Source: Phototrophicus methaneseepsis
Lineage (GTDB): Bacteria > Chloroflexota > Anaerolineae > Aggregatilineales > Phototrophicaceae
Assembly: GCF_015500095.1 (NCBI RefSeq)
Contig: NZ_CP062983.1
Coordinates: 4,898,001 to 4,962,000, forward strand
Length of the DNA: 64,000 nucleotides
Direction of reading: 5' to 3'
Shown here: positions 1-64,000 of the stretch, piece by piece
How positions within the stretch are numbered: position 1 is the first letter of the stretch
Layout: each line of letters opens with the position of its first letter
Position numbers and translations under genes: made by a program
The notes under the pieces: model-generated
Seen by the model: only the letters and a program-made list of their open reading frames with translations
Told to the model about the DNA's origin: nothing
Databases searched by the model: none

Positions 1-410
1 GGATAACTTTCATGTGGGCACTTCCCTTACAAAATATCAGCGCCCAGGTCATGGGCGGCTATGCATTCGTTCATCAGGTATCGAAACTCCTGCATTATAA
101 ACAGCCAGCCAAAACGTGCCAAGTGTTAATCTAACACGTCCTACATCGAATACCATCTTATAATGCTACTCTATAACAGCAAAACCCCCGCTGGTTCGCC
201 TGCATATGGCAGCATGTACTTTGAACATATTAGCTGTATTTAGGCGGCATGCAAGGCAGCGTCGGTCAAACGTCAGGCATCGCACACGTAGACCCACACG
301 TATACCCAGGCGACAAATTGCCTGAGAATGCGCTCTGGTCGAATAGCATCTTGTCACTACAATGGTGCCATTCACGTCCCTCCAGCAGGGCTATCGTCAG
401 AAAGTACGCT
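1..410. other. Leading non-coding stretch before murJ
   Basis: No gene is recognised here. A short open frame runs from the left edge to about position 105, but its translation resembles nothing I know, so it is not called. A TATAAT hexamer lies at 159-164 on the plus strand, without a recognisable -35 box. It could be part of the murJ promoter, which would give a leader of roughly 240 bases. Confidence 0.4.
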
Positions 411-2159
411 ATGACTGAACCACAACCCCAGGCCACACCACCCGGCCCGCCCGATAACGAACGCAGTGGGGCGCTTTCAAACGCGCAGATTGCTCGTGCA
501 GCCCTCTTGATGTTGATGGGGTTCCTCGCAAGCGGCGTCCTTGGCTTCGTCAGGACGGCGGTGCTTTCCGCACAATTTGGCACCTCCCCGGCACACGATG
601 CCTTTATCGCTGCACAACGCATCCCGGAACTGATCTTCGTGTTGGTGGCAGGTGGTGCATTAGGGTCTTCGTTTATCCCCATTTATGCACGTGTGCGAGA
701 ACGTGACGACCAAGAAGCGTGGCGCTTTGCCAGTGCCGTGATGACCCTTTCCGCCATTGCCGCTGCAATCCTGGGTGTGGTCGTCATTGTCTTGGCAGAC
801 CCTATCGTACAGATTGTGCTATACCCGGGCCGCAGCATCGCGGAACAGGCCCTGGCCGCCCATCTCATGCGCCTGATGATGGTTACACCGTTTATCTTCA
901 GCATCAGCGGGCTGGTTATGGGCATTTTGCAATCGCATGGGCTGTTTTTCTTGCCTAGCCTCGCCATCAGCATGAACAGCCTGGGGATCATCTTCGGCGC
1001 GTTGGTATTGGCCCCGCTGACTGCAACAATGCCCGCTATCTTCGGCTTTCTACCAATGGGTGCCTATTTACCGTTGGATCAGGTCCAGAATGCGAGCGTC
1101 TACGGTCTCACGTACGGCGCGATCTCAAGTGCGGTGCTGCATCTCGTCGTGCAGTTACCGGGATTATGGCAGATCCGCGCACGGCTCAGGCCGCTGCCAA
1201 ATTGGCGTATCCCTGGGGTGCTGGATGTGCTGCGCCTGATGGGGCCGCGTATATTAGGCCAGGGCGTCGTTCAGATTAACTTTGTCGTGAACGTCAATCT
1301 CAGCAGCAATATGGCAGAAGGCAGTGTCGTCGCCTTACAAACGGCCTTTAACTTGATGTTCTTCGCACTGGGGATTATCGGGCAAAGCGTCGGCTCTGCG
1401 ATCTTCCCCACCTTGAGCGCGCTCCATGCCCGTCAAGACTGGGATGGCTATAAAACGCGGCTCAGCAGCGCCATGCGCAATGTGCTATTCCTGGCGATCC
1501 CGGCGACAGCCGCGTTTATTGTGTTGGGCGTGCCTATCGTCAGCGTGTTTGAAAATGGAGCATGGACCCGTACCGACACAGAAGCCACCGCTTGGGCGCT
1601 GGCTTTCTATGCGATTGGCATTGCCGGGTTCGCGCTGTTGGAAATCCTATCGCGGGCGTTTTACGCCTTAGAAGACACCTGGACGCCTGTCCTCATCGGC
1701 ACCCTATCCATGGTGAGCAATATCGTCCTCAGTATCCTGTTTGCGGCGCTGTTTGAAGCAGTCAGCGAAGCTGTTGGCGACCCACAACCATTCATACGAG
1801 GGCCTTTTGGCGGCCTGGCATTAGCGAACGCCCTCACCACATTGGTGGAATCCATCGTGCTATATGTGCTGCTGCGGCGCCGGATTGGCACACTCGGCAG
1901 CATCCCCGGCCTGGATGATCGCCCAACACAGCGAACAATCACCCGCACGAGTATCGCCACCCTGGTCATGGGCATCGTACTATGGCTCTTGCAGGTCATT
2001 CTGCCATTGGACGGTTTTGTCATGGCGATTATTGGGGCCGTTGTTGGGGGCAGCCTGTTCTTCGCTCTAGCGCTGACGCTGCGCATCCCGGAAGCCACCG
2101 ATTTACTCAATCCATTTATCAAGCGCATTCCTATCGTGAAAAATCTATTCGCACGCTAG
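411..2159 (+). CDS. murJ: Lipid II flippase MurJ (MviN family)
   Basis: Predicted to flip undecaprenyl-linked lipid II across the cytoplasmic membrane for peptidoglycan synthesis. The 582-residue product is almost entirely hydrophobic segments, as expected for the MOP/MviN fold. Near the N-terminus it shows the family pattern SGVLGFVRTAVLSAQFG, then DAFIAAQRIPELIF and GGALGSSFIPIYAR, which contain the conserved Arg and Ala-Phe positions of MviN proteins. The frame is open back to 249, but those residues do not look like a membrane protein. I therefore place the start at the ATG at 411, just before a hydrophilic Pro-rich tail and the first membrane segment. No strong Shine-Dalgarno is visible, so the start is uncertain. 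The protein is slightly longer than typical MurJ. The gene ends at a bidirectional terminator shared with the convergent PRC-barrel gene. Confidence 0.9.
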   Translation: MTEPQPQATPPGPPDNERSGALSNAQIARAALLMLMGFLASGVLGFVRTAVLSAQFGTSPAHDAFIAAQRIPELIFVLVAGGALGSSFIPIYARVRERDDQEAWRFASAVMTLSAIAAAILGVVVIVLADPIVQIVLYPGRSIAEQALAAHLMRLMMVTPFIFSISGLVMGILQSHGLFFLPSLAISMNSLGIIFGALVLAPLTATMPAIFGFLPMGAYLPLDQVQNASVYGLTYGAISSAVLHLVVQLPGLWQIRARLRPLPNWRIPGVLDVLRLMGPRILGQGVVQINFVVNVNLSSNMAEGSVVALQTAFNLMFFALGIIGQSVGSAIFPTLSALHARQDWDGYKTRLSSAMRNVLFLAIPATAAFIVLGVPIVSVFENGAWTRTDTEATAWALAFYAIGIAGFALLEILSRAFYALEDTWTPVLIGTLSMVSNIVLSILFAALFEAVSEAVGDPQPFIRGPFGGLALANALTTLVESIVLYVLLRRRIGTLGSIPGLDDRPTQRTITRTSIATLVMGIVLWLLQVILPLDGFVMAIIGAVVGGSLFFALALTLRIPEATDLLNPFIKRIPIVKNLFAR

Positions 2160-2179
2160 ATGAACCACACATCAAACGC

Positions 2180-2213
2180 AAAAAGAGGCAAGCACAAGGC
2201 TTACCTCTTTTTT
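2180..2213. terminator. Bidirectional intrinsic terminator between murJ and the PRC-barrel gene
   Basis: A hairpin with arms AAAAAGAGG and CCTCTTTTTT and a short loop lies between two convergent genes. Its A-run on one side and T-run on the other would stop transcription from both directions. Confidence 0.8.
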
Positions 2214-2247
2214 ATAGTTATTGCCTAAAGCAATCTGCTAAGCAATC

Positions 2248-2619
2248 TTAGCGGACTGGCTCGGCCCAGTATGGGTCTACATTGTAGTAGCTATAAACCT
2301 CATTCTGGAAATCCGTGTTTGCCATAGAAGGCCAGTTATTCTTATCGAAACCCGGCGCATTCTCCAGACGATCCTTATTCACATCCAGAATGAAATTTTC
2401 ATTATTCTGGTCAACTGTGAAGGATTCAAAAGGCACAGCAAACAACTTGTCACCAATACCCAGGATGCCACCAAACGACAGAACCGTATACAGGATACGA
2501 CCCGTATTCAGATCAATCATAAAGTCTTCAATATGACCTAAATCCTGACCCTGAGAATTAACAACATGGGTTCCATTTAATGTGGACGCAGAAAGTGCGC
2601 GTGTTATATTCGTATTCAT
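2248..2619 (-). CDS. PRC-barrel domain protein
   Basis: A 123-residue cytoplasmic protein with a PRC-barrel fold. Residues about 13-85 carry the typical pattern: GTHVVNSQGQDLGHIEDFMI, then a Thr-Gly-Arg strand, a Gly-rich GGILGIGDKLFAVP turn and a final strand. PRC-barrel proteins bind partners in RNA processing, photosynthetic reaction centres or stress responses. Stand-alone copies like this are often stress-associated, and the neighbours (a small membrane protein and Dps) fit that. The C-terminal 40 residues, rich in Asn, Trp and Tyr, are not assigned. The start is set by a GAGGAG site seven bases upstream. The exact role is unknown. Confidence 0.8.
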   Translation of the reverse strand: MNTNITRALSASTLNGTHVVNSQGQDLGHIEDFMIDLNTGRILYTVLSFGGILGIGDKLFAVPFESFTVDQNNENFILDVNKDRLENAPGFDKNNWPSMANTDFQNEVYSYYNVDPYWAEPVR

Positions 2620-2812
2620 ATGTTTCGCTCCTCTTCTCTTGTGCTTCGAGTTCAGAGCCAGTCAAGTTGTGTTAACTGACTACACCTATACTGTATCGGG
2701 GTCCCTTAAAAATACGCTTGGTTCAATCCCAAAAAGCCGTAAAAATGTGTTAAACAGTAGATGAGACCCACTAATAAGCGCATTTTCAGGCCTGATTCCC
2801 GGTCATAAAAAC

Positions 2813-2839
2813 AAAAAAGGCACGCTGATCGTGCCTCTT
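2813..2839 (-). terminator. Intrinsic terminator of the small membrane protein gene
   Basis: A perfect GGCACG/CGTGCC hairpin with a five-base loop, followed on the minus strand by six T residues, 50 bases after the stop codon at 2889. Confidence 0.85.
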
Positions 2840-2888
2840 AAGTTCTTTCTGTTGGTATATGACTGCTCATTTTTTGATGCGCGAAGGC

Positions 2889-3239
2889 CTAGACGATGGT
2901 GTAATCGTCATTTTTGCGCTTTGCTTTGGGCGCATTCGCATTATCTGACAGGGTCTTCATAGCAAACAGCACAAGCGCCACAGGCAGGATAAACATCCCC
3001 AGGCCAAAGACCATTGCCATAATCGTCCCCATTGCAGCAAAGATAACGCCGATAACCGTTCCCAGGACAGTGAAACCAACGCCAACCACAGCACCGATTG
3101 TGCCGAAGATCAGGCCAAGTATCCCTTTCAGGATGCCCGTACTCATGAGCAACCACAGGAGACCCAGGCCAACCAAGAATTTTGCAGCGGTATTGTTATC
3201 ACACCCGCTGTTGATACTGTCATTTTTACGCTTTTCCAT
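2889..3239 (-). CDS. Small glycine-rich membrane protein
   Basis: A 116-residue protein of unknown function. A charged N-terminus with one Cys is followed by about 70 hydrophobic residues (roughly 20-95) rich in Gly, Val and Ile. These could form three membrane helices with GxxxG-like packing (GTIGAVVGVG, GTVIGVIFAAMG). The C-terminus is short, basic and charged (KAKRKNDD). Gly-rich proteins of this type are often called phage-shock or DUF-type envelope proteins, but no family is assigned with confidence. It lies between two probable stress genes on the same strand and has its own terminator, so it is probably transcribed alone or read from the Dps side. Confidence 0.7.
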   Translation of the reverse strand: MEKRKNDSINSGCDNNTAAKFLVGLGLLWLLMSTGILKGILGLIFGTIGAVVGVGFTVLGTVIGVIFAAMGTIMAMVFGLGMFILPVALVLFAMKTLSDNANAPKAKRKNDDYTIV

Positions 3240-3384
3240 GCCTTACGACCTCAATCACTCATCCCAAATGGGCTTGTTTATTCGCTTCTATACTCTCTTT
3301 TACGTGACGAAGCCGCTCCAGGTTTCATATTCAATCGCACTTTTACATATTTCTATGATTGTAGCCTGCGATTTTATGACGACC

Positions 3385-3420
3385 GGGGCGACCATTAAAT
3401 CAAAAGAGCACGGTCGCCCG
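3385..3420 (-). terminator. Hairpin downstream of dps
   Basis: An 8-bp perfect stem (GGGCGACC/GGTCGCCC) with an 18-base loop lies 38 bases after the dps stop codon. There is no T-run, so it may act as a transcript-stabilising or factor-assisted terminator hairpin. Confidence 0.4.
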
Positions 3421-3457
3421 CGCTCTTCGAATATCGTGGTTATGGGGTTCTACAAGC

Positions 3458-3961
3458 TTATTGAATGTGTGCTTCCAGGAACCATAGGTGCTTATCAACA
3501 GCGCGGCTAATTTCTGTAAACAGGTCAGACGTGCTGATGTCCCCAGCTTCGTCTGCTGTATCAATCGCTTCGCGGGTCGATTTCGCATAATCTGCCATAC
3601 GCCCTACCAAAGCACGGACGAACTGCTCGCCTGTCTTCAGGTCGGCGTTCATTTCTTCGAGGGAGCTGTTAGAAGCAGCCATACGAGCCGTACCCATCGC
3701 AATCCCACCAAGTGCGGTGGCGCGTTCAGCGACTTCATCCACATATTCCTGGATGACTTCGGCTAATTCATCGAAGTACTCATGCAACTGCATGAAGTCC
3801 ATGCCCTTGACGTTCCAGTGAGCCTGCTTCACCTGGCTATATAGGTCGAATGTATCGGCAAGCTGCTGATTTAACAGAGCAATCATCTGCTCACGAACAT
3901 CCTGCGGGATGTCAATGCTTGTAGAGTGCAGCTTCATCTTTGATTTCGTTGCAGTAGCCAT
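3458..3961 (-). CDS. dps: Dps-family ferritin-like DNA-protection protein
   Basis: Expected to form a dodecameric shell that oxidises and stores iron using hydrogen peroxide, protecting DNA. All ligands of the Dps inter-subunit ferroxidase centre can be placed by spacing: His48 (in AHWNVKG), His60, Asp64, Asp75 and Glu79. They match the E. coli positions 51, 63, 67, 78 and 82. The 167-residue length is normal. The N-terminus has several Lys residues (ATKSKMK) that could contact DNA. The start is fixed by a strong AAGGAGG site eight bases upstream. It is transcribed away from the SDR gene at 4126. Upstream minus-strand DNA is AT-rich, but I could not define a promoter or a PerR/Fur box. Confidence 0.92.
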   Translation of the reverse strand: MATATKSKMKLHSTSIDIPQDVREQMIALLNQQLADTFDLYSQVKQAHWNVKGMDFMQLHEYFDELAEVIQEYVDEVAERATALGGIAMGTARMAASNSSLEEMNADLKTGEQFVRALVGRMADYAKSTREAIDTADEAGDISTSDLFTEISRAVDKHLWFLEAHIQ

Positions 3962-4125
3962 GTGTCAGTCCTCCTTAAAAGGTGAATCGTAAACACAATA
4001 ATTAGATCGAACGAACAGCACGTATCTTACATCGCCTACATAATAGCTGTGTTAACATCAGCGCAAACTCATCGTTTTTTCAAGCAATCTATCACGTTTC
4101 CAACAAGCTCACATAAGGGGCCCGT

Positions 4126-4944
4126 ATGAAAAGCATCCTGATCACAGGGGCGACGTCTGGCATTGGCTTAGCAACGGCGCACGCACTGCACAAACAAGGC
4201 TGGCATATCCACGGTAGCGGCCTGCCAGAAGACGATTTTACCCACCTGGCAGAGGTCGGCGCACACATCACCCCTGTAAAGCTCGATATCACTGATAACG
4301 CAAGCGTACAGCAATTAGTGGCGCAAATTCAAGCACCGCTCAACGCCCTTATGAACAATGCTGGCGTGACGGTACCCGGCGCACTGTTGGATTTAGATAT
4401 TGAGGCCATTCAACAACAATTTGAGGTTAATGTCTTCGGGCATCTGCGCGTTACACAAACCGTGCTGCCGCTGTTAGCCCCTGATGCCCGTATTGTCATG
4501 GTTTCATCTGTGATGGGCCGCGTCGCTATGCCAGCATTGGGTGCCTACAGCATGAGCAAGCACGCTATAGAAGCCATGGCAGATACGCTCCGGCTTGAGC
4601 TTGCAGATACATCTATGCGCGTCATCAGCGTGCAAATGGGCGCGATTGATACCCCTCTGACGCAGCATATCGCCCAGAAAATGCAGGAAAAAGCCCATAC
4701 AAGCGAGCGCTTTACCCGGCTGTATCACGGGATGGTCAGGGCGCTGCAACAACAGGCGCGTTATGCCATACCGCCAGAAAAAGTCGCCAGCGTCATCACC
4801 AGGGCCGTGACCAGTAACCAACCCAAAACACGTTACGCCGTTGACCCTGCGACGCGTGGCTTGCTGATGATGCGCAAATATGCCCCAGATGCCCTTGGAG
4901 ACTGGATATTACGTCGTTCACTGGGTTTATATCCCAAAGAATGA
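4126..4944 (+). CDS. Short-chain dehydrogenase/reductase (classical SDR)
   Basis: NAD(P)-dependent oxidoreductase with a Rossmann fold. Visible classical SDR motifs are TGATSGIG (7-14, cofactor binding), NNAG (77-80), the Ser at about 127, and YSMSK with Tyr141 and Lys145 as catalytic residues. The substrate cannot be read from sequence. The 272-residue size and C-terminal extension (TRYAVDPATRGLL) resemble retinol/steroid-type and uncharacterised bacterial SDRs. The gene is convergent with xseB and lies next to a perfect 26-bp palindrome. The start follows AAGGGG about seven bases upstream. A second SDR of the same class lies at 10948. Confidence 0.88.
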   Translation: MKSILITGATSGIGLATAHALHKQGWHIHGSGLPEDDFTHLAEVGAHITPVKLDITDNASVQQLVAQIQAPLNALMNNAGVTVPGALLDLDIEAIQQQFEVNVFGHLRVTQTVLPLLAPDARIVMVSSVMGRVAMPALGAYSMSKHAIEAMADTLRLELADTSMRVISVQMGAIDTPLTQHIAQKMQEKAHTSERFTRLYHGMVRALQQQARYAIPPEKVASVITRAVTSNQPKTRYAVDPATRGLLMMRKYAPDALGDWILRRSLGLYPKE

Positions 4945-4968
4945 GGACGGTTTAGGATATATCCCAAG

Positions 4969-4994
4969 GCTTTATCCCAAATTTGGGATAAAGC
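4969..4994. repeat. Perfect 26-bp palindrome in a convergent intergenic gap
   Basis: Two 13-bp arms (GCTTTATCCCAAA and its exact reverse complement) meet with no spacer, between the stop codons of the SDR gene and xseB. The core ATCCCAA also occurs twice just upstream, at about 4931 and 4961. There is no T-run, so it is not a classic terminator, although it could form a cruciform or RNA hairpin that insulates the two genes. Confidence 0.75.
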
Positions 4995-5018
4995 GGGTTA
5001 ATGTGGGTTTAATACAAC

Positions 5019-5264
5019 TCAGCCCTGGGGCGTGAGGCTGCCATCGTCATTCAGACGGTTGACGCGCAGTTCAGCTTGATCCAATAAAGACTGGCAGTGT
5101 GCGGAAAGCTGCCGCCCTTTTTCATAAAGCGCAACCGCATCATCAAGCGGGACTTCGCCACTTTCAAGCTGTGCGATGACCGTCTCTAGCTGCGCATAGG
5201 CCTGTTCAAACGAGAGGTCTGCTAACGCGCCCTGCTCATAAGAGGGTTCGTTTGTATTGTCCAT
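5019..5264 (-). CDS. xseB: Exodeoxyribonuclease VII small subunit
   Basis: Small helical subunit that binds several copies around XseA to form exonuclease VII, a metal-independent single-strand DNA exonuclease. The sequence LSFEQAYAQLETVIAQLESG, then LDDAVALYEKGRQL and a Cys-containing helix, is diagnostic of XseB. The product is about 81 residues, which is normal. I use the ATG at 5264 (MDNTNEPS). ATG at 5276 and TTG at 5282 are also in frame, but a GAGG sits too close to the former. The reading frame overlaps the end of xseA by 29 bases, which points to translational coupling. Confidence 0.9.
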   Translation of the reverse strand: MDNTNEPSYEQGALADLSFEQAYAQLETVIAQLESGEVPLDDAVALYEKGRQLSAHCQSLLDQAELRVNRLNDDGSLTPQG

Positions 5265-6468
5265 GTGTTTCTTCATCCTCAATTCGTGCTGCTAAAGTGC
5301 CGTCTTTCAATCGAATCATCACACCACTGCCTTGAGAGGCATCTTTTATGCTGCGGATCCGTGCGCCATCTTCGCTGCGTGTGACGATAGCATAGCCGCG
5401 CGCCAGAATCGCATCCGGGTTCGCAGCCTGTAACGCTTGCTGCCGCGCTTGCAGGCGCTCTTGTAAACGCGAGAAATAGCGTCCCTGGGCACTATGCAGT
5501 CGCTCGTACAGATCATCAAGCTGTTGACGCGCCATTCGGACGCTTCGCTGCGGGGAGGCCATTTCCAGGCGACGCTCCTGCGTTATGAGCGTCTGCCGCG
5601 CCAGAGCAATACGATCCTGCAATAGGCGCGCCAACAGCAAATCCGTCTGCATCAGATCATAGTAGAGATCGGCCACATTAGGCGTGCTGATTTCCGCAGC
5701 GGCGGAAGGCGTCGGCGCACGACGATCCGTGACGAAATCTACAATAGTAAAATCCGTCTCGTGGCCCACACCGCTGACCGTTGGGACACGGCTATCTGCA
5801 AGCGCTCGTGCCACACGCTCATCATTGAATGCCCATAAATCTTCAATACTGCCCCCGCCGCGGCAAATCAACAGCACGTCAATATCTGTTTGCTGCAACC
5901 GCTCAATAGCGCGTACGATCATCGGCGGCGCTTCGACACCCTGCACCAATGTCGGACTGAGCACCACCTCCGCCAATGGGTAGCGACGGCGCAGCACATT
6001 CTGTACATCCTGGAAGGCCGCCGCATCCGGCGAGGTCACAACGCCAATTTTGCGTGGGAAAGCAGGTAAAGGCCGCTTCCGAGCTTCATCAAAGAGGCCC
6101 TCAGCCAACAGCTTGGCCTTAATCCGCTCGAACTGCTCATACAGGCTACCCACCCCACCCGCAGGTTGGATCATATCCGCGTAGAGTTGGTATTCACCAC
6201 GTGCATCATAAACGCTGATACGCCCGTGCACGTTCACGGCGTCGCCTTCGCGCATCTCGATAGATTGACGTACTGCCGCCGAGCGAAACATGACGCATTT
6301 TAGCTGGGCGTTATCATCCTTCACGGTAAAGTACCAATGCCCAGACGCTGCCGGACGATAATTCGATACTTCCCCCGTGACCCATACATCCGCTAGCAAA
6401 TCATCTGATTCCAGCAAATTGCGGATATAAGCTGTGACGCCTGTAATGGAATAGGCGGTTGAATCCAT
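5236..6468 (-). CDS. xseA: Exodeoxyribonuclease VII large subunit
   Basis: Catalytic subunit of exonuclease VII, which degrades single-stranded DNA in repair and recombination. The 410-residue protein shows an N-terminal OB fold (about 5-100, with VWVTGEVSNYRPAASGHWYF and VHGRISVYDARGEYQL), the catalytic core with KIGVVTSPDAAAFQD and ICRGGGSIEDLWAFND, then GVGHETDFTIVDFVTD, and a helical C-terminal region that binds XseB. The start follows GAGG six bases upstream. It overlaps xseB downstream. An extended -10 element lies about 35 bases upstream of the start. Confidence 0.95.
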   Translation of the reverse strand: MDSTAYSITGVTAYIRNLLESDDLLADVWVTGEVSNYRPAASGHWYFTVKDDNAQLKCVMFRSAAVRQSIEMREGDAVNVHGRISVYDARGEYQLYADMIQPAGGVGSLYEQFERIKAKLLAEGLFDEARKRPLPAFPRKIGVVTSPDAAAFQDVQNVLRRRYPLAEVVLSPTLVQGVEAPPMIVRAIERLQQTDIDVLLICRGGGSIEDLWAFNDERVARALADSRVPTVSGVGHETDFTIVDFVTDRRAPTPSAAAEISTPNVADLYYDLMQTDLLLARLLQDRIALARQTLITQERRLEMASPQRSVRMARQQLDDLYERLHSAQGRYFSRLQERLQARQQALQAANPDAILARGYAIVTRSEDGARIRSIKDASQGSGVMIRLKDGTLAARIEDEETHGQYKRTLL

Positions 6469-6501
6469 GGCAAACCTCAGCGCGTTGCAATATCGGTTAC
6501 A

Positions 6502-6510
6502 AGTATACCA
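6502..6510 (-). promoter_or_regulatory. Candidate extended -10 promoter element of xseA
   Basis: On the minus strand the sequence reads TGGTATACT, an extended -10 (TGn + TATACT). It places transcription about 27 bases before the xseA ATG. No good -35 box is seen, as is common for extended -10 promoters. Confidence 0.4.
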
Positions 6511-6711
6511 GTATGGAACTGTATCTGTTTAAAAGGATCATTCAAGAGCCGTCAGGAGCACAACACGGGAAAAATTTATATCTTTTTTATCACGAAAGAG
6601 GTCAGGAAGGATCGCATGTCATTGCTATAAATAGACACAGATATACAATTTCATAAGTCATTCATTTCAACATCTGTTTCACAGCAACAATTCAACTCAA
6701 AGGAGCCTGTT

Positions 6712-7368
6712 GTGGAAAGGAAGTTGTTTTTTGTCTGTATTGTGCTTTGCTGCATCATCATCCCCACGGTTATCGCCCAACAAGCATCTCTACCAGTACC
6801 AGGCACCCCTGAGGACAATGCCTGCAATCCTGGCGGCTCTATGGCCGATAAGTGCAACACAGATATCGATGGGGATGGTATCGTCTCCCAGGAAGAAACA
6901 AACTGGGCCTGGAACTGTGGTTGGTATCTCACACGGTGGGAGCAAGCTGGTGGCCACAATGGCACTTATACTTTACCCGATTGGTGCAGGAGCTTGCTGC
7001 CCCCCAAGCCAAAATATATCCCTTCAAACGATTCATCTTCTCCAATAGTATCTTCACCCATAGCATCCGCCACAGCGATCTCTGCAACGTCCGTTTCTAC
7101 GACGGCAACTCCGACAACTAACGCGACAGCCACTGCCACGCTTTCATCTACGCAAACGCCATCCAATACCCCCACCGTTACATCAACCTTCACGGCAACG
7201 TATACACCTACAGATACGCCCACCAACACACCCACATATACGCCTACGGATACACCTACCAACACGCCAACGTATACACCTACAGATACGCCCACCAACA
7301 CACCCACATATACGCCTACGGATACACCCACCAACACGCCAACATATACACCTACAGATATGCCCTGA
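6712..7368 (+). CDS. Secreted protein with EF-hand/dockerin-like motif and Thr-Pro repeats
   Basis: A 218-residue exported protein. It has a signal peptide (MERKLFFVC... ending in VIAQ, about residues 1-22), then a Cys-containing segment with [12 protein letters not shown], a calcium-binding loop as in dockerins and EF-hands. A Trp-rich region ([15 protein letters not shown]) follows. From about residue 90 a Ser/Thr/Ala linker leads into [12 protein letters not shown] repeats that run to the stop codon. Such Thr-Pro tails are common in Chloroflexota exported proteins and probably act as rigid, perhaps glycosylated, wall-spanning linkers. No sortase motif or membrane anchor follows, so the tail may be truncated or free. 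The start is GTG with AAAGGAG seven bases upstream. The function is unknown. Confidence 0.75.
7201..7368 (+). repeat. 72-bp tandem repeat encoding the Thr-Pro tail
   Basis: Two 72-bp units (7201-7272 and 7273-7344) differ at only two bases. A third partial copy runs to the stop codon. Each unit consists of two diverged 36-bp halves encoding 12 residues of the type [12 protein letters not shown]. High DNA identity between the units suggests recent duplication or slippage. Confidence 0.9.
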
Positions 7369-7683
7369 TAGCGCATAGGCCGTATCAAGTGGCTGCTTCA
7401 GGCCGGGACCTCAATAAGTCCCTGAATAGGTCGCAATGATTCTTCCGGGGTGATCTCAACAACAGATCACCCCACCGCCCCAGACAATTTGCCTGATCTC
7501 ATGCAGCCTGACCGAAACATGCCCATCCAAACCGGATGATTGTGCACGCAGGCTATGGTCATGTATTGCACAAACAGATACAATAATTGGCAGTTTAGGA
7601 ATGTGTGACTTGCGTTATGATGGCATCGACACCATGATGTCAGGACCAGTCCACGACACCACATGCCACAGGGAGCAAGCAAG
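7369..7683. other. Intergenic region with one hairpin
   Basis: No gene is supported. The only clear structure is a 10-bp perfect hairpin at 7447-7473, annotated separately. A minus-strand open frame at 7467-7682 has no family features or ribosome site. Confidence 0.5.
7447..7473 (+). terminator. Hairpin downstream of the Thr-Pro repeat gene
   Basis: GGGGTGATCT and AGATCACCCC form a perfect 10-bp stem with a CAACAAC loop, 79 bases after the stop codon. There is no U-tract, so termination is probable but not certain. Confidence 0.5.
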
Positions 7684-7965
7684 ATGGCTTATCTCAATCA
7701 GGAAGAACGCGATAAATTTCTGGATGAAATTAAAGACCTCAAGTTCAATAAGCTGAAGTCCAAATTACGTCATAAAGACCCGAAAAACCGCCTGGCGTAC
7801 TTCCGCAATGTGCAGGAAACAGGTTATTGGATGACCCGTTACGTCCTGCCCACTTATGGGACACAAGTGACGATTTATGAAACGCGGGATGTTAATAACA
7901 AGCAGCACGTCGATTACGCCATTGATAAAATCGTCGTCGAACCAACACCCGATAACCTGTTATAG
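7684..7965 (+). CDS. Conserved-looking small cytoplasmic protein
   Basis: A protein of about 93 residues that I cannot assign to a named family. It is hydrophilic, starting with a Lys/Glu-rich helical half (MAYLNQEERDKFLDEIKDL, KLKSKLRHKDPKNRLAYF) and ending in predicted strands (TRYVLPTYGTQVTIYETRD...VDYAIDKIVVEPTPDN). There is no signal peptide, membrane segment or Cys. The ATG at 7684 is chosen because GGGAG lies about nine bases upstream, although the frame is open from 7663. It stands alone between a secreted protein gene and bioY. Good codon structure and a clear ribosome site support it being real. Confidence 0.65.
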   Translation: MAYLNQEERDKFLDEIKDLKFNKLKSKLRHKDPKNRLAYFRNVQETGYWMTRYVLPTYGTQVTIYETRDVNNKQHVDYAIDKIVVEPTPDNLL

Positions 7966-8097
7966 GCCATCTTTCTCAACTTCGCGATGCCTGAGGCCGT
8001 AACATGCTGCCATTCATTGTGTTCCATCCCATAGGTCATATTCGTGCACATGCACAAAACAAGACATATGTAAGAACTACAAAATGGGAAAGGCTTG

Positions 8098-8655
8098 ATG
8101 ATGTTGCAGACACTTTCGTTAAATCGTAACGAGATGAAGCTCCAGCGCCTTGCAGGGATTGCCCTGTTCACGGTGTTGATGGTGCTCTCAGCAAAAGTTG
8201 AAATTTGGTTCGGCAGTCCCGTGCCTTTTACACTACAGGTTATGGTCGCTCTGCTGGCGGGCCTGGTTTTAGGCGCATGGGATGGCGCGCTGAGCATCCT
8301 GGCCTATTTGGGGCTGATCGTGGCAAATTTACCCGTCGATGCGGCTGGCATTGGCGCGGCGGCCTTCGGCGGGCCGACGGCTGGCTACCTGATCGGCTTC
8401 GTACCAGGGGCTTTTGTCGCTGGCTGGCTGGTTGAACATGCAGCAGAACGTACATGGCTGCGGTGGTTGGCTGCATTCGCTGGCGTGGCCGCGATTTATG
8501 CCGTCGGGCTACCCACGCTCAAGATGATTACGGGGGGCACATGGTCGCAGGCATGGGAATGGGGAGCCTACCCCTTCCTGGGGCTGGATCTCCTCAAGGC
8601 CATGATCGCTACGTTGCTGGTTGCAAGCTGGCATCGTTATCGCCAGATCCGGTAG
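8098..8655 (+). CDS. bioY: BioY-family biotin transporter (ECF S component)
   Basis: Substrate-binding membrane subunit of an energy-coupling-factor transporter for biotin. The ~185-residue protein has about six hydrophobic segments and the family patterns FGSPVPFTLQVMVALLAGLVLG, AYLGLIVANLP and GGPTAGYLIGFVPGAFVAGWL. No EcfA or EcfT gene lies nearby, so it probably uses a shared energising module or works alone, as some BioY proteins do. The start is one of two adjacent ATGs (8098, 8101) after a GGGAAAGG site. TTG at 8095 is less likely. No BirA operator was seen upstream. Confidence 0.9.
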   Translation: MMLQTLSLNRNEMKLQRLAGIALFTVLMVLSAKVEIWFGSPVPFTLQVMVALLAGLVLGAWDGALSILAYLGLIVANLPVDAAGIGAAAFGGPTAGYLIGFVPGAFVAGWLVEHAAERTWLRWLAAFAGVAAIYAVGLPTLKMITGGTWSQAWEWGAYPFLGLDLLKAMIATLLVASWHRYRQIR

Positions 8656-8681
8656 CATCCCTGAAGCGCTCATTTGCATAC

Positions 8682-8710
8682 AAAAGGGGCATATGATATG
8701 CCCCTTTTTT
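8682..8710. terminator. Bidirectional terminator between bioY and fabI
   Basis: Arms AAAAGGGGCATAT and ATATGCCCCTTTT are perfectly complementary around a single central base, followed by T residues on both strands. It lies between two convergent stop codons. Confidence 0.9.
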
Positions 8711-8745
8711 ATTACCCGGTTTGCTTACTTTTTTAAGGCCTTGCC

Positions 8746-9561
8746 CTAATCGTCACTATCGCTCTCGCCGTGCAGTTCTTCACGCGGGACCGTCAGGCCA
8801 AGCACGTTGTAACCGCTGTCGATGTGCAAGATTTCGCCCGTGACTTTGGTCGACATATCCGAGGCGAGGAAGAGTGCTGTCTGCCCCACTTCTTCAATAT
8901 TGACCTTTTCCCGCAATGGGGCGACTTTATCGAAGTAGCGCAGCAAATTACGGAAGCCGGGGATACCTGCGCCTGCCAACGTCTTAATCGGCCCGGCGCT
9001 GATCGCGTTAACGCGAATTTTACTCGGTCCCATATCCACAGCCAGATAGCGCGTGATCGTCTCAAGAGAAGCTTTGGCAATCGCCATGGCGTTATAATCC
9101 GGCATGACTTTTTCAGCGGCGAAGTAGGTCATCGCCATAATGCTGCCACCCTCTGGCATCAACGGTTCGGCCCGCTTTGCCATTGCAATCAGGCTGTATG
9201 CGCTGATGTCCATCGCCGTATGGAACCCCTCGCGGGAAACATCAATGAAGCGCCCGCCCAGGTCCTCACGCGGGGCGAAGGCCACAGCATGAACGAGAAT
9301 ATCGATTTTGCCGTATTTTTCTTTCACAGCTTCGAAGACCGCATCCAGACCTGAATAATCTCCGCTCAGGTCGCATTCCATGATGATTTCAGCGCCGACT
9401 TCTTCACCCAGAGGGCGAACGCGCCGCTCTAATGCTTCGTTCGCATAACTCAGGGCAATCGTCGCCCCGGCCTCATGCAATGCCTGAACAATCCCCCATG
9501 CAATGGATCGGTTGTTTGCCAGGCCAAAAACCAGTGCGACTTTACCATCCAGTAATCCCAT
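8746..9561 (-). CDS. fabI: Enoyl-[acyl-carrier-protein] reductase [NADH]
   Basis: Reduces the trans-2 double bond of enoyl-ACP in the last step of fatty-acid elongation. The 271-residue product has the FabI cofactor segment VFGLANNRSIAWGI and the catalytic set Tyr146, Tyr156 and Lys163 (DYNAMAIAKASLE), in the same numbering as E. coli FabI, plus SAGPIKTLA in the substrate-loop region. The frame is open to 9690, but the ATG at 9561 is preceded by GAGGGG at normal spacing and starts the Rossmann strand as expected. It is convergent with bioY and stands alone. FabI is the classical enoyl reductase, so acyl-ACP for the reductase homologue at 47512 probably comes from this pathway. Confidence 0.95.
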   Translation of the reverse strand: MGLLDGKVALVFGLANNRSIAWGIVQALHEAGATIALSYANEALERRVRPLGEEVGAEIIMECDLSGDYSGLDAVFEAVKEKYGKIDILVHAVAFAPREDLGGRFIDVSREGFHTAMDISAYSLIAMAKRAEPLMPEGGSIMAMTYFAAEKVMPDYNAMAIAKASLETITRYLAVDMGPSKIRVNAISAGPIKTLAGAGIPGFRNLLRYFDKVAPLREKVNIEEVGQTALFLASDMSTKVTGEILHIDSGYNVLGLTVPREELHGESDSDD

Positions 9562-9840
9562 AGCTTTATTCCCCTCTTGGTTGAAAGCGCGCCCATTCCT
9601 GCTTACAATCGGCAAGAAATGAAATCCAATATAAATAAAAGGCGCTTTGGAACAGCAATTGCAAACGACATTTACTTTAACACGAGTCATTAGGACAAGC
9701 TACGGGCGTCTCTCTAGGCTATAAGGCTTTCGCCCGGTACCTCGGAACAACCAGACTGTCTTTATAAACCCGATAATGAAACGCTGTTTGGGTCACGCAT
9801 CAACTTTAAACACACATTTAACACACACAAAGAGGCCAAT

Positions 9841-10866
9841 ATGAGTAACCCGGAAACTGACAAAATCAAGGTCATCGTTGCCAACGATTTCAGCGACGAT
9901 ATTATGGCACAGCTCAAAGCTGTCTCGCCAAGGCTGGATATTACCCGTTATAAAGAGGATGTCCCCAGCAGCGCCTGGGCAGAAGCTGAAGTGCTCTATA
10001 CAGGGCGGACGTTCCCGCTGCCGGAACAAGCGCCCCGGCTGCGCTGGATTCAACTCCCTTCCGCCGGCATGGATAGCGCCCTACATCACCCCATTGTACA
10101 GGCGGAGGACGTGGTCATTACATCAACAAGTGGTATGCACGCCAAACAGCTCGCCAACTATACCTGGCTGATGATCCTGGCCTTCAACTTCGATCTACCA
10201 AAGTGGATGATCAACAAAGGACAATCCCTCTGGCCGGAAAACCCGCTGGAAGGCGGCAGCCCGGTCGATGTTGATAAGCAAACAGTCGGCATCGTTGGCT
10301 ATGGCAGCATTGGCCGAGAAATTGCACGTCTGGCACAGGCCTTTGGTATGCGCGTCCTCGCTAGCAAGCGCGATATTAAAAACCCTGCCCAGAGTGAAAG
10401 CGAGTACATGCCCGCCGGTATTGGTGACCCTGAAGGCGATATCCCTGAGCGCATCTACCCTGGGGAAGCTGTGGCGACGATGGCCGCAGAAAGCGACTAC
10501 CTGGCCGTGACCCTGCCCCTGACCGAAGGCACGCGCCATATGATTAACGAGCGCGTCTTTGATTCCATGAAGCCAAATGCGGTCATTATCAATGTGGGGC
10601 GTGGAGGCGTCATCGACGAAAAAGCCATGATTACGGCCCTCTCCTCTGGCAAGATACGTGGTGCGGGCCTGGATGTCTTCGAAGAAGAACCGCTACCCAG
10701 CACCAGCCCGCTGTGGAACCTGGATAACGTCATTATCAGCCCACATGTCGGTGGTGCCACGTCAACGTATCAGGAACAGGCCGCTGCTATCTTCGCGGAA
10801 AATTTGCGGCGTTATGTGGATAATCGCCCGCTGCTGAATGCCCTACAACGGGATACTGGCTATTAA
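9841..10866 (+). CDS. D-2-hydroxyacid dehydrogenase (NAD-dependent)
   Basis: A 341-residue member of the D-isomer-specific 2-hydroxyacid dehydrogenase family, which interconverts 2-keto and 2-hydroxy acids. It has a catalytic domain split around a Rossmann domain (GYGSIG for NAD) and the catalytic trio Arg254 (NVGRGGVID), Glu at about 283 (FEEEPLP) and His302 (SPHVGGAT). An extra stretch of about 30 residues after the first Rossmann strands (RDIKNPAQSESEYMPAGIGD...) is longer than usual. The substrate is unknown. The closest-looking groups are phosphoglycerate- or glyoxylate-type enzymes. The gene ends at a GGGGCAC hairpin, followed by an SDR on the same strand. Confidence 0.9.
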   Translation: MSNPETDKIKVIVANDFSDDIMAQLKAVSPRLDITRYKEDVPSSAWAEAEVLYTGRTFPLPEQAPRLRWIQLPSAGMDSALHHPIVQAEDVVITSTSGMHAKQLANYTWLMILAFNFDLPKWMINKGQSLWPENPLEGGSPVDVDKQTVGIVGYGSIGREIARLAQAFGMRVLASKRDIKNPAQSESEYMPAGIGDPEGDIPERIYPGEAVATMAAESDYLAVTLPLTEGTRHMINERVFDSMKPNAVIINVGRGGVIDEKAMITALSSGKIRGAGLDVFEEEPLPSTSPLWNLDNVIISPHVGGATSTYQEQAAAIFAENLRRYVDNRPLLNALQRDTGY

Positions 10867-10874
10867 AATGTTCA

Positions 10875-10900
10875 GGGGCACACAACGTGCCCCGTTTCTA
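10875..10900 (+). terminator. Terminator-like hairpin after the hydroxyacid dehydrogenase
   Basis: A perfect 7-bp stem GGGGCAC/GTGCCCC with a five-base loop, followed by a T-containing stretch (GTTTCT), nine bases after the stop codon. Confidence 0.6.
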
Positions 10901-10947
10901 CTTTATTGGTGCGCTACACTTTACAAGTACTGAACAGGTCATGGGTT

Positions 10948-11745
10948 ATGCAGAGGGTTGTACTGGTCACAGGGGCTTCCAGCGGGATTGGTCGCCATAT
11001 CGCGCGGGAACTGGTTAAGGCAGGTTATCGCGTCTATGGCACCAGTCGTAAGCCACAAGCCGATCAAGTTGATGGCTATACCATGGTGCCGCTGGATGTG
11101 ACTTCTGATGACTCTGTGGCAGCCTGTGTCGCAGAGGTGACCCAACGCGCTGGACAGATTGATGTACTCGTCAACAACGCAGGCGTTGAACTGCTCGGCG
11201 CATTGGAAGAAACCAGTATCGAAGAAGCCAAAGCGCTCTTTGAGACGAACTTCTTTGGCGTGATGCGCATGACCAACGCTGTGCTGCCCGCCATGCGTGA
11301 ACGGCGCGACGGGCTCATTATCAACATTGGCTCGTTGGCGGGTTATGTTTCCTCACCCTTTCATGGCGTGTATGCCGCCAGCAAACACGCCCTGGAAGGT
11401 TATTCAGAAGCGCTCTGGATGGAAACCGAGCCTTTTCATGTGCGCGTCGCCCTGATCGAACCGAGCTTTTTTAAGAGCGCGCTGGTACAACACAAATCAC
11501 ACCCGGCCCGGTCGATTGCAGATTACGAAGCCACGAAGCAGGTTGTCATCAAAGCATGGGATGATGCCGTTGAAAATGGGCCTGACCCGGCACCGATTGC
11601 GAAAACAGTCCTTAAGGTCATCCAGGGAGAGGCGAAAGGCTTCCGGCATCGGGTGGGCAAAAACACATTCCTGGCCCGTTTTAAGATGATTGCCCCGGAG
11701 TGGCTTGTTCGTAAACAAGTGCGGCATAACTTCAACCTGGATTAG
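10948..11745 (+). CDS. Short-chain dehydrogenase/reductase (classical SDR)
   Basis: A 265-residue NAD(P)-dependent oxidoreductase. Motifs are TGASSGIG (8-15), NNAG (76-79), a catalytic Ser near 129 (INIGSLAGY) and YAASK with Tyr142 and Lys146. The C-terminal part (MIAPEWLVRKQVRHNFNLD) resembles the oxidoreductase group often annotated as SDR with broad substrate range. The start is the ATG at 10948, because upstream codons (open to 10906) do not fit the fold. Its ribosome site is weak. It is a different subgroup from the SDR at 4126. The substrate is not predictable. Confidence 0.88.
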   Translation: MQRVVLVTGASSGIGRHIARELVKAGYRVYGTSRKPQADQVDGYTMVPLDVTSDDSVAACVAEVTQRAGQIDVLVNNAGVELLGALEETSIEEAKALFETNFFGVMRMTNAVLPAMRERRDGLIINIGSLAGYVSSPFHGVYAASKHALEGYSEALWMETEPFHVRVALIEPSFFKSALVQHKSHPARSIADYEATKQVVIKAWDDAVENGPDPAPIAKTVLKVIQGEAKGFRHRVGKNTFLARFKMIAPEWLVRKQVRHNFNLD

Positions 11746-11879
11746 GCATATACAGGACCTATCTACAAGCCAGTATGGGGGCTACTAAAGTCCACTAGCG
11801 AGCGCGTGGGACAAATCGTTAGAATGCTGTTAATTGTGCGCAGGTCTGTCGCAACTAGGTTTAAACTTAGGGCGTATAG

Positions 11880-11885
11880 TATAAT
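11880..11885 (+). promoter_or_regulatory. Candidate -10 box of the acidic protein gene
   Basis: A perfect TATAAT lies 34 bases before the ATG at 11920, in a 175-base gap. No recognisable -35 hexamer is at 16-19 bases, so this is only a candidate. Confidence 0.35.
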
Positions 11886-11919
11886 AATGAGACGGTAGCT
11901 AGCCTAAGGAACGCATATC

Positions 11920-12270
11920 ATGAGCGAACATGAAAACGATCTGCCAGTAGAAAGCAACATCCAGGAAGACGATTTGACATCCCCGATGGAGCGCTTCTTC
12001 TATCATCAGCGCCGCGCCCTGGAAGAAACAGGTAAAGCACTGGAAGCGTTGCTGCCCCCGGGTTTCCGTGAGCATAGTGGCGAAGCCAGCCGAGAGTTCA
12101 CCAAGGGATTCCGCATTTTAGTGGATGCTGCGATTGACGAACTCAAGAAGGTGAGCGAAAAAGAAGACCCCAGCGCTGAGGCAGCCCTGACAGATGGGCT
12201 AGAGGAAGAAGAAGACGACGATCGTCCAGCCTCAACGGGTAAGGGCAAAGTCAAGATCGACATCGACTAG
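11920..12270 (+). CDS. Small acidic cytoplasmic protein of unknown function
   Basis: A 116-residue hydrophilic protein. A central predicted amphipathic helical region (SPMERFFYHQRRALEETGKALEAL and SREFTKGFRILVDAAIDELKK) is followed by a strongly acidic run (EEEEDDD) and a basic end (KGKVKIDID). No membrane segment or signal peptide is present. The layout suggests a protein-binding helical bundle with a disordered tail, but I recognise no family. The ribosome site AAGGAA is clear. A TATAAT lies upstream and a strong terminator downstream, so this is a single-gene transcript. Confidence 0.65.
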   Translation: MSEHENDLPVESNIQEDDLTSPMERFFYHQRRALEETGKALEALLPPGFREHSGEASREFTKGFRILVDAAIDELKKVSEKEDPSAEAALTDGLEEEEDDDRPASTGKGKVKIDID

Positions 12271-12330
12271 CCTTATCTAGCGTTTTGACCGAATACGACC
12301 TACGGGTAACGAACACAATATAACATCTGT

Positions 12331-12356
12331 AGGGCGCAGTAGACGCGCCCTTTTTG
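12331..12356 (+). terminator. Intrinsic terminator after the acidic protein gene
   Basis: GGGCGC/GCGCCC stem with a seven-base loop, followed directly by TTTTTG. It lies 61 bases after the stop codon and in front of the convergent ABC1 kinase gene. Confidence 0.85.
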
Positions 12357-12381
12357 TATCCTCACCTGTAGAAAAAGCGAC

Positions 12382-14403
12382 TCAGCCCAAAAACCACGTC
12401 GAAATATAAATGACCCCGGCAGCAGCTAAGGCAACCGCCGCTATGTCCACATCGCCATTGGTATACAGCAGCGTGCCGCATATCAATAAACTGCCGACCA
12501 GCATCATACGCGTGCTGCGGCGGCCATTTTTGTCGATGCGCTCCAGCAAGCGGCGATGCTGCTGGCTGAGTTTGGTCTGTACAGCGACATCCCCACTCAC
12601 GATATTTGCCAGCATTTTCTCGATACGCTCTGGGGCTTGCAAGCGGTAAGCGACCTGGGAATAAACGCGTTGCAGCGCACTGAAGAAGGCTTCTGGCCCA
12701 CCTGTGAGCGCTTCTTCCAGCGGCAGCAAGAAGGTACGACGCAGTTCCCCAATAAAATCAGCATCTTCGTCCGTGAGGATAAAGCGCTGCATATTCGTCT
12801 GGATTGACTGCCAGGGGTTGAAGCTTGGATCCAGCGTCGTCGCCATACCCGTCAAGATACCCACAGCCCGCCCCAGATAGATGAAATCCTGCGGCAACTG
12901 GAAGGGAATATCTTTCAGGATGTCGTTAAATTCCCTGGCGATGCGCGTCATGACATCAAACTCAACATTGTTGATTTCCGTCATGCTCAAGCCCCAGACC
13001 TGATCGAAGACGGCCTTAATGGCATCTTCCAGGCGCACGAGATCTGCCGTAGGCAGCAAAAAGCCCAGGTCCACGTAGGATTGCACCAGTGCGCGGGCAT
13101 CACGCGTAATCACCGCTTTTAGCGTATTGACGAGGCCACGCACAATCTGCGGCGTCAGTGTCGCTGTCATGCCAAAGTCAATGAAGATTAGCTGGAAAGG
13201 CCGCCCGCCACCATTTTCAATATATCCGCGTTCTTCTTCCGGTGTAACGGGCAGCGGCTTCACAAACAAATTCCCAGGGTGCGGGTCCGCATGGAAGAAG
13301 CGCTGGTCAAAAATCTGGACCATATACGTATCCATGAGGCGCTCCGCCACTTCACGCCGATCAATCCCGGCTGCTTCCAACGCAGCGAAGTCATTCAGCT
13401 TCAGTGTGGTGACGTCTTCGATAGTCAGGATAAGGTCCGTTGAATGCTCGCGGTAGATATGCGGCACCTTGATACCGTCGTCATCAGCGAACATTTTATC
13501 GAAGCGCGCGGCATTCTCCGCTTCATTCAGGTAAGAAACTTCTTCCAGCAGCACACGGCCAAATTCATCAATCAAGGCCACAGCATCAGCCCGGCGGCTC
13601 ACAAAGCGAAAACGCATCGCCACTTTGGCGACTATAAACAGTGCCGCCAGATCGGTATAAACCATATCGCGGATGCCAGGGCGCTGCACCTTGATGACGA
13701 CATCTTCGCCCGTCTTGAGACGTGCGCGATGCACCTGCCCCAACGAAGCCGCTGCCAATGGATTAGGATCAATCATCTCAAAGCGTGAAGCCGGATCGCC
13801 CAATTCAGCATAGATCGTCCGCGAGATGCGCTCATAGGGGATCGTGGGCACTTCGTCCTGGAGGTTTGCCAGTTCTGCGATGACTTCATCCGGCAGCATA
13901 TCTGCACGGGTACTGGCAAACTGGCCCAACTTAATCAGCACGCCCCCTAATTCAGAAGCAAAATTGCTGAATTCGCGGGCATATTTACGCCAGCGCTGCG
14001 TATTGCCGCTATAAACCCAACGTGGGAAATAACGCGAAACGTAGATATTCCAGAAGATCAACCGCCCGAAGAGCCACAAGCTGAATACCAGAATATGCCA
14101 GAAGCGCAGCAGCATCCGCATAGAGCGCGGTCGACGCTGATTGACAAAATCCTCAACGCCCTGCTCTTGTTCCAGCATTTCCCGCATATGGGCCATCATG
14201 TCGGACATATTGCCCATTTCCTGCGGATTCGGCACTGCCTGCGCGGTAGCCCCTGACGTAGCAGAAGCAGCCGACGAAGCAGCTTGTGCGCCGTTCGAAT
14301 CAGCAGCGGCGCGGCCATGCGTATGGGCCGCGCCATTTGTCTGCGTCTGTGTTGTCCTCAAGCTGCCATCAGGCTGGATTTGCTCTGCTTCTCGTTCGAT
14401 CAC
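12382..14403 (-). CDS. ABC1/UbiB-family atypical kinase
   Basis: Member of the ABC1 (AarF/UbiB/ADCK) family of membrane-associated protein-kinase-like ATPases linked to quinone and lipid metabolism. Visible motifs are KxGQ (KLGQFASTRADMLP), the Ala-rich loop (AAASLGQVHRA), the lysine in VVIKVQRPG, the catalytic HADPHPGN and the DFG-type FIDFGM. Hydrophobic stretches before the kinase domain and at the C-terminus (MMLVGSLLICGTLLY, AAVALAAAGVIYI) anchor it in the membrane. The N-terminus is a long low-complexity Ser/Ala/Thr/Gln tail. The start is uncertain. GTG at 14403 lies just past the arsA-like stop codon. ATG at 14487 would overlap that gene by about 70 bases, and ATG at 14217 is also possible. 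It is co-directional with the ArsA-like gene and probably co-transcribed with it. Confidence 0.88.
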   Translation of the reverse strand: MIEREAEQIQPDGSLRTTQTQTNGAAHTHGRAAADSNGAQAASSAASATSGATAQAVPNPQEMGNMSDMMAHMREMLEQEQGVEDFVNQRRPRSMRMLLRFWHILVFSLWLFGRLIFWNIYVSRYFPRWVYSGNTQRWRKYAREFSNFASELGGVLIKLGQFASTRADMLPDEVIAELANLQDEVPTIPYERISRTIYAELGDPASRFEMIDPNPLAAASLGQVHRARLKTGEDVVIKVQRPGIRDMVYTDLAALFIVAKVAMRFRFVSRRADAVALIDEFGRVLLEEVSYLNEAENAARFDKMFADDDGIKVPHIYREHSTDLILTIEDVTTLKLNDFAALEAAGIDRREVAERLMDTYMVQIFDQRFFHADPHPGNLFVKPLPVTPEEERGYIENGGGRPFQLIFIDFGMTATLTPQIVRGLVNTLKAVITRDARALVQSYVDLGFLLPTADLVRLEDAIKAVFDQVWGLSMTEINNVEFDVMTRIAREFNDILKDIPFQLPQDFIYLGRAVGILTGMATTLDPSFNPWQSIQTNMQRFILTDEDADFIGELRRTFLLPLEEALTGGPEAFFSALQRVYSQVAYRLQAPERIEKMLANIVSGDVAVQTKLSQQHRRLLERIDKNGRRSTRMMLVGSLLICGTLLYTNGDVDIAAVALAAAGVIYISTWFLG

Positions 14404-14416
14404 ATCGCTAGCCGAG

Positions 14417-15649
14417 TTACTTTTTGCCGTTGGATGGGGCGGGTTTTGAGAAGCGGATGTTGAGGTTTGAAGCTGCGAGCTTGGCATCTGCAATCTCTAG
14501 ATTATGTAGGGCGGGCGGTAAGATAATGTTACGGCGATAAGGGCCAACGCGCAGCGTAATTTCATCGCTGGAGCGATACAGGTCCACATCGCGTTTTTCC
14601 GCGAAGCCAACCGGGACACGCAGAATGTAAGCATCGGGATCATTTTCATCTTCGACCTTAATGATCTCGTGGACGACGCCATCAAACATACGCTCAGCCG
14701 GGTTTTGATCGCCATAAAGCGCATCAGCCAGCTTACGCAGCCCTTCCAGGCCGCCCATTTCTTCACCGAAGAGCGGCGCTTGCAGCATCGGGAGCTGACC
14801 AAACGCCTCTTTGACGAAGACGAGGTTTTCGCGCTGGCGCTTCTTCCAGTTTGCGAAGTAAGGGTCCTTCACCTCATCGGGGATAACGCGGTTCACCAGG
14901 ATGGCATCCGTCGCATACCCGTACAGGTTCAAATACGTATAGGTGCGCTGTGTCTCTTTAATGACCATTTTCTCTGGATTCACGACAAGACGCATACTGG
15001 CGACTTCTGGATTGGTGAGCAGTTCGCGCACATCTTCCAGCATATCGAACAACGCAACCACCTGGTCCCAGGCATCGCCATCATCAACGACTTTTTCGAG
15101 TTCATCTTTTTCATTACGACGGAAGGCGTTGCGCACGCCCTTCACGGTATCGACAACGCTCTTAAAGCCGCGCGTCAGCCGCATGATGCGTTCCAGCCAC
15201 CAGCGCGTTACATCCGGCAGGCTCAGCAAGCGGATCGTCTCAGCGGTAGGGGCTGCATCAACGATGAGGACGTCATATTCGCCCTTCTTAAAATACTCGT
15301 TAATCCAGAGCAGGGAGGCCCCTTCTTCAAGGCCGGGGATAATCGTCACTTCTTCTGCGACAATATCCGTTGCCCCCTGGCGGCTGAAGATGGCGCTCAG
15401 GTAAGTCTGGATTTTCCCCCAGTATTTATCCATCGAATAGCGGGTATCAATTTCTTGTGCCCACAGGTTGGTTGTCAATTCAGTTGGCTCTGGGCCGACT
15501 TCACGCTCCAGCGAATCCGCCAGACTATGGGCGGTATCCGTACTGATGACGAGCGTTTTTAATCCCATTTCGGCACAGCGCAGGGCCGTTGCAGCAGAGA
15601 TGCTGGTTTTACCCACGCCACCTTTGCCGGTATGAACAATCACGCGCAT
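14417..15649 (-). CDS. ArsA/GET3-like anion-transporting ATPase
   Basis: A soluble P-loop ATPase of the ArsA/GET3 (SIMIBI) class. The deviant Walker A GKGGVGKTS is at about residues 8-16. It is followed by the switch I-like segment STDTAHSLADSLE and the switch II region VDAAPTAETIRLLSLP. The C-terminal ~90 residues (YILRVPVGFAEKRDVDLY, EITLRVGPYRRNIILP) form the HSP20-like beta domain found in cyanobacterial and Chloroflexota ArsA-like proteins. No arsenic genes are nearby, and there is no doubled ATPase as in true ArsA. A role in membrane-protein targeting or client binding is therefore more likely. GAGGGA just upstream fixes the start at the ATG at 15649. It probably forms an operon with the ABC1 kinase. 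Confidence 0.88.
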   Translation of the reverse strand: MRVIVHTGKGGVGKTSISAATALRCAEMGLKTLVISTDTAHSLADSLEREVGPEPTELTTNLWAQEIDTRYSMDKYWGKIQTYLSAIFSRQGATDIVAEEVTIIPGLEEGASLLWINEYFKKGEYDVLIVDAAPTAETIRLLSLPDVTRWWLERIMRLTRGFKSVVDTVKGVRNAFRRNEKDELEKVVDDGDAWDQVVALFDMLEDVRELLTNPEVASMRLVVNPEKMVIKETQRTYTYLNLYGYATDAILVNRVIPDEVKDPYFANWKKRQRENLVFVKEAFGQLPMLQAPLFGEEMGGLEGLRKLADALYGDQNPAERMFDGVVHEIIKVEDENDPDAYILRVPVGFAEKRDVDLYRSSDEITLRVGPYRRNIILPPALHNLEIADAKLAASNLNIRFSKPAPSNGKK

Positions 15650-15968
15650 AATTTCCCTCAATTCTTAAGCTTTGACGTCCGACTGCCAACGACCGCCATT
15701 GCATCCGCGACAGTTTGATAGTCACTATACGCAATCATAAAGCAAAAAGGCTCAGGTGTGATGTGTAAAACACCTGAGACTTTCAGACTTCTGATATGTA
15801 TCTAATGCATCATTTATGCATGGAGGCCGATCAACAGTCATCCATCACAAATGCGCCTGCACAGCCATGCTGTAGTAACGTCAGTCACGCATTCATGTTT
15901 TTGTTTTTAGTCAACATATTCTTGCAGGCATAACACCTCTAGAGAGGTGTTCTACCTATACCAGTTGA
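15650..15968. other. Intergenic region with two hairpins
   Basis: A stretch of about 320 bases between the UspA gene and the ArsA-like gene, with no supported coding region. It contains a good minus-strand terminator (15744-15779) and a second 8-bp hairpin (15932-15951, AACACCTC/GAGGTGTT) directly after the UspA stop codon. The promoter of the ArsA/ABC1 pair must lie here, but I could not place it. Confidence 0.5.
15744..15779 (-). terminator. Intrinsic terminator of the UspA-side transcript
   Basis: A 9-bp perfect stem CTCAGGTGT/ACACCTGAG with a ten-base loop, followed on the minus strand by CCTTTTTG. It ends transcription coming from the minus-strand gene run 15969-19834. Confidence 0.8.
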
Positions 15969-16478
15969 CTAGTCCTCTTCGTCAGTCTCTTCTAACTTAT
16001 TGGGGACCACGATCACCGGCAGCCATGACTTGTCGACGATCTCGTGTGTGACGCTGCCCATAAAGAAGCGCGTCAACCCGGTCAACTTGCGCGAACACAT
16101 CATAATGACGTCCGCGTGGACTTCGTGCGAAGCGTCGAGCAACTTCTCGACGGGGGCGCCTTCCAGCACCAGCGTTTCGACCTGATACAGGCCGCTCAGG
16201 CGCTTGGCAACGCCATCAAGATAGGTCTTCGCTTCTGAGCGCACTTCGCCAATCACCGTATCATAATCTTCTGCGGGGAGGGCAACGCCCACCGGGTAAA
16301 TCATATCCGGGCCAACCATTGCCGGGCTGGCAAAGTAGTTACTCACAACCGGGCCCGGCAACTCTGTGACGCCCACAAGAATGACAACGGCTTCGTTCCC
16401 CGCTACAGATGGCAATAAGTCGAGCGCTTGCTCAGCTACATCAGAGCCATCAAGCGGTATCATCACTCTCTGAAACAT
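15969..16478 (-). CDS. Universal stress protein (UspA family), degenerate ATP loop
   Basis: A 169-residue single UspA domain beginning MFQRVMIPLDGSDVAEQAL. The C-terminal ATP-binding motif normally reads G-x2-G-x9-G-S/T. Here it is SRKLTGLTRFFMGS, so the first Gly is replaced by Lys while the later Gly and Ser remain. Nucleotide binding may therefore be weak. There is a longer than usual insertion (SNYFASPAMVGPDMIYPVGVALPAEDY) after strand 2 and an acidic tail (EETDEED). The start follows AGGAAA. It is the last gene of a minus-strand run and is followed by hairpins. Compare the complete motif in the second UspA protein at 32368. Confidence 0.85.
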   Translation of the reverse strand: MFQRVMIPLDGSDVAEQALDLLPSVAGNEAVVILVGVTELPGPVVSNYFASPAMVGPDMIYPVGVALPAEDYDTVIGEVRSEAKTYLDGVAKRLSGLYQVETLVLEGAPVEKLLDASHEVHADVIMMCSRKLTGLTRFFMGSVTHEIVDKSWLPVIVVPNKLEETDEED

Positions 16479-16493
16479 CGTTATTTCCTAACG

Positions 16494-16748
16494 TTACCGT
16501 TTGGATAGTTCTTCGATGCGATCTTCAACGTCGTCGCGCAGCTTCTTAGCATTCTTCTGCGCGTCCTTCATAGCAGATTCGCTGGTATGAGAGATATTCT
16601 CACGCAGCGTCTCGCCATCCTGCTCAGCAAAAAGGAGGGCTAAAACAGTACCGATGCTAATCCCCAATGCCAGGAATAACAGCGCGAGAAAGGCTTTTTG
16701 GGCCTGGGCTTGTTGACGGGCTTCTTGGCTATAGTATATACGTGACAT
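16494..16748 (-). CDS. YtxH-like small membrane protein
   Basis: An 84-residue protein with one N-terminal membrane helix (AFLALLFLALGISIGTVLALLF) followed directly by a Glu/Lys-rich amphipathic helix (TLRENISHTSESAMKDAQKNAKKLRDDVEDRIEELSKR). This is the layout of YtxH/gas-vesicle GvpP-type stress proteins. A conserved Gly in the helix and the Gly-Glu-Thr-Leu-Arg junction fit that family. The ATG at 16748 is chosen because CAGGAG lies eight bases upstream. The frame is open to 16799. It lies 15 bases from the UspA gene and is probably co-transcribed with it. Confidence 0.75.
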   Translation of the reverse strand: MSRIYYSQEARQQAQAQKAFLALLFLALGISIGTVLALLFAEQDGETLRENISHTSESAMKDAQKNAKKLRDDVEDRIEELSKR

Positions 16749-16910
16749 ATTCGGTTGCTCCTGTTGAATCATATCGTAAATAGTCCTTTGTTTCTTCACT
16801 TACAATTTATGCTGGCCTGCTCCTAATCTTCTTTAGAAACGTACCAGCCCTCAAACTCTCGTACAGACCGGCGTCAAGCAGACACCGATATGAGTCCGTA
16901 CGAACCAACG

Positions 16911-17135
16911 TCAGTATGGGCCAACGTCGTCCCACTCATCTTCGTTGTCGTAGTACTCTTCGTCGAAGTCTGTTTCATCATCGCCATAGAGCACTTCCTC
17001 CGGGTCCATATCGTGGGTATCGATCTCATCCAGATCGTCGCGTTCATCTTCATCGCTGAGATCACCACGCATACGAGCCGTATCGTTAGCATTGATGTCC
17101 TGTCCCTTTTTGGGATTCGGTGGTGTCGAACTCAT
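16911..17135 (-). CDS. Very acidic small protein
   Basis: A 74-residue protein in which about four in ten residues are Asp or Glu, with runs such as DEDERDDLDE, DETDFDEEYYDNEDEWDD and a Pro-Tyr end. No Cys, signal peptide or membrane segment is present. Such a sequence is probably disordered. I recognise no family. The strong AAAGGA ribosome site and the position inside a co-directional gene run support it as a real gene. It may bind cations or basic partners, but that is speculation. Confidence 0.55.
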   Translation of the reverse strand: MSSTPPNPKKGQDINANDTARMRGDLSDEDERDDLDEIDTHDMDPEEVLYGDDETDFDEEYYDNEDEWDDVGPY

Positions 17136-17210
17136 AGATGGATCCTTTCCTGCTGGTCATTACATAACCGAACTAAATCGTCAACGCTCATTACAACAGC
17201 ACATCATCTG

Positions 17211-17999
17211 CTAAGAGATGCGCCAGCGGCGACGCGGACGACGACGGTAGTCAAAGCCTGTGTAGCGGGCTGCCCCCAACTGAACGATGATGCCGAGAAT
17301 CACCAGCAGCAAGAACCATTCTGATAGCAGACCAAGCCCCAGTACCAATAACTGTGCGCCTACAAAGGCTGAGATGAATATTGCGAACTGGAAAGAGAGC
17401 GCCAGCATCAAAATGCCACCTGCGATGGCCGCGATAAGCAGCGCAATAGCAGAGACTGGCGTAATCTCCAACAAAGAAGCCACGGCGACTAACAAAACCA
17501 TGCCGATATAAGCACCGATGAAGAACACAGCCACAGCGTATAGGAAATAAGCCAGCAACCCACCAATCAGCCCACCAATGAGCATCGCTGCCGCCTGGAC
17601 AACAAAGGTCGTCTCGCCAACTGCTGCAAGGGCCATCATGGCACCTACGAGAATGCCTATCAGAATGATGAGTTCATCGTAGACACGCCAGCCCAATAAC
17701 AACAGCAAAGCACCCGCTAACACGAAGATCACGCGCAAAATGACGCTTTCCGGCGTGTACAAAAGGCGGTTCGTTAAATCTGTTGCCAGGGTTGTAACGG
17801 TATTGGCCGCATCTTCTGTCACAGCAACGGCCCCTTCTGCCAGGTTTTCGACGCCTTCGCCCACTTCATCGAGATCAATCTCAACCGTGTTATCAGCGTC
17901 CGGGGTTGTGACGGCATCCTGCGCCAGCACAACAGATTGAAAAGCGAACAAAGCAATGATGGTTGTGATAAGCAGAATCGTACTGATGACTCGTTTCAT
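17211..17999 (-). CDS. Signal-peptide membrane protein with DUF4203-like core
   Basis: A 262-residue protein. Residues 1-26 form a signal peptide ending in VVLAQ. An acidic extracytoplasmic stretch (about 27-75) follows, then roughly seven hydrophobic helices (VILRVIFVLAGALLLLLGWRV onward) and a basic tail (RRRPRRRWRIS). The helix pattern, with Gly-rich small-residue faces (GGLIGGLLAYFLYAVAVFFIGAYIG), resembles the DUF4203/TMEM198-like group. Its role is unknown. The start follows GAGG. It belongs to the minus-strand envelope/stress gene run. Confidence 0.7.
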   Translation of the reverse strand: MKRVISTILLITTIIALFAFQSVVLAQDAVTTPDADNTVEIDLDEVGEGVENLAEGAVAVTEDAANTVTTLATDLTNRLLYTPESVILRVIFVLAGALLLLLGWRVYDELIILIGILVGAMMALAAVGETTFVVQAAAMLIGGLIGGLLAYFLYAVAVFFIGAYIGMVLLVAVASLLEITPVSAIALLIAAIAGGILMLALSFQFAIFISAFVGAQLLVLGLGLLSEWFLLLVILGIIVQLGAARYTGFDYRRRPRRRWRIS

Positions 18000-18040
18000 A
18001 TAAACCTCTGCGTTCCCCTATCCCTAATTAAGCAGGTTGT

Positions 18041-18667
18041 TTAATCTGTGCCGATAACGCTGCTCTCAAGTTCTGTCTCAAGCGTCAACTCATCGGCCAG
18101 CACATAAACAGGCAGTTCATCGAGTTGTGGATTACGATTGTTGTCTTCATCATGGCGGCTTTCGGCGGCTTCTTCACCCTGAGGCATTGTTTCAATCGAG
18201 CCACGTAGGGTCACAAGCTCACCAGCCTGGAGTGCGTTCAACACATCACTATCCAGGCGATCTGACAACGGCTCAGAAAGAATGACGAAAATCTGCGTGT
18301 CCGCATCTGGGCCAACCCAGAACGTACCAAAGTCTGTGGTGACGCTCTGGACTTCAGCATTGGTGAGTAAAATACTGTCACCTACAAATGCTGTCGCATC
18401 ATCCGCTGAGATGACTTCTTCAATGCCGAGCAAATCGACATTCGCCGCCTGGGCCGCAGCGCTGGTATCCTCCATATCAACCGTTTCTGGTTCAGCAGGA
18501 CGATTTGCCAGCGCCAGAGCCACACCAATGACAACCACAAGCGCAATGACGATGCCGATTGCATAGAACGGGTAATTCCGCTCCCGATTATCAACCGGAT
18601 CAATGCGGCGGGCGTCTATAGGACCCTGAGGGGTCGTCTCGCTCACCGGGTCTTGGCCCTCTAGCAT
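18041..18667 (-). CDS. Membrane-anchored protein with extracytoplasmic beta domain
   Basis: A 208-residue protein with a cytoplasmic N-terminus of about 32 residues, one membrane helix (FYAIGIVIALVVVIGVALAL) and an outside domain. The latter contains a repeated OB-like strand pattern (DSILLTNAEVQSVTTDFGTFWVG, TQIFVILSEP, GELVTLRGSIETMP) and resembles single-strand-binding/OB-type folds used in uncharacterised envelope proteins. The C-terminal region is acidic. AAGGAG nine bases upstream supports the start. No named family is assigned. Confidence 0.65.
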   Translation of the reverse strand: MLEGQDPVSETTPQGPIDARRIDPVDNRERNYPFYAIGIVIALVVVIGVALALANRPAEPETVDMEDTSAAAQAANVDLLGIEEVISADDATAFVGDSILLTNAEVQSVTTDFGTFWVGPDADTQIFVILSEPLSDRLDSDVLNALQAGELVTLRGSIETMPQGEEAAESRHDEDNNRNPQLDELPVYVLADELTLETELESSVIGTD

Positions 18668-18733
18668 CGTACACAGCTCCTTGTGGCTTTAGACCTCAAC
18701 ATCAATCGTGTTCTCATCGCCTCACACACTAAC

Positions 18734-19834
18734 TTAGGAAGAGGCTTCCATGGTGTAATACAGTCGTGCAGCCGCATTCGCTTCTTGCTTAAGCGTACTG
18801 GCAGCAGCACCATGCACCAGTTCTACGTCAGCGCCCATACTGAGCGCATCCAGGGTTACCTGGCTGAAAGATTCTTCTTCATCAGCAGGCCATGGCAAGA
18901 CAAGTAACTCTACCTGCTGCATCTTCAACGCCTGACGAATATCATGCAAGCCAAGTGCGGCGCGGCCATCTGCTTTAGCAAGACCAATCACATCCTGAAC
19001 AAGGTCATATTCATAGCCGCGTTCGTGTTCAATCGCAGCCTGACGAATTTGTTCAGAAATCTCATGATCTGGCGTGCGTAACGGGATAGACAGCACGTTA
19101 ATCACCTTTGATTGCACTGTTTCGTGCATTTCTTCCTGTACAGCGTGGGCACTGCGTTCGTCACCACCCAAGATGATACGAGACGCGCCTGTTTGTTCTG
19201 CCAGGGTCCCAACGCGCTCTGCCACATCGGCGTGGAAGCGCTCTGTATGTTCTGCGATCATGTCTTCAAACTGCTCACGATTGTTACCCTGTCGGAGGGC
19301 AACGGCATCACCTGAGCCTGAAGTCGCCACTGTTGGCGGCATCTGAGGGCGTTCACGCCAATCCCAGTTCAGGTCAATCTGCATTTCGTCACTTGTGCTG
19401 GCCCGACCAAGGTAAGCATCTAAGAAGCGCGCTTTTTCCTTATCGACCAATACAACGAGATAACGTTCAAATTCATCGACAGCCCATAACAACGGTACCA
19501 AGAGCGGATCACCGTATTGAGCGGTATTTTCCAGCTCAACAGGGAGTTCATAACTCACGACCTGTTCCGGCGTAATGAACAGCACAAGCGATTTACTGCT
19601 TGGCTCATAGCCACCCAGGAATTGTTCGAGCTGATCATGAACGGCGCGATAATGGCTCTCCTGTTCTTCTGTCAGGTTTTGCTCAATATCACGCAGTGCA
19701 TTCTTGAGATGAATTCGCCATGCCGGGGTTGTTGCCTGGTTCTCCCGATAACCGCTATCGACATGCAGATAAACGGATAAAACATCGCCCGTCATTGTTT
19801 GCTGCATCTGGCGAATATCGTCTTTGTTCAACAT
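18734..19834 (-). CDS. Bacterial eRF1-like (baeRF-type) protein
   Basis: A 366-residue protein resembling the bacterial relatives of archaeo-eukaryotic release factor 1. The central part (LVLFITPEQVVSYELPVELEN, ERYLVVLVDKEKARFLDAYLG) matches the eRF1 domain-2-like fold. The C-terminal part (GRAALGLHDIRQALKMQQVELLVLPW) matches domain 3, including the hydrophobic strand after a helix. The peptide-release GGQ loop is not visible, so release activity is doubtful. Members are proposed to act on ribosomes or RNA under stress, which is family-level speculation. GGAGGT six bases before the ATG at 19834 fixes the start (the frame is open to 19858). It is the first gene of the minus-strand run reaching 15969. 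Confidence 0.7.
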   Translation of the reverse strand: MLNKDDIRQMQQTMTGDVLSVYLHVDSGYRENQATTPAWRIHLKNALRDIEQNLTEEQESHYRAVHDQLEQFLGGYEPSSKSLVLFITPEQVVSYELPVELENTAQYGDPLLVPLLWAVDEFERYLVVLVDKEKARFLDAYLGRASTSDEMQIDLNWDWRERPQMPPTVATSGSGDAVALRQGNNREQFEDMIAEHTERFHADVAERVGTLAEQTGASRIILGGDERSAHAVQEEMHETVQSKVINVLSIPLRTPDHEISEQIRQAAIEHERGYEYDLVQDVIGLAKADGRAALGLHDIRQALKMQQVELLVLPWPADEEESFSQVTLDALSMGADVELVHGAAASTLKQEANAAARLYYTMEASS

Positions 19835-20141
19835 AGGGCACCTCCGGTAATGCTTCAATTCATGATTAAATCATCTCACACTGCGGTAAATAGTGGGCTG
19901 TAAGCAATGTCAGAACTCCATCAAAACGTGATGCCTTCTACTCACCTGTAACTCATCTGAGATCATAATCGCCACCTGGCATGCTTCATTTTTAAGCATG
20001 CTCTTATGCCCTATCGGTTTGGCTACTATCTGCATCTGCTAGGGTGTAGGCATTCATTTAGGTATTCATTAAAACCAACTCAACAGGCCAACTCAAAAAC
20101 GACAAGCCAACTTTCCACGAATAATTTCCCAGGTGAGCGAT
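19835..20141. other. Divergent intergenic region
   Basis: About 300 bases between two divergent genes. It contains an 8-bp hairpin (19979-20001, GCATGCTT/AAGCATGC) and a near-duplicate pair TAGGCATTCATT/TAGGTATTCATT at about 20048-20070. These could be operator sites for either gene. No coding region is supported. Confidence 0.4.
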
Positions 20142-21731
20142 ATGGCAGACGACACAGTAAACAAGCAAAAGACAATCCTCGTAACCGGGGCAACCGGCTA
20201 TATAGGTGGGCGGTTAATCCCCCATTTGCTGAAGTCAGGTTACCGAGTACGGGTGATGAGCCGTAATGTACGCCACCTACAGGGGCGTAGCTGGCAGAAC
20301 AAAGTAGATGTTGTGGAAGCCGACGTCCTCCGGCCAGACACATTAGCAACCGCATTAGAAGGCGTCGACATCGCTTATTACCTGATCCACAGCATTTCAG
20401 CACGGGCCAATTTTGCTCAGCGCGACGCCCAGGCGGCGAATAACTTCGGCAATGCGGCGAAACAAGCCAGCGTTGACCAGATTATTTATCTGGGTGGCTT
20501 AGGTCAGGAGCGTGACGGCCTTTCAGATCATCTGGCATCCCGGCAGGAAGTGGGCGCCATCTTAAAGCAACACGTCCCCAACACAACCGAATTCCGCGCG
20601 GCGATGGTCATCGGTGCTGGCAGCCTTTCTTTTGAGATGATGCGCTATTTAACGCAGCGGTTACCCATCATGCTCTGCCCAAGCTGGCTATATACGCGTA
20701 CACAACCTATCGCCGTGCGTGATGTCCTGTCATATCTTGTTGCAGCCGCAGCCACACCAGCCAGCAAAGGCGAAATCATCGAAATTGGCGGGCAGGACAT
20801 TCTGACGTATCGGGATATGATGGCCCGCTTTGCCAGGCTGCGTGGCTTGCGCCGATATATGATCCCGATGCCTGTATTAGCGCCGCACTTCAGCGGCCTG
20901 TGGGTCCATCTGACGACGCCTATTTCTTATGATATTGCACAGCCCCTTATCAACAGCCTGAGCAATGAGATGGTCGTCACAGACAACAAAGCGCATCGCA
21001 TCTTTACAGGCATCTCCCCACTTTCTACAGAAGAAGCGCTCCTGCGTGCTCTGGATGAACTCGACGCCCAGGAAGTAGAAACCACATGGACGGATTCCAT
21101 GGCAGCCACATGGGTTACGGATGAACCTTATACCTTTATTGAAGAGCGCGGCATGTTCATAGAAGCGCGCAACAGAACAGTAAAAGCCACGCCAGAGAAG
21201 ATATTCAGCACCTTCAGCGCGATTGGTGGGCAGCAAGGTTGGCTTTATCTGGATTGGCTATGGCGAGCGCGGGGGTATATGGATCGTTTCGTGGGCGGGC
21301 CAGGCTATCGTTTTGGCAGGCGAAACCCGGCCAGCTTACGCGTTGGGGATGTCCTGGACTTCTGGCGGGTGGAAGCTATTGACCCCAATCGCATGCTCTT
21401 ATTAAGGGCGGAAATGCGGCTACCTGGGCGCGGTTGGCTGAGATTCGCCATTGAGCCACATAAAGATGGCACAAGTACGCTGACCCAAACAGCTTATTAC
21501 GCGCCGAAGGGGTTGTTCGGGTTCATCTACTGGTATGCGCTGTTTATCGCGCATAAATTCATCTTCGATGGCATGATTAACCAGCTTGTATCCTTATCAG
21601 AATCAGAGGAACAAGAGCCTGCTTCAACGCAGCCATCGCGACGCCTCTATCTCGCGGGGGTGAGCGCCTCCCTGACTGTTGCACTGGCTATCATTGCAGC
21701 AGCAATCATCAACCGACGCGATAATACCTGA
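20142..21731 (+). CDS. NAD(P)-binding (NmrA/epimerase-like) protein fused to a DUF2867-like domain
   Basis: A 529-residue two-domain protein. Residues about 10-320 form an atypical SDR (TGATGYIGGRLIPHLLKSGYRVR, then IAYYLIHSI and the Gly-Gly segment IIYLGGLGQE). From about 345 a START/polyketide-cyclase-like DUF2867 region begins (RNRTVKATPEKIFSTFSAIGG, WLYLDWLWRARGYMDRFVGGPG). A C-terminal hydrophobic helix (LYLAGVSASLTVALAIIAAAII) anchors it to the membrane. This fusion is widespread in bacteria, and the ligand is unknown. AGGTGAG before the ATG at 20142 sets the start. GTG at 20133 is an alternative. Confidence 0.85.
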   Translation: MADDTVNKQKTILVTGATGYIGGRLIPHLLKSGYRVRVMSRNVRHLQGRSWQNKVDVVEADVLRPDTLATALEGVDIAYYLIHSISARANFAQRDAQAANNFGNAAKQASVDQIIYLGGLGQERDGLSDHLASRQEVGAILKQHVPNTTEFRAAMVIGAGSLSFEMMRYLTQRLPIMLCPSWLYTRTQPIAVRDVLSYLVAAAATPASKGEIIEIGGQDILTYRDMMARFARLRGLRRYMIPMPVLAPHFSGLWVHLTTPISYDIAQPLINSLSNEMVVTDNKAHRIFTGISPLSTEEALLRALDELDAQEVETTWTDSMAATWVTDEPYTFIEERGMFIEARNRTVKATPEKIFSTFSAIGGQQGWLYLDWLWRARGYMDRFVGGPGYRFGRRNPASLRVGDVLDFWRVEAIDPNRMLLLRAEMRLPGRGWLRFAIEPHKDGTSTLTQTAYYAPKGLFGFIYWYALFIAHKFIFDGMINQLVSLSESEEQEPASTQPSRRLYLAGVSASLTVALAIIAAAIINRRDNT

Positions 21732-21799
21732 TATGAAATTTAAGGTTGATATGCCATAATGCGAGCAGCGTCATAATCCATATAAAATAAGGGGGACCC

Positions 21800-22366
21800 A
21801 TGGCTGAGATAATGCGCTGCGGCTGGTGTGGTGAGGACCCGCTCTACCAGCAATATCATGATGATGTGTGGGGCGATCCAGTGCATGATGATCGTATGCT
21901 CTTCGAAATGCTCTGTCTGGAAGGCGCACAAGCCGGGCTGAGTTGGATCACAATTTTACGGCGACAGCAAGCCTATGAAACCTTGTTTGATCACTTCCAG
22001 CCGGAGGTTGTCGCCGCGTATGACGAGGCCAAAATTGACGAAATCGCCAAGGATGCGCGCATCATTCGCCATCGCGGCAAAGTCGCGAGCGTCGTCACCA
22101 ATGCACGAGCATTCCTCAAGGTACAGGAAGAATTCGGCAGCTTTGATGCATATATCTGGCAGTTCGTCGGTGGCAAGCCAAAGCTCAACGCCTTTCAGAC
22201 TTTATCTGAGATTCCCGCTCAAACGCCGGAATCCGAGGCGATGAGTAAAGATTTGAAGAAGCGCGGTTTTAAATTTGTAGGGCCGACAATCTGTTATGCC
22301 TATATGCAAGCCTGCGGCATGGTCAATGACCACACCGCAGACTGCTACAAGTACGTTAGTGCGTAG
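21800..22366 (+). CDS. tag: DNA-3-methyladenine glycosylase I
   Basis: Excises 3-methyladenine from alkylated DNA. The 188-residue protein has the structural zinc ligands Cys7, His20, His178 and Cys182, with spacings equal to E. coli Tag (4, 17, 175, 179). The catalytic Glu41 lies in CLEGAQAGLSW. FKFVGPTICYAYMQACGMVNDH is the typical C-terminal block. The start follows AAGGGGGA. It is convergent with the antiporter gene, with only 29 bases between the stop codons. Confidence 0.95.
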   Translation: MAEIMRCGWCGEDPLYQQYHDDVWGDPVHDDRMLFEMLCLEGAQAGLSWITILRRQQAYETLFDHFQPEVVAAYDEAKIDEIAKDARIIRHRGKVASVVTNARAFLKVQEEFGSFDAYIWQFVGGKPKLNAFQTLSEIPAQTPESEAMSKDLKKRGFKFVGPTICYAYMQACGMVNDHTADCYKYVSA

Positions 22367-22388
22367 TGACCGGGCACGTGACGTACTT
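22349..22388. terminator. Hairpin spanning the tag stop codon and intergenic gap
   Basis: AAGTACGT and ACGTACTT form an outer 8-bp stem with an inner GTGC/GCAC stem. It lies between convergent genes and could serve both, although it lacks U-tracts. Confidence 0.4.
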
Positions 22389-22395
22389 TCAGGCG

Positions 22396-24315
22396 TTAGT
22401 AGCCCAGCTTGAGCGAGACCTCTGTCAAGCTATCCGGGCTGCCCAGCAGCGTCACATCATCACGGACTCGCAAGATAGATAACCCATCCGGGACAATGGA
22501 AATACCATCGCGGATGATTTCCAGGATCAGGACATCGTTGGGCAATCGCAAATCTCGCAGGCGCAGCCCATCGATAGCCCGGTCGTAGATTGTAATCTGT
22601 GTCACTTCGTGATCAGGATGCTGGCGCAGCAGCAGTTCGACCGCTTCTGGCGCGCGCACATACTGATGCAGCAGGTTCACCATTGCGGATGCTGGATCCA
22701 GAACATGGACGCCCAGAGATTCAAACCGCTCACGCAGGACAATATCCTGAACACGGGCCACCATACTCCTGACGCCAAAGTCCTCAGCAGCCAGTTCACA
22801 GGCACGCAAGTTCGCTTCGTCATCTTCCAACATGGCAACCAGTGTATCTGGACTGCCGCCAAAGAGCGATTTAAGCGTGGGCGAATCCACCTGCTTGATG
22901 TGACGCTCGTCCACATCTTCCGCAGCCAATCGCTCAACATGCTCAGCATTTGTATCTGCGACAACCACATGCCAGCCATCCGCCGTCAACTGGCGAGCCA
23001 GCGCCATGGAGCCCTGCTCCACACCCAGGATGACCACACTACGTCCCGCACCATCACCTGGGACATGGGCTTCGCCAACGCGGCGCAGCACATACTTGAG
23101 GAACAAGGGGCCGAACACTTCGTTCAGGACCACCACAGCGATAATCAACGTGGAGAAATCACCACCCAACGTCGCCGGGAAGGCAACTGCTGTTTCCCTT
23201 GCGAGGCCTAGGGCGATACCCGCCTGCGTAATTAAGCCCATCCAGGCCCAGCGCCGGAATGTCGGTGATTCATTAGCGATGGTGCCACCGGCATAGGTAC
23301 CGACCAGAATAGCCGCCATACGCACCAGGAAGAGCACCAACGCGATCCCCAATGTGCTGAAGAGAATATCCAGCTTTAGGCCCACGCCTGTCAGCGCGAA
23401 GAAGGCCACGTATACATAGGGGCTGATTTCGTGCAGCAAATCTTCAAACGGCTGGCGATAGCGTGTGAAGTTCGTCACGGTAAACCCAGCCACCATCGCG
23501 ATCAACAGCGGTTCAATCTTGATCTTAAAGCCGAACGTCTCATACGACCATTCCGGCACACTATAACCCAACTCAAAGATGATGAAGCCAATCACCAACA
23601 AGAGCAGTGCTTTAATGACGTTACTTGCTGAAAGCGACATCACAAGCCCGATGACACGCCCCACAAGATAACCACTCACCAGCGCAATCGCGATATCGGC
23701 AATCAGCAAAATAGCGAAGCTGACATCAACGACCAGGTTATCGATCATGGCCCTGGCGAAGGCAACACTCACCGCAAACAGCACGATGATGACGACATCC
23801 ATCACCACGGCAATGCTCAAAACAGTCTTGGAGAAAGGCCCCTTTGCACGCACTTCCTGAATCACAGCAATCGTCGATGCAGGCGATAGCGCCAGTAAGA
23901 TCGTCGCCCCCAGGAGGGCGACGGCTGCCCGCGTCATCGTCGAGAAATCCGCTGCGAATGGAATCACGGATTGCAAGAAGAAAATCGCAATCCCTAACAT
24001 AAGGAAAGCCGCTATGACAATCCCGGCAGCATTCAGCAAGATAGCGTTCAAACGGTCTTTCAGTTCACGTAAGTACAACTCACTCCCTGCGATAAAGGCG
24101 ATCACCGCCAGAGCGATATCATCTATGTAACGGAGTTCTTCCGATGCTTCTGAGGGTAGCATCCCCAGGATAAACGGCCCTGCCAGGGCACCAGCCAATA
24201 GATAACCCGTAATGTAAGGCAGCTCATAACGGGAGAAGAACTTACCAATCTGCTTGGCTGCCAGGGCGATCAACAAAAAGCTCAGTGAGTAAATGACAAT
24301 GCTCGGTACTTCCAT
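22396..24315 (-). CDS. Kef-type monovalent cation/proton antiporter (CPA2) with TrkA regulatory domains
   Basis: A 639-residue membrane antiporter. Residues about 1-385 contain roughly 12 membrane segments with CPA2 features (YELPYITGYLLAGALAGP, LGATILLALSPASTIAVIQE, FFALTGVGLKLDI). A cytosolic TrkA-N NAD-binding domain follows (SVVILGVEQGSMALARQL... with the downstream VVADTN acidic end). A TrkA-C domain is at the end (ITIYDRAIDGLRLRDLRLP, DVLILEIIRDGISIVPDG). It probably exchanges K+ or Na+ for H+ under nucleotide control. GAGGAG six bases before the ATG at 24315 fixes the start. Confidence 0.9.
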   Translation of the reverse strand: MEVPSIVIYSLSFLLIALAAKQIGKFFSRYELPYITGYLLAGALAGPFILGMLPSEASEELRYIDDIALAVIAFIAGSELYLRELKDRLNAILLNAAGIVIAAFLMLGIAIFFLQSVIPFAADFSTMTRAAVALLGATILLALSPASTIAVIQEVRAKGPFSKTVLSIAVVMDVVIIVLFAVSVAFARAMIDNLVVDVSFAILLIADIAIALVSGYLVGRVIGLVMSLSASNVIKALLLLVIGFIIFELGYSVPEWSYETFGFKIKIEPLLIAMVAGFTVTNFTRYRQPFEDLLHEISPYVYVAFFALTGVGLKLDILFSTLGIALVLFLVRMAAILVGTYAGGTIANESPTFRRWAWMGLITQAGIALGLARETAVAFPATLGGDFSTLIIAVVVLNEVFGPLFLKYVLRRVGEAHVPGDGAGRSVVILGVEQGSMALARQLTADGWHVVVADTNAEHVERLAAEDVDERHIKQVDSPTLKSLFGGSPDTLVAMLEDDEANLRACELAAEDFGVRSMVARVQDIVLRERFESLGVHVLDPASAMVNLLHQYVRAPEAVELLLRQHPDHEVTQITIYDRAIDGLRLRDLRLPNDVLILEIIRDGISIVPDGLSILRVRDDVTLLGSPDSLTEVSLKLGY

Positions 24316-24637
24316 AAGACTCCTCTGCGACAATCCGGCGTCATATACACTTGTTTAATTCATTATGCTGGTAGGGGGCAACGGGCGGGCAACTGCGGCT
24401 ACTCGTCTTACTCACTCGATGTTTGATTCTAAATATCGCCTGATGAGCGCGTTGTTGGCGCTGTATGCGCCGTATTTCCCCCGAATACGCTGTTTCAGTA
24501 GCTGGTCCAATGGCACCTATTGCCAGGTAACTAAAGAAACCCGCTTCTCAACGAACATAATTTGCATGAAGTTACTGTCTAAAAATTGGGGTTTATATGG
24601 TTTTAGATGAGCATTCGATGAGACAGCTACCTATCAA
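24316..24637. other. Intergenic region with no clear gene
   Basis: About 320 bases between two minus-strand genes. A plus-strand frame at 24365-24610 lacks a ribosome site and any recognisable protein features. A short GGCGC/GCGCC hairpin lies at 24458-24472. The antiporter promoter should be here, but it was not identified. Confidence 0.4.
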
Positions 24638-25369
24638 CTAAGCAAGCCCTTCCCATTCCCAGGCTAGGAGGCCCTGTTTTTGCAGATATGCGTGGACTTG
24701 CTCAGGCTGCTGGAAGCGCGCCACAGTATGCGCCGAATTTTGCCGCCGTATGAATCCCATCTGCACAGGGTGTGGCCCCACACCGAGAAAGTCAAAGATA
24801 TGAGAGAAGGTCGCTACGTTCAGCAAATCCGTATAATGAAGATGCAGCCAGTTCCCATCAGCTTGATCACCCTTTGCAGCGCGTATCGCCTGCTGCAACT
24901 GCGCATAGGCCTCCTGATAGGTGGTGACATAGCTCGCAAAATCGACTTCATCCCAGGGCAGTTTTTCCGCCTGCGCGGGCACTTCGCCCTGCTTGAGCGT
25001 CCACTGGTTCGTCTGATGCGCGATTTTGAAAGATGAATACTGCGCAAGGATATTCGCCCTCTCCAGCAAGATAATCTTGAAGCGCGCGTCCTGCAAAACG
25101 TAATTGATGATATCTTCATCGTAAAAGAGCAAATGTTTGAAGCCTATGAGGGGCGTCTGCGCTCTAGCGAGTGTTTGCTCCAGGAAAGCGGCTCGGTCCT
25201 GATCGCGCCCGTGTAGCACAGCCTCGTCCCAGATTTCATCATCCGCCAGGAAGATGGCCCGCTCATGGAACAACTCGTTATGTGCTGTGATCATAGGATG
25301 CTGCGACAAACCATGCACCAGGAAATTCGAGCCTGTGCGTGCATGGCAGAGAATCACGTAAGCGCTCAT
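24638..25369 (-). CDS. Sulfotransferase-like (Stf0-type) protein
   Basis: A 243-residue protein with the N-terminal PAPS-binding loop of sulfotransferases (VILCHARTGSNFLVHGLSQHP, residues about 5-25), then AHNELFHERAIFL and a possible 3'-phosphate region (FKIILLERANILAQYSSFKIA). These resemble the Stf0/sulfotransferase superfamily. It would transfer sulfate from PAPS to an unknown acceptor. The start follows GAGGG. It lies 34 bases after the TIR-UDG gene on the same strand, so the two are probably co-transcribed. Confidence 0.75.
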   Translation of the reverse strand: MSAYVILCHARTGSNFLVHGLSQHPMITAHNELFHERAIFLADDEIWDEAVLHGRDQDRAAFLEQTLARAQTPLIGFKHLLFYDEDIINYVLQDARFKIILLERANILAQYSSFKIAHQTNQWTLKQGEVPAQAEKLPWDEVDFASYVTTYQEAYAQLQQAIRAAKGDQADGNWLHLHYTDLLNVATFSHIFDFLGVGPHPVQMGFIRRQNSAHTVARFQQPEQVHAYLQKQGLLAWEWEGLA

Positions 25370-25403
25370 TCAGTAACCCTCATAAAGAGCCTGTGCACCC
25401 TCA

Positions 25404-26498
25404 TCAAATAAATAGCTTAAGTTTTTCAAAATCGCGCCGCAGGGTATCTTTCTGGCTGGCGCTATAGAGCACTACCGCAGGATGATACAGGGGCAAAACA
25501 TGAATCGGCCCATAGGGCATGGTGGCCTGAATGAGCTTACCATGTAATTGGCTAATTTTGCCGCGCTTCTCCGGCAAATCCAGCTTCTTGAGCAAGTACT
25601 CCATGGCGAAACGCCCCAACGTCGCAATTACAGCAGGCCGGATAATATCAACAATGCGATCTTGAAAAGGCGCATAAAAAGCGAGTTCTTCCCTATTGGG
25701 TGAGCGATTATCAGGCGTGCGATCCAAAACGATATTCGTCAGGTAAACATCATCTCTATCCAAGCCGATGCTCTGCATCATCTCGTCCAGCACATCGCCT
25801 GATGGGCCGATAAAGGGCCGCCCTTGTTCAACTTCTCTACTGCCTGGAGCCTCGCCAATGAAGAGGATATTGGCGTCAGGATTGCCTTCACCCAATACAG
25901 GGAAGTAGCGGTTCTCCGTGCGATAAGCATATAAAGGGGAATCCGTCGCCCGAACCAGATCATCACGAACGGCTTTAAGCTGGTCCGCTTTAAGGCGTTG
26001 TGTCTCTGTGTCCATGCGCGTCTTGATAGAGCTATTAGCAGGCATCGCCTCTTTAATGGCGCGGATGAGTTTTTCTACATCATGCCCAAAGCGCTGATGG
26101 CTGAGTTCAATCGCGTTACGCCTGACGAATGCCTGCAAATCATCTGGCAGCATATCCGGCGATGGCATCTGTGCCTGCCCAACTAGGACGGGAATCACCC
26201 ATTTTTGTTGTTTGAGCGCGCTGGCAATTTCCAACCGTACAAAGTCATTCCATTGATGCAAACGGCGCTCACCATTACCATCTTCTATCGTCGCCCACTG
26301 TGGGCCAATCATCGCCAGGAAGACATCACAACTGGCAACGGCGTCTTCCAACACCTGCACGAAATCAGCCCCAGGTGCGATGCTATCCACATCCATGAAA
26401 ATATCATCGACGCCGAACTGTTGCACCAGATGATCATATAATCGACCGACATAACCTTCGCTGTCTTGCCGCCGATAATTGATAAAAATACGCCCCAT
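25404..26498 (-). CDS. TIR domain - uracil-DNA glycosylase (family 4-like) fusion
   Basis: A 364-residue two-domain protein. Residues 1-150 are a bacterial TIR domain: FINYRRQDSEGYVGRLYDHL, IFMDVDSIAPGADFV, the SCDVFLAMIGPQW strand and FVRLEIASAL, where Glu90 is the likely NADase catalytic Glu. Residues about 165-364 resemble family 4 uracil-DNA glycosylases: GEGNPDANILFIGEAPG (motif 1 at 215-219), GRPFIGPSGDVLDEM, VYLTNIV with Asn255, and LYHPAVVL with His339-Pro340. The four cysteines that hold the 4Fe-4S cluster in family 4 enzymes are all absent; the only Cys, at 57, lies in the TIR part. It might recognise uracil or damaged DNA and trigger NAD loss, but this is inference. GGAG is about ten bases upstream of the start. 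Confidence 0.85.
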   Translation of the reverse strand: MGRIFINYRRQDSEGYVGRLYDHLVQQFGVDDIFMDVDSIAPGADFVQVLEDAVASCDVFLAMIGPQWATIEDGNGERRLHQWNDFVRLEIASALKQQKWVIPVLVGQAQMPSPDMLPDDLQAFVRRNAIELSHQRFGHDVEKLIRAIKEAMPANSSIKTRMDTETQRLKADQLKAVRDDLVRATDSPLYAYRTENRYFPVLGEGNPDANILFIGEAPGSREVEQGRPFIGPSGDVLDEMMQSIGLDRDDVYLTNIVLDRTPDNRSPNREELAFYAPFQDRIVDIIRPAVIATLGRFAMEYLLKKLDLPEKRGKISQLHGKLIQATMPYGPIHVLPLYHPAVVLYSASQKDTLRRDFEKLKLFI

Positions 26499-26619
26499 TA
26501 GCTTGCTGCTCCATCAGCGCAACGGATAAACCTGTATTCATTGTATCGGCTCATGGGCTACCCATTCGCAAACGTTCTGTCATTCACCGCTTGGTTCACA
26601 CCAGGCGAGACGATACACG

Positions 26620-28377
26620 TTATGGCTGTTCATCCAGGAACCACAGGGCAGAACCATCTGCCTGCATTTCGATAATCTGGCGGCCGCCACTGTTGGCATA
26701 TATCGCGTCGCGCACGCCGTCGAGGCCGTTATCCCTGGCGACGACAATATCGCTATCCAGATATGGGCTGGTCACGGCCATGAGCATACCATAAGCGCGC
26801 CAACTCACCGCACCACCCGGCGTACTCGGCCCATTCACGATGACGATCAGTGGCGCATCACCAACGCGACGAGCCAAAACCTCATCAATGGTAGCCTGCG
26901 TGACCTGATTAAAGCCGTGCAGCACCTGGATACGCGGTATGGTGTAGGTCACAAAGGCCATTGCTGTCAGGATAATCAAGAGGCCATATGTGACACGCTG
27001 CAACCAGCGCCCTTGCGCAGCAAGCCATGCCAGCGGCAGTGCACTCAGCAGCGACACCGCCCCAACCATCTCGAAGAAATAACGCGTGCTATAACGCTGG
27101 CTGCCTGTCCAGTAGATCATGCTCAAAAGCAGCAAACAAGCCGTCAGGCTGATGAGCACCCAGGGCCAACGCAGCCGCCCCCGCAAGATCAACAGCGGCC
27201 ATAAAAACCATCCTACGCCACTGATAACCCACGCCCAACTAAACCAGACTGTCCGGCTCAGGTCTGGCATTGCAAAAATCGGCAGCAGCCAGGCAGCCAA
27301 TCCCAATACCCACAGCACAGTATAACGAGGGTGACGTCGCACCAGCGGCCATACAGCCATCAACACGCCAGGAATCAGCAGCAGCAAGCTCAGGCCAAGG
27401 TTTGGATAGTAAGAAGCACCTTCCAGCCAGTAGCGCACCACATTCCCATCAACAGAGCCAATTTGCCAACCAAATAAATCCGCCGCAGCCAGGGAAAGAT
27501 CAAAGCGCGCATGGTTGATCGCACGTCCCAGGTTATGACCACTACGCCCGCAGCACGCCCCAAATCCAGGGCGATCATAATCCCAGACGAGCACATACAG
27601 GTTCTTAAAGGGGTCGCCAGTCAGGGCAGCATTATAAATCCAGCCGATGGACATCACGAGCAAGGCCGCCGCAGAAAGCCATAGAAAAGGCTGTATACGC
27701 CGCCAGAGCATTTTCTGGCGTAAAGCGCGCCACAATACAGCCAATGACATCACCACACACACAAGCCCAATCCCCACAGCAGGTAAAGGCCGCGTGATAT
27801 AAAGCAGCCCCAACAGGGCCCCAGCGATGATCGCCAGCCGGATACGCCCCTGCAAGACGCCGCGCCACACCAGCAAAATACCCATCACACAACACAAAGC
27901 AATCGTGTGCCCCATCAGGCTGCTGCCGAGCAATAAGACCATCGGAGAAAATGCAACGAGCAAAGCCGCAATCAGCCCGGCATCTGCATTGAACCAGCGC
28001 CGACCTATGGCATAGGTGAGGGCCGTCAACAGCGAAGACAGCAGCGCATTCACGACCCAGGCTTGCCCTGCCGCCACGCCAAACGCCAGGATCATCGACC
28101 AACCCGGCGGGTATTTACTGGCACGCTGCCCGGTTGGCGCGTAATCAATCACGAAGGGCTGCCAGTACGCACGATAAGGAACTGGCGTATCTATCGTTAA
28201 CTGGCCCCCAGCGAAAACGCGTGCCTGATACAGATATGCCAGTTCATCTTCCAGATGTGGCAGCCGCTCCAGGCTTACACGGCTAAAAAATGCACTCAAA
28301 CCAAAGCTGAGGAAGACAAGAGCCACCGCAATTGCTGATTGCCAGTATTTTGTCATTTTTGTCATAGGGAGCGGCAT
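26620..28377 (-). CDS. GT-C-fold membrane glycosyltransferase (PMT/ArnT-like)
   Basis: A 585-residue integral membrane protein with about eleven hydrophobic helices. After the first helix it has an external loop with an acidic motif (LPHLEDELAYLYQARVF), as found in the catalytic Asp/Glu loop of PMT/ArnT-type GT-C enzymes. A second motif, APTGQRASKYPPGWSM, is typical of this group. The C-terminal ~110 residues are a soluble extracytoplasmic domain. It probably moves a lipid-phosphate-linked sugar onto a wall or membrane acceptor, perhaps the Thr-rich exported proteins. That acceptor is a guess. It is transcribed in the same direction as the TIR-UDG gene, 121 bases upstream of it. Confidence 0.82.
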   Translation of the reverse strand: MPLPMTKMTKYWQSAIAVALVFLSFGLSAFFSRVSLERLPHLEDELAYLYQARVFAGGQLTIDTPVPYRAYWQPFVIDYAPTGQRASKYPPGWSMILAFGVAAGQAWVVNALLSSLLTALTYAIGRRWFNADAGLIAALLVAFSPMVLLLGSSLMGHTIALCCVMGILLVWRGVLQGRIRLAIIAGALLGLLYITRPLPAVGIGLVCVVMSLAVLWRALRQKMLWRRIQPFLWLSAAALLVMSIGWIYNAALTGDPFKNLYVLVWDYDRPGFGACCGRSGHNLGRAINHARFDLSLAAADLFGWQIGSVDGNVVRYWLEGASYYPNLGLSLLLLIPGVLMAVWPLVRRHPRYTVLWVLGLAAWLLPIFAMPDLSRTVWFSWAWVISGVGWFLWPLLILRGRLRWPWVLISLTACLLLLSMIYWTGSQRYSTRYFFEMVGAVSLLSALPLAWLAAQGRWLQRVTYGLLIILTAMAFVTYTIPRIQVLHGFNQVTQATIDEVLARRVGDAPLIVIVNGPSTPGGAVSWRAYGMLMAVTSPYLDSDIVVARDNGLDGVRDAIYANSGGRQIIEMQADGSALWFLDEQP

Positions 28378-28535
28378 AGCTTGCTGGACCTGTTGTCATG
28401 ATGTGGTTTTGCGTAATACTTCATTGATATCATCCATTTATGAGCCGTTTTGCTCACGGCAGGCACCATTAAATCTTCACAAGTTCATCGTATAGTGGCA
28501 TTATCACGGCATAATGACACAGTAGGAACGGCCCC

Positions 28536-29234
28536 ATGAATAAGATTCTTGTTGTAGAAGATGATCGTAAAACAGCAAATCTCATCCGGCTGTATTTGCA
28601 GCAATCCGGTTATACCGTCGATGTGGCCGCAGACGGCAACACCGCGCTGGATATCGCCCATAACTGGCAACCGGATCTCATCTTGCTGGACCTTATGCTA
28701 CCAGAAATTGATGGTCTGGAAGTATGCCGGATGCTGCGCATGACCGGCAGCGTGCCGATTATCATTCTGACGGCGAAATCCACCGAAGACGACGTACTAC
28801 GTGGCCTGGACCTGGGCGCAGATGATTATATCACCAAGCCCTTTAGCCCGCGCGAAGTCGTCGCACGGGTGCGCACCGTCCTGCGGCGCAGTAGTAAAGA
28901 GAGCCAGCCGACCCGTAAAGAACTCAAATTTGGCGATCTACTCGTCAACTTGACGCGCCACGAAGTGCGCATCAAAGACGACATCATCCACCTGACGCCA
29001 AAAGAGTTTAAACTGTTAGAAACAATGGCGAAAGAACCGGGCCGAGCTTTTACACGCCTGGAACTTGTCGAACGAGCCTTTGGTTATGATTATGAAGGCC
29101 TGGAGCGCACAGTTGATGCACACGTGATGAATTTGCGCAAGAAAATCGAACGCAACCCGTCCCATCATAACTATGTAGAAACAGTGTATGGGATTGGGTA
29201 CCGTTTTGCGGAGCCAACAGGACATGCTGTATAG
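28536..29234 (+). CDS. OmpR/PhoB-family response regulator
   Basis: A 232-residue transcription regulator. The receiver domain has the acidic pair Asp9/Asp10 (VVEDDR), phospho-acceptor Asp52 (LILLDLMLPE) and Lys101 (ITKPFSPREVV). The C-terminal winged helix (HLTPKEFKLLETMAKEPGRAFTR, VDAHVMNLRKKIERNP, VYGIGYRF) binds DNA. The start follows AGGAA. Its last bases overlap the start of the sensor kinase gene by 11 bases, so the two are translationally coupled and form a two-component system. The signal is unknown. Confidence 0.95.
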   Translation: MNKILVVEDDRKTANLIRLYLQQSGYTVDVAADGNTALDIAHNWQPDLILLDLMLPEIDGLEVCRMLRMTGSVPIIILTAKSTEDDVLRGLDLGADDYITKPFSPREVVARVRTVLRRSSKESQPTRKELKFGDLLVNLTRHEVRIKDDIIHLTPKEFKLLETMAKEPGRAFTRLELVERAFGYDYEGLERTVDAHVMNLRKKIERNPSHHNYVETVYGIGYRFAEPTGHAV

Positions 29235-30717
29235 CCTACGCTTTAACATCTTAATGGCCATGCTGGCCGTTGCGGGGGTCGCTATTGCGACGATCACCCT
29301 CGTTTCGGCCTTGACGACGCGCGTTGAATTTTCAAGGTATGTGGATGTTGGCAACGAGTTGCTGGCAGAGCGGCGCGAGCAGGTCGTCTTCAGCTTTTTA
29401 GAAACAGCTCCTGAAGCAATCCGTTCAGAGACATCTGCTGTCGCTCAATCGCATCTGGGCGATAATGCCCTGACTGACGGGCTTGGCACACAGCCGAAGA
29501 TCATCTACCTCAACCCGGATAACTTCCGGTTCTTCCAGATTGATTCCGGCCTGGACATCCCGACATCCGGCTCCGCACAGCTCAATGATGCATCGCAACT
29601 ATTAGAAGTTGCACCGCGTACCATCAACTTTCTGACGTCACCAGATGGCCGCGTGCAGGTGATCGGGAACGGCCAGCCGTTGGGCATCTATTATGTAGAA
29701 CCAACGGATTCCGAAGAAAATTCACTGGCTATTGCCCAAAGCAACTTTGTAGAGAGCGTCACGCTGGGACTGGTCTTAGCTGCCAGCTTAGCGGGGCTGG
29801 TCGCTATCGTCCTGACGTTTACGCTATCAAGGCGCATTTTACATCCCGTCGCCCAGTTAACAGACGCGGCCCAACGCATGAAGAGCGGCAACCTGACTCA
29901 GCGCGTCGATATCCCGCGCCATGGCGAAATCGGCGAACTAGCCCATGCGTTTAATTCGATGGCGGAGACGCTCAGCCGTAACGAAAGCCTGCGACAGACC
30001 ATGGTCAGTGATATTGCCCATGAACTGCGCACGCCGCTGACAAATATTCGTGGCTACCTGGAAGGCATTCAGGATGGGGTGCTGGAGCCAGACCGAGAGA
30101 TTATTGATCTGGTCTATGAAGAGGCAATCTGGCTGAATCGGATCATCACGGATCTACAAGAACTCGTCCTGGCAGAAGCAGGTCAACTACGATTCATCTT
30201 TCAAGAAATCCACGTGGATGACATCATCGAGAGCGCTGTCGCAATGTATCAGCCACGTGCCCGCAATCGGCAGATCACGCTCACATCGGACCTGCCTTAC
30301 AAGCTACCTTATGTCTACGCAGACCCCAAGCGCACCGGGCAAGTCATCCGTAACCTGCTGAGCAACGCCGTCAAATACACGCCGCCAGGGGGCAAGATCA
30401 CAGTGACAGCAGCCGCGCACCTCAATCACATTGAAGTACGCGTGTCGGATACAGGCAATGGCATCAGCGAGGAACACATCCCTTTTATTTTCGAGCGTTT
30501 CTACCGCGTCGATCCATCGCGCAGCCGGGATACTGGTGGCGCGGGGCTTGGTCTCGCCATCGTCAAACAGCTCGTAGAAGCCCAGGGTGGGCAGATTCGC
30601 CTGCATAGCGAAGTCGGCAAAGGGACGACATTCGTCTTCTCCGTGCCGATTTATCGCCGCGAGCATGAACCCGTTACGCTCGATGCAGACGACATCGTAC
30701 CCGTCGCTGAGCTATAG
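29224..30717 (+). CDS. Membrane sensor histidine kinase (HAMP-HisKA-HATPase)
   Basis: A 497-residue partner of the preceding regulator. It has an N-terminal helix (LRFNILMAMLAVAGVAIATITLV), an extracytoplasmic sensor region of about 130 residues, a second helix (VTLGLVLAASLAGLVAIVLTFTL), then HAMP (LTDAAQRMKSGNLTQRVDIP). The dimerisation domain has phospho-acceptor His266 (VSDIAHELRTPL). The ATPase domain shows the N box (VIRNLLSNAVKYTPPGG), G1 (VSDTGNGI) and G2 (GGAGLGLAIVKQLV). The start is the ATG at 29224 inside the end of the regulator gene, not the upstream open frame from 29188. Confidence 0.93.
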   Translation: MLYSLRFNILMAMLAVAGVAIATITLVSALTTRVEFSRYVDVGNELLAERREQVVFSFLETAPEAIRSETSAVAQSHLGDNALTDGLGTQPKIIYLNPDNFRFFQIDSGLDIPTSGSAQLNDASQLLEVAPRTINFLTSPDGRVQVIGNGQPLGIYYVEPTDSEENSLAIAQSNFVESVTLGLVLAASLAGLVAIVLTFTLSRRILHPVAQLTDAAQRMKSGNLTQRVDIPRHGEIGELAHAFNSMAETLSRNESLRQTMVSDIAHELRTPLTNIRGYLEGIQDGVLEPDREIIDLVYEEAIWLNRIITDLQELVLAEAGQLRFIFQEIHVDDIIESAVAMYQPRARNRQITLTSDLPYKLPYVYADPKRTGQVIRNLLSNAVKYTPPGGKITVTAAAHLNHIEVRVSDTGNGISEEHIPFIFERFYRVDPSRSRDTGGAGLGLAIVKQLVEAQGGQIRLHSEVGKGTTFVFSVPIYRREHEPVTLDADDIVPVAEL

Positions 30718-30747
30718 ACACGGAACTATAGAGGAAGCCAAACAGGC

Positions 30748-32139
30748 TTATTCCATCGCGCCAGCGAGGATCGCCGCTGTTTCTTCCGACGAGCGCACGT
30801 TGACATCGCGCTTGAACTGGGACACATCAATCTGGGAGACGGCCCATAGTGAAAAGGCCAACCCCACCGCACCCAGCACAAAGACCAATCCATAGGCGAT
30901 ATGTGGCTGCTGTGTCACTTGCAGCCACGCGTCCCGTGCCCAGCCACCACTGCCGACGCCTGCACCACGGGCCAGCGTCACACACATGGACCAGAAGCCT
31001 AAGAACGTCCCGGCCTCACCTGTCGGGCTGAAGTCCATCATCAGGCCTAACGTGCCGATATTCCATAAACCCAGCCCCAGGCCCAGCAAGATGAGTCCCG
31101 GCGTGACCAACTGGCGAATCTGGGCAAGCCCTGAGACTGCGAGCACAATGAACGTCACAAACAAGATAGCTGTACCGATCACGGACATACGCGTGTTGTC
31201 GAACCATTTGACGCGCCGAGACAGCCATATGCTAAAAAGCGAGCCCAAAATCGCCGTCGTGCCCCAATATGTTGAGAAACGGTTGGTTACATGAGCAGGC
31301 ATCTCGAAGACATCTCCCGCGAACGGCTCCAGGATAACATCCTGTGAGAATGCAAAGAACATCGAGGCAACCAGATAAATCAGGAAGAAGCGCATGGAGC
31401 GGTTGCTCCAGACGAGCTGAACATCATCGCGGAAAGAGCGCTGATGCTCAGCATCTGTGCCAATTTCAGCCAGATTAATCGCTTCGCCACGGCGTTCTTC
31501 TCCCCATAGCGAGACAAACCACAATACCGCGAAGATCACAGCGGCCATCAGGAAGAGCATGAACAGATCATCCGCCGTGAAGGAAAGCCCATCCGCGCCT
31601 TCCGTATGAGGCAGTGAAAGGCTGAAGACGATACCGCCAATCGTAAGGCCGACCAGCAGCATGGTCCAGACAATGCCAATCGCTCGGCCGCGCTGCGCTT
31701 CTGTCGAGCGGTCGTAAATCAGCGCCAGGAAGGTACTGCCGGAAATCGCGTTCCCCAGGCTGAAAGCAATCAATGACCCGCCAATCAGCAGCCATGTTTC
31801 GACAGGGGCGTCCCTGTTAACCACCAGTTGCGCCGTAGAAATGCCCAGGATCGCCGTACTGAGCGCCATCAACAAGCGCCCTAACCAGATCCAAAAAAGA
31901 CGCCGAAACCCCAATATCGTCCGGCGATCAGAGACGCGCCCTGCCCAGATGCCCAACGGCGTCAGGAAGTAACGCAGCGAGAGCAGCAACCCCACCGGCC
32001 CGGCTGAATAGCCCAGGTCGGAAATCATAATGCGGTTCCATACGCCAGTCGACAAGACATCCGCCATACCAGACCCAAGATGGAACAACCCAATCTTAAA
32101 ATTACGGCCAATGCTAAGGCCCTTTTGCTTTTCGCCCAT
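30748..32139 (-). CDS. PucC-family (BCD) major facilitator transporter
   Basis: A ~463-residue membrane protein with about twelve helices. It resembles the PucC/bacteriochlorophyll-delivery branch of the MFS: FKIGLFHLGSGMADVLSTGVWNRIMISDLGYSA, then the loop SDRRTILGFRRLFWIWLGRLL and AQRGRAIGIVWTMLLVGLTIGG. PucC proteins help assemble light-harvesting complexes, but relatives occur in non-phototrophs and may export other ligands. The frame is open to 32268, but a promoter lies at 32182-32211. Translation must therefore start after it, at the ATG at 32139 (MGEKQKGL), leaving a leader of about 35 bases. The ribosome site is weak. It is convergent with the sensor kinase gene. Confidence 0.8.
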   Translation of the reverse strand: MGEKQKGLSIGRNFKIGLFHLGSGMADVLSTGVWNRIMISDLGYSAGPVGLLLSLRYFLTPLGIWAGRVSDRRTILGFRRLFWIWLGRLLMALSTAILGISTAQLVVNRDAPVETWLLIGGSLIAFSLGNAISGSTFLALIYDRSTEAQRGRAIGIVWTMLLVGLTIGGIVFSLSLPHTEGADGLSFTADDLFMLFLMAAVIFAVLWFVSLWGEERRGEAINLAEIGTDAEHQRSFRDDVQLVWSNRSMRFFLIYLVASMFFAFSQDVILEPFAGDVFEMPAHVTNRFSTYWGTTAILGSLFSIWLSRRVKWFDNTRMSVIGTAILFVTFIVLAVSGLAQIRQLVTPGLILLGLGLGLWNIGTLGLMMDFSPTGEAGTFLGFWSMCVTLARGAGVGSGGWARDAWLQVTQQPHIAYGLVFVLGAVGLAFSLWAVSQIDVSQFKRDVNVRSSEETAAILAGAME

Positions 32140-32181
32140 ATTTTGCTCGTTTTTTATAGCTTTATGTAGAATTATGGTCAG

Positions 32182-32211
32182 ATTATATGCAGAATAAGCC
32201 AGTGAAGTCAA
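32182..32211 (-). promoter_or_regulatory. Sigma-70-type promoter of the PucC-family gene
   Basis: On the minus strand TTGACT and TATAAT are separated by 18 bases, close to the housekeeping consensus. The expected transcription start is near 32175, about 36 bases before the ATG at 32139. This rules out the longer upstream reading frame. Confidence 0.65.
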
Positions 32212-32367
32212 CAAAATGCATATGAGAAAAGCGGTTATTTTAGAAGGTCCGTACCAGTGCGGGCGCACAAATCATATGCACTTTATACGCACATAGATTA
32301 ATGAGGCACGGTACAATAAAAAATATTCACCTTTTAATCGAGCTTTTAGTGAACCAGAGGTCAGGTT

Positions 32368-32835
32368 ATGGTCCAGAACAGCCGATACCATAAAATTGTC
32401 GTCCCGATTGACGGCTCAGGGTGGAGCGAGCGCGCCATCCCACATGCAGCCGATATTGCCCGCAATAACGACGCGGAAATCATCCTCCTCCACGTCTTCC
32501 GCACACCTGCCGCAGAATATACCGACCAGATTGCACTGGGCGGTGGCGATGCGCAAATCCAACAGATGCGCGAAGAATTTAAGCAAAAGATGATCTCTTT
32601 GCGCAATCAGTTGCGCGCCCAGGGGGTGAAGGCCCGCAACCAGTTCATCGAAGGCGCAGGCGTGGCCTCGCTCATCTGTGATTATATCAATGACGAAGGT
32701 GTGGACCTCGTGGTCATGTCTTCCCACGGGCGTTCTGGCATCAGCCGCTTTATCTTCGGCAGTGTGGCCCAAAAGGTCATGCAGGAAGTCAGCGTGCCGG
32801 TGATGATTGTGCGCCCTGATAGAGAGACAAACTAA
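32368..32835 (+). CDS. Universal stress protein (UspA family)
   Basis: A 155-residue single UspA domain (YHKIVVPIDGSGWSERAI...). The ATP-binding motif is complete: SHGRSGISRFIFGSVAQKVM matches G-x2-G-x9-G-S. This UspA is therefore expected to bind ATP, unlike the one at 15969. The C-terminus reads VPVMIVRP, as in the family. GAGGTCAGGTT lies before the ATG. It is convergent with the thiamine pyrophosphokinase gene (20 bases between stop codons) and divergent from the PucC-family gene. Confidence 0.93.
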   Translation: MVQNSRYHKIVVPIDGSGWSERAIPHAADIARNNDAEIILLHVFRTPAAEYTDQIALGGGDAQIQQMREEFKQKMISLRNQLRAQGVKARNQFIEGAGVASLICDYINDEGVDLVVMSSHGRSGISRFIFGSVAQKVMQEVSVPVMIVRPDRETN

Positions 32836-32855
32836 AACAGGATCTATTTAGATGG

Positions 32856-33509
32856 TTAGGCGCGGCCTATGGTGTGGATGACCAGCAGCACGCCATCCGT
32901 GAGTGCAACCTGCCCCACTTCGTTCGATAAGACATTGCTGACACCACGTGCTGGGCCAAAATAGAGCGTTTCATTTTTAAGAGGATAAGCCATCCCTGTT
33001 GTGGTAATACCCTGCACATCACCGCCCAACGGCAGCAGTGAGATTGTATCCCCTGGCTGGCCTTCGATCTGATGCTCACCAGCGCGGATCAGGGCCAGTT
33101 GCTGCTTCCCCGCGACAAGGGCCACATCCAGATCAATAAGCTGTGGCAGTGCCATCAAGTATACATTTGCCAACGTCTGGTCGAAGCGGTCGCCCAGGCC
33201 ACCAATAATGCGAATCCACGTCGCGCCTGCTGTGGCAGCATACGACAACGTCAATTCCAGGTCTGTTTCGTCTTTTTCCTGTGGATAGCGTTTGATGACC
33301 GTACCGGAAGCTTCCAACTTGGTCAGCTCAGCCTCCGTCAGTGAATCCATATCCCCAATGACAGTATCGACCTGCCGCCCATAATACCAGGCGACACGAG
33401 CCCCACCATCCGCAGCGACGACAGCCGCATCAGATGATGCTGCTAAGGCAAGGCGCACCATCGGGCCATCATTAGGCGCACCATTGGCAAATATGAGCAT
33501 TTTTTGCAT
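32856..33509 (-). CDS. Thiamine pyrophosphokinase
   Basis: Transfers pyrophosphate from ATP to thiamine, forming thiamine diphosphate. The 217-residue protein has the family motifs AADGGARVA, VIGDMDSL, KDETDLELTL and GGLGDRFDQTLANV (catalytic Asp residues and nucleotide-binding Gly stretch). The C-terminal beta domain is present (ISLLPLGGDVQGITTTGMAYPL). It is the last gene of the minus-strand signalling operon, 12 bases after the hydrolase gene. No TPP riboswitch is seen. Confidence 0.93.
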   Translation of the reverse strand: MQKMLIFANGAPNDGPMVRLALAASSDAAVVAADGGARVAWYYGRQVDTVIGDMDSLTEAELTKLEASGTVIKRYPQEKDETDLELTLSYAATAGATWIRIIGGLGDRFDQTLANVYLMALPQLIDLDVALVAGKQQLALIRAGEHQIEGQPGDTISLLPLGGDVQGITTTGMAYPLKNETLYFGPARGVSNVLSNEVGQVALTDGVLLVIHTIGRA

Positions 33510-33521
33510 GTGATTGGGACC

Positions 33522-34553
33522 TTATCGGCTGCGACGACGCCAACGCTCGCGTAATTCCAGTTTACTCAAATCCACCGCTTCTAAGAAATCCATCGTCAGA
33601 CGAGGGAAGCTCTCATGCTCTAACATCGGGAAGTGACGCACATTCGCCAGAGACATGGGCACGCACATATCTTCTTTACCCACTGTCAAATATTGCCAGA
33701 TAGCTTCATCGGGCACGGGCAAGATGGGGTCATCTTCACCATGAACGAGCGCCAGCGGTGCCGTAATCTGGCGCAGATCATCCAGCATACGACCAGAATC
33801 AAAATGGGTGACGCTGGCCTGCAATGCGCGATCATCCGCCTTATCAACATCGACCTTGAGCTTATCGTATTCTGGCTCAGTCCGTTTGAAGCAGCGCGCC
33901 AGCAGATCATCCAGCGATTTATCGTTAAAGAGGTCCTTCAGTTCATTGCGGCGGTTGGCGCTGACGTTCGCCATAGCACGGGCACGCGCAGCAATTTCTT
34001 GCTGATTGGGGACAGTTGGCTCACTCAGTGCGCCCCGGCTTGGGATCGTCTGCTGTTGGAACGGATTCGAGACAATTGTCTCTTCCGAGCCATGAGCCTC
34101 ATCCATATGAGGGGAGAGCGAGTAGCGATCCCGGTTCGTCAGCAAGACTCGCTTACCAGCAGGTGTGCGCTCAGATAAATCACCAGGGTCGAAGAGAGGT
34201 ACACTCGTCAACAACAGGCGTGCAACGCGCGTCGGGAAGTTGAGCGCAAAACGGGCCGCGACCATCGCACCTAAGCCATGCCCGATGAGTGCCACTTTAG
34301 GGATACCGATCTTCTCCATGAAGGCATCCAACATGGCGACATGGGATTCCAGGCTATAACTAGAGGGGTCTTTCGTGCTATCACCAAAGCCCACCAGGTC
34401 AATGGTATAGACGGTATATTTGAGATGCAACTGCTGCATCAAGGGGATCCAATATCGCCAGGAACCAATCCAACCATGCAGCAAAACGACCGGGCGACCG
34501 CGCCCAAGGCGTTCATAATGAATCAGATCATCTCCAATAATCGTCGCACTCAT
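33522..34553 (-). CDS. Alpha/beta-hydrolase fold protein lacking the nucleophile
   Basis: A 343-residue alpha/beta hydrolase. The oxyanion region (VVLLHGWIGSW), the acid (LVHGEDDPILP) and the His (VRHFPMLEHE) are present. The nucleophile elbow reads GHGLGAM, with Gly93 where the catalytic Ser should be; the codon is GGC. It may be a pseudoenzyme or binding protein. A large insertion (about 120-215) replaces the usual cap. It resembles the hydrolase at 50335, which has an intact Ser, in the LHGW(I/L)GSW block, so the two may be paralogues. The ribosome site is AGGATT. It is an operon member between a CheY-like gene and thiamine pyrophosphokinase. Confidence 0.85.
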   Translation of the reverse strand: MSATIIGDDLIHYERLGRGRPVVLLHGWIGSWRYWIPLMQQLHLKYTVYTIDLVGFGDSTKDPSSYSLESHVAMLDAFMEKIGIPKVALIGHGLGAMVAARFALNFPTRVARLLLTSVPLFDPGDLSERTPAGKRVLLTNRDRYSLSPHMDEAHGSEETIVSNPFQQQTIPSRGALSEPTVPNQQEIAARARAMANVSANRRNELKDLFNDKSLDDLLARCFKRTEPEYDKLKVDVDKADDRALQASVTHFDSGRMLDDLRQITAPLALVHGEDDPILPVPDEAIWQYLTVGKEDMCVPMSLANVRHFPMLEHESFPRLTMDFLEAVDLSKLELRERWRRRSR

Positions 34554-34619
34554 ATAATCCTACTCTATTCTTTGTGCGGCTGGCCCATACCTGCCCGCCC
34601 CAGGTTCATAAAGGGTGGC

Positions 34620-35003
34620 TCATAAAGGCTGGCTGCTGGCACGCTGTAAAATTTCGGCAACGCGCCGCTGTAATTCATCCGGTGCAAAGGGCTTGAGGAT
34701 ATAGTCATCCGCCCCAGAAGCGCGCCCCAGTTCTTTTTCTTCGTCCTGCCCTTTCGCTGAAAGGATCACGACAGGGACATGTTTGGTGATGTCGCTGGCT
34801 TTTATCTGCTTACAGACTTCATACCCCGTCATTTTGGGCATACGGACATCCGTTAAAATCAAATCCGGCTTTACCTGCATCGCCAGACGCACAGCTTCTT
34901 CGCCATTGGCCGCCTGGGTGACTTCATGCCCTGCAAAGCCTAATGTAAAGACCACTAACTCACGAATATCTCGCTCATCTTCCGCAATGAGAATATGTGC
35001 CAT
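34620..35003 (-). CDS. CheY-like single-domain response regulator
   Basis: A 127-residue stand-alone receiver domain. Phosphorylation residues are the Glu8/Asp9 acidic pair (IAEDERDI), Asp52 (LILTDVRMPK) and Lys104 (YILKPFAP). There is no output domain. It lies 53 bases after the giant kinase gene and is probably its direct phospho-acceptor or part of the same phosphorelay. The final residues include a Ser/Gln tail. Confidence 0.93.
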   Translation of the reverse strand: MAHILIAEDERDIRELVVFTLGFAGHEVTQAANGEEAVRLAMQVKPDLILTDVRMPKMTGYEVCKQIKASDITKHVPVVILSAKGQDEEKELGRASGADDYILKPFAPDELQRRVAEILQRASSQPL

Positions 35004-35056
35004 TCGCCCCTCTCATATATCACGTATGCCATGCATCGCCACACGATGCGCCGATA

Positions 35057-38000
35057 CTAATCTCCCACCATTGATTCGGGAGTGTCTTGCTGATGGCCCT
35101 GGGTTGCTTCCATCAGGCTGCGATAGCCCGGTTGAGCAATCGGCAGCCGCAAATAGAAGGTCGTCCCCTGATCTAATTCGGATTCAAACCAGACTTCGCC
35201 ACCGTGCAACTCGACCAATTCCTTTACGAGCGGCAGGCCTAGCCCTGTGCCCGCGACTTCCATTTCCAGCGCGTGCTGTTCATAACGCTCGAACCGCCGC
35301 CATACGCGCTCCCGGAATTCCTCTGGAATGCCAACACCCGTATCTGTCACAGCGATGAGCACGTGCTCGTCATCTTCGCGGCTCGCTTTGACGTCAATAC
35401 GCCCGCCCTGCCGCGTAAACTTAAAGGCATTATCGACAAGATTCTGGATGATCTGCTCCAGACGCTGACTATCCGCGTGGATAGATGGCGTATCATCTGC
35501 GACATCCACAGTCACCGTCAACTGCTTGGTGACGTTTGCAGGCCGTCCGGCGATCTCGTCAACGACAGCGGGGAGCAGTTGCTTCAGGTCAGATTCCTGG
35601 ATGAGTGCCAACACGCCAGAGCGATCCAACTGGGCGATGTTCAAAACGTCATCGACCAGCATCGTCAGCCGTTCGACATTATCCTTAATGGTGTTCATCA
35701 TCTTGCGCTGCATATCCGTCAGCGAGCCAGAAGCCCCTTGCAACAGCAGATCGGTATAGCCCTTGATCGGCGTCAGCGGTGTGCGGAACTCATGCGATAC
35801 GTTTTCGATAAATTCGCTCTTGATACGGTCTGCTTCGACATCGCGGGTAATATCGCGGAACACAGATACCGTCCCTAAGAAGTCGCCCGTTTCCATCATC
35901 ACCGGGGCAATCGCTGCGCTGATAATCCGGCTGCCAATCTCGATGCGCTGTTCCGCGAAGTATTCATCGGAAGCCATCAGGTTGGTGCCATCCATCTGTG
36001 CGGACCAATTTTCAATCATGCTGGACCAGCGCGCAGCCGATGTACCATAGAGGCCAGCTAAGGTCGATACAGGCTTGCCTTCTGCTTCGCGGCGGTCAAT
36101 GCCGAGGATGCGCTCCGCAGCGGCGTTAAACGACACGATATTGCCATTTGCATCCGCCAGCATCACGCCTTCAGCGATACTTTCAAGGATAGCGATGTTA
36201 CGCTGTGAAGATTCTTTTTCCTGCCGGACGAGGTTCGCCAGTCGGCTGGCCTGGTCACGAATGAGTTGGTACAGGTCCGCGCTGTTGATCGACGCAGCGA
36301 CCTGATTAGCCGCAGGCACCAACAGCTTGAGGTGATTATCATCGAAGGCGGCAAATTCGGTACTGAGCAGCACCATTACACCAACAGGCTCATCGTTATT
36401 TTCAAGCACGACAGCAATCGCACTGCGGAACTGCGCTGCATGTGGCAGTGTCGAGTCCCAGTATTCTTGCTGCGTCAGGTCATTGACGAGCACAATCGGC
36501 TCATTCAGTTCATTCTGGATGATTAGCCAGTTCGCCAATTCCTGCGCCGGGTGATAATTACGACCATCAACCTGATAAATCGTCTCAGGGTTGAGCCATG
36601 CGCGCGTAATCAAGCCATCTGTAGAGGGGTCCATCAGGATGATGACACCATCGGAGGCACCGACTGCTTTGCTGACCATACCCAGAGAGCGATCCAACAA
36701 CTGCTCCATATCCAGGGTGCGCGTTAATTCCGAGGTAATCTGATACAGCGTATCCAAGCGGTCACGCTCTGTTTCAAGCTCATCAGTCCGTTCATGGACC
36801 AACTTCTCCATCGTCTGTGCACTATCCTGAACCTGCTCAAAGAGACGCGCATTCTGGATGGCCGCGCCCAACTGAGAAGCGACTGTCGTCAGCACGCGCT
36901 CAGCATTGATATCGAACGCCTGACGCCGCCGTGTATCGCGGATTGCCAGCACACCCAATACGGATTTGCCAGAGAGCAGCGGCACCCCCAGATAGCTGAG
37001 AGCATCTTCTTCGCCACTGACAATCTTGAGGTTAGCGCGCAGTTGATCAACGCTGAAGTAATCCGCACCCAGGTTCAACGGGCGGCGGTTCTTGATGATG
37101 TAAGAAACTTCATCACTACCGAGATTGCGGGAAGGGATATTAAACGATTCGCCGCCGCGCACCGCCAGCGGGAACGAAATCCGTTCTTTATCCGCATCAT
37201 ACAGCGCCAGATACATCTCATCTGCACCTGTGACGGAAGGCAGTTGATCGCGCACAATCGGCAGCATATTGTTCAAGTTCAGCGTCGATGAAATTTCCTG
37301 GCTGAGTGAGTTAATCGTCAATAATTCTTCAAAGCGGATGTTCGTCTCTGTGGAGAGGCGTGCATTTTCAATCGCCACAGCCACTTGCAAGCCGAGCGCA
37401 CGCGCAAGGCGCATCCGCTGCTGAGAAATACCCTGTTCCAGGTTTTCTAGCGACTGTTGCAGCATAATCAGGCCAATGGGCGTATTGGTCACGATCAGCG
37501 GCACCAACATACGCACGCTATAACCCGCTTCGCGTAAATCAGCCAATTCACCAGGATACAGCGGCTCGCCTTCTTCATCAACCACATCCATGATGACGAC
37601 CACCTCGCGGCGTTCCAGCGCATGGCGGCGCGCCGGGTACTTCGTCAGGTCGAAGGTGCTGCCTTCAACGACGAGAGACGGCGTTTCTTCATCACGAGAC
37701 TTGCTGAACTGCACCAGCAGTTGGTTATCGACTTCGTTCCACATCATGATGGCACATTCGGCCATATCTAACGCGCTAAAGAGCAGTTCCGCAACCGTAT
37801 TAAAGACCTGACGCAGGTCACGGGTCAGCGATGTGGCCTGAGCGGCTTCCAACATGATGCCCATCTCGTTGGTACGCTCAAATGTCTGTTCGAAGAGATC
37901 CGCATTCGCCAACGCAATGGCAACCTGGCTGGCAAAGGCAGAAGCCACATGCTGCTCAGAGCGTGTGGTAAACATGTCTGCCTGCCGCCCCGTCAGCACC

Positions 38001-41000
38001 ATCATACCAGCCACATGGCTCTGGCTGATGAGCGGCACACCTAACCAGCTACGCACAGCATCGTTATCATCCGGCATTTCATACAAGCCAAACGGGGCTT
38101 CGCTGCTGAGCGATACCACACGGCGGTACTCCACCATTTCCTGGATGCGTTCGACACCGCCTATCAAGAGGCGCGTACCCAGCAGCGGATTGCCTTCCAC
38201 GCTGGTGGAGCCTTCCAGCACCATATAAGGGCCAATGCGCCGCCAGATCGAGACGGAATCGTTAGGGATAATCCAGCCGATTTCTTCCATCGCCACTTGC
38301 AGCACTTCACTGCGTTCCAACGAGGCTGTAATCCGTGTGGAGACTTCCGTCAGGGCGGCAAGCTGGTTAGCGCGCGTTTCAATCGCTTTTTCTAGCTCGG
38401 TCCGCTCGGTAACGTCTTCAACCAGCAGCACCGCACCGCGGATTTCTATACCGGAGCGCAGCGGATACAAATAGAAGTTACGCACCATGTAACCGCCGTT
38501 GTCGCGCGGCGTCATCTGCTCGATGAGTTCACGCGGCACACCATCTTCCAGGACCTGGCGCAATTCTTCCTTCATGAAGGTGCCCCAATCAGGGCTGTAA
38601 TCAAACAGGTGACGATCTTCTGAGAGCTCCGACCATTCGTAACGCTGGCGGATGAAATCGTTAAAGCTGATGACATTACCTGCCTGATCCATCACAACAA
38701 TGCCCTGCTGAATGGATTCCACCACGGAGCTCGTCAGGATTTGCAGGTTCACGGCCTGATTGAACAAGCGCGCATTCTGGATGCTGCTGGCGACGAGGCG
38801 AGCCATACGCACTAACAATTGGCGGATTTCCTGCGTCAAGGGGGCGACATCGCTCAAACCAACATGCAGCACGCCCAGGCAATCACCACCCGCCAGCAGG
38901 GGCAGCAGCAAAGTCGCATTCTCGCCGGATGCCTGCCAATCAGCCAGATCCCCAAAAGCAACCTCATCAACTTCACCAACGAGATAGAGTTGATCGGTAC
39001 GGGCTTCGTAAGCATCGCCAAGGACCGTATCTTGTAGGGAGAAAAGTTCTTCCTGTTCAATCTGGATGCTGTTATCGGCGCGTGATGTGGCTGTCGTCAC
39101 ATCAAAGCCGCTCGTTTCGTCATTAGCGATCACCAGGTCCATACGCACCAGCGGCAGCAAATTACGGACACCATCCGCCAGGGCCAATGTAATCTGTGGG
39201 AGTTCCAGCGTACTGGCAACCGCGTTAAGCACTTCGTTAAGCTGCGCTTCTAGCTGGGCGCTGCGCTCACTCTGCATAAAGAGGCGTGTATTTTCGACCA
39301 TGGAAGAAGCCTGATGCGCGAAGATTTCCAGCACTTCTACCGTACTACGATCAGGCCGCTTGTTGTTGTGCGGACGGTCCAGGACCATCGCGCCGACCAG
39401 ATTATGGCCTTGCCCCGTCATACGGACAATGAGCATATCGCCATCCACCCAGGCGTTATGATCCACACCGGGCAGAGAACGGTTGTTATCAAAGGCGACG
39501 GTCAGGGCATCAAGCTCTGAGGTGTACCATTCTGGCGAGCGCTCCACCGGGAAGAAGAAAACATCCATCGTACCCGGTATCTGGTAAGAAGGCTGCAGCA
39601 GCGATTCAAAATCTTTAAGGGCAATCTGGCGATCTTGTGACGCCATAAACGCCTGAATTGGCATACCCGCCTGAGCAACACGGCGCAGCATCTGGCGAGA
39701 TTCATCATGCAGCAGCAAAACTACGGTATCGAAGGAAGCACTACCCTGCACACTATAAGCAATGGCTTCCATCATCGTATCCAGGTCCGTGCCCGTATGA
39801 ACGAGTTGGCCCAGTTCAAAGATACGGTTCAACTGACCGACGCGCTGGCGCAAGCTCTCGCCGCGCTCAATCTGTTCACGGCGATTTTCAGCATTCTGGT
39901 AGCCCTGGGCTGCCTTTGCCGCCATCGTCATCAAGAAGCCGACGGCCTGCTCATCAAAGTAATTGGGCTGGCTGTCATAAGCATACAGCACGCCAACGAT
40001 GCGATCAGCATACAAAATAGGCACTGCCGCCGCAGAACGAGCCGATTCCGGCAGGGCGCTAAAATCAGTCTCAGCAAAATCAGACACAATGTAAGGCTCG
40101 CCGCCACGTAAAACAGCCGAAATCTCCAGATCGGAAAGAGCACGCCCTTCCAGGCTACCCACACGCACATCCATGCGCGGGCGATCTTCCGCACGCCAAC
40201 GTTCTTTAGGCAGCAAGAGCGTGATACTCACGCCGCTCACATTGCTAGCAATCTTGATTTGCTCGCTGATCGCCTGGAGCACCTGTTGTAAATCGACAGT
40301 TTCTGTGAGCGCATTGCTGACGCGTGCAATCGCATCCAGCTCATCCATGCGCTGGCGCAGGTTTTCGCCCGTTGCACGGTACAGCATCAAGCGCTCGACA
40401 GCGGCACTGATTTGCACAGCAATTGAGTTCAAGATGCGCACATCATCCAGCGTATAATCACGCCCGGTATGATCATTGGCAATGACAAGCTCACCCAGAT
40501 GACGATCACCTACAATAAGGGGCACCATCACGGCCTTGTGCAGATCGTAGCGCTCCGCAATGCGGCGATACGACGGCAGCACATTCTCGTCAGACGCGAG
40601 GGCATTGCTCATCAAATCATCGCCGGAAATAGCGACTGTTTCTAAAAAGTCTGGCGTTGTCGCATCAATAACCACCGGCTCGCGCAGCAAATAACCATAC
40701 GTCCAACGCGGGTAGGTAATAAGGCGGCTTTCTGCCCGGTCCAGAACAGAGATAAATACGTGCTGGCTATCCGTAATATGACCAATTTCCGCCAGCATCG
40801 GCTCCAGGGATTCTTCCGACGTCAAAACACCAGAGGCTAGCTCTACCACACGGCGCAGGCTCTCTGCTTCATCAGCACGACGCCGCACTTCCTGATATAG
40901 GCGGGCATTTTCAATGATCGCCCCTGCCTGAGTTGCCAGGATGCGCGCCAGACGGGCATCACTTTCGTCGAATTCGCTGCCATCCAGCTTATTCGATACC

Positions 41001-42868
41001 TGTACCACGCCGATACGGCGGCCACCAACCGTCATCACTGCGATTAAGGTCTGGGAGACACCGACCAGTTCAGCCAGGTTATCTAGGCCTGCCTTAAACA
41101 CAAGCGGATCAGTCGCGACGCGGTTGCTATACCAGACGTCTTCATCAGTCCACAGTTCTTCCATAATAGAATTCGGCGTCAGCGGGATGCGATACAGCCG
41201 CACCAAATTATCATCAATGCCGTAAAATGGCAGTTCCGCGACCAACTCGCTCGTCTGGTCATCATAGAGTAGGATGCCGCTCATGGAGACGCCAATCAGG
41301 CGAGCAATACGTGCGTTGACTTCGCTGAAGAAGACGCCACCTTGTGGCAAAGCACCAATCGCCTCTGTCATCTCCTGCAAGCCGATGAGTTCGCTGTCGA
41401 TGCGCTGTTCCGCCTGATAGAGCCGCAAATTTTCAACAACGATAGCGGCCTGTGTCGCCAGCACGCCCATGCTATCAATATCTGCCGGGGAAAATTGACC
41501 GGACCGCATGTTACTAACGGCCATCAAGCCAATACGAGAGCCGCCCACTTGCAGTGGGAATAACCCTAAGTTATGGATTCCTGCCAAGTCGACAAGAGGC
41601 CGCATCCCCATTGCTTCCAGTAAAGGTTCTTCTGAAGCATCATTGGTCACCCAATATGGTTGTTGCAGCCAGATATCCCGCTGACGGCTGCCTTCCGGCA
41701 TCGCAATGGTAATGAGTTGTGCGACGTTATCCGGGATACCATGGAATGGCAGTTGCGGCAGCAGCACACGCCGCGCCGGTTCATACAGGAAAACACCCAC
41801 CATCTGGGCAGACATCAAAGCGGCAATGCGGCTGTTCAGCGCTTTATAAATCGCGGCACTATCGGCCATGGCATCGCCACGCTTCGCCAGGGCTTGCACA
41901 CTGGCAATATCACGAATGCGCGTTTCCTGGCGGGTATAGAGCGCCGCACTGCGGATCGACTGGCAGACTGCGCGTGCCACCGATTGCAAGAGCGAAATAT
42001 GCGTATCATGGAAGGCACCAGCACGCATGCTGAAGAGCGTCAGCGTACCGAGGAAGCTATCTGTCAGGATGAGGGGCACGGAAACAGCACTGCGATATGG
42101 ATTGTTCTCCATCATCACCTGCAAGCTGACCATATCGTGCTCACCGTGAATCAAGAGCGGGCGGCGCTGTTGAGCAACCCACCCGGCAACACCCTGCCCC
42201 AATTGATAAATGCCGCCTGATTCCGCCATCGTGAGCAAGTAACTGGCATCGCCAACCCAACTACGCTGAACGAGCACCTGTTCTTTATCATCCCACAGGC
42301 AAATTTCGCCCGCTTCAATATCCAGGCGCTGACGCAAAATCTCCAGAATAACCTGGGATGTCTGGTCGGTACTCATCTCGGCAGAGGCCATCTCGCCAAT
42401 ATCATCGACGATTTGCATCGCCAGGCCGATGTCCATGACATCACTATTCGCACGACTGGCCTTCAGTTCGCGCATCATGACCACAATACGCGCGCCTTCT
42501 GGCGATGGAATCTTGTGAGAAACCGCTTCGACCCAGCGGTCCCGCAGTTGGAAGCTCGTCTGCCCTTCCGCAGCCAACAGGTTGAGGAAGTTATCGCTTG
42601 GCCTGACGAGCCTCGCCACAATTTCTACATCTGGCGAAAGCCCTTCGAGCTGTAACCAATCACGAGCCGTCTCATTGGCGTGGATGACCTGACCATGCCC
42701 TGTCGCAACCAGCACCGCAGAAGATGCGTCACCGTTATTCACTGGAATATCGGTCAACAGCTCTTCTAGCTGTGGATTACTACGCAAGCGCTCATGCTGC
42801 CATACCCACAGCCCGATGCCGAGCAGAATCAATATGCTGATGATGATGATTGTCCCAAAAAGGTCCAT
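35057..42868 (-). CDS. Giant multi-GAF/PAS hybrid sensor histidine kinase
   Basis: A 2603-residue sensor kinase. Order: one N-terminal membrane helix (TIIIISILILLGIGLWVW), a PAS-like region (AVLVATGHGQVIHANETARDWL), then about eleven GAF-like segments in series. These start roughly at residues 155, 325, 500, 675, 845, 1005, 1205, 1520, 1685, 1865 and 2045. PAS domains lie near 1395 and 2220. Next come HisKA with phospho-acceptor His2359 (NVSHEFRTPL) and an ATPase domain with IIQNLVDNAFKFTRQGG, VTDTGVGI and GTGLGLPLVKELV. There is no phytochrome-type Cys motif that I can identify. It is co-operonic with regulators on both sides. Signals sensed are unknown. Confidence 0.9.
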   Translation of the reverse strand: MDLFGTIIIISILILLGIGLWVWQHERLRSNPQLEELLTDIPVNNGDASSAVLVATGHGQVIHANETARDWLQLEGLSPDVEIVARLVRPSDNFLNLLAAEGQTSFQLRDRWVEAVSHKIPSPEGARIVVMMRELKASRANSDVMDIGLAMQIVDDIGEMASAEMSTDQTSQVILEILRQRLDIEAGEICLWDDKEQVLVQRSWVGDASYLLTMAESGGIYQLGQGVAGWVAQQRRPLLIHGEHDMVSLQVMMENNPYRSAVSVPLILTDSFLGTLTLFSMRAGAFHDTHISLLQSVARAVCQSIRSAALYTRQETRIRDIASVQALAKRGDAMADSAAIYKALNSRIAALMSAQMVGVFLYEPARRVLLPQLPFHGIPDNVAQLITIAMPEGSRQRDIWLQQPYWVTNDASEEPLLEAMGMRPLVDLAGIHNLGLFPLQVGGSRIGLMAVSNMRSGQFSPADIDSMGVLATQAAIVVENLRLYQAEQRIDSELIGLQEMTEAIGALPQGGVFFSEVNARIARLIGVSMSGILLYDDQTSELVAELPFYGIDDNLVRLYRIPLTPNSIMEELWTDEDVWYSNRVATDPLVFKAGLDNLAELVGVSQTLIAVMTVGGRRIGVVQVSNKLDGSEFDESDARLARILATQAGAIIENARLYQEVRRRADEAESLRRVVELASGVLTSEESLEPMLAEIGHITDSQHVFISVLDRAESRLITYPRWTYGYLLREPVVIDATTPDFLETVAISGDDLMSNALASDENVLPSYRRIAERYDLHKAVMVPLIVGDRHLGELVIANDHTGRDYTLDDVRILNSIAVQISAAVERLMLYRATGENLRQRMDELDAIARVSNALTETVDLQQVLQAISEQIKIASNVSGVSITLLLPKERWRAEDRPRMDVRVGSLEGRALSDLEISAVLRGGEPYIVSDFAETDFSALPESARSAAAVPILYADRIVGVLYAYDSQPNYFDEQAVGFLMTMAAKAAQGYQNAENRREQIERGESLRQRVGQLNRIFELGQLVHTGTDLDTMMEAIAYSVQGSASFDTVVLLLHDESRQMLRRVAQAGMPIQAFMASQDRQIALKDFESLLQPSYQIPGTMDVFFFPVERSPEWYTSELDALTVAFDNNRSLPGVDHNAWVDGDMLIVRMTGQGHNLVGAMVLDRPHNNKRPDRSTVEVLEIFAHQASSMVENTRLFMQSERSAQLEAQLNEVLNAVASTLELPQITLALADGVRNLLPLVRMDLVIANDETSGFDVTTATSRADNSIQIEQEELFSLQDTVLGDAYEARTDQLYLVGEVDEVAFGDLADWQASGENATLLLPLLAGGDCLGVLHVGLSDVAPLTQEIRQLLVRMARLVASSIQNARLFNQAVNLQILTSSVVESIQQGIVVMDQAGNVISFNDFIRQRYEWSELSEDRHLFDYSPDWGTFMKEELRQVLEDGVPRELIEQMTPRDNGGYMVRNFYLYPLRSGIEIRGAVLLVEDVTERTELEKAIETRANQLAALTEVSTRITASLERSEVLQVAMEEIGWIIPNDSVSIWRRIGPYMVLEGSTSVEGNPLLGTRLLIGGVERIQEMVEYRRVVSLSSEAPFGLYEMPDDNDAVRSWLGVPLISQSHVAGMMVLTGRQADMFTTRSEQHVASAFASQVAIALANADLFEQTFERTNEMGIMLEAAQATSLTRDLRQVFNTVAELLFSALDMAECAIMMWNEVDNQLLVQFSKSRDEETPSLVVEGSTFDLTKYPARRHALERREVVVIMDVVDEEGEPLYPGELADLREAGYSVRMLVPLIVTNTPIGLIMLQQSLENLEQGISQQRMRLARALGLQVAVAIENARLSTETNIRFEELLTINSLSQEISSTLNLNNMLPIVRDQLPSVTGADEMYLALYDADKERISFPLAVRGGESFNIPSRNLGSDEVSYIIKNRRPLNLGADYFSVDQLRANLKIVSGEEDALSYLGVPLLSGKSVLGVLAIRDTRRRQAFDINAERVLTTVASQLGAAIQNARLFEQVQDSAQTMEKLVHERTDELETERDRLDTLYQITSELTRTLDMEQLLDRSLGMVSKAVGASDGVIILMDPSTDGLITRAWLNPETIYQVDGRNYHPAQELANWLIIQNELNEPIVLVNDLTQQEYWDSTLPHAAQFRSAIAVVLENNDEPVGVMVLLSTEFAAFDDNHLKLLVPAANQVAASINSADLYQLIRDQASRLANLVRQEKESSQRNIAILESIAEGVMLADANGNIVSFNAAAERILGIDRREAEGKPVSTLAGLYGTSAARWSSMIENWSAQMDGTNLMASDEYFAEQRIEIGSRIISAAIAPVMMETGDFLGTVSVFRDITRDVEADRIKSEFIENVSHEFRTPLTPIKGYTDLLLQGASGSLTDMQRKMMNTIKDNVERLTMLVDDVLNIAQLDRSGVLALIQESDLKQLLPAVVDEIAGRPANVTKQLTVTVDVADDTPSIHADSQRLEQIIQNLVDNAFKFTRQGGRIDVKASREDDEHVLIAVTDTGVGIPEEFRERVWRRFERYEQHALEMEVAGTGLGLPLVKELVELHGGEVWFESELDQGTTFYLRLPIAQPGYRSLMEATQGHQQDTPESMVGD

Positions 42869-42921
42869 GGCGCAGTGATCCGCTTAAACTAGTTTCCAGT
42901 GCGAAGGAACGAAACCATAAC

Positions 42922-43857
42922 CTACCAGGCTGTCAAAATATCGTCGGAATTGTTGGTACTGCTCTCGCCGGAGCCACCACGACGGCGATTCTCCGCGGCC
43001 ATCTCCGTAATCTCACGAATGTCTGAGAAGTGATGCGTCATTGTGGAGACGTACCCCACGCCAATAGACATTAACGGCACACGCTGATCCCCATTGCCAT
43101 CAGAAACCAGCATGTATCCTCTTTCACGATCAATAAAGGAATAGTGCTGCTGGATTTCGTCCAGGAAGCGGCGGGCGAGGTTCTCCGTCAGGGCATCGAC
43201 ATCATCCGCGTGAGTGATGATGACGAAGTTATCGCGCCCTGGATGGCCGGCATAGTCATCTGGCGTACCGTATTTATCAATGACTTCACCAATCAAAAGT
43301 GCCATAAAGCGCAGCACTTCATCCCCGGCGGACCAACCATAAACTTCTGAAAATACGTCAAATTGCTGAATTTTAACGTCGATATAAGCCCAGGGGCGCG
43401 TCTGGCGCATCAGACCACGCAAGTATTCTTCAATCAGGCCCCCTGTCGGCAGGTTGGTGATGGGGTGCACATTCTTCTGGCGGGCAGACGCCGCAATCGC
43501 GTTCTGCACGCGCAGCTTAAGTTCCTCAATATCAAACGGCTTGGTGACGTAATCATCCGCGCCCAATTCCAGCCCGGCAATCTTATCGCTGCGTTCATCT
43601 TTCTGGGTCAGGAAGATAATAGGAATGTGGCTGGTGCGGGTGGTGGTACGCAGCTCACGGCAAACATCGTAGCCGCTCATATCAGGCAGGTTAATGTCGA
43701 GGACAATCAAGTTCGGCAATTGCTTGCGCGTGGCATTCAATGCATCCTGCCCTTTATGGGCCACGTCCATCGTATAGCCCTGCCCGCTAAAGTAAATACG
43801 CAGCATGTTCGCAATATCGATCTCATCCTCTACGATGAGAATATGGCCTTTGCTCAT
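42922..43857 (-). CDS. Response regulator with degenerate GGDEF-like output domain
   Basis: A 311-residue protein. The receiver (1-125) has VEDE, Asp54 (LIVLDINLPD) and Lys106 (YVTKPFDIEEL). Residues about 130-290 follow the diguanylate-cyclase fold (AYIDVKIQQFDVFSEVYGWSAGDEVLRFMA), but the signature is GHPGRDNF instead of a GGDEF/GGEEF loop, and the usual DxLT entry reads HPITNLPTG. The cyclase site is thus probably inactive and may bind a partner or nucleotide. The start follows AAGGAA. It is the first gene of the five-gene operon, with the kinase gene 53 bases downstream. Confidence 0.88.
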   Translation of the reverse strand: MSKGHILIVEDEIDIANMLRIYFSGQGYTMDVAHKGQDALNATRKQLPNLIVLDINLPDMSGYDVCRELRTTTRTSHIPIIFLTQKDERSDKIAGLELGADDYVTKPFDIEELKLRVQNAIAASARQKNVHPITNLPTGGLIEEYLRGLMRQTRPWAYIDVKIQQFDVFSEVYGWSAGDEVLRFMALLIGEVIDKYGTPDDYAGHPGRDNFVIITHADDVDALTENLARRFLDEIQQHYSFIDRERGYMLVSDGNGDQRVPLMSIGVGYVSTMTHHFSDIREITEMAAENRRRGGSGESSTNNSDDILTAW

Positions 43858-43980
43858 GGTACTTCCTTATTCCACAGGGGACGATGTAACAATTCGGTTG
43901 AGTTAATGGTTTCACTATCGTTATGATACACCAATTACCAGTGACTGCATAATAAGGGTGTCACAGGTTAAAGGATGCTA

Positions 43981-43994
43981 ACATTATATAATGT
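43981..43994. promoter_or_regulatory. Palindromic TATAAT-containing site upstream of the signalling operon
   Basis: ACATTATATAATGT is a perfect 14-bp palindrome that gives TATAAT on both strands, about 130 bases upstream of the operon's first ATG. It may be a -10 box, an operator, or both. No good -35 box at 16-19 bases was found. Confidence 0.35.
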
Positions 43995-44052
43995 ACTCCC
44001 ACAGGCTAACGCAAAACTTTTCAATAAGCTCATAATCATGCCGAAATTTAAA

Positions 44053-44085
44053 GAGGCGTGACATGTTTGTCACGCCTCTTTGTTG
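44053..44085. terminator. Terminator of the beta-propeller gene
   Basis: An 11-bp perfect stem GAGGCGTGACA/TGTCACGCCTC with a four-base loop. On the minus strand it is followed by TTTAAATTT. It lies 14 bases past the stop codon at 44099. Confidence 0.85.
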
Positions 44086-44098
44086 TGGATAGCGTTGC

Positions 44099-45403
44099 TT
44101 ATTGCGCTGTGAAGGGCGGCAAATCAGCCTCGGTAGTGATGGGTGGCGTCCACAGCAAATTATAGAAGCTGATGATATCCGACTGCGGCGTATTCTGAAC
44201 CCACAGGCTGGTTAAATCTGTGCCATTGAAGTAATCCACATGCGCAATAGGCGGGTCCGGCTGCATAGGGTCGTGATCTGTCCAGTACACCCATGCACCG
44301 CCTTCCGCATTGCCGATTGAGGTCGCGGATTGATACTCGCCGGGTAAGCTCGTCACAGTTCCGTCACGAGCCACCCATTCATAACGAACATGTGTGACGC
44401 TTTCTTCTGGGGCCAGCGGATCATAAGCACTCAATAGTTGAACAGCAAGCTGCTGCCCTTGATCCACAAACGTAACGTCAGAAATAATCCAGTCGCTGTT
44501 GCGGTAGACGACCGTCTCCGAGCCAGATTCATCACGGATGACCACCATATTCGTCTGGGGAGAAGGCCCAAAAGGCACAGCAGCAGGCTGGTTCGGGTCC
44601 AGGGCACTATAAGCCACTTCGCCCGTTTGTGGCAGGTAATCCATATACAAATGGCCCCACCCTTCGACCTGCTGGAGTTCGCCCGTCTGGTAGTTCCAGC
44701 TATAAGAGAGATATTCTCCCAGGGCATCCCGCCCCACAAACGGTATCGCCCAGAATATCACCGTTTCAGGCCCGACGAACTGCACATCCGGCATGACGCT
44801 AATGCCTTCGGCAAAGCCATAATCCGTCATCTGGGAGAAGGCCGGTAGCGCGTCATTATCGCCTTCGAGTGAATACACAGTCTCGCCGGTTGCGGCCTCT
44901 TTAAGTTGGAGCGACCACGCTTCTGGATCAGCATTAGGCATGTCTTCTTCCGTAAGACCAACTGCCAGCAAACGACCATCCTGGCTGAAAGCACCCGGAT
45001 TACAACCAGCCACGGGCAAATAATCCTGTGACCATAAATCTGTGCCTGTCGTCAGATCACGGACAACCAGCACGCGCAGTGTCTCATCTGTTCCGGGAAC
45101 GTATTTACAGTAAGCCAACAGCCTGCCATCATCAGAAACAGCCATATCGCCCTGGCTGATGAACTCATTCTGGTTCAAGCCAAGATCGACAGGCTCCGCG
45201 ACACCATCCACGCTGATTCTCAGCATGTCGTTCTGGCCTGCATCCAGTAAATAAGCGACCCACTCATTCGTTTGGGTATATGTCGGTAACACCACGACCA
45301 TTGCCCCAATCAACGCCGTGATGGTTTTAATGAGCTTATTTTTGATGAGCTTATTAATGATGGTTTCCCTTCTCCTAGGTGCCGTTCGTTGTTGTAGCTT
45401 CAT
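44099..45403 (-). CDS. Exported beta-propeller (TolB/WD-like) protein
   Basis: A protein of about 434 residues. A basic N-terminus and one hydrophobic helix (TITALIGAMVVVLPTYTQT) are followed by repeated four-stranded blade motifs of the type MAVSDDGRLLAYCKYVPG, NPGAFSQDGRLLAVGLTEE and LYMDYLPQTGEVAYSAL. This is the TolB/YncE-like propeller layout. No catalytic domain is seen, so it may bind surface ligands. The start is uncertain. ATG at 45403 has a weak ribosome site. A stronger AGGAG lies just before ATC/ATT codons at about 45362. The open frame from 45589 overlaps the ABC transporter and is unlikely. It is the second gene after the ABC exporter. Confidence 0.7.
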   Translation of the reverse strand: MKLQQRTAPRRRETIINKLIKNKLIKTITALIGAMVVVLPTYTQTNEWVAYLLDAGQNDMLRISVDGVAEPVDLGLNQNEFISQGDMAVSDDGRLLAYCKYVPGTDETLRVLVVRDLTTGTDLWSQDYLPVAGCNPGAFSQDGRLLAVGLTEEDMPNADPEAWSLQLKEAATGETVYSLEGDNDALPAFSQMTDYGFAEGISVMPDVQFVGPETVIFWAIPFVGRDALGEYLSYSWNYQTGELQQVEGWGHLYMDYLPQTGEVAYSALDPNQPAAVPFGPSPQTNMVVIRDESGSETVVYRNSDWIISDVTFVDQGQQLAVQLLSAYDPLAPEESVTHVRYEWVARDGTVTSLPGEYQSATSIGNAEGGAWVYWTDHDPMQPDPPIAHVDYFNGTDLTSLWVQNTPQSDIISFYNLLWTPPITTEADLPPFTAQ

Positions 45404-45500
45404 GGATTCACGCACACGCTGTAACCTTTGGTTGCACCATACACGCTCATGATGAATATGAGATTGGAAACAAACAACGCTTGCCTGACGAAAAAAGCCG

Positions 45501-47237
45501 TTAGATTCGCAACTGCACGTTGTATAAATTCGCGTAAGTCCCGCCCCGGATGATGAGTTCGTCGTGCGTCCCCTCTTCATCAATGCCATTATCCGTCAGG
45601 ACGACGATGCGTTGCGCATTGCGCACAGTCGATAAACGATGAGCGATCACCAGCGTGGTACGATGTTCGCTAAGCGCCTCCAAAGAGGCCTGGACGGCTT
45701 TCTCGCTTTCGTTATCCAGCGCACTCGTCGCTTCATCAAAGATGAGGATGGGCGGGTTCTTCAAGAAGACGCGTGCAATGCTGAGGCGCTGTTTTTGCCC
45801 GCCGGAGAGCTTTACCCCACGCTGACCAATATCTGTATTGTAGCCATCTGGCAGCGCGACAATAAAATCGTGGGCATTGGCCTTTTTGGCCGCTTCAACG
45901 ATTTCTTCATCACAAGCATCCGGCTTACCATAGCGGATATTCTCGGCTACGCTGCCAGCGAATAGATAAACATCCTGATGCACCATGCCGATCTGCTGCC
46001 GGAGCGACTGCTGGCTCACATCGCGTATATCATAACCATCAACCAGGATCTGGCCTTTATTCACGTCATAAAAGCGTGGGATCAGCGAACACAATGTCGA
46101 CTTACCCACGCCAGAAGACCCCACCAGAGCAATATACTCCCCGGCTTTAATATCAAGCGAGATGTCTCTCAGGACATCGTGATAATCTTCCTTGTATTTA
46201 AAACTCACACGATGGAAAGCAATATCACCCCGGACGTGATGCAGGTCTATAGCATTCGGCGCATCTTCAATATCTGGCGCAATCTCCAACATATCCATGA
46301 AACGGCTAAAACCGGTAATGCCCTCCTGATACAACCGGGAAAAGTTCACAAGCCGCAGCACAGGCTCCACTAAAATGCCAACGTACAGGACATAGGTGAC
46401 TAAATCCGCCAGATCGAGCGAGCCATTAACGATGCTAACGCCCCCAAAGACAACCACCACGACAGTAATTAATTGGGTGAAGGCAATCATCCCGCCGGAA
46501 AAATAGGCTTCACTTTTATAGCCCTCGCTGCGGCTGGCAACGAAGCGATCATTCTCAATTGTGAATTTGGAACGCTCAATATCTTCATTGGCGAAGGACT
46601 TGACGACCCGGATGCCTGCCAGCGTATCTTCCACCTGGGCGTTAATGTCGCCGATACGGTCCTTTGTCCGGCGCAGGGCGAGGTTCATACGTTTATTGAA
46701 ATAAAATGCATAGATCGCCATCAGCGGCAAAAAGAGAAATGTGATGACCGATAGGCCCACGTTGATATTGAGCAAAATAATGAACGTACCGAGGAAATTC
46801 AACGCCGCAATGGTGAGGTCTTCCGGCCCATGATGATACAGCTCAGAAAGCCAGAAAATATCGTTCGTCAGGCGGGTCATGAGATGGCCCGTCTTCTGCT
46901 CATCATAAAAGCGGAAGGACAGTTTTTCGTAATGCTCAAACAGTTCTTCGCGCATATCGCTCTCCATCAGCGCACCTGTACGGTGTCCCTGATAATCCAC
47001 GAACATATTGCAGAGCGTATGCACAAGGACCAGTGCGATCATAAGTACCCCTACAGCAAAAATCTGCGTGAGTGCATCCGGGGCATTTTCTTCTAAGATA
47101 TTTTTTGTGATGTATCTGGCACAGAGGGGTAAGGCAAGCGTCACAGCTGAAACGATGAGGGCGCAGACCATATCTGCGGCAACCCAACCAATGTAGGGTT
47201 TGTAGTATGACAGAAATTTCTTACGACGTGAAATCAA
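45501..47237 (-). CDS. ABC-type exporter (fused permease-ATPase, MsbA/MDR-like)
   Basis: A 578-residue half-transporter. The N-terminal half has six membrane helices. The ATPase half has Walker A GSSGVGKST, Q-loop (GMVHQDVYLF), signature LSGGQKQR, Walker B ILIFDEATSALD and the His switch (VIAHRLST). It works as a homodimer or heterodimer for lipid, peptide or drug export. The substrate is unknown. The start is TTG at 47237, fixed by GAGGAG seven bases upstream. It probably forms an operon with the beta-propeller gene downstream. Confidence 0.93.
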   Translation of the reverse strand: MISRRKKFLSYYKPYIGWVAADMVCALIVSAVTLALPLCARYITKNILEENAPDALTQIFAVGVLMIALVLVHTLCNMFVDYQGHRTGALMESDMREELFEHYEKLSFRFYDEQKTGHLMTRLTNDIFWLSELYHHGPEDLTIAALNFLGTFIILLNINVGLSVITFLFLPLMAIYAFYFNKRMNLALRRTKDRIGDINAQVEDTLAGIRVVKSFANEDIERSKFTIENDRFVASRSEGYKSEAYFSGGMIAFTQLITVVVVVFGGVSIVNGSLDLADLVTYVLYVGILVEPVLRLVNFSRLYQEGITGFSRFMDMLEIAPDIEDAPNAIDLHHVRGDIAFHRVSFKYKEDYHDVLRDISLDIKAGEYIALVGSSGVGKSTLCSLIPRFYDVNKGQILVDGYDIRDVSQQSLRQQIGMVHQDVYLFAGSVAENIRYGKPDACDEEIVEAAKKANAHDFIVALPDGYNTDIGQRGVKLSGGQKQRLSIARVFLKNPPILIFDEATSALDNESEKAVQASLEALSEHRTTLVIAHRLSTVRNAQRIVVLTDNGIDEEGTHDELIIRGGTYANLYNVQLRI

Positions 47238-47258
47238 ATAGGCTTCTCCTCAATGGGT

Positions 47259-47288
47259 AGAATAAATTGGCAAAAGATGCGTTGTCAT
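47259..47288 (-). promoter_or_regulatory. Candidate promoter of the ABC exporter gene
   Basis: ATGACA and TATTCT are separated by 18 bases on the minus strand, upstream of the TTG start at 47237. Fit to the consensus is moderate. Confidence 0.3.
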
Positions 47289-47439
47289 AATGGGTTCAGG
47301 TTGACCAACGAGCAGCCTGATTAACTAAGGAGAATTCTACACAGTCCATTGTGGTCCAGCAAGGTCCAGCACCATAAATTGGCATATACCTGTACGGATT
47401 CTAAGATGGTTGCTTGCGATAAAGGCGAGAGGCAGAAAC

Positions 47440-47465
47440 AAAAAAGGCACAACATGTTGTGCCCC
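47440..47465 (-). terminator. Intrinsic terminator of the acyl-ACP reductase homologue gene
   Basis: A perfect 18-bp palindrome (GGCACAACATGTTGTGCC) followed by six T residues on the minus strand, 47 bases after the stop codon. Confidence 0.9.
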
Positions 47466-47511
47466 CAGAGTGTTCATAGTGGTTCTGTAGCATGCTGCTA
47501 CGATACAGCGT

Positions 47512-48636
47512 TTAAGAAAAAGCAGGCTTCCAGACTTTGCGATTCTCAAATGCCCGTTCGCGCACAGCACTAATCGTCTCAGGCGTCACGGCATGTTCAA
47601 AGCTGCGCAAGCCGCTCAGGCGGAACCCATGCCGGGTTGCAATCTCGCTGATCTGCTCTATGCGCCAGATTTCAAGATCGCGTCCAACGGTGTAATCTTC
47701 GTAGATGCCTTCCATTGCCAGTGCCATCGTCTCTGCCATGCAGGCGAAGGCTTTCTTCGGCGGGAAGCCAAAATTAAAATGAAAATCCGCCTGCTCACCC
47801 GGGACTTCCACCATGCCCCCCTCAATGACAAGCACATCATCGCGCTGCTGCGCCACCAGGCGAGAGACATCCCTTGGGCGCGCCACATCCAGCACAACAG
47901 CGCCCGGCTTCAGGTGTTGAGGCTCAATCACAGCGTTGACAGCACTCGTCACCGTCAGCACCATATCAGCGGCATAGATGCTATGAATATCTGTTGAGGC
48001 TGTGACATGGGCCTTATGCCCCTCGCACAGTTCCCGTACCTGCTCTGTCGCATCCTCCCGGCGACCAACAACCAGCAACTGCCCCGCACACCGCGCCAAC
48101 AACTGAGCACAGGCTTTGCCGATTGCACCAGTCGCACCGACGACGGCAACCGTCGCCTGGGCCATATCGATATTCATATGTTGAGCAGCCTCTGCCAATG
48201 CGTCGATTGCAATTGACACGGTATAGCTATCCCCTGTCGTCACAGGGATATCCAACCGCTGCGCAATGGTCACACCTGCATCACCAACCACAGAGTTATA
48301 AGCTCCCAGGCCCAATGTACGCGCGCCAAGCGCCTCAGCTTTGCGCCCCGTGGCGACGATTTTGTTATAGACCGTCTCTACGGGCAGAGCCATCATTGTT
48401 GGGGGCGTATAAGGCACGGATAAAAACCAGCCACGTATGGTCTGGCCTGTATCCTGGGATTGAATCCCTGTAATTTCGCTGATGTACAACGGCGGGAAAA
48501 AGCGCGACGCATAATTAATCACGGGTTCTGGCAGAATACGGCCCAATATCGGGAACTTCCGTGAAACGTCTTTTTTGATCTGTATGGGATGAATGATGAA
48601 AGCAAACGTCGCTTCTGAGGTCGCGTTCTGCGTCAA
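47512..48636 (-). CDS. Long-chain acyl-[acyl-carrier-protein] reductase (AAR) homologue
   Basis: A 374-residue homologue of the cyanobacterial enzyme that reduces acyl-ACP to fatty aldehyde with NADPH. The central block ATVAVVGATGAIGKACAQLL is the NADPH-binding motif. LGLGAYNSVVG and PVTTGDSYTVSIAIDAL match the substrate-side region. FACMAETMALAMEG contains Cys299, aligning with catalytic Cys294 of the Synechococcus enzyme by position in the FAC(F/M)AE motif. The C-terminal extension (about 30 residues after RHGF) is not in the cyanobacterial protein. No aldehyde-deformylating oxygenase is nearby. The likely product is aldehyde or alcohol for lipid or wax. The start is TTG at 48636; no ATG is available in the N-terminal part. 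Confidence 0.85.
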   Translation of the reverse strand: MTQNATSEATFAFIIHPIQIKKDVSRKFPILGRILPEPVINYASRFFPPLYISEITGIQSQDTGQTIRGWFLSVPYTPPTMMALPVETVYNKIVATGRKAEALGARTLGLGAYNSVVGDAGVTIAQRLDIPVTTGDSYTVSIAIDALAEAAQHMNIDMAQATVAVVGATGAIGKACAQLLARCAGQLLVVGRREDATEQVRELCEGHKAHVTASTDIHSIYAADMVLTVTSAVNAVIEPQHLKPGAVVLDVARPRDVSRLVAQQRDDVLVIEGGMVEVPGEQADFHFNFGFPPKKAFACMAETMALAMEGIYEDYTVGRDLEIWRIEQISEIATRHGFRLSGLRSFEHAVTPETISAVRERAFENRKVWKPAFS

Positions 48637-48643
48637 GGCGTCA

Positions 48644-48747
48644 CTTATCCGATAGTTGTTGGGTGGTTACTGACTTATTGTAATCCAAGTTCACTCACAC
48701 AAGATGAGCAAGTTGGGGTTTTGTATGATTCTTGACGCTTATCCGAT
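48644..48747. repeat. Pair of direct repeats CTTATCCGAT
   Basis: The 10-base core CTTATCCGAT occurs at 48644-48653 and 48738-48747, each with a similar GACG/GTCA flank. The pair frames the intergenic gap upstream of the reductase gene. Spacing is 94 bases. They could be binding sites for a regulator. Confidence 0.4.
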
Positions 48748-48759
48748 GAGGCGAAAGTC

Positions 48760-50079
48760 CTACCAGACATCTTCTTCGAGGCGTTCTGCACGTTCGCCCT
48801 GGCGTGGATAAAAGCGTTTATGCACCTGCCCGCCGCGTACAAGATGATGGTCGCTCTCTTCAAACGTAAGGTTATATTCAATCACACGGCGCTGGCTGGA
48901 TGCCAGAAGAACCACATCGGATTCAATCATGCGCCCCGGGAAGACCACCATGCCGGACCCGATGCGGCAATTATGGCCGACACCCGCACCCAGCACAATC
49001 TGGCCGACTTCCTGCAAATGTCCATCTCGATCAGCAGCGCGGATCGGCTTTTGGGCGATCAGGTTGAAATCCGTGAAGGTACTGCCCGCACCAATGAAGC
49101 TGTTGCGCCCGATGGCACACATCTGCAAACAGGTATTCTGGGCGACGATGACGTTCTCCATCAGCGAAGTGAGGTATAGCGCGGAGCGAAATGGTAAGAA
49201 GCAGTTATTGGCAACGGTGCTCTGGAACATGACGCACCCTGCATCAATGGTAACGTTATCGCCAATGGTGCAGTTATCAATCACACAACCCGCGCCAATA
49301 GACACATTATCACCGATCTTCGCAGGGCCGGTAATGATGGCTGATGGATCAATGGCGCAATTTTTGCCGATCTCTATAGCACCAGATGCATGTAAAATCT
49401 GCTTTTGCTCCAGGATTGCACGCCATAACAGCCGCAGACTTGTAAAAACGCTGCTTTCTATCTTACGGTCCAGGCGCCCAGCGCGCGCAAAATTGCTGAA
49501 GATGATGCTTGCAAAATAAACATGCACCCAACTCTCGATTGACATCACGGAGCGCATGGGGGCGAAGTGCGTCAGGTCGCCTTGCTCCATCGTCATGAAA
49601 TCCGGCACGCTGTAAAAGCCGATTTCATGCGCATCGCTAGGAATGACAATTGGCATAATGTCATCTGTATAGCCATGTGGGAAATACCACAATTGCAGCA
49701 GATAAACGGGCTGGCCGTTTGCCGTTACGCTGCGTGTGATATCCTGCGCCAAAGGCACCACATACGTTCTATAGGCTTTATCATCCGCAGGGAAAGCAGC
49801 CTGGCAAGCTCGCCCACTGGCACGCGCGAGCTTAATAAAATATTCGAAGAATTCACGATCAAACCAGAGGTTATCGCGGTACACCACTGATTCCCCCTGG
49901 ACCATCCGCAGTTGATTGATGTCTTCTAGCACACCGCCCAACTCAATGTTGTGACCAAAAATAGCCGCGACCAGTTCTTCCTGATGCAGCTTCAGCGGTC
50001 GTGTGCCAATGGTCAGCAAGCTTGCTGGCTCATTAAATGGCGGGACGTGGTTTTTATCTTCAATAAAATAACGATACAT
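48760..50079 (-). CDS. Left-handed beta-helix (hexapeptide-repeat) protein
   Basis: A protein of about 439 residues. The C-terminal half carries the hexapeptide pattern (IGKNCAIDPSAIITGPAKIG, IGAGCVIDNCTIGDNV, IGRNSFIGAGSTFTDF), as in acetyl- and nucleotidyl-transferases of the LbH superfamily. The N-terminal ~220 residues carry no GlmU-type nucleotide motif that I can see. The start is the ATG at 50079 because AAGGGTGG lies just upstream; the GTG at 50109 is weaker. It could acylate a sugar or scaffold an enzyme. It is upstream of the acyl-ACP reductase homologue on the same strand, with a 123-base gap. Confidence 0.75.
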   Translation of the reverse strand: MYRYFIEDKNHVPPFNEPASLLTIGTRPLKLHQEELVAAIFGHNIELGGVLEDINQLRMVQGESVVYRDNLWFDREFFEYFIKLARASGRACQAAFPADDKAYRTYVVPLAQDITRSVTANGQPVYLLQLWYFPHGYTDDIMPIVIPSDAHEIGFYSVPDFMTMEQGDLTHFAPMRSVMSIESWVHVYFASIIFSNFARAGRLDRKIESSVFTSLRLLWRAILEQKQILHASGAIEIGKNCAIDPSAIITGPAKIGDNVSIGAGCVIDNCTIGDNVTIDAGCVMFQSTVANNCFLPFRSALYLTSLMENVIVAQNTCLQMCAIGRNSFIGAGSTFTDFNLIAQKPIRAADRDGHLQEVGQIVLGAGVGHNCRIGSGMVVFPGRMIESDVVLLASSQRRVIEYNLTFEESDHHLVRGGQVHKRFYPRQGERAERLEEDVW

Positions 50080-50150
50080 GCGTGCCACCCTTGGGTCACA
50101 GGTCGTCACTGAAACGCGTCTCTACCGGGCTAGGGAACCCTCAAGCGCGT

Positions 50151-50156
50151 TGTCAA
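50151..50156 (-). promoter_or_regulatory. Consensus -35 hexamer upstream of the hexapeptide gene
   Basis: TTGACA occurs on the minus strand about 72 bases before the ATG. The expected -10 at 18 bases is TAGCCC, a poor match, so the promoter may need an activator. Confidence 0.3.
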
Positions 50157-50334
50157 CTCATTTTGCAGCCAGATGAAGATTGCCATGCTGACAGGTTGCC
50201 CTACGACAAACCAGCCTGAGCAAATTTTATCCGTTGCAGTGTTTATTGTGCGTAATGATATGGTATACCGCTTATGATCGTTGCGCAATGAAGCCACAAG
50301 CCTGCTGCTCTGCGCCTGACCACCGCTAACGCGA

Positions 50335-51183
50335 TCAGGAGGTGGGGACTGTCGCCGGACGTTCAGCGGCTTGAATGTTCTGGGTCGGGTTCGACGAGGT
50401 TCCATTTTTGAGGAAATCCGTAAGCGTGCTGTGGAACCGTTCCGGCTCATCCTTCATGATGAAGTGCCCAGAATGTAGGAACCAGGCTTCCTGGGCTGTG
50501 GGCGCGTGTTTGACAAGCACTTTACCCTGCTTGGGGCTGACGATGACATCATGCTTGCCATAAAAGCCCATAATCGGCAGCGATAAATCCGCAATTTCAT
50601 TGGTAAGGTCTGTATCGCGCAGTGTGCCAATGCTCTGGAAGAAAGCATTCACAGAGACTTTAGACGCATCTTGCCGCACCATCTCATAAACAGGGGCCCC
50701 CGCACGACCAAAGCGCGTCAGCAGGAAAATCGTTGAATCCAGCACAAAGGGCGTCTTATAAGCCAATTGGGCAATACCCTTATAGCCAACCAATTTCAGC
50801 AGCGGGTTCAGAGATTTGCCTTCGATTGGGGAGCCGATCACGGCCACTTTGACGACTTTTTCAGGATGACGAGCGGCCATACCGAGCGAGACCGTCCCGC
50901 CCATACTATGCCCTACCAGGGGTGCCTTCACAATGCCAAGCCTATCCATAAACTGGTTGACAAGCTCAACATAGTTACCAAATGTGAAATCACCCGTATG
51001 CTCGACAGAATCGCCAAAGCCGAAGAAATCAATGGCATATGTCCTGAAGTCTTTACCCATTAACTCGATGGTCTCGCGCCATAATTCCCACGAGCCCAAC
51101 CAGCCATGCAACAAAATCACCGGGCGGCCACGCCCATAGACTTCATAATGAACAATGCCACGTTCAGTTACGAGGGTTGGCAA
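50335..51183 (-). CDS. Alpha/beta-hydrolase fold enzyme
   Basis: A protein of about 282 residues with a complete catalytic set: oxyanion block VILLHGWLGSWELW, nucleophile elbow GHSMGGT (Ser), acid in FYGKHDVIVSP and His in LHSGHFIMKDEPERF. A cap domain is formed by helices near residues 145-215. It probably hydrolyses an ester, lactone or epoxide; the substrate is unknown. The start is probably TTG at 51183, which has AAGGGA upstream. The longer frame to 51222 overlaps the gap after the GTPase gene. It is the third gene of the DUF4388/GTPase operon. Confidence 0.85.
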   Translation of the reverse strand: MPTLVTERGIVHYEVYGRGRPVILLHGWLGSWELWRETIELMGKDFRTYAIDFFGFGDSVEHTGDFTFGNYVELVNQFMDRLGIVKAPLVGHSMGGTVSLGMAARHPEKVVKVAVIGSPIEGKSLNPLLKLVGYKGIAQLAYKTPFVLDSTIFLLTRFGRAGAPVYEMVRQDASKVSVNAFFQSIGTLRDTDLTNEIADLSLPIMGFYGKHDVIVSPKQGKVLVKHAPTAQEAWFLHSGHFIMKDEPERFHSTLTDFLKNGTSSNPTQNIQAAERPATVPTS

Positions 51184-51241
51184 GATAATTTCCCTTGCTA
51201 TCTGCCTGCATCTCGGCAGCAATCAATACGTCAGGGGTGCC

Positions 51242-51778
51242 CTAACTTTCCATTTCTTCCAGAATGGTATAGAGGAGCTCCAACAGCACATTACGCACGC
51301 TGTCTTTTTCCTTGGCAACGCATGGCAGCAGCTTCACTTCCGGCTCAATACGCAGAGCAATGCGCAGATCATCAGGTGCCCAGGCATCCGGGTGATCTTG
51401 CTTATTGGCAGCGACAACATAGGGTGTCGGAGCATAGGCGCGGAACGTCTCGAGGATGCTCTTGGCCTCGCGGAATGTTTCTGGCTTGGAGCTGTCTACC
51501 ATCACGATGAAGCCAAGCATCCCTTCCGCCAGGATTTCCCACATGAAATCGAAACGGCGCTGCCCAGGCGTACCGAACAGGTAGAGCACGAGGTCTTCAT
51601 CGACCGTGATACGCCCGAAGTCCATTGCGACTGTCGTCTGGTCTTTTTCCGCGCGCTCCGCTGATTCTTTGCGAATCTCACGGTCAGTAGAGACGACCTC
51701 GATTTCACTGATGGAGCGAATAAATTCTGTCTTACCGGAGCTAAACGGCCCCGTGACGACCATCTTGACTGTTTGCAT
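51242..51778 (-). CDS. Small Ras-like GTPase (COG2229/MglA-type)
   Basis: A 178-residue single G domain. G1 is VTGPFSSGKTEFI, G2 is in the TTVAMDFG segment, G3 is LFGTPGQRRFDFMW (Gly instead of the first Asp, typical of this COG), and G4 is ANKQD. These are signal-regulated bacterial GTPases akin to CvnD and MglA. No roadblock-domain protein is in the window; the upstream DUF4388 protein is its likely partner. There is 95 bases between them, and all three genes share a strand. Confidence 0.9.
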   Translation of the reverse strand: MQTVKMVVTGPFSSGKTEFIRSISEIEVVSTDREIRKESAERAEKDQTTVAMDFGRITVDEDLVLYLFGTPGQRRFDFMWEILAEGMLGFIVMVDSSKPETFREAKSILETFRAYAPTPYVVAANKQDHPDAWAPDDLRIALRIEPEVKLLPCVAKEKDSVRNVLLELLYTILEEMES

Positions 51779-51873
51779 GATCTCGTGCTTCTCTCGTCAG
51801 ATAATAGCAGGATAAAGTCACGCTACATAGAAGCCAACGATATAAGGCATCGTGTGCGGCTTGTCTATGTAGT

Positions 51874-52740
51874 TTACAGCGATTTGAGCTTATCAATCAA
51901 ACTCAACACAACTTTCTTGTCCGGCTGCTTCTGGCGGCGCGCGGCACGCCGAGAGTTCATCCCCGCAGCAGCGGGCTGTGCCTGGACGACTTCCACCAGG
52001 CCAGCCTGATGCAGCACATAGACGATCTTCTTAATCTGCATCTCGGACATGTTGAGCTTTTTCATAATCAGGCGGATCGGGTTCTTCGGGTTCACGTAAG
52101 AAACCACTTTCCACTGATCAACTTCCAGATGGACGCCTTTAAACTTCTCTTTGGCATTCTTCGGGAAGCGCAGCGACACATCCAGGCTGGGAATAAACTT
52201 GTTAATTTCTTCTTCATCACGGATGCGTTTAGCACCTTCAATGATGACAGGCTCCAGGTCAATGGGGACGAGGATGCTATTACGGCCTGGCAGTTCGTTA
52301 TCCTCAAAGCGGAACGGCCCTTCCGTCCAGACCATCAGGTTATAGACGACATCCAGGATATGCTGCTTGATGCAGCTCACAATATCCGCCTGCGTCACAT
52401 AACGGGCACCGATCAGGCGCATCGCCAGGGCTTTATCTGGCATACTCTTAGCGCGCTCTTTCAACAACCGGGCTTGCTCATCTGTGAGCTTGCCCGCTTT
52501 GTTAAGGATAGCAACCAAGCCGCTATCCTGCCCAATCAAGTCCGCATGGACCAACTTCCCTTTGCTGAAGGCGACATGGGCACGCACGGCACCCGGTACC
52601 ATCTTGGGCTTCTTCATCGCGTCGAGTTCTTGCGTGGGCACACCCTCAAAAATCGTGAGCGTCCCGGTACGGCGCGATAAGTTCATTAAATTGAGGAGTT
52701 GGGTCGTACTGAAATCTTGAATGTTCCCTTGCAGCGGCAT
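51874..52740 (-). CDS. DUF4388 (PATAN-type) protein with C-terminal winged-helix
   Basis: A protein of about 288 residues beginning MPLQGNIQDFSTTQLLNLMNLSRRTGTL, diagnostic of the DUF4388 domain, followed by FSKGKLVHADLIGQDSGLVAI. Residues about 100-185 form a helical linker with IVYNL-type strands. The C-terminal part (IRLIMKKLNMSEMQIKKIVYVLHQAGLVEVV) resembles a winged helix. The start is the ATG at 52740, with AGGGG nearby, rather than 52773. DUF4388 proteins pair with Ras-like GTPases in several phyla. It is the first gene of the operon, about 150 bases downstream of a good promoter. Confidence 0.85.
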   Translation of the reverse strand: MPLQGNIQDFSTTQLLNLMNLSRRTGTLTIFEGVPTQELDAMKKPKMVPGAVRAHVAFSKGKLVHADLIGQDSGLVAILNKAGKLTDEQARLLKERAKSMPDKALAMRLIGARYVTQADIVSCIKQHILDVVYNLMVWTEGPFRFEDNELPGRNSILVPIDLEPVIIEGAKRIRDEEEINKFIPSLDVSLRFPKNAKEKFKGVHLEVDQWKVVSYVNPKNPIRLIMKKLNMSEMQIKKIVYVLHQAGLVEVVQAQPAAAGMNSRRAARRQKQPDKKVVLSLIDKLKSL

Positions 52741-53083
52741 AAATGACCCCTGATAACAGGATACAACGAGCATGTTGCGGGCACTTTATCGTCGCGGTTA
52801 CTAGCAACCAATCTGGCAACATTGCGGCAGTTCATAGCGTACCGTTTTGTTAAACCGTGCCCTATATGCGTTTGTACAATCGGACAAGCATAGATTTGAT
52901 TATATAGTCACGCCTGGGTCGCGTCAACAAAGGCCAGCTAAGCCTCACCATTGACGCAACCCTGTGACCGTTCCATCATGGTCGTATGCACAGGGTGTTT
53001 TGCATACCACTCTTCATCATTCTAAGGCATGTTTTTAGCCTGAACAATTGATAATAGACGACAATAGCGAATGAGGAACACCG
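52741..53083. other. Divergent intergenic region with promoter and hairpin
   Basis: About 340 bases between the DUF4388 and DUF3048 genes. It contains the minus-strand promoter (52899-52927) and a longer structured hairpin, ACCCTGTG (52959-52966) pairing with CACAGGGT (52989-52996) around an inner GACC/GGTC. No gene is supported. Confidence 0.5.
52899..52927 (-). promoter_or_regulatory. Sigma-70-type promoter of the DUF4388/GTPase operon
   Basis: TTGACG and TATAAT are separated by 17 bases on the minus strand. Transcription would start near 52892, giving a leader of about 150 bases before the ATG at 52740. Confidence 0.65.
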
Positions 53084-54304
53084 ATGCTTGTAGGTAAATG
53101 GTCACGCTGGTGGCTTATCACACTGATGATCGGCATCATAAGCACAGGCTCCATGTTGTTGATGACACAGGCACAAACGCCAATCTCGATACCCACTCAG
53201 ACACCGGTTTCAACATCAACGCCTGTACCAGGCGCTATCGGCCCAACAGATTATGACGCCAACATCAACCCGCTGACCGGATTGGCTGTAGAAGACCCAT
53301 CTGTGTTGCAGCGCCGCCCTATCATCGTCAAGGTATCGAACTCCCCTGCGCTCGTCAGGCCGCAATCCGGCATTGGCGAAGCAGATATCGCTTTTGAACA
53401 TTATACAGAAGCAGGCGTGACACGCTTTTCCGGCGTATTTTATAGCCACACCCCGCAGCGCGTCGGCAGCATCCGCAGCGCCCGTCTGATCGACTATGAG
53501 TTGGTGCCCATGTACCAGGGGTTGCTGGCATTCGCTGGGGCCAGCATTGGGGTGGATAAACGTATATACGGCTCGGAGTATGTACAAGCTTTTATGTGCC
53601 AGGTCAGCGACGACCCGGAACAATGCTATGCGAATGTGGATGCAGTTGGGCCTGCCGGGTACGTAGCACCCTCAGATTTTGCTGAGCGCGCGTATAAAGG
53701 CGTGCTCTATGGGCCACCTTATTTCTACCGAGATCAGGCCATTCCCATTCCGCATAACCTCTTCGCCAACCTGGACGCCCTGTGGCAGCTCGCCATAGAA
53801 GATGGCAATGACCAGACACCTGAGTTATCGGGCTTGGCTTTCCATGAAACGCCACAAGGCACGCCAACAGGCAGCGGTATCTATGCCCAGGTGCGCTATC
53901 GCACAACCCTGGTCGAATGGCATTATGACCCTGAGACGGGGCGATACTACCGCAGCAGCGATGGTGAACCGCATTATGACGCCAATACCGAGCAGCAAAT
54001 CAGCGCCGCTAACGTAATTATCGTCTACGCTGGGCACTATCTGACGGATATTGTGGAAAGCCAATGGGAAGATACTATTCATTGGAGCGTGCAGATTACC
54101 GTCTGGCCGGAAGGCGATGCCGTGATTTTGCGGGATGGCGTCCGCTACGAAGGCCGCTGGCTGCGCCCCACTCGTGACGACCTGATGACTTTCCAGACCA
54201 GCGAAGGCAATATTCTCTATCTCAAGCCAGGGAACACCTGGGTGCAGCTTGTCCCCCTGCCAGATCAAATGGACCCGGAAACAGAGTGGGTCAACATCGG
54301 CTAG
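53084..54304 (+). CDS. Exported DUF3048 protein
   Basis: A 406-residue exported protein. A signal peptide (WWLITLMIGIISTGSMLLMTQAQ) is followed by a Thr/Pro linker (SIPTQTPVSTSTPVPG). The DUF3048 domain then begins at NPLTGLAVEDPSVLQRRPIIVKVSNSPALVRPQSG, with FYSHTPQRVGSIRSARLID and an Ile-Tyr-Gly-rich end. DUF3048 (YerB-like) proteins are cell-envelope associated and of unknown activity; no cysteine lipobox is seen. GAGGAACA precedes the start. It is followed by a 260-base gap with an inverted-repeat element. Confidence 0.88.
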   Translation: MLVGKWSRWWLITLMIGIISTGSMLLMTQAQTPISIPTQTPVSTSTPVPGAIGPTDYDANINPLTGLAVEDPSVLQRRPIIVKVSNSPALVRPQSGIGEADIAFEHYTEAGVTRFSGVFYSHTPQRVGSIRSARLIDYELVPMYQGLLAFAGASIGVDKRIYGSEYVQAFMCQVSDDPEQCYANVDAVGPAGYVAPSDFAERAYKGVLYGPPYFYRDQAIPIPHNLFANLDALWQLAIEDGNDQTPELSGLAFHETPQGTPTGSGIYAQVRYRTTLVEWHYDPETGRYYRSSDGEPHYDANTEQQISAANVIIVYAGHYLTDIVESQWEDTIHWSVQITVWPEGDAVILRDGVRYEGRWLRPTRDDLMTFQTSEGNILYLKPGNTWVQLVPLPDQMDPETEWVNIG

Positions 54305-54324
54305 GGAGCCTGGGTGCCAAATAG

Positions 54325-54490
54325 TTTAACGCAGAGAATCAGAGTCACAGAGGATTTTTGCCCGTTTACCATTTTAGTCGCTTGAGTGGACCTGGCTTTT
54401 GGCTAGCCGGGTCACTTCAGTGTACGATGGCACTGTGGTTCTGATCCTATGCCCCTCTGTGTTTATCTCTTCAGCGTTTATCTCTTCAGC
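54325..54490. repeat. MITE-like inverted-repeat element with a 15-bp tandem duplication
   Basis: The left arm (54325-54353, TTTAACGCAGAG... to CACAGAGG) and the right arm (54453-54480, CCTCTGTG... to AGCGTTTA) are imperfect inverted repeats about 100 bases apart. The ACGCAGAG...CACAGAGG motif resembles short intergenic repeats known from several bacteria. The 15-mer GTTTATCTCTTCAGC is duplicated in tandem at 54461-54490. No coding capacity. Confidence 0.55.
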
Positions 54491-54566
54491 CCGATGTAAA
54501 ACTCAGCATCCCCTCATGGAATCGTTTATAATCGGGGAAGGTTCGTAAGTCGGGTCAGGGGACGGC

Positions 54567-55820
54567 ATGGCAATTCGTATTGTGGAACAGGGGATTCAGG
54601 CCATTCAGGGCGGCCAACAGGTCGAAGGTGCGCGTTTGCTACGTATCGCCCTCAAAGAAGATGGCATGGATGCCCGATTGCGTGCAACAGCCCTGATGTG
54701 GTTGGCAGAAACCAACGAGGACGTCAGCTTTAAGATTGACTGCTACCGCAAAGCCATCACAGCCGACCCAGATAACCCCGATGTTCAGCAGCGCCTGAGC
54801 TATTGGCTGAGCCGCCAGTTGCCCAACAATCAGCCGCAGCAGCCATCCCAGGCCAATTATCAGCAGCCAACGCCCCCGCCAACCATGCCACCCGGCATGG
54901 TCCCGCCGGGCATGGCGCCACCCGCAACAATGCCCAACTCAACAGTGCCCTCTGCGCAGGCCCTCAATGTGGGGCAGCAAGGCACAACCCCAAACCAGGG
55001 AGCAATGCCTATCCAGGGTCAGCAGCGCGTGGTTGGTGTGCTGGGTGGGCCTTTCGGTGATGGCAGCGGCTTCTTCGTCACACGGGATGGCCTTGTCGCG
55101 ACGACACGTGCCGTTGTAGGTGGGCAATCACGGATGAATATTGATCTCATATCAGGCCATCGACTGGTTGGCGAAGTCGTCCGTTCATTCCCGGAGCACG
55201 ATGTCGCGCTGATTAAAGTCAACGCGGCCCTGGGGCAAATCCCGACGGTATCGCCATCACCATTTGTCCCAGAAAGTACGCCTATCGTGCTCATGATGCA
55301 TGGTGGCAAAGGCATTCGCAGCCAGCGCCGCAGCACCCGCGATGAAAGCACGCCCCATTGGTTCCCGACGCTCGTCAAACGTGCGGAAATTGATGCAGGC
55401 GGTGACCCCATCTACGATGAACGTAACCTGTTGATCGGCATGGCGACCCGCAACACAAGCCGTACCAATGACTATATTTACGGGCTGCACATCAGCTTGG
55501 TATTCCAGTGTGTGGAGCAGTACACCTACGAATTGCAGCAGACACAGGGCCAGCGTACCACTTACTGCGCCCAATGTGGGCATATCAGCCGGGCACCCCA
55601 ATACAGCGCCTTCTACTGTGAGACGTGCGGCAGCGTCTTACCTGCCTCAAAAGATGTGACGCGCTACCCACAGACCAATACCGACGCCCTCTATCAAGAG
55701 AATATGCACCGCCCCTGCATCAAGTGTCAGGCCCAGGTTGGCTATTATGACAGCCGCTGCTTGCGCTGTGGGCACGATATGAACGAACCTGTCCAGTCTA
55801 ATCAGGGGTGGCAACGTTAA
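54567..55820 (+). CDS. TPR-like / trypsin-like pseudo-protease / zinc-ribbon protein
   Basis: A 417-residue mosaic protein. Residues 1-85 look like a TPR-type helical region (IVEQGIQAIQGGQQVEGARLLRIAL). A Pro/Gln/Met-rich linker follows. Residues about 150-320 resemble an HtrA/trypsin-like fold (GDGSGFFVTRDGLVATTRAVV, FPEHDVALIKV), but the His position is Ala (TTRAVV) and the Ser region reads DAGGDP instead of GNSGGP. The His and Ser are thus lost and the Asp remains. Two zinc ribbons (CAQCGH...CETCG and CIKCQ...CLRCGH) end the protein. AGGGG lies upstream. It is followed by a YbjN-like gene on the same strand. Confidence 0.78.
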   Translation: MAIRIVEQGIQAIQGGQQVEGARLLRIALKEDGMDARLRATALMWLAETNEDVSFKIDCYRKAITADPDNPDVQQRLSYWLSRQLPNNQPQQPSQANYQQPTPPPTMPPGMVPPGMAPPATMPNSTVPSAQALNVGQQGTTPNQGAMPIQGQQRVVGVLGGPFGDGSGFFVTRDGLVATTRAVVGGQSRMNIDLISGHRLVGEVVRSFPEHDVALIKVNAALGQIPTVSPSPFVPESTPIVLMMHGGKGIRSQRRSTRDESTPHWFPTLVKRAEIDAGGDPIYDERNLLIGMATRNTSRTNDYIYGLHISLVFQCVEQYTYELQQTQGQRTTYCAQCGHISRAPQYSAFYCETCGSVLPASKDVTRYPQTNTDALYQENMHRPCIKCQAQVGYYDSRCLRCGHDMNEPVQSNQGWQR

Positions 55821-55885
55821 GGATTTCATTACGCGCAGTAAACAGCCATAATGTCCTTTGAACACTGAAAAAGGGAGTTAGTGCG

Positions 55886-56341
55886 ATGTTCAATCGAGGC
55901 CGTGGACGTGGTGCCAGCCTGGACCAGCATGCCACGAACGTGGAGCGCATCCTGTCATCCATTGGGGTGAACCCTCAACAAGCGCGTATGAGCACGCGCG
56001 ATGGCTATGGATGGGCTTTCCAGCATGGATCTGCCATGATTGAAGTCTATATTACGCAGCAAGCCCAACGGGAATACTTCCAGGTGGTGGCACCGCTGAT
56101 TCACCTGCCGCTAAATAATTTGCTGCCGTTATATCGCCGCCTGCTGGAACTGAATCTATCGCTGACGAATGCTTCGCTCGGCATTTACCAGGATGTCGTC
56201 TATATCTTCAATGAGCGCCCCTTAGCTGGGCTGGATGCAAACGAAGCCGATTTCATCATCTCGCAAATCGCCGGATATGCAGATGACCTTGATAATCAAC
56301 TCGTCAACGAATTTGGCGGGCGGCTGTATACACAAGCCTAG
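55886..56341 (+). CDS. YbjN/type III secretion chaperone-like protein
   Basis: A 151-residue cytoplasmic protein with the alpha-beta layout of YbjN-like domains: RILSSIGVNPQQARMSTRDG, GWAFQHGSAMIEVYITQQ, YFQVVAPLIHLPLNN and LYRRLLELNLSLTNASLGIYQDVVYIFNERPL. Such domains act as chaperones or partners for secretion or motility proteins. AGGGAG lies upstream. It is 65 bases after the pseudo-protease gene, so the two may be co-transcribed. Its stop codon abuts the kinase stop codon on the other strand with no gap. Confidence 0.75.
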   Translation: MFNRGRGRGASLDQHATNVERILSSIGVNPQQARMSTRDGYGWAFQHGSAMIEVYITQQAQREYFQVVAPLIHLPLNNLLPLYRRLLELNLSLTNASLGIYQDVVYIFNERPLAGLDANEADFIISQIAGYADDLDNQLVNEFGGRLYTQA

Positions 56342-59300
56342 CTACTCGTCGTCTGGCTCGTCCTCATCGGGGATGTAGCCAGCATCCAATTCTGTAGGTC
56401 GATCCGGCGAAGCAGGCGTGCGCGTATCCAGGTCGCTCAAGTCCATATCCAGCATAGGGGCATCTTCCTCACGTTTGAGAAAATCTGGCAAAGGCGGCCG
56501 TGTCTGCATGCCGATCTCATCAAGTGAGCCGATGTCGAAAGAAATCGCCGGGAAGTTTGTCTCAGGCTCCGTATCATTCTCAAACGATGGTGTCGTTTCA
56601 TCCTTGAATGCATGTCGATCCGTCTGATCCCTCAGGCCCAGGGGCTTGGTTGCACCAGGACCCGCATTCCCAGGGGCAGCGCTTTCAGGCAGGGGCATAT
56701 CCGGCACAGGCGTCTCAGGGGCTTGTGGCGGCATGCTGCTGGCAGCAGGTTCGTCGTTTTCACCATCAGGCTCTGTGACGATGGGTTCATGTGGTGAGGA
56801 CGGATCATACTCCGTAATCATCTGGTTCCCCACGCGTGAGTGCGTTTGCGGTGGTTTTTGGGGCGGCTCTAGTGATTCAGGCACATCAATCTGAACCGTA
56901 GGTGGTGGCTCGGCTTCATAATCAATATCTAGCTCAGTTGGCAGCTTGCCAATCTCGCTCTCTTCATAGGTGATGATCGCTTTATGCGGAGAAAGTGCCC
57001 TGGTATGAGGAGAACGCCGCTGAATCCCCTCTAATTCTTCTTCGCTGAAGGGCTGGATAGGCTCTGTTGCTGGGCGTAATTTGGTCGTTGCCCTATTCTC
57101 CTGATCGACACTTGGACGCTCAAGTAAGACAGCCGTCGGTGGGAGTTCTGATTTTGCCATACTGGGGACGTGTGGCTCGCGCACTTCCGGCAAATGGAAA
57201 CGATCCGCTTCAAAAGTGCCCCATTCCGTACCCATTGCGTAAGCCATCAATGCCAGATGCATCGCACCCAGGAGAGCGTAACTCTCCTGAATAGGCGCGA
57301 AGAAAGCAACCACCCACCATAATATCATCATGATGGCAACACCGATCACACCCCATAGTTTGCGCCGCCACAGCGAGACGGTGAAGAAGGCCAACCATAA
57401 CGCCCAGGCCAACCATATAATCCGCGAGCTCCATTCAAAGAGCGGCGGCTCCATAGGTGTATTCAGCGCACTCGCCGTCAGTTGGGCATCATACAAAAAG
57501 CCACCAATGAGCGCCAACATCGAGAGAACCACGGTCGCACGCGCTCCCCACCGTGCCCATCGCCATGCAGCCAGTGCGTTCACAAATGAGAAAACGCCCC
57601 ACAAACACCAGGCTATCGCCCAGGCAGGATGCGCTTTGATAGAAAAGAGCGCGAAGATGCTGACGACGATGCTAGCAGCAATCGTATAGCCGAGCACACC
57701 GCCCAGCCACGCGCTGCGCTCATGGAAGTGCTGCGGCGCGCCGACAAGCTGCCACCAACTACGCATCAAGGCCGGGAAGTTGGCCCCTAACGCGGTGATG
57801 AACATCATCGGCAGTGAAATGGTATAGATCATCCCAGTTTGATCGCCAAAGAAGCCGCTTAAATCAAAGTAAAGAATCGTATCCGGGCTATCCGGCGATA
57901 GAGGTGGATTGCTCAAGACAGATGGACCAAATTGCAGATATAACCCTGTGAATGCGAGCAAAAAGAGGCCCCCAAATGCCCATGCACCGCGCCCAGGCCA
58001 GAAGAAACCAATAAATACGCACAGCACCAAAGGCACGACCACCAAAAAACCTAGCCCTGTCCAGGTAAAGGGGCCACTATCCAGGGTAACACTCTCGACA
58101 GCGATACCCTGTGCGGCAGCGGCCTGCGACATGGCATCGAATATCATCGTATGCAGCCAGCCATACACACCCCACGTCACAATCGCAGCCACGACACCGC
58201 CGACTGCCAGCCCACCAACCCAAGGCAACGCCAGCGCTTTCGATTTTTGGGGATGATACTGGTACGTGTATTGATGCATCCACACGCCTACAACAAGTCC
58301 GACAATCACGGCAAAAGGCACAGACCACCCGATATGGAACCAGTTATTCTCATAATAACTGGCATAACCTGCATAGAGGGGTATCCATGAGGTGATCGTC
58401 GCCAGCAGGACTGACTGCCACGGGCTTAACGAGATCAACGCGGAAATAATGTAGCCAAAAGACAGGCCCAAACCAGCCAGTGCCGCCAACGTAATCGGCG
58501 GGTCATATTGCAAGAACAGGAGTTGGTAGAGATACCAGGCGACAACAGCCATGAAATAGCCCGCTGCCCCAAAGACCAGCAGCCGCGCCCACCAAGGCCA
58601 GAAGCCGCGCAATCGCCGCGAGAGTTCATCGCTGAAGAAGACGACCAACGCCGCCAATAAGCCAAACATCATACCGAAGCCGAGCGTATTCGTCATGCGC
58701 TGGAGCGAGAACAACTCCATGGAGGTCCATGTATTGTAGACTTGCTGCCCCATACCGATCCACGCGGCGACCAATACCAGCAAAAACCGGGCGATCAAAT
58801 CTAAAGGCCGTGCTGAAAGCCGCCTGACCGTATTCGTTGCCCAGGCATAAAAACGGGCCTGAGGCGAAATACCCTCCGGCAATGAAGGCGCTTCGTCACG
58901 TACAAAGCCAAGCGCACGTAGTGCCCCCTGTCGCCCGGTGCGCTGTTCCCCGGCCAGATATTGCACAGCCGCCAACGAACGCATCCGCCCCACAGTACGA
59001 GCCGCAAATTCAGAAACAGCTTCTTCGTCTGTATCCAGGGCCTGTTCAGCGATGAGCTGGTCAATCTCGATGGAATAAACCGTATCTCGCCAGACGGAAG
59101 CTGGAGCCAGCAGCAGGCCCATACGCGTCATCGTCGTCAGCATACGGCCCCGGAACTGCGTCATAATTTCAAAAGTCTGGGTGGTTTTGACGAGCTGCGC
59201 CCGCGTGCCAAGCAGTTGCAATGCAGCAATACGAGCGTGGGGGTCACGTTCCAGGCCGAGTGCCTGGCTCACCAAGCGCGGAATCGTCGGATTTGCCTCA

Positions 59301-60520
59301 TCATCGGAGAGCGTCTCAAGGTGAGAGAAGCCACGAATACGGGCGGGCGTGGTGCCAGAGCGAATGGTATGCAAGCACACCAGCCGCCGCGAAGCATCAT
59401 CGAGCTTATTCCACCAGTACTCAATCTCATAATCGTATTCAATGGCACCGCGCAGCAGCATTTCATAGCCGGATTTATCAATGATGAGATCATGAAAATC
59501 CGCATCCATATAATACTGCACCATCAAGAGATAATGCGTCATAGAGACGAGGAAACGCCCCTGCCCACCTGCCCAGGCATGCCGCGCACGACTGTAAATA
59601 TCAATTGCTTCTAAAAGTTCACTATCAGCCGTATCGTAAGCTGGCAACTCCAGCTTAAAGAGATTCTCAGCGTCGGGGATGCCTTCCGGCAAGATGACAG
59701 CACTGCTGCCAACCAACACATCACGCATTTGCTCCACGATATTCGACAAATTCGGTGGGCGACGAGACGGATCTTGCATCGTCCCGGAACGCAAAATATC
59801 CGTAACCTGCGACGGAATATCCGGTACGAATTCTTCTATATTAGGCAATTCATCATGATACTGAATCTGACGGACAGCGAGAGGGGCCGTACCATCGAAA
59901 GGCAATTGCCCCGTCAGCATATGGAACAGCATGATGCTAAAACTGTAAATATCAGCGCGGCGGTCAATCAATTCAGACGTCAACTGTTCAGGGGCCATGT
60001 AAAGCAGCGTACCAGAACCCGGGTTACGAGCATGACCTTCTGGGTCCAGGGCAGTCGCTAAGCCAAAATCCGCCAGATACGGCATTTGCTGGCTATCCAG
60101 CAAGATATTCGGCGGCTTGAGGTCCAGGTGAATGACGTTATTTTTATGCGCATAATCCATCGCCTGTGCGACAGCATGGCCCATTTGCAGCACATCGGTT
60201 GTATCCATTGGGCCACGAGAGAGCACATCTTCCAGCGAACCACCCGTCATGTAGCGCATGACAATATAAAGGCTGCCCTCAAATTCGCCAAAGTCGTAAA
60301 TCGGCAAAATGTGGGGATGTTCCATCTGGGCAATGGTACGTGCTTCTCGCTCAAAGAGCGCCACAGGGTCAATATCCGGCGATAGGTTGCGCGCAATGGT
60401 CTTGATCGCCACCATACGCCTCAGCCGCTGGTCACGTGCAGACCACACATCGGCCATACCCCCACGCCCGACGTGCTCAATCACGGTATATTGACTATTA
60501 ACTACGGAGCCGATCTCCAT
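56342..60520 (-). CDS. Membrane-integrated Ser/Thr protein kinase
   Basis: A 1392-residue protein. The Hanks-type kinase domain (about 10-270) has VGRGGMADVW, VAIKTI with the ATP-site Lys, HLDLKPPN (the HRD Arg is replaced by Leu) and ADFGLA, followed by GSGTLLYMAPEQL. Residues about 280-560 contain helical repeat-like segments (LERDPHARIAALQLLGTRA, QGALRALGFVRDE). Residues about 575-1120 hold many hydrophobic helices. The C-terminal ~270 residues are a Pro/Glu/Ser-rich disordered tail. The ligand or substrate is unknown. AAGGGG is about 11 bases before the ATG. Confidence 0.88.
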   Translation of the reverse strand: MEIGSVVNSQYTVIEHVGRGGMADVWSARDQRLRRMVAIKTIARNLSPDIDPVALFEREARTIAQMEHPHILPIYDFGEFEGSLYIVMRYMTGGSLEDVLSRGPMDTTDVLQMGHAVAQAMDYAHKNNVIHLDLKPPNILLDSQQMPYLADFGLATALDPEGHARNPGSGTLLYMAPEQLTSELIDRRADIYSFSIMLFHMLTGQLPFDGTAPLAVRQIQYHDELPNIEEFVPDIPSQVTDILRSGTMQDPSRRPPNLSNIVEQMRDVLVGSSAVILPEGIPDAENLFKLELPAYDTADSELLEAIDIYSRARHAWAGGQGRFLVSMTHYLLMVQYYMDADFHDLIIDKSGYEMLLRGAIEYDYEIEYWWNKLDDASRRLVCLHTIRSGTTPARIRGFSHLETLSDDEANPTIPRLVSQALGLERDPHARIAALQLLGTRAQLVKTTQTFEIMTQFRGRMLTTMTRMGLLLAPASVWRDTVYSIEIDQLIAEQALDTDEEAVSEFAARTVGRMRSLAAVQYLAGEQRTGRQGALRALGFVRDEAPSLPEGISPQARFYAWATNTVRRLSARPLDLIARFLLVLVAAWIGMGQQVYNTWTSMELFSLQRMTNTLGFGMMFGLLAALVVFFSDELSRRLRGFWPWWARLLVFGAAGYFMAVVAWYLYQLLFLQYDPPITLAALAGLGLSFGYIISALISLSPWQSVLLATITSWIPLYAGYASYYENNWFHIGWSVPFAVIVGLVVGVWMHQYTYQYHPQKSKALALPWVGGLAVGGVVAAIVTWGVYGWLHTMIFDAMSQAAAAQGIAVESVTLDSGPFTWTGLGFLVVVPLVLCVFIGFFWPGRGAWAFGGLFLLAFTGLYLQFGPSVLSNPPLSPDSPDTILYFDLSGFFGDQTGMIYTISLPMMFITALGANFPALMRSWWQLVGAPQHFHERSAWLGGVLGYTIAASIVVSIFALFSIKAHPAWAIAWCLWGVFSFVNALAAWRWARWGARATVVLSMLALIGGFLYDAQLTASALNTPMEPPLFEWSSRIIWLAWALWLAFFTVSLWRRKLWGVIGVAIMMILWWVVAFFAPIQESYALLGAMHLALMAYAMGTEWGTFEADRFHLPEVREPHVPSMAKSELPPTAVLLERPSVDQENRATTKLRPATEPIQPFSEEELEGIQRRSPHTRALSPHKAIITYEESEIGKLPTELDIDYEAEPPPTVQIDVPESLEPPQKPPQTHSRVGNQMITEYDPSSPHEPIVTEPDGENDEPAASSMPPQAPETPVPDMPLPESAAPGNAGPGATKPLGLRDQTDRHAFKDETTPSFENDTEPETNFPAISFDIGSLDEIGMQTRPPLPDFLKREEDAPMLDMDLSDLDTRTPASPDRPTELDAGYIPDEDEPDDE

Positions 60521-60557
60521 GCGCGGGTTACCCCTTTAGACGCTGCAACTTGGCTTC

Positions 60558-60563
60558 ATTATA
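60558..60563 (-). promoter_or_regulatory. Candidate -10 box of the kinase gene
   Basis: A TATAAT on the minus strand lies about 38 bases before the kinase ATG. No -35 box is evident. Confidence 0.35.
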
Positions 60564-60656
60564 GTACAGTGTCGCCGACATGCTTTGCCATAAGGGGCCA
60601 AAGCAGGTGGTGAGATGTGGTCATACATTGCAGAGCAGGCCATGCTACGTCATGAA

Positions 60657-60700
60657 TAAAAACAGGCAGTCCGTTTCCCTGATAAGGTTGGCCTGCCTGC
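60657..60700 (-). terminator. Intrinsic terminator after the two-helix membrane protein gene
   Basis: CAGGCAG and CTGCCTG form a 7-bp stem around a 23-base loop, and five T residues follow on the minus strand. It is 44 bases after the stop codon at 60744. Confidence 0.7.
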
Positions 60701-60743
60701 TTTCACCGATATTTAGATTGCAGCATCAACTATGCAGCATCAA

Positions 60744-61757
60744 CTAAGCGGATGCCTGCACCTTGCGCTGTTCTACAGCGGCAATAAGCTGATTTCGCTG
60801 GTTTTTCCAGGCATCTTCGATCTTCTTATCATAGCCAATGAGGGCCCAGGGCGCATGTTTAGCAATTTCCATGCCCATCTCATCGGCTTGCTTCTCATTC
60901 TTAGCGCCGACGGAGATCATCTCGCCATGCTGATCATACAGCCGCAAGCTGTAATGCTTGGTATTATAACGCCCGGTTTGGACATGCTTGTAAACCCAGA
61001 GGAGGTCCTGGGCACGCATCACACGGAAGTTATTGCCCTTCTCGTCGATGATCCAATTCTTCGTCAGGGTCAGCTTACCGACTTTATCCTCTTGCAGCAC
61101 CCGCTCTTTTTCGATGCGATCCACCACATCATCCGGGTCGCCATAGCGGGACAAGGATTTCAGGAAGGGATGCTTGGCCGGGTTCGTCAAATGGCTGAAG
61201 CCACGATAAACGCCATACAAGCCAAAGCCGATCGCCGCTAAAGCGACAACAACCATCACGAGGTTACCAAATTCTGTCGGGTGATCGGTTGCATCAAGCA
61301 CAACCGACATAAAGAAGCCCTGCGTTTCTGGCACTTCACGCTCAAGATCCATGACGACTTCCGTCGATTCATCACGATCCAGCTCACGCAGCGTCCCCTT
61401 GTAGGTCAGGGCGCTTTCGTCAATAACGCCGCCATTACGTACCAGCAAGAACTTATCGCCCGTCCACATCGCGCCAAAATATTCTCTACTAAGCGGGATG
61501 AAGAGATAAGAATCCTCATAATAATAGCTCGTGTCGAACATCTCTTTGCCGGTAATCTGGGCATTATAAATGGGCAAATTATCGAGGTCTTCCAGGTCAT
61601 CAATGTCGATCACCGTTGGCTCATTGAAAAAAGCCATGTACTTGGGCAAAACGGCGAAAGCCGCAAAGGCCAATCCGCCCGCCAGGATCAGGCCAGAAAT
61701 AATCAACCAGACGAGGCTGGCATTGCGGGCAGCGCTCTTTGCACGATTATGAGCCAT
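60744..61757 (-). CDS. Two-helix membrane protein of unknown function
   Basis: A protein of about 337 residues with one helix near the N-terminus (VWLIISGLILAGGLAFAAFAVL) and a second near residue 180 (LVMVVVALAAIGFGLYGVYRGF). Between them is an extracytoplasmic domain of about 120 residues (IDIDDLEDLDNLPIYNAQITG...). The cytoplasmic C-terminal part (LTLTKNWIIDEKGNNFRVMRAQDLLWVYKHVQ...) looks like a PH-like strand-turn pattern. I recognise it as resembling an uncharacterised DUF-type family only. GGAGGG before the ATG at 61757 fixes the start, rather than 61772. Confidence 0.65.
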   Translation of the reverse strand: MAHNRAKSAARNASLVWLIISGLILAGGLAFAAFAVLPKYMAFFNEPTVIDIDDLEDLDNLPIYNAQITGKEMFDTSYYYEDSYLFIPLSREYFGAMWTGDKFLLVRNGGVIDESALTYKGTLRELDRDESTEVVMDLEREVPETQGFFMSVVLDATDHPTEFGNLVMVVVALAAIGFGLYGVYRGFSHLTNPAKHPFLKSLSRYGDPDDVVDRIEKERVLQEDKVGKLTLTKNWIIDEKGNNFRVMRAQDLLWVYKHVQTGRYNTKHYSLRLYDQHGEMISVGAKNEKQADEMGMEIAKHAPWALIGYDKKIEDAWKNQRNQLIAAVEQRKVQASA

Positions 61758-61807
61758 GGAAACTCCCTCCACAAAATAGGCTTCCTGAGTACAACTAAGA
61801 TGGCCTT

Positions 61808-61838
61808 ATTGTAGGAGGAAGGCAGCCTGATTTGTCAT
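61808..61838 (-). promoter_or_regulatory. Candidate promoter of the two-helix membrane protein gene
   Basis: ATGACA and TACAAT lie 19 bases apart on the minus strand, about 50 bases before the ATG. The fit is moderate. Confidence 0.3.
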
Positions 61839-61886
61839 AAAGATCTATAAAAGCTCGTAAAAGCTTGCAAAAAGAGTCACTGTGCT

Positions 61887-63449
61887 TTAGCGGGCGGCTT
61901 GCCCCCACCCACCGCCACCTGGCGTCTCGATGATGAGGCGATCCCCTGGCTGTACCCGCGTCGTAAATTTGGCCCCGACTTTGCGCGATACGCCGTTCTG
62001 AATGAGTGTGTTCACGCCAACCTGCCCTGGTTCCCCGTCAGCAAGGCCATAGGGTTGTTTAACGCGGCGTTCCATATTCAGTGTGACAGTTGCTTCTGAG
62101 AGGAATTCATATTCACGGATGATGCCCATACCGCCCTGATGCTGTCCGGCCCCGCCAGACCCAGGGCGCAGGCCATAACGCCATACACGCAGCGGATACG
62201 TCATTTCCAGCGATTCCGTGGGCGTGTTCATGGTATTGGTCATATGGCTCTGGCGGCCACTCAGGCCATTACCCGCTGGCCCGGCCCCATGCCCACCACC
62301 AATCGTCTCGTAGTAGACGAACTGCCGCCCCTGATGCCAGCCACCAACGGTGACATTATTCATCGTGCCCTGGCCCGCCGCTGGGATGCGATCCGGCAAA
62401 GCAGCCGCTAATGCGCCCAGAACGACATCCACCACACGCTGGCCTGTCTCCGTATTGCCAACGCTCACCGCTGCCGGGAAGTATGGATTCACGACACTCC
62501 CGGCAGGCGTTGTGACGGAAACTGGCGCAAAGCACCCATGATTCACGGGGACATCTTCATCCGCCAACAGTCGCACACAATACCATGTGGCACTGCGCAC
62601 GATGGCTTCTACCGCGTTCACGTTCCCCAACACCTGGGCCGCGCTCCCGGCAAAATCGACCTGCATAGCACTGCCGCTGACGTTAATCGTGGCACAAATC
62701 GGAATGTCAAATTCGGCCTGTCCATCACTCTCCAGCATATCGACATAACTGTAAGTGCCATCTGGGATGCTGGCGACGATGGCTTCTGTCATACGCTGAG
62801 AATAGGCCATCAAAGCCTGGGCATGTTCATGGACGGTAGGCGGCCCATGCTGGACGAGCATATCGCGCAGGCGCATTTCCCCCACACGATGTGCAGCCAA
62901 TTGGGCTTCTATATCGCCCATGCGTTCTTCTGGGTTGCGCGTATTAGCAAGAATCATCTGGAAGACGCCATCGTTCATCCAACCGCTAAGCCGCAGCAGC
63001 ACCGGCGGGATAATCAGCCCTTCCTGATAAAGCTCTGTGCTCAGCGGCAGTGACCCCGGCGACATACCCCCCACATCCGCATGATGGGCGCGGCTGGCTA
63101 CATAAAAAGCCACGCCGTCACCATCAAACACTGGCGAAACCATAGTCACATCCGGTAGATGCGTCCCCCCACGATAGGGATCATTTAAGACGATCAGATC
63201 GCCCTCATTCAATTGCTGGAAGGTCTTCACCGCATATTCAACGCTGGCGGGCATACTGCCCAGATGCACCGGAATATGGGCCGCCTGCGCGACCATACGC
63301 GCCTCTTTATCGAAGACGGCACAGCTAAAATCCAGTCGTTCACGGATATTCGGGCTGAAGCTGGCGCGTTGCAGCGTCACGCCCATTTCCTCGGCGACAC
63401 TGGCGAAGAGATTCTTAAAGACTTCCAGACTAATGGCATCAACAGGCAT
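61887..63449 (-). CDS. Hydantoinase/oxoprolinase subunit B (HyuB-like)
   Basis: A 520-residue B subunit of ATP-dependent hydantoinases/5-oxoprolinases. It starts DAISLEVFKNLFASVAEEMGVTLQRAS, with NIRERLDFSCAVFD, the metal-region residues HIPVHLGSMP and LNDPYRGGTHLPDVTMV, and the GGGHGAGP and GGGGWGQ ends typical of HyuB. No HyuA gene is next to it: the upstream side is a divergent DUF456 gene and the downstream side is the membrane protein. It must pair with an A subunit elsewhere or be an orphan. The start follows GAGGAATCCC. Confidence 0.92.
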   Translation of the reverse strand: MPVDAISLEVFKNLFASVAEEMGVTLQRASFSPNIRERLDFSCAVFDKEARMVAQAAHIPVHLGSMPASVEYAVKTFQQLNEGDLIVLNDPYRGGTHLPDVTMVSPVFDGDGVAFYVASRAHHADVGGMSPGSLPLSTELYQEGLIIPPVLLRLSGWMNDGVFQMILANTRNPEERMGDIEAQLAAHRVGEMRLRDMLVQHGPPTVHEHAQALMAYSQRMTEAIVASIPDGTYSYVDMLESDGQAEFDIPICATINVSGSAMQVDFAGSAAQVLGNVNAVEAIVRSATWYCVRLLADEDVPVNHGCFAPVSVTTPAGSVVNPYFPAAVSVGNTETGQRVVDVVLGALAAALPDRIPAAGQGTMNNVTVGGWHQGRQFVYYETIGGGHGAGPAGNGLSGRQSHMTNTMNTPTESLEMTYPLRVWRYGLRPGSGGAGQHQGGMGIIREYEFLSEATVTLNMERRVKQPYGLADGEPGQVGVNTLIQNGVSRKVGAKFTTRVQPGDRLIIETPGGGGWGQAAR

Positions 63450-63483
63450 GGGATTCCTCTAGTCACCGCCTGGGCGCTGACCG

Positions 63484-63513
63484 TTACAATTCATACGATG
63501 TTACAGGTACAAT
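63484..63513 (+). promoter_or_regulatory. Candidate promoter of the DUF456 gene
   Basis: TTACAA and TACAAT are spaced 18 bases apart on the plus strand, 37 bases before the ATG at 63550. The region is divergent from hyuB. Confidence 0.4.
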
Positions 63514-63549
63514 AATGATAACATGACGTGTCGCTATCGAGGCAACCCG

Positions 63550-64000
63550 ATGGACATCTCTGGCATTACACTCCCCCTCTTCAGCCTGATCACACTGGTT
63601 GTGATGGGTGGCTGCCTGCTGCTCATCCTCATCCCCGCAGTACCTGTCTCCGCATTGGAATGGGCTTTAGCGATGCTGCTCGGCGTGGTGACGGGCTTTA
63701 CACGGCTTACGCCCGCTGCGGCAATCATCGCCACGGGCTTAATGGTACTCGGTTCTACATCACAGTTCTGGATGCCCTTATTAGGCATGCGTGGCGATGG
63801 CCTTTCATGCGTGGGCCTGGTTGCCTTCTTCATCGGGATGGCACTCGGCACTGCACTGATCCCCATCCCGATTATTGGCACCTTGCTGGGTGGGCTTATT
63901 GCCGTCATCATCGTGGAATATGGCCGCGTTCGTGAATTGAGCCAAGCACTCCGCAGCGGCAGCATTGCGATACGGCAGGTTATCTATGGCATGATCGCGG
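63550..64000 (+). CDS. DUF456 membrane protein (partial)
   Basis: A partial gene cut by the right end of the window. The first 150 residues translate as MDISGITLPLFSLITLVVMG followed by hydrophobic helices, with the proline-rich motif IPAVPVSALEWALAMLLG and a later LIPIPIIGTLLGGLIAVII-type segment. This layout (repeated P-x-P-G/A loop and Gly-rich helix) is that of the small DUF456 membrane family of unknown function. GAGG lies seven bases upstream of the ATG. Open frames in other phases here are shadows. Confidence 0.7.
   Translation, partial: MDISGITLPLFSLITLVVMGGCLLLILIPAVPVSALEWALAMLLGVVTGFTRLTPAAAIIATGLMVLGSTSQFWMPLLGMRGDGLSCVGLVAFFIGMALGTALIPIPIIGTLLGGLIAVIIVEYGRVRELSQALRSGSIAIRQVIYGMIA

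Follow-up and report, generated by a model that had tools for sequence, protein, structure and literature searches.

The gene at positions 25404 to 26498 of the window, the 64,000-nucleotide stretch of the Phototrophicus methaneseepsis genome analysed here, encodes a TIR domain joined to a uracil-DNA glycosylase (UDG) fold, and our comparisons suggest that this TIR-UDG protein is a previously undescribed alarm, contained in a single protein, that responds to DNA which is unusual or damaged. We put at about one in two the probability that it acts as a one-protein sensor-effector, in which a DNA-base reader controls an NAD-consuming TIR. This reading is favoured by the SARM1-like TIR, a kept uracil pocket next to altered catalysis-linked sites, purifying selection, the presence of other PF03167 proteins in the same genomes and the existence of a second, type-2 TIR-UDG. 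Against it stand the lack of consistent defence neighbours, an old-looking locus, the restriction to one order, a type 2 that looks fully enzymatic and a borderline test for two fusions.

Domains and conserved residues of TIR-UDG

The initial annotation had described an N-terminal TIR domain fused to a family-4-like UDG. The fusion is borne out by a single 364-aa open reading frame that occupies exactly 25404-26498 and on which profiles and folds agree, and the motifs that had been quoted (FINYRR, FVRLEIASAL with a Glu at residue 90, GEAPG, TNIV and YHPAVVL) are all present in its translation. The gene and its parts are as follows.

25404..26498, minus strand: TIR-UDG gene, 364 aa, ATG start, one open reading frame
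26049..26498, minus strand: TIR domain, residues 1-150 (Pfam TIR_2, SARM1 TIR fold match)
26229-26231, minus strand: codon of Glu90
25995..26048, minus strand: linker, residues 151-168 (low AlphaFold2 pLDDT at 154-157)
25407..25994, minus strand: cluster-less family-4-type UDG domain, residues 169-364 (profile, fold, alignment)

Residues 4-143 are recognised by Pfam TIR_2 (E 3.1e-13, 50.7 bits, cut-off 28) and residues 203-352 by Pfam UDG (E 2.3e-29, 102.7 bits, cut-off 24.3), while the C-terminal half also passes the NCBIfam family-4 UDG model TIGR00758 with 171.4 bits at a cut-off of 125.3. The AlphaFold2 model (47 sequences) has a mean pLDDT of 91.7 and a pTM of 0.61; because of this pTM and the floppy linker at residues 154-157, the placing of the two domains relative to each other in the model is uncertain. 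In fold comparisons of the separate halves, residues 1-151 match the SARM1 TIR (Z 18.8, 135 residues, 2.0 Å) and residues 169-364 match the Sulfolobus tokodaii family-4 UDG 4zbx (Z 29.3, 188 residues, 1.6 Å).

The likeness of the TIR half to SARM1 is also seen by sequence (1.6e-11), with Glu90 of the segment FVRLEIASAL aligned with the Glu of the SARM1 segment 'vhkeivtal', which we take to be the catalytic E642. Glu90, Tyr8, Arg9, Arg10, Asp36 and Trp68 are each identical in all 36 full-length members, the window's own protein included; thus, the catalytic-type Glu of the TIR is intact, as had been proposed. The layout of SARM1 includes ARM and SAM domains. TIR-UDG has neither, and a DNA-repair fold stands in the sensor position instead.

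The UDG half shares with family 4 (S. tokodaii 4zbx, T. thermophilus UDGa, TIGR00758) the fold, motif A (G215-E216-A-P-G), the Asn at N255 and motif B (H339-P-A). It differs from that family, apart from the fused TIR, in the Fe-S cysteines and in two further sites. The four Fe-S positions are occupied in the window protein by A184, S187, D259 and Y275; L258, D259 and Y275 replace the Lys, Cys and Cys of family 4. We compared these sites in 36 fused proteins, 25 cluster-less stand-alone (solo) UDGs, of which three belong to other orders of the class, and 18 Cys-bearing solos; these proteins were selected from a larger fetched set. None of the 36 fused members has a Cys at any of the four positions (one, L206, has a Cys beside the third), and the 25 cluster-less solos likewise lack all four; D259 and Y275 are invariant in both groups alike. 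The position of L258, which corresponds to Lys94 of UdgX and Lys83 of Tth UDGa, carries Leu in 34 of the fused proteins and His in the other 2, while it is Lys in 24 of the 25 cluster-less solos (Asn in the other) and Lys or Arg in all 18 Cys-bearing ones. E216, the counterpart of UdgX E52, is Gln in 5 of the 36 fused members and Glu in 31, compared with Glu in every solo of both groups, and the replacement by Gln requires at least three changes on the tree. In addition, Q282, which is invariant in the solos, is replaced in all fused proteins, and N264 and R260 are kept in only 8 and 22 of them, respectively.

The putative uracil pocket is retained. F229, N255 and H339 are present in all 36 fused members, as is the HPA motif, and by alignment these three residues are the counterparts of UdgX Phe65, Asn91 and His178, which are described in PMC10776899 as contacting uracil. 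UdgX E52 activates the nucleophile according to excerpts of PMC10776899 and PMC10359453. In the former, the UdgX Lys94Ala variant is both inactive and unfolded; therefore, the loss of this Lys in the TIR-UDG family must have had structural compensation. The resemblance to UdgX itself extends to the UDG fold (Z about 23-24) and the same uracil contacts, but TIR-UDG has GEAPG rather than GEQPG, lacks the KRRIH loop insertion and scores 95.7 bits against the UdgX model cut-off of 189.95.

From these comparisons, the description of the UDG half as family-4-like holds for the fold, the TIGR00758 match and the motifs, but it does not extend to the Fe-S ligands, which are gone, to the Lys, which is lost, or to the motif A Glu, which has become Gln in three places on the tree. 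The UDG half thus resembles a modified reader more than an ordinary family-4 glycosylase, although, with E216 retained in 31 of 36, many members may still cut uracil. Purifying selection acts on both halves: in nine pairs, dN/dS was 0.04-0.21 for the TIR and 0.02-0.17 for the UDG, with several pairs near saturation at silent sites. With values of 0.02-0.21 over both domains, the UDG half is no decaying relic.

Distribution, stand-alone relatives and a second fusion type

Of 154 genomes from the order Aggregatilineales (Chloroflexota, Anaerolineae), 40, P. methaneseepsis among them, encode TIR-UDG of the form seen in the window, referred to below as type 1. The carriers are spread over six families (29 genomes in f1, 2 in f2, 5 in f3, 1 in f4, 1 in f7 and 2 in f8), and the same domain order thus reaches beyond close relatives, a point on which the initial annotation had let its reading depend. 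The 40 comprise 36 full-length proteins, three that are cut by contig ends (G059, G021, G384) and one partial protein, a 289-aa frame in G388 whose match starts only at residue 75. A class-wide sample of 298 genomes contained three full-length TIR-UDG matches, all from the own family of P. methaneseepsis. When the genomes of 84,980 species were scanned with two type-1 patterns, 102 relatives were found; among the best 80 of these (79 loci), 36 are TIR-UDG, three of which are truncated at contig ends, and in our search the remaining 43 loci showed no frame with both domains. Thirty-five of the 36 are identical to proteins from the order's genomes, and the last one (L064) is the G384 protein by coordinates. 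A match labelled Bacteroidetes (L042) is G395 of the own family. Across the 154 genomes of the order, the class sample and the best 80 of the 102 relatives in the species scan, this form was found in one order only, and within it TIR-UDG is a conserved family, far beyond chance. We also considered carriage by mobile elements and rejected it, since no full-length type-1 match was present in 26 viral loci, 75 phage records or 448 plasmid records. TIR proteins as such form a large repertoire in the P. methaneseepsis genome (5.6 Mb), as seen from 32 TIR_2 matches, whose open frames are 205 to 1633 aa long.

The closest relatives of the UDG half are stand-alone UDGs with 48-60% identity, which occur in 50 of the 154 genomes. 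P. methaneseepsis itself has one such cluster-less solo, a 225-aa sister of the TIR-UDG domain (C1:2271634-2272233; L180 9632-10309). Cluster-less UDGs were found in Saccharibacteria and in several viral contigs as well, so that the loss of the cluster is not special to the fusion. The viral contigs L114, L117, L122 and L123 carry family-4-like UDGs without the Fe-S cysteines, and L114, which lies outside the compared groups, has the same Asp/Tyr replacements as the TIR-UDG lineage and a His at the UdgX Lys94 position. In two stand-alone family-4 UDGs (L181 of G009 and L182 of G041), the third Fe-S cysteine is His (VVKHRPP).

In three genomes (G004, G008, G026), the cluster-less solo is the sole PF03167 protein found, which suggests from its distribution that it is probably still a functional UDG. 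Disruption of the cysteines costs a family-4 UDG only part of its activity, as stated in an excerpt of PMC5295032. Another PF03167 protein is present in 26 of the 27 TIR-UDG genomes examined (27 of the 40). The exception is G037, a genome with a completeness of 71%; the other PF03167 proteins of G021 and G025 are only distant ones (38-57 bits). TIR-UDG in 40 genomes and the solo sister in 50 occur together in only two; we drew nothing from this apparent mutual exclusion, as many of the solo genomes come from a single genus.

A different TIR-UDG, type 2, was found in G061 (344 aa, L185 8244-9278, minus strand). It has another kind of TIR (FISHSTQD), matches Pfam UDG at 6.5e-38 and TIR_2 at 1.3e-24, and its UDG keeps all four Fe-S cysteines and the Lys. 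A relative with 56% identity, matched over residues 14-318, is encoded in G097 (C430:6554-7474); besides this one, both-domain matches to the type-2 protein among the matches listed are type-1 proteins. No type-2 protein was found in 447 plasmid records, and there was no pattern match in the viral contigs. The neighbouring frame at L185 7644-8210 resembles the biotin transporter BioY by sequence.

The two types are kept apart by strong branches in the UDG tree: type 1 (36 rows, support 100/99) is placed with the cluster-less solos, and type 2 (2 rows, 100/99) is nested among the order's Cys-bearing solos (20 rows, 100/99). Placing both types in a single clade gave a borderline result on this tree, with p-AU of 0.053 for all 100 rows and 0.047 for 70 thinned Chloroflexota rows, left after removal of 11 near-duplicates and of the rows from viruses and other phyla. 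On the TIR tree one clade was not rejected (p-AU 0.65), and the constrained tree scored better. The best matches of type 2 are to the Cys-bearing solos (47-54% identity, up to 213 bits), compared with 41-48% and up to about 137 bits to the cluster-less solos and 33-38% over both domains to type 1; these identities are only of slight help for a separate fusion. Chiefly because type 2 has four of the four cysteines and type 1 none, it is likely, but not proven, that type 2 arose by a separate second fusion. With its UDG motifs intact, at least this one TIR-UDG appears fully enzymatic, indicating that TIR and UDG can be joined with no loss of catalysis.

Genomic neighbourhood

In the window, a PMT_2-like gene precedes TIR-UDG by 121 bp and a sulfotransferase-like gene follows it after 34 bp, all three on the minus strand, and a DNA-3-methyladenine glycosylase I gene (TAG) is found nearby.

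26620..28377, minus strand: PMT_2-like membrane glycosyltransferase, upstream (Pfam PMT_2 25.6 bits, just below the cut-off of 26.1)
24638-25369, minus strand: small sulfotransferase-like gene, downstream of TIR-UDG
21800..22366, plus strand: DNA-3-methyladenine glycosylase I, TAG (Pfam PF03352 1.6e-83), 3 kb away on the opposite strand

Among 37 TIR-UDG loci, there was no universal neighbour and no recurring partner gene. The sulfotransferase-like gene has no homologue among the open reading frames called in the other 36 loci, and the PMT_2-like family is near TIR-UDG in 6 of the 37 and TAG in eight. By position searches in 27 genomes, 22 have a TAG match, 8 have TAG no more than 6 kb from TIR-UDG, and four (G015, G018, G042, G059) have it immediately downstream on the same strand. 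PMT_2 and TAG genes also adjoin in genomes without TIR-UDG, 46 bp apart in G004 and 1.0 kb apart in G001, with looser pairs at about 2 to 8 kb in G006, G036, G026 and G007. Because of these pairs, the TIR-UDG neighbourhood looks like an old chromosomal one, judging from gene order, and the link to TAG appears to be at least in part inherited order. As a functional partner, TAG therefore provides weak evidence for a repair connection only, and we do not claim the PMT_2-like gene and TAG as parts of a system.

The initial annotation had placed TIR-UDG in anti-phage defence. We searched a set of 106 neighbour proteins, consisting of 105 of the 131 nearest open reading frames and the window's TAG, from which near-duplicate loci and small or doubtful frames were left out; the frames were called by length, so that some are antisense shadows (the TAG of G059 was missed in this way). 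No recurring defence system was found in this set with PADLOC and Pfam (the 25 most frequent of 152 PADLOC models and of 183 Pfam models). Among these 25 most frequent PADLOC models, the top ones match at most 3 of the 106 proteins, and none is ThsA. The single matches are to AAA ATPases like AriA, HEC-01A, AbiLi and GajA in two proteins, to mad2/mad3 in two and to Uma2 in three. A defence island thus has no support among the 106 neighbour proteins, which is a lack of support and not proof of absence. The TIR-UDG architecture of the initial annotation is there, but its proposed defence role has no support so far, with no consistent defence system found alongside the gene in this set and a locus that looks old.

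Proposed mechanism and alternative readings

In the sensor-effector that we propose, the UDG fold would be a former family-4 repair enzyme turned reader, which may hold uracil, a related unusual base or a repair intermediate in DNA. Binding of the base would gather several copies of the protein or shift the TIR domains so that they pair, upon which the TIR active site around Glu90 could consume NAD+ or make a signalling ADP-ribose. The loss of NAD+, or the signal, would then stop growth or kill the cell. The purpose may be a response to uracil-rich or modified phage DNA or to badly damaged host DNA. A trigger of this kind was judged realistic on the basis of a part of PMC7824862.

The same reader and effector could also serve the host alone, with the cell's own uracil or base-excision intermediates as the trigger and TIR signalling stopping or killing badly damaged cells. 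We consider this unlikely. The old-looking locus with no consistent defence system nearby would fit such surveillance, and so would the closeness of TAG, which is at most 6 kb away in 8 of 27 genomes and directly downstream in four, but the pairing of PMT_2 and TAG in genomes without TIR-UDG leaves part of the TAG link to inherited order, and a patchy spread over 40 of 154 genomes suits an accessory role.

It also seems quite improbable that TIR-UDG is an active glycosylase variant for repair in which the TIR is a mere scaffold or oligomerisation module, since a scaffold would not need the invariant Glu90 and the other SARM1-type residues, the Lys-to-Leu and Gln replacements set the fused form apart from the compared solos, and other PF03167 proteins are at hand in 26 of the 27 genomes examined. 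What speaks for activity is the motif A Glu in 31 of 36 members with N255 and H339 in all, and loss of the cluster need not abolish it, given the genomes in which the solo sister is the sole PF03167 protein and the partial effect described in the part of PMC5295032 cited above. A further reading, to which we attach little weight, is that the UDG fold reads something besides uracil in DNA, such as a modified phage base or a free nucleotide or base. The remodelled loop after N255 (K258 to Leu, with N264 and R260 variably kept) and the replacement of Q282 in all members would agree with a changed ligand, and Brig1 offers a precedent for a modified phage base as substrate in excerpts of PMC11078745, whereas the uracil contacts F229, N255 and H339 are invariant.

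TIR-SAVED is one of the known proteins that join a TIR effector to a ligand-sensing domain. The same design is described in TIR-STING, TIR-APAZ/short Argonaute and CARF-TIR Cat1, according to parts of PMC9402430, PMC10474274 and PMC12162218. TIR-UDG differs from these fusions of bacterial immunity in that its sensor is a UDG fold and it has no recurring partner gene. Thoeris is also different (ThsB / ThcB), as the model NF058526 ThcB4 gives only a partial match with 41 bits against a cut-off of 220. Brig1 is described in excerpts of PMC11078745 as an antiphage DNA glycosylase that acts on glucosylated hydroxymethylcytosine, and its authors compare it with the UDG superfamily and the S. tokodaii UDG; it excises the base on its own, those excerpts speak of no fused effector, and we liken it to TIR-UDG by description alone.

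The initial annotation knew of no described TIR-UDG system, and we likewise found none in the openly licensed literature, as covered by titles, starts of abstracts and top-ranked matches. A term search within PMC7159879, PMC7824862, PMC10907252, PMC9266487 and PMC7075850 returned no passage on a TIR-UDG fusion; a passage of PMC7159879 names a DNA-glycosylase domain as something found rarely in a GTPase-centred conflict system. The design of a TIR plus a sensor is known, while a UDG-fold sensor is new as far as the openly licensed literature shows. More tentatively, at somewhat less than even odds, we propose that a base-excision repair enzyme became an innate-immune receptor, probably more than once; having lost the Fe-S cluster and part of the catalytic set, the UDG fold would have kept the uracil pocket for sensing uracil or modified bases in DNA and would thereby switch on the SARM1-like NADase to which it is fused.

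TIR effectors are known to act downstream of sensors for cyclic nucleotides, guide-bound nucleic acid and phage proteins. Coupling a TIR to a DNA-base repair fold would make DNA chemistry itself a further trigger, and this raises a testable question, namely whether uracil-containing DNA leads to NAD loss. If the sensor-effector reading is true, TIR-UDG would be a repair enzyme caught in the course of its conversion to a receptor, with the residues that were kept and those that were lost laid out in 36 sequences.
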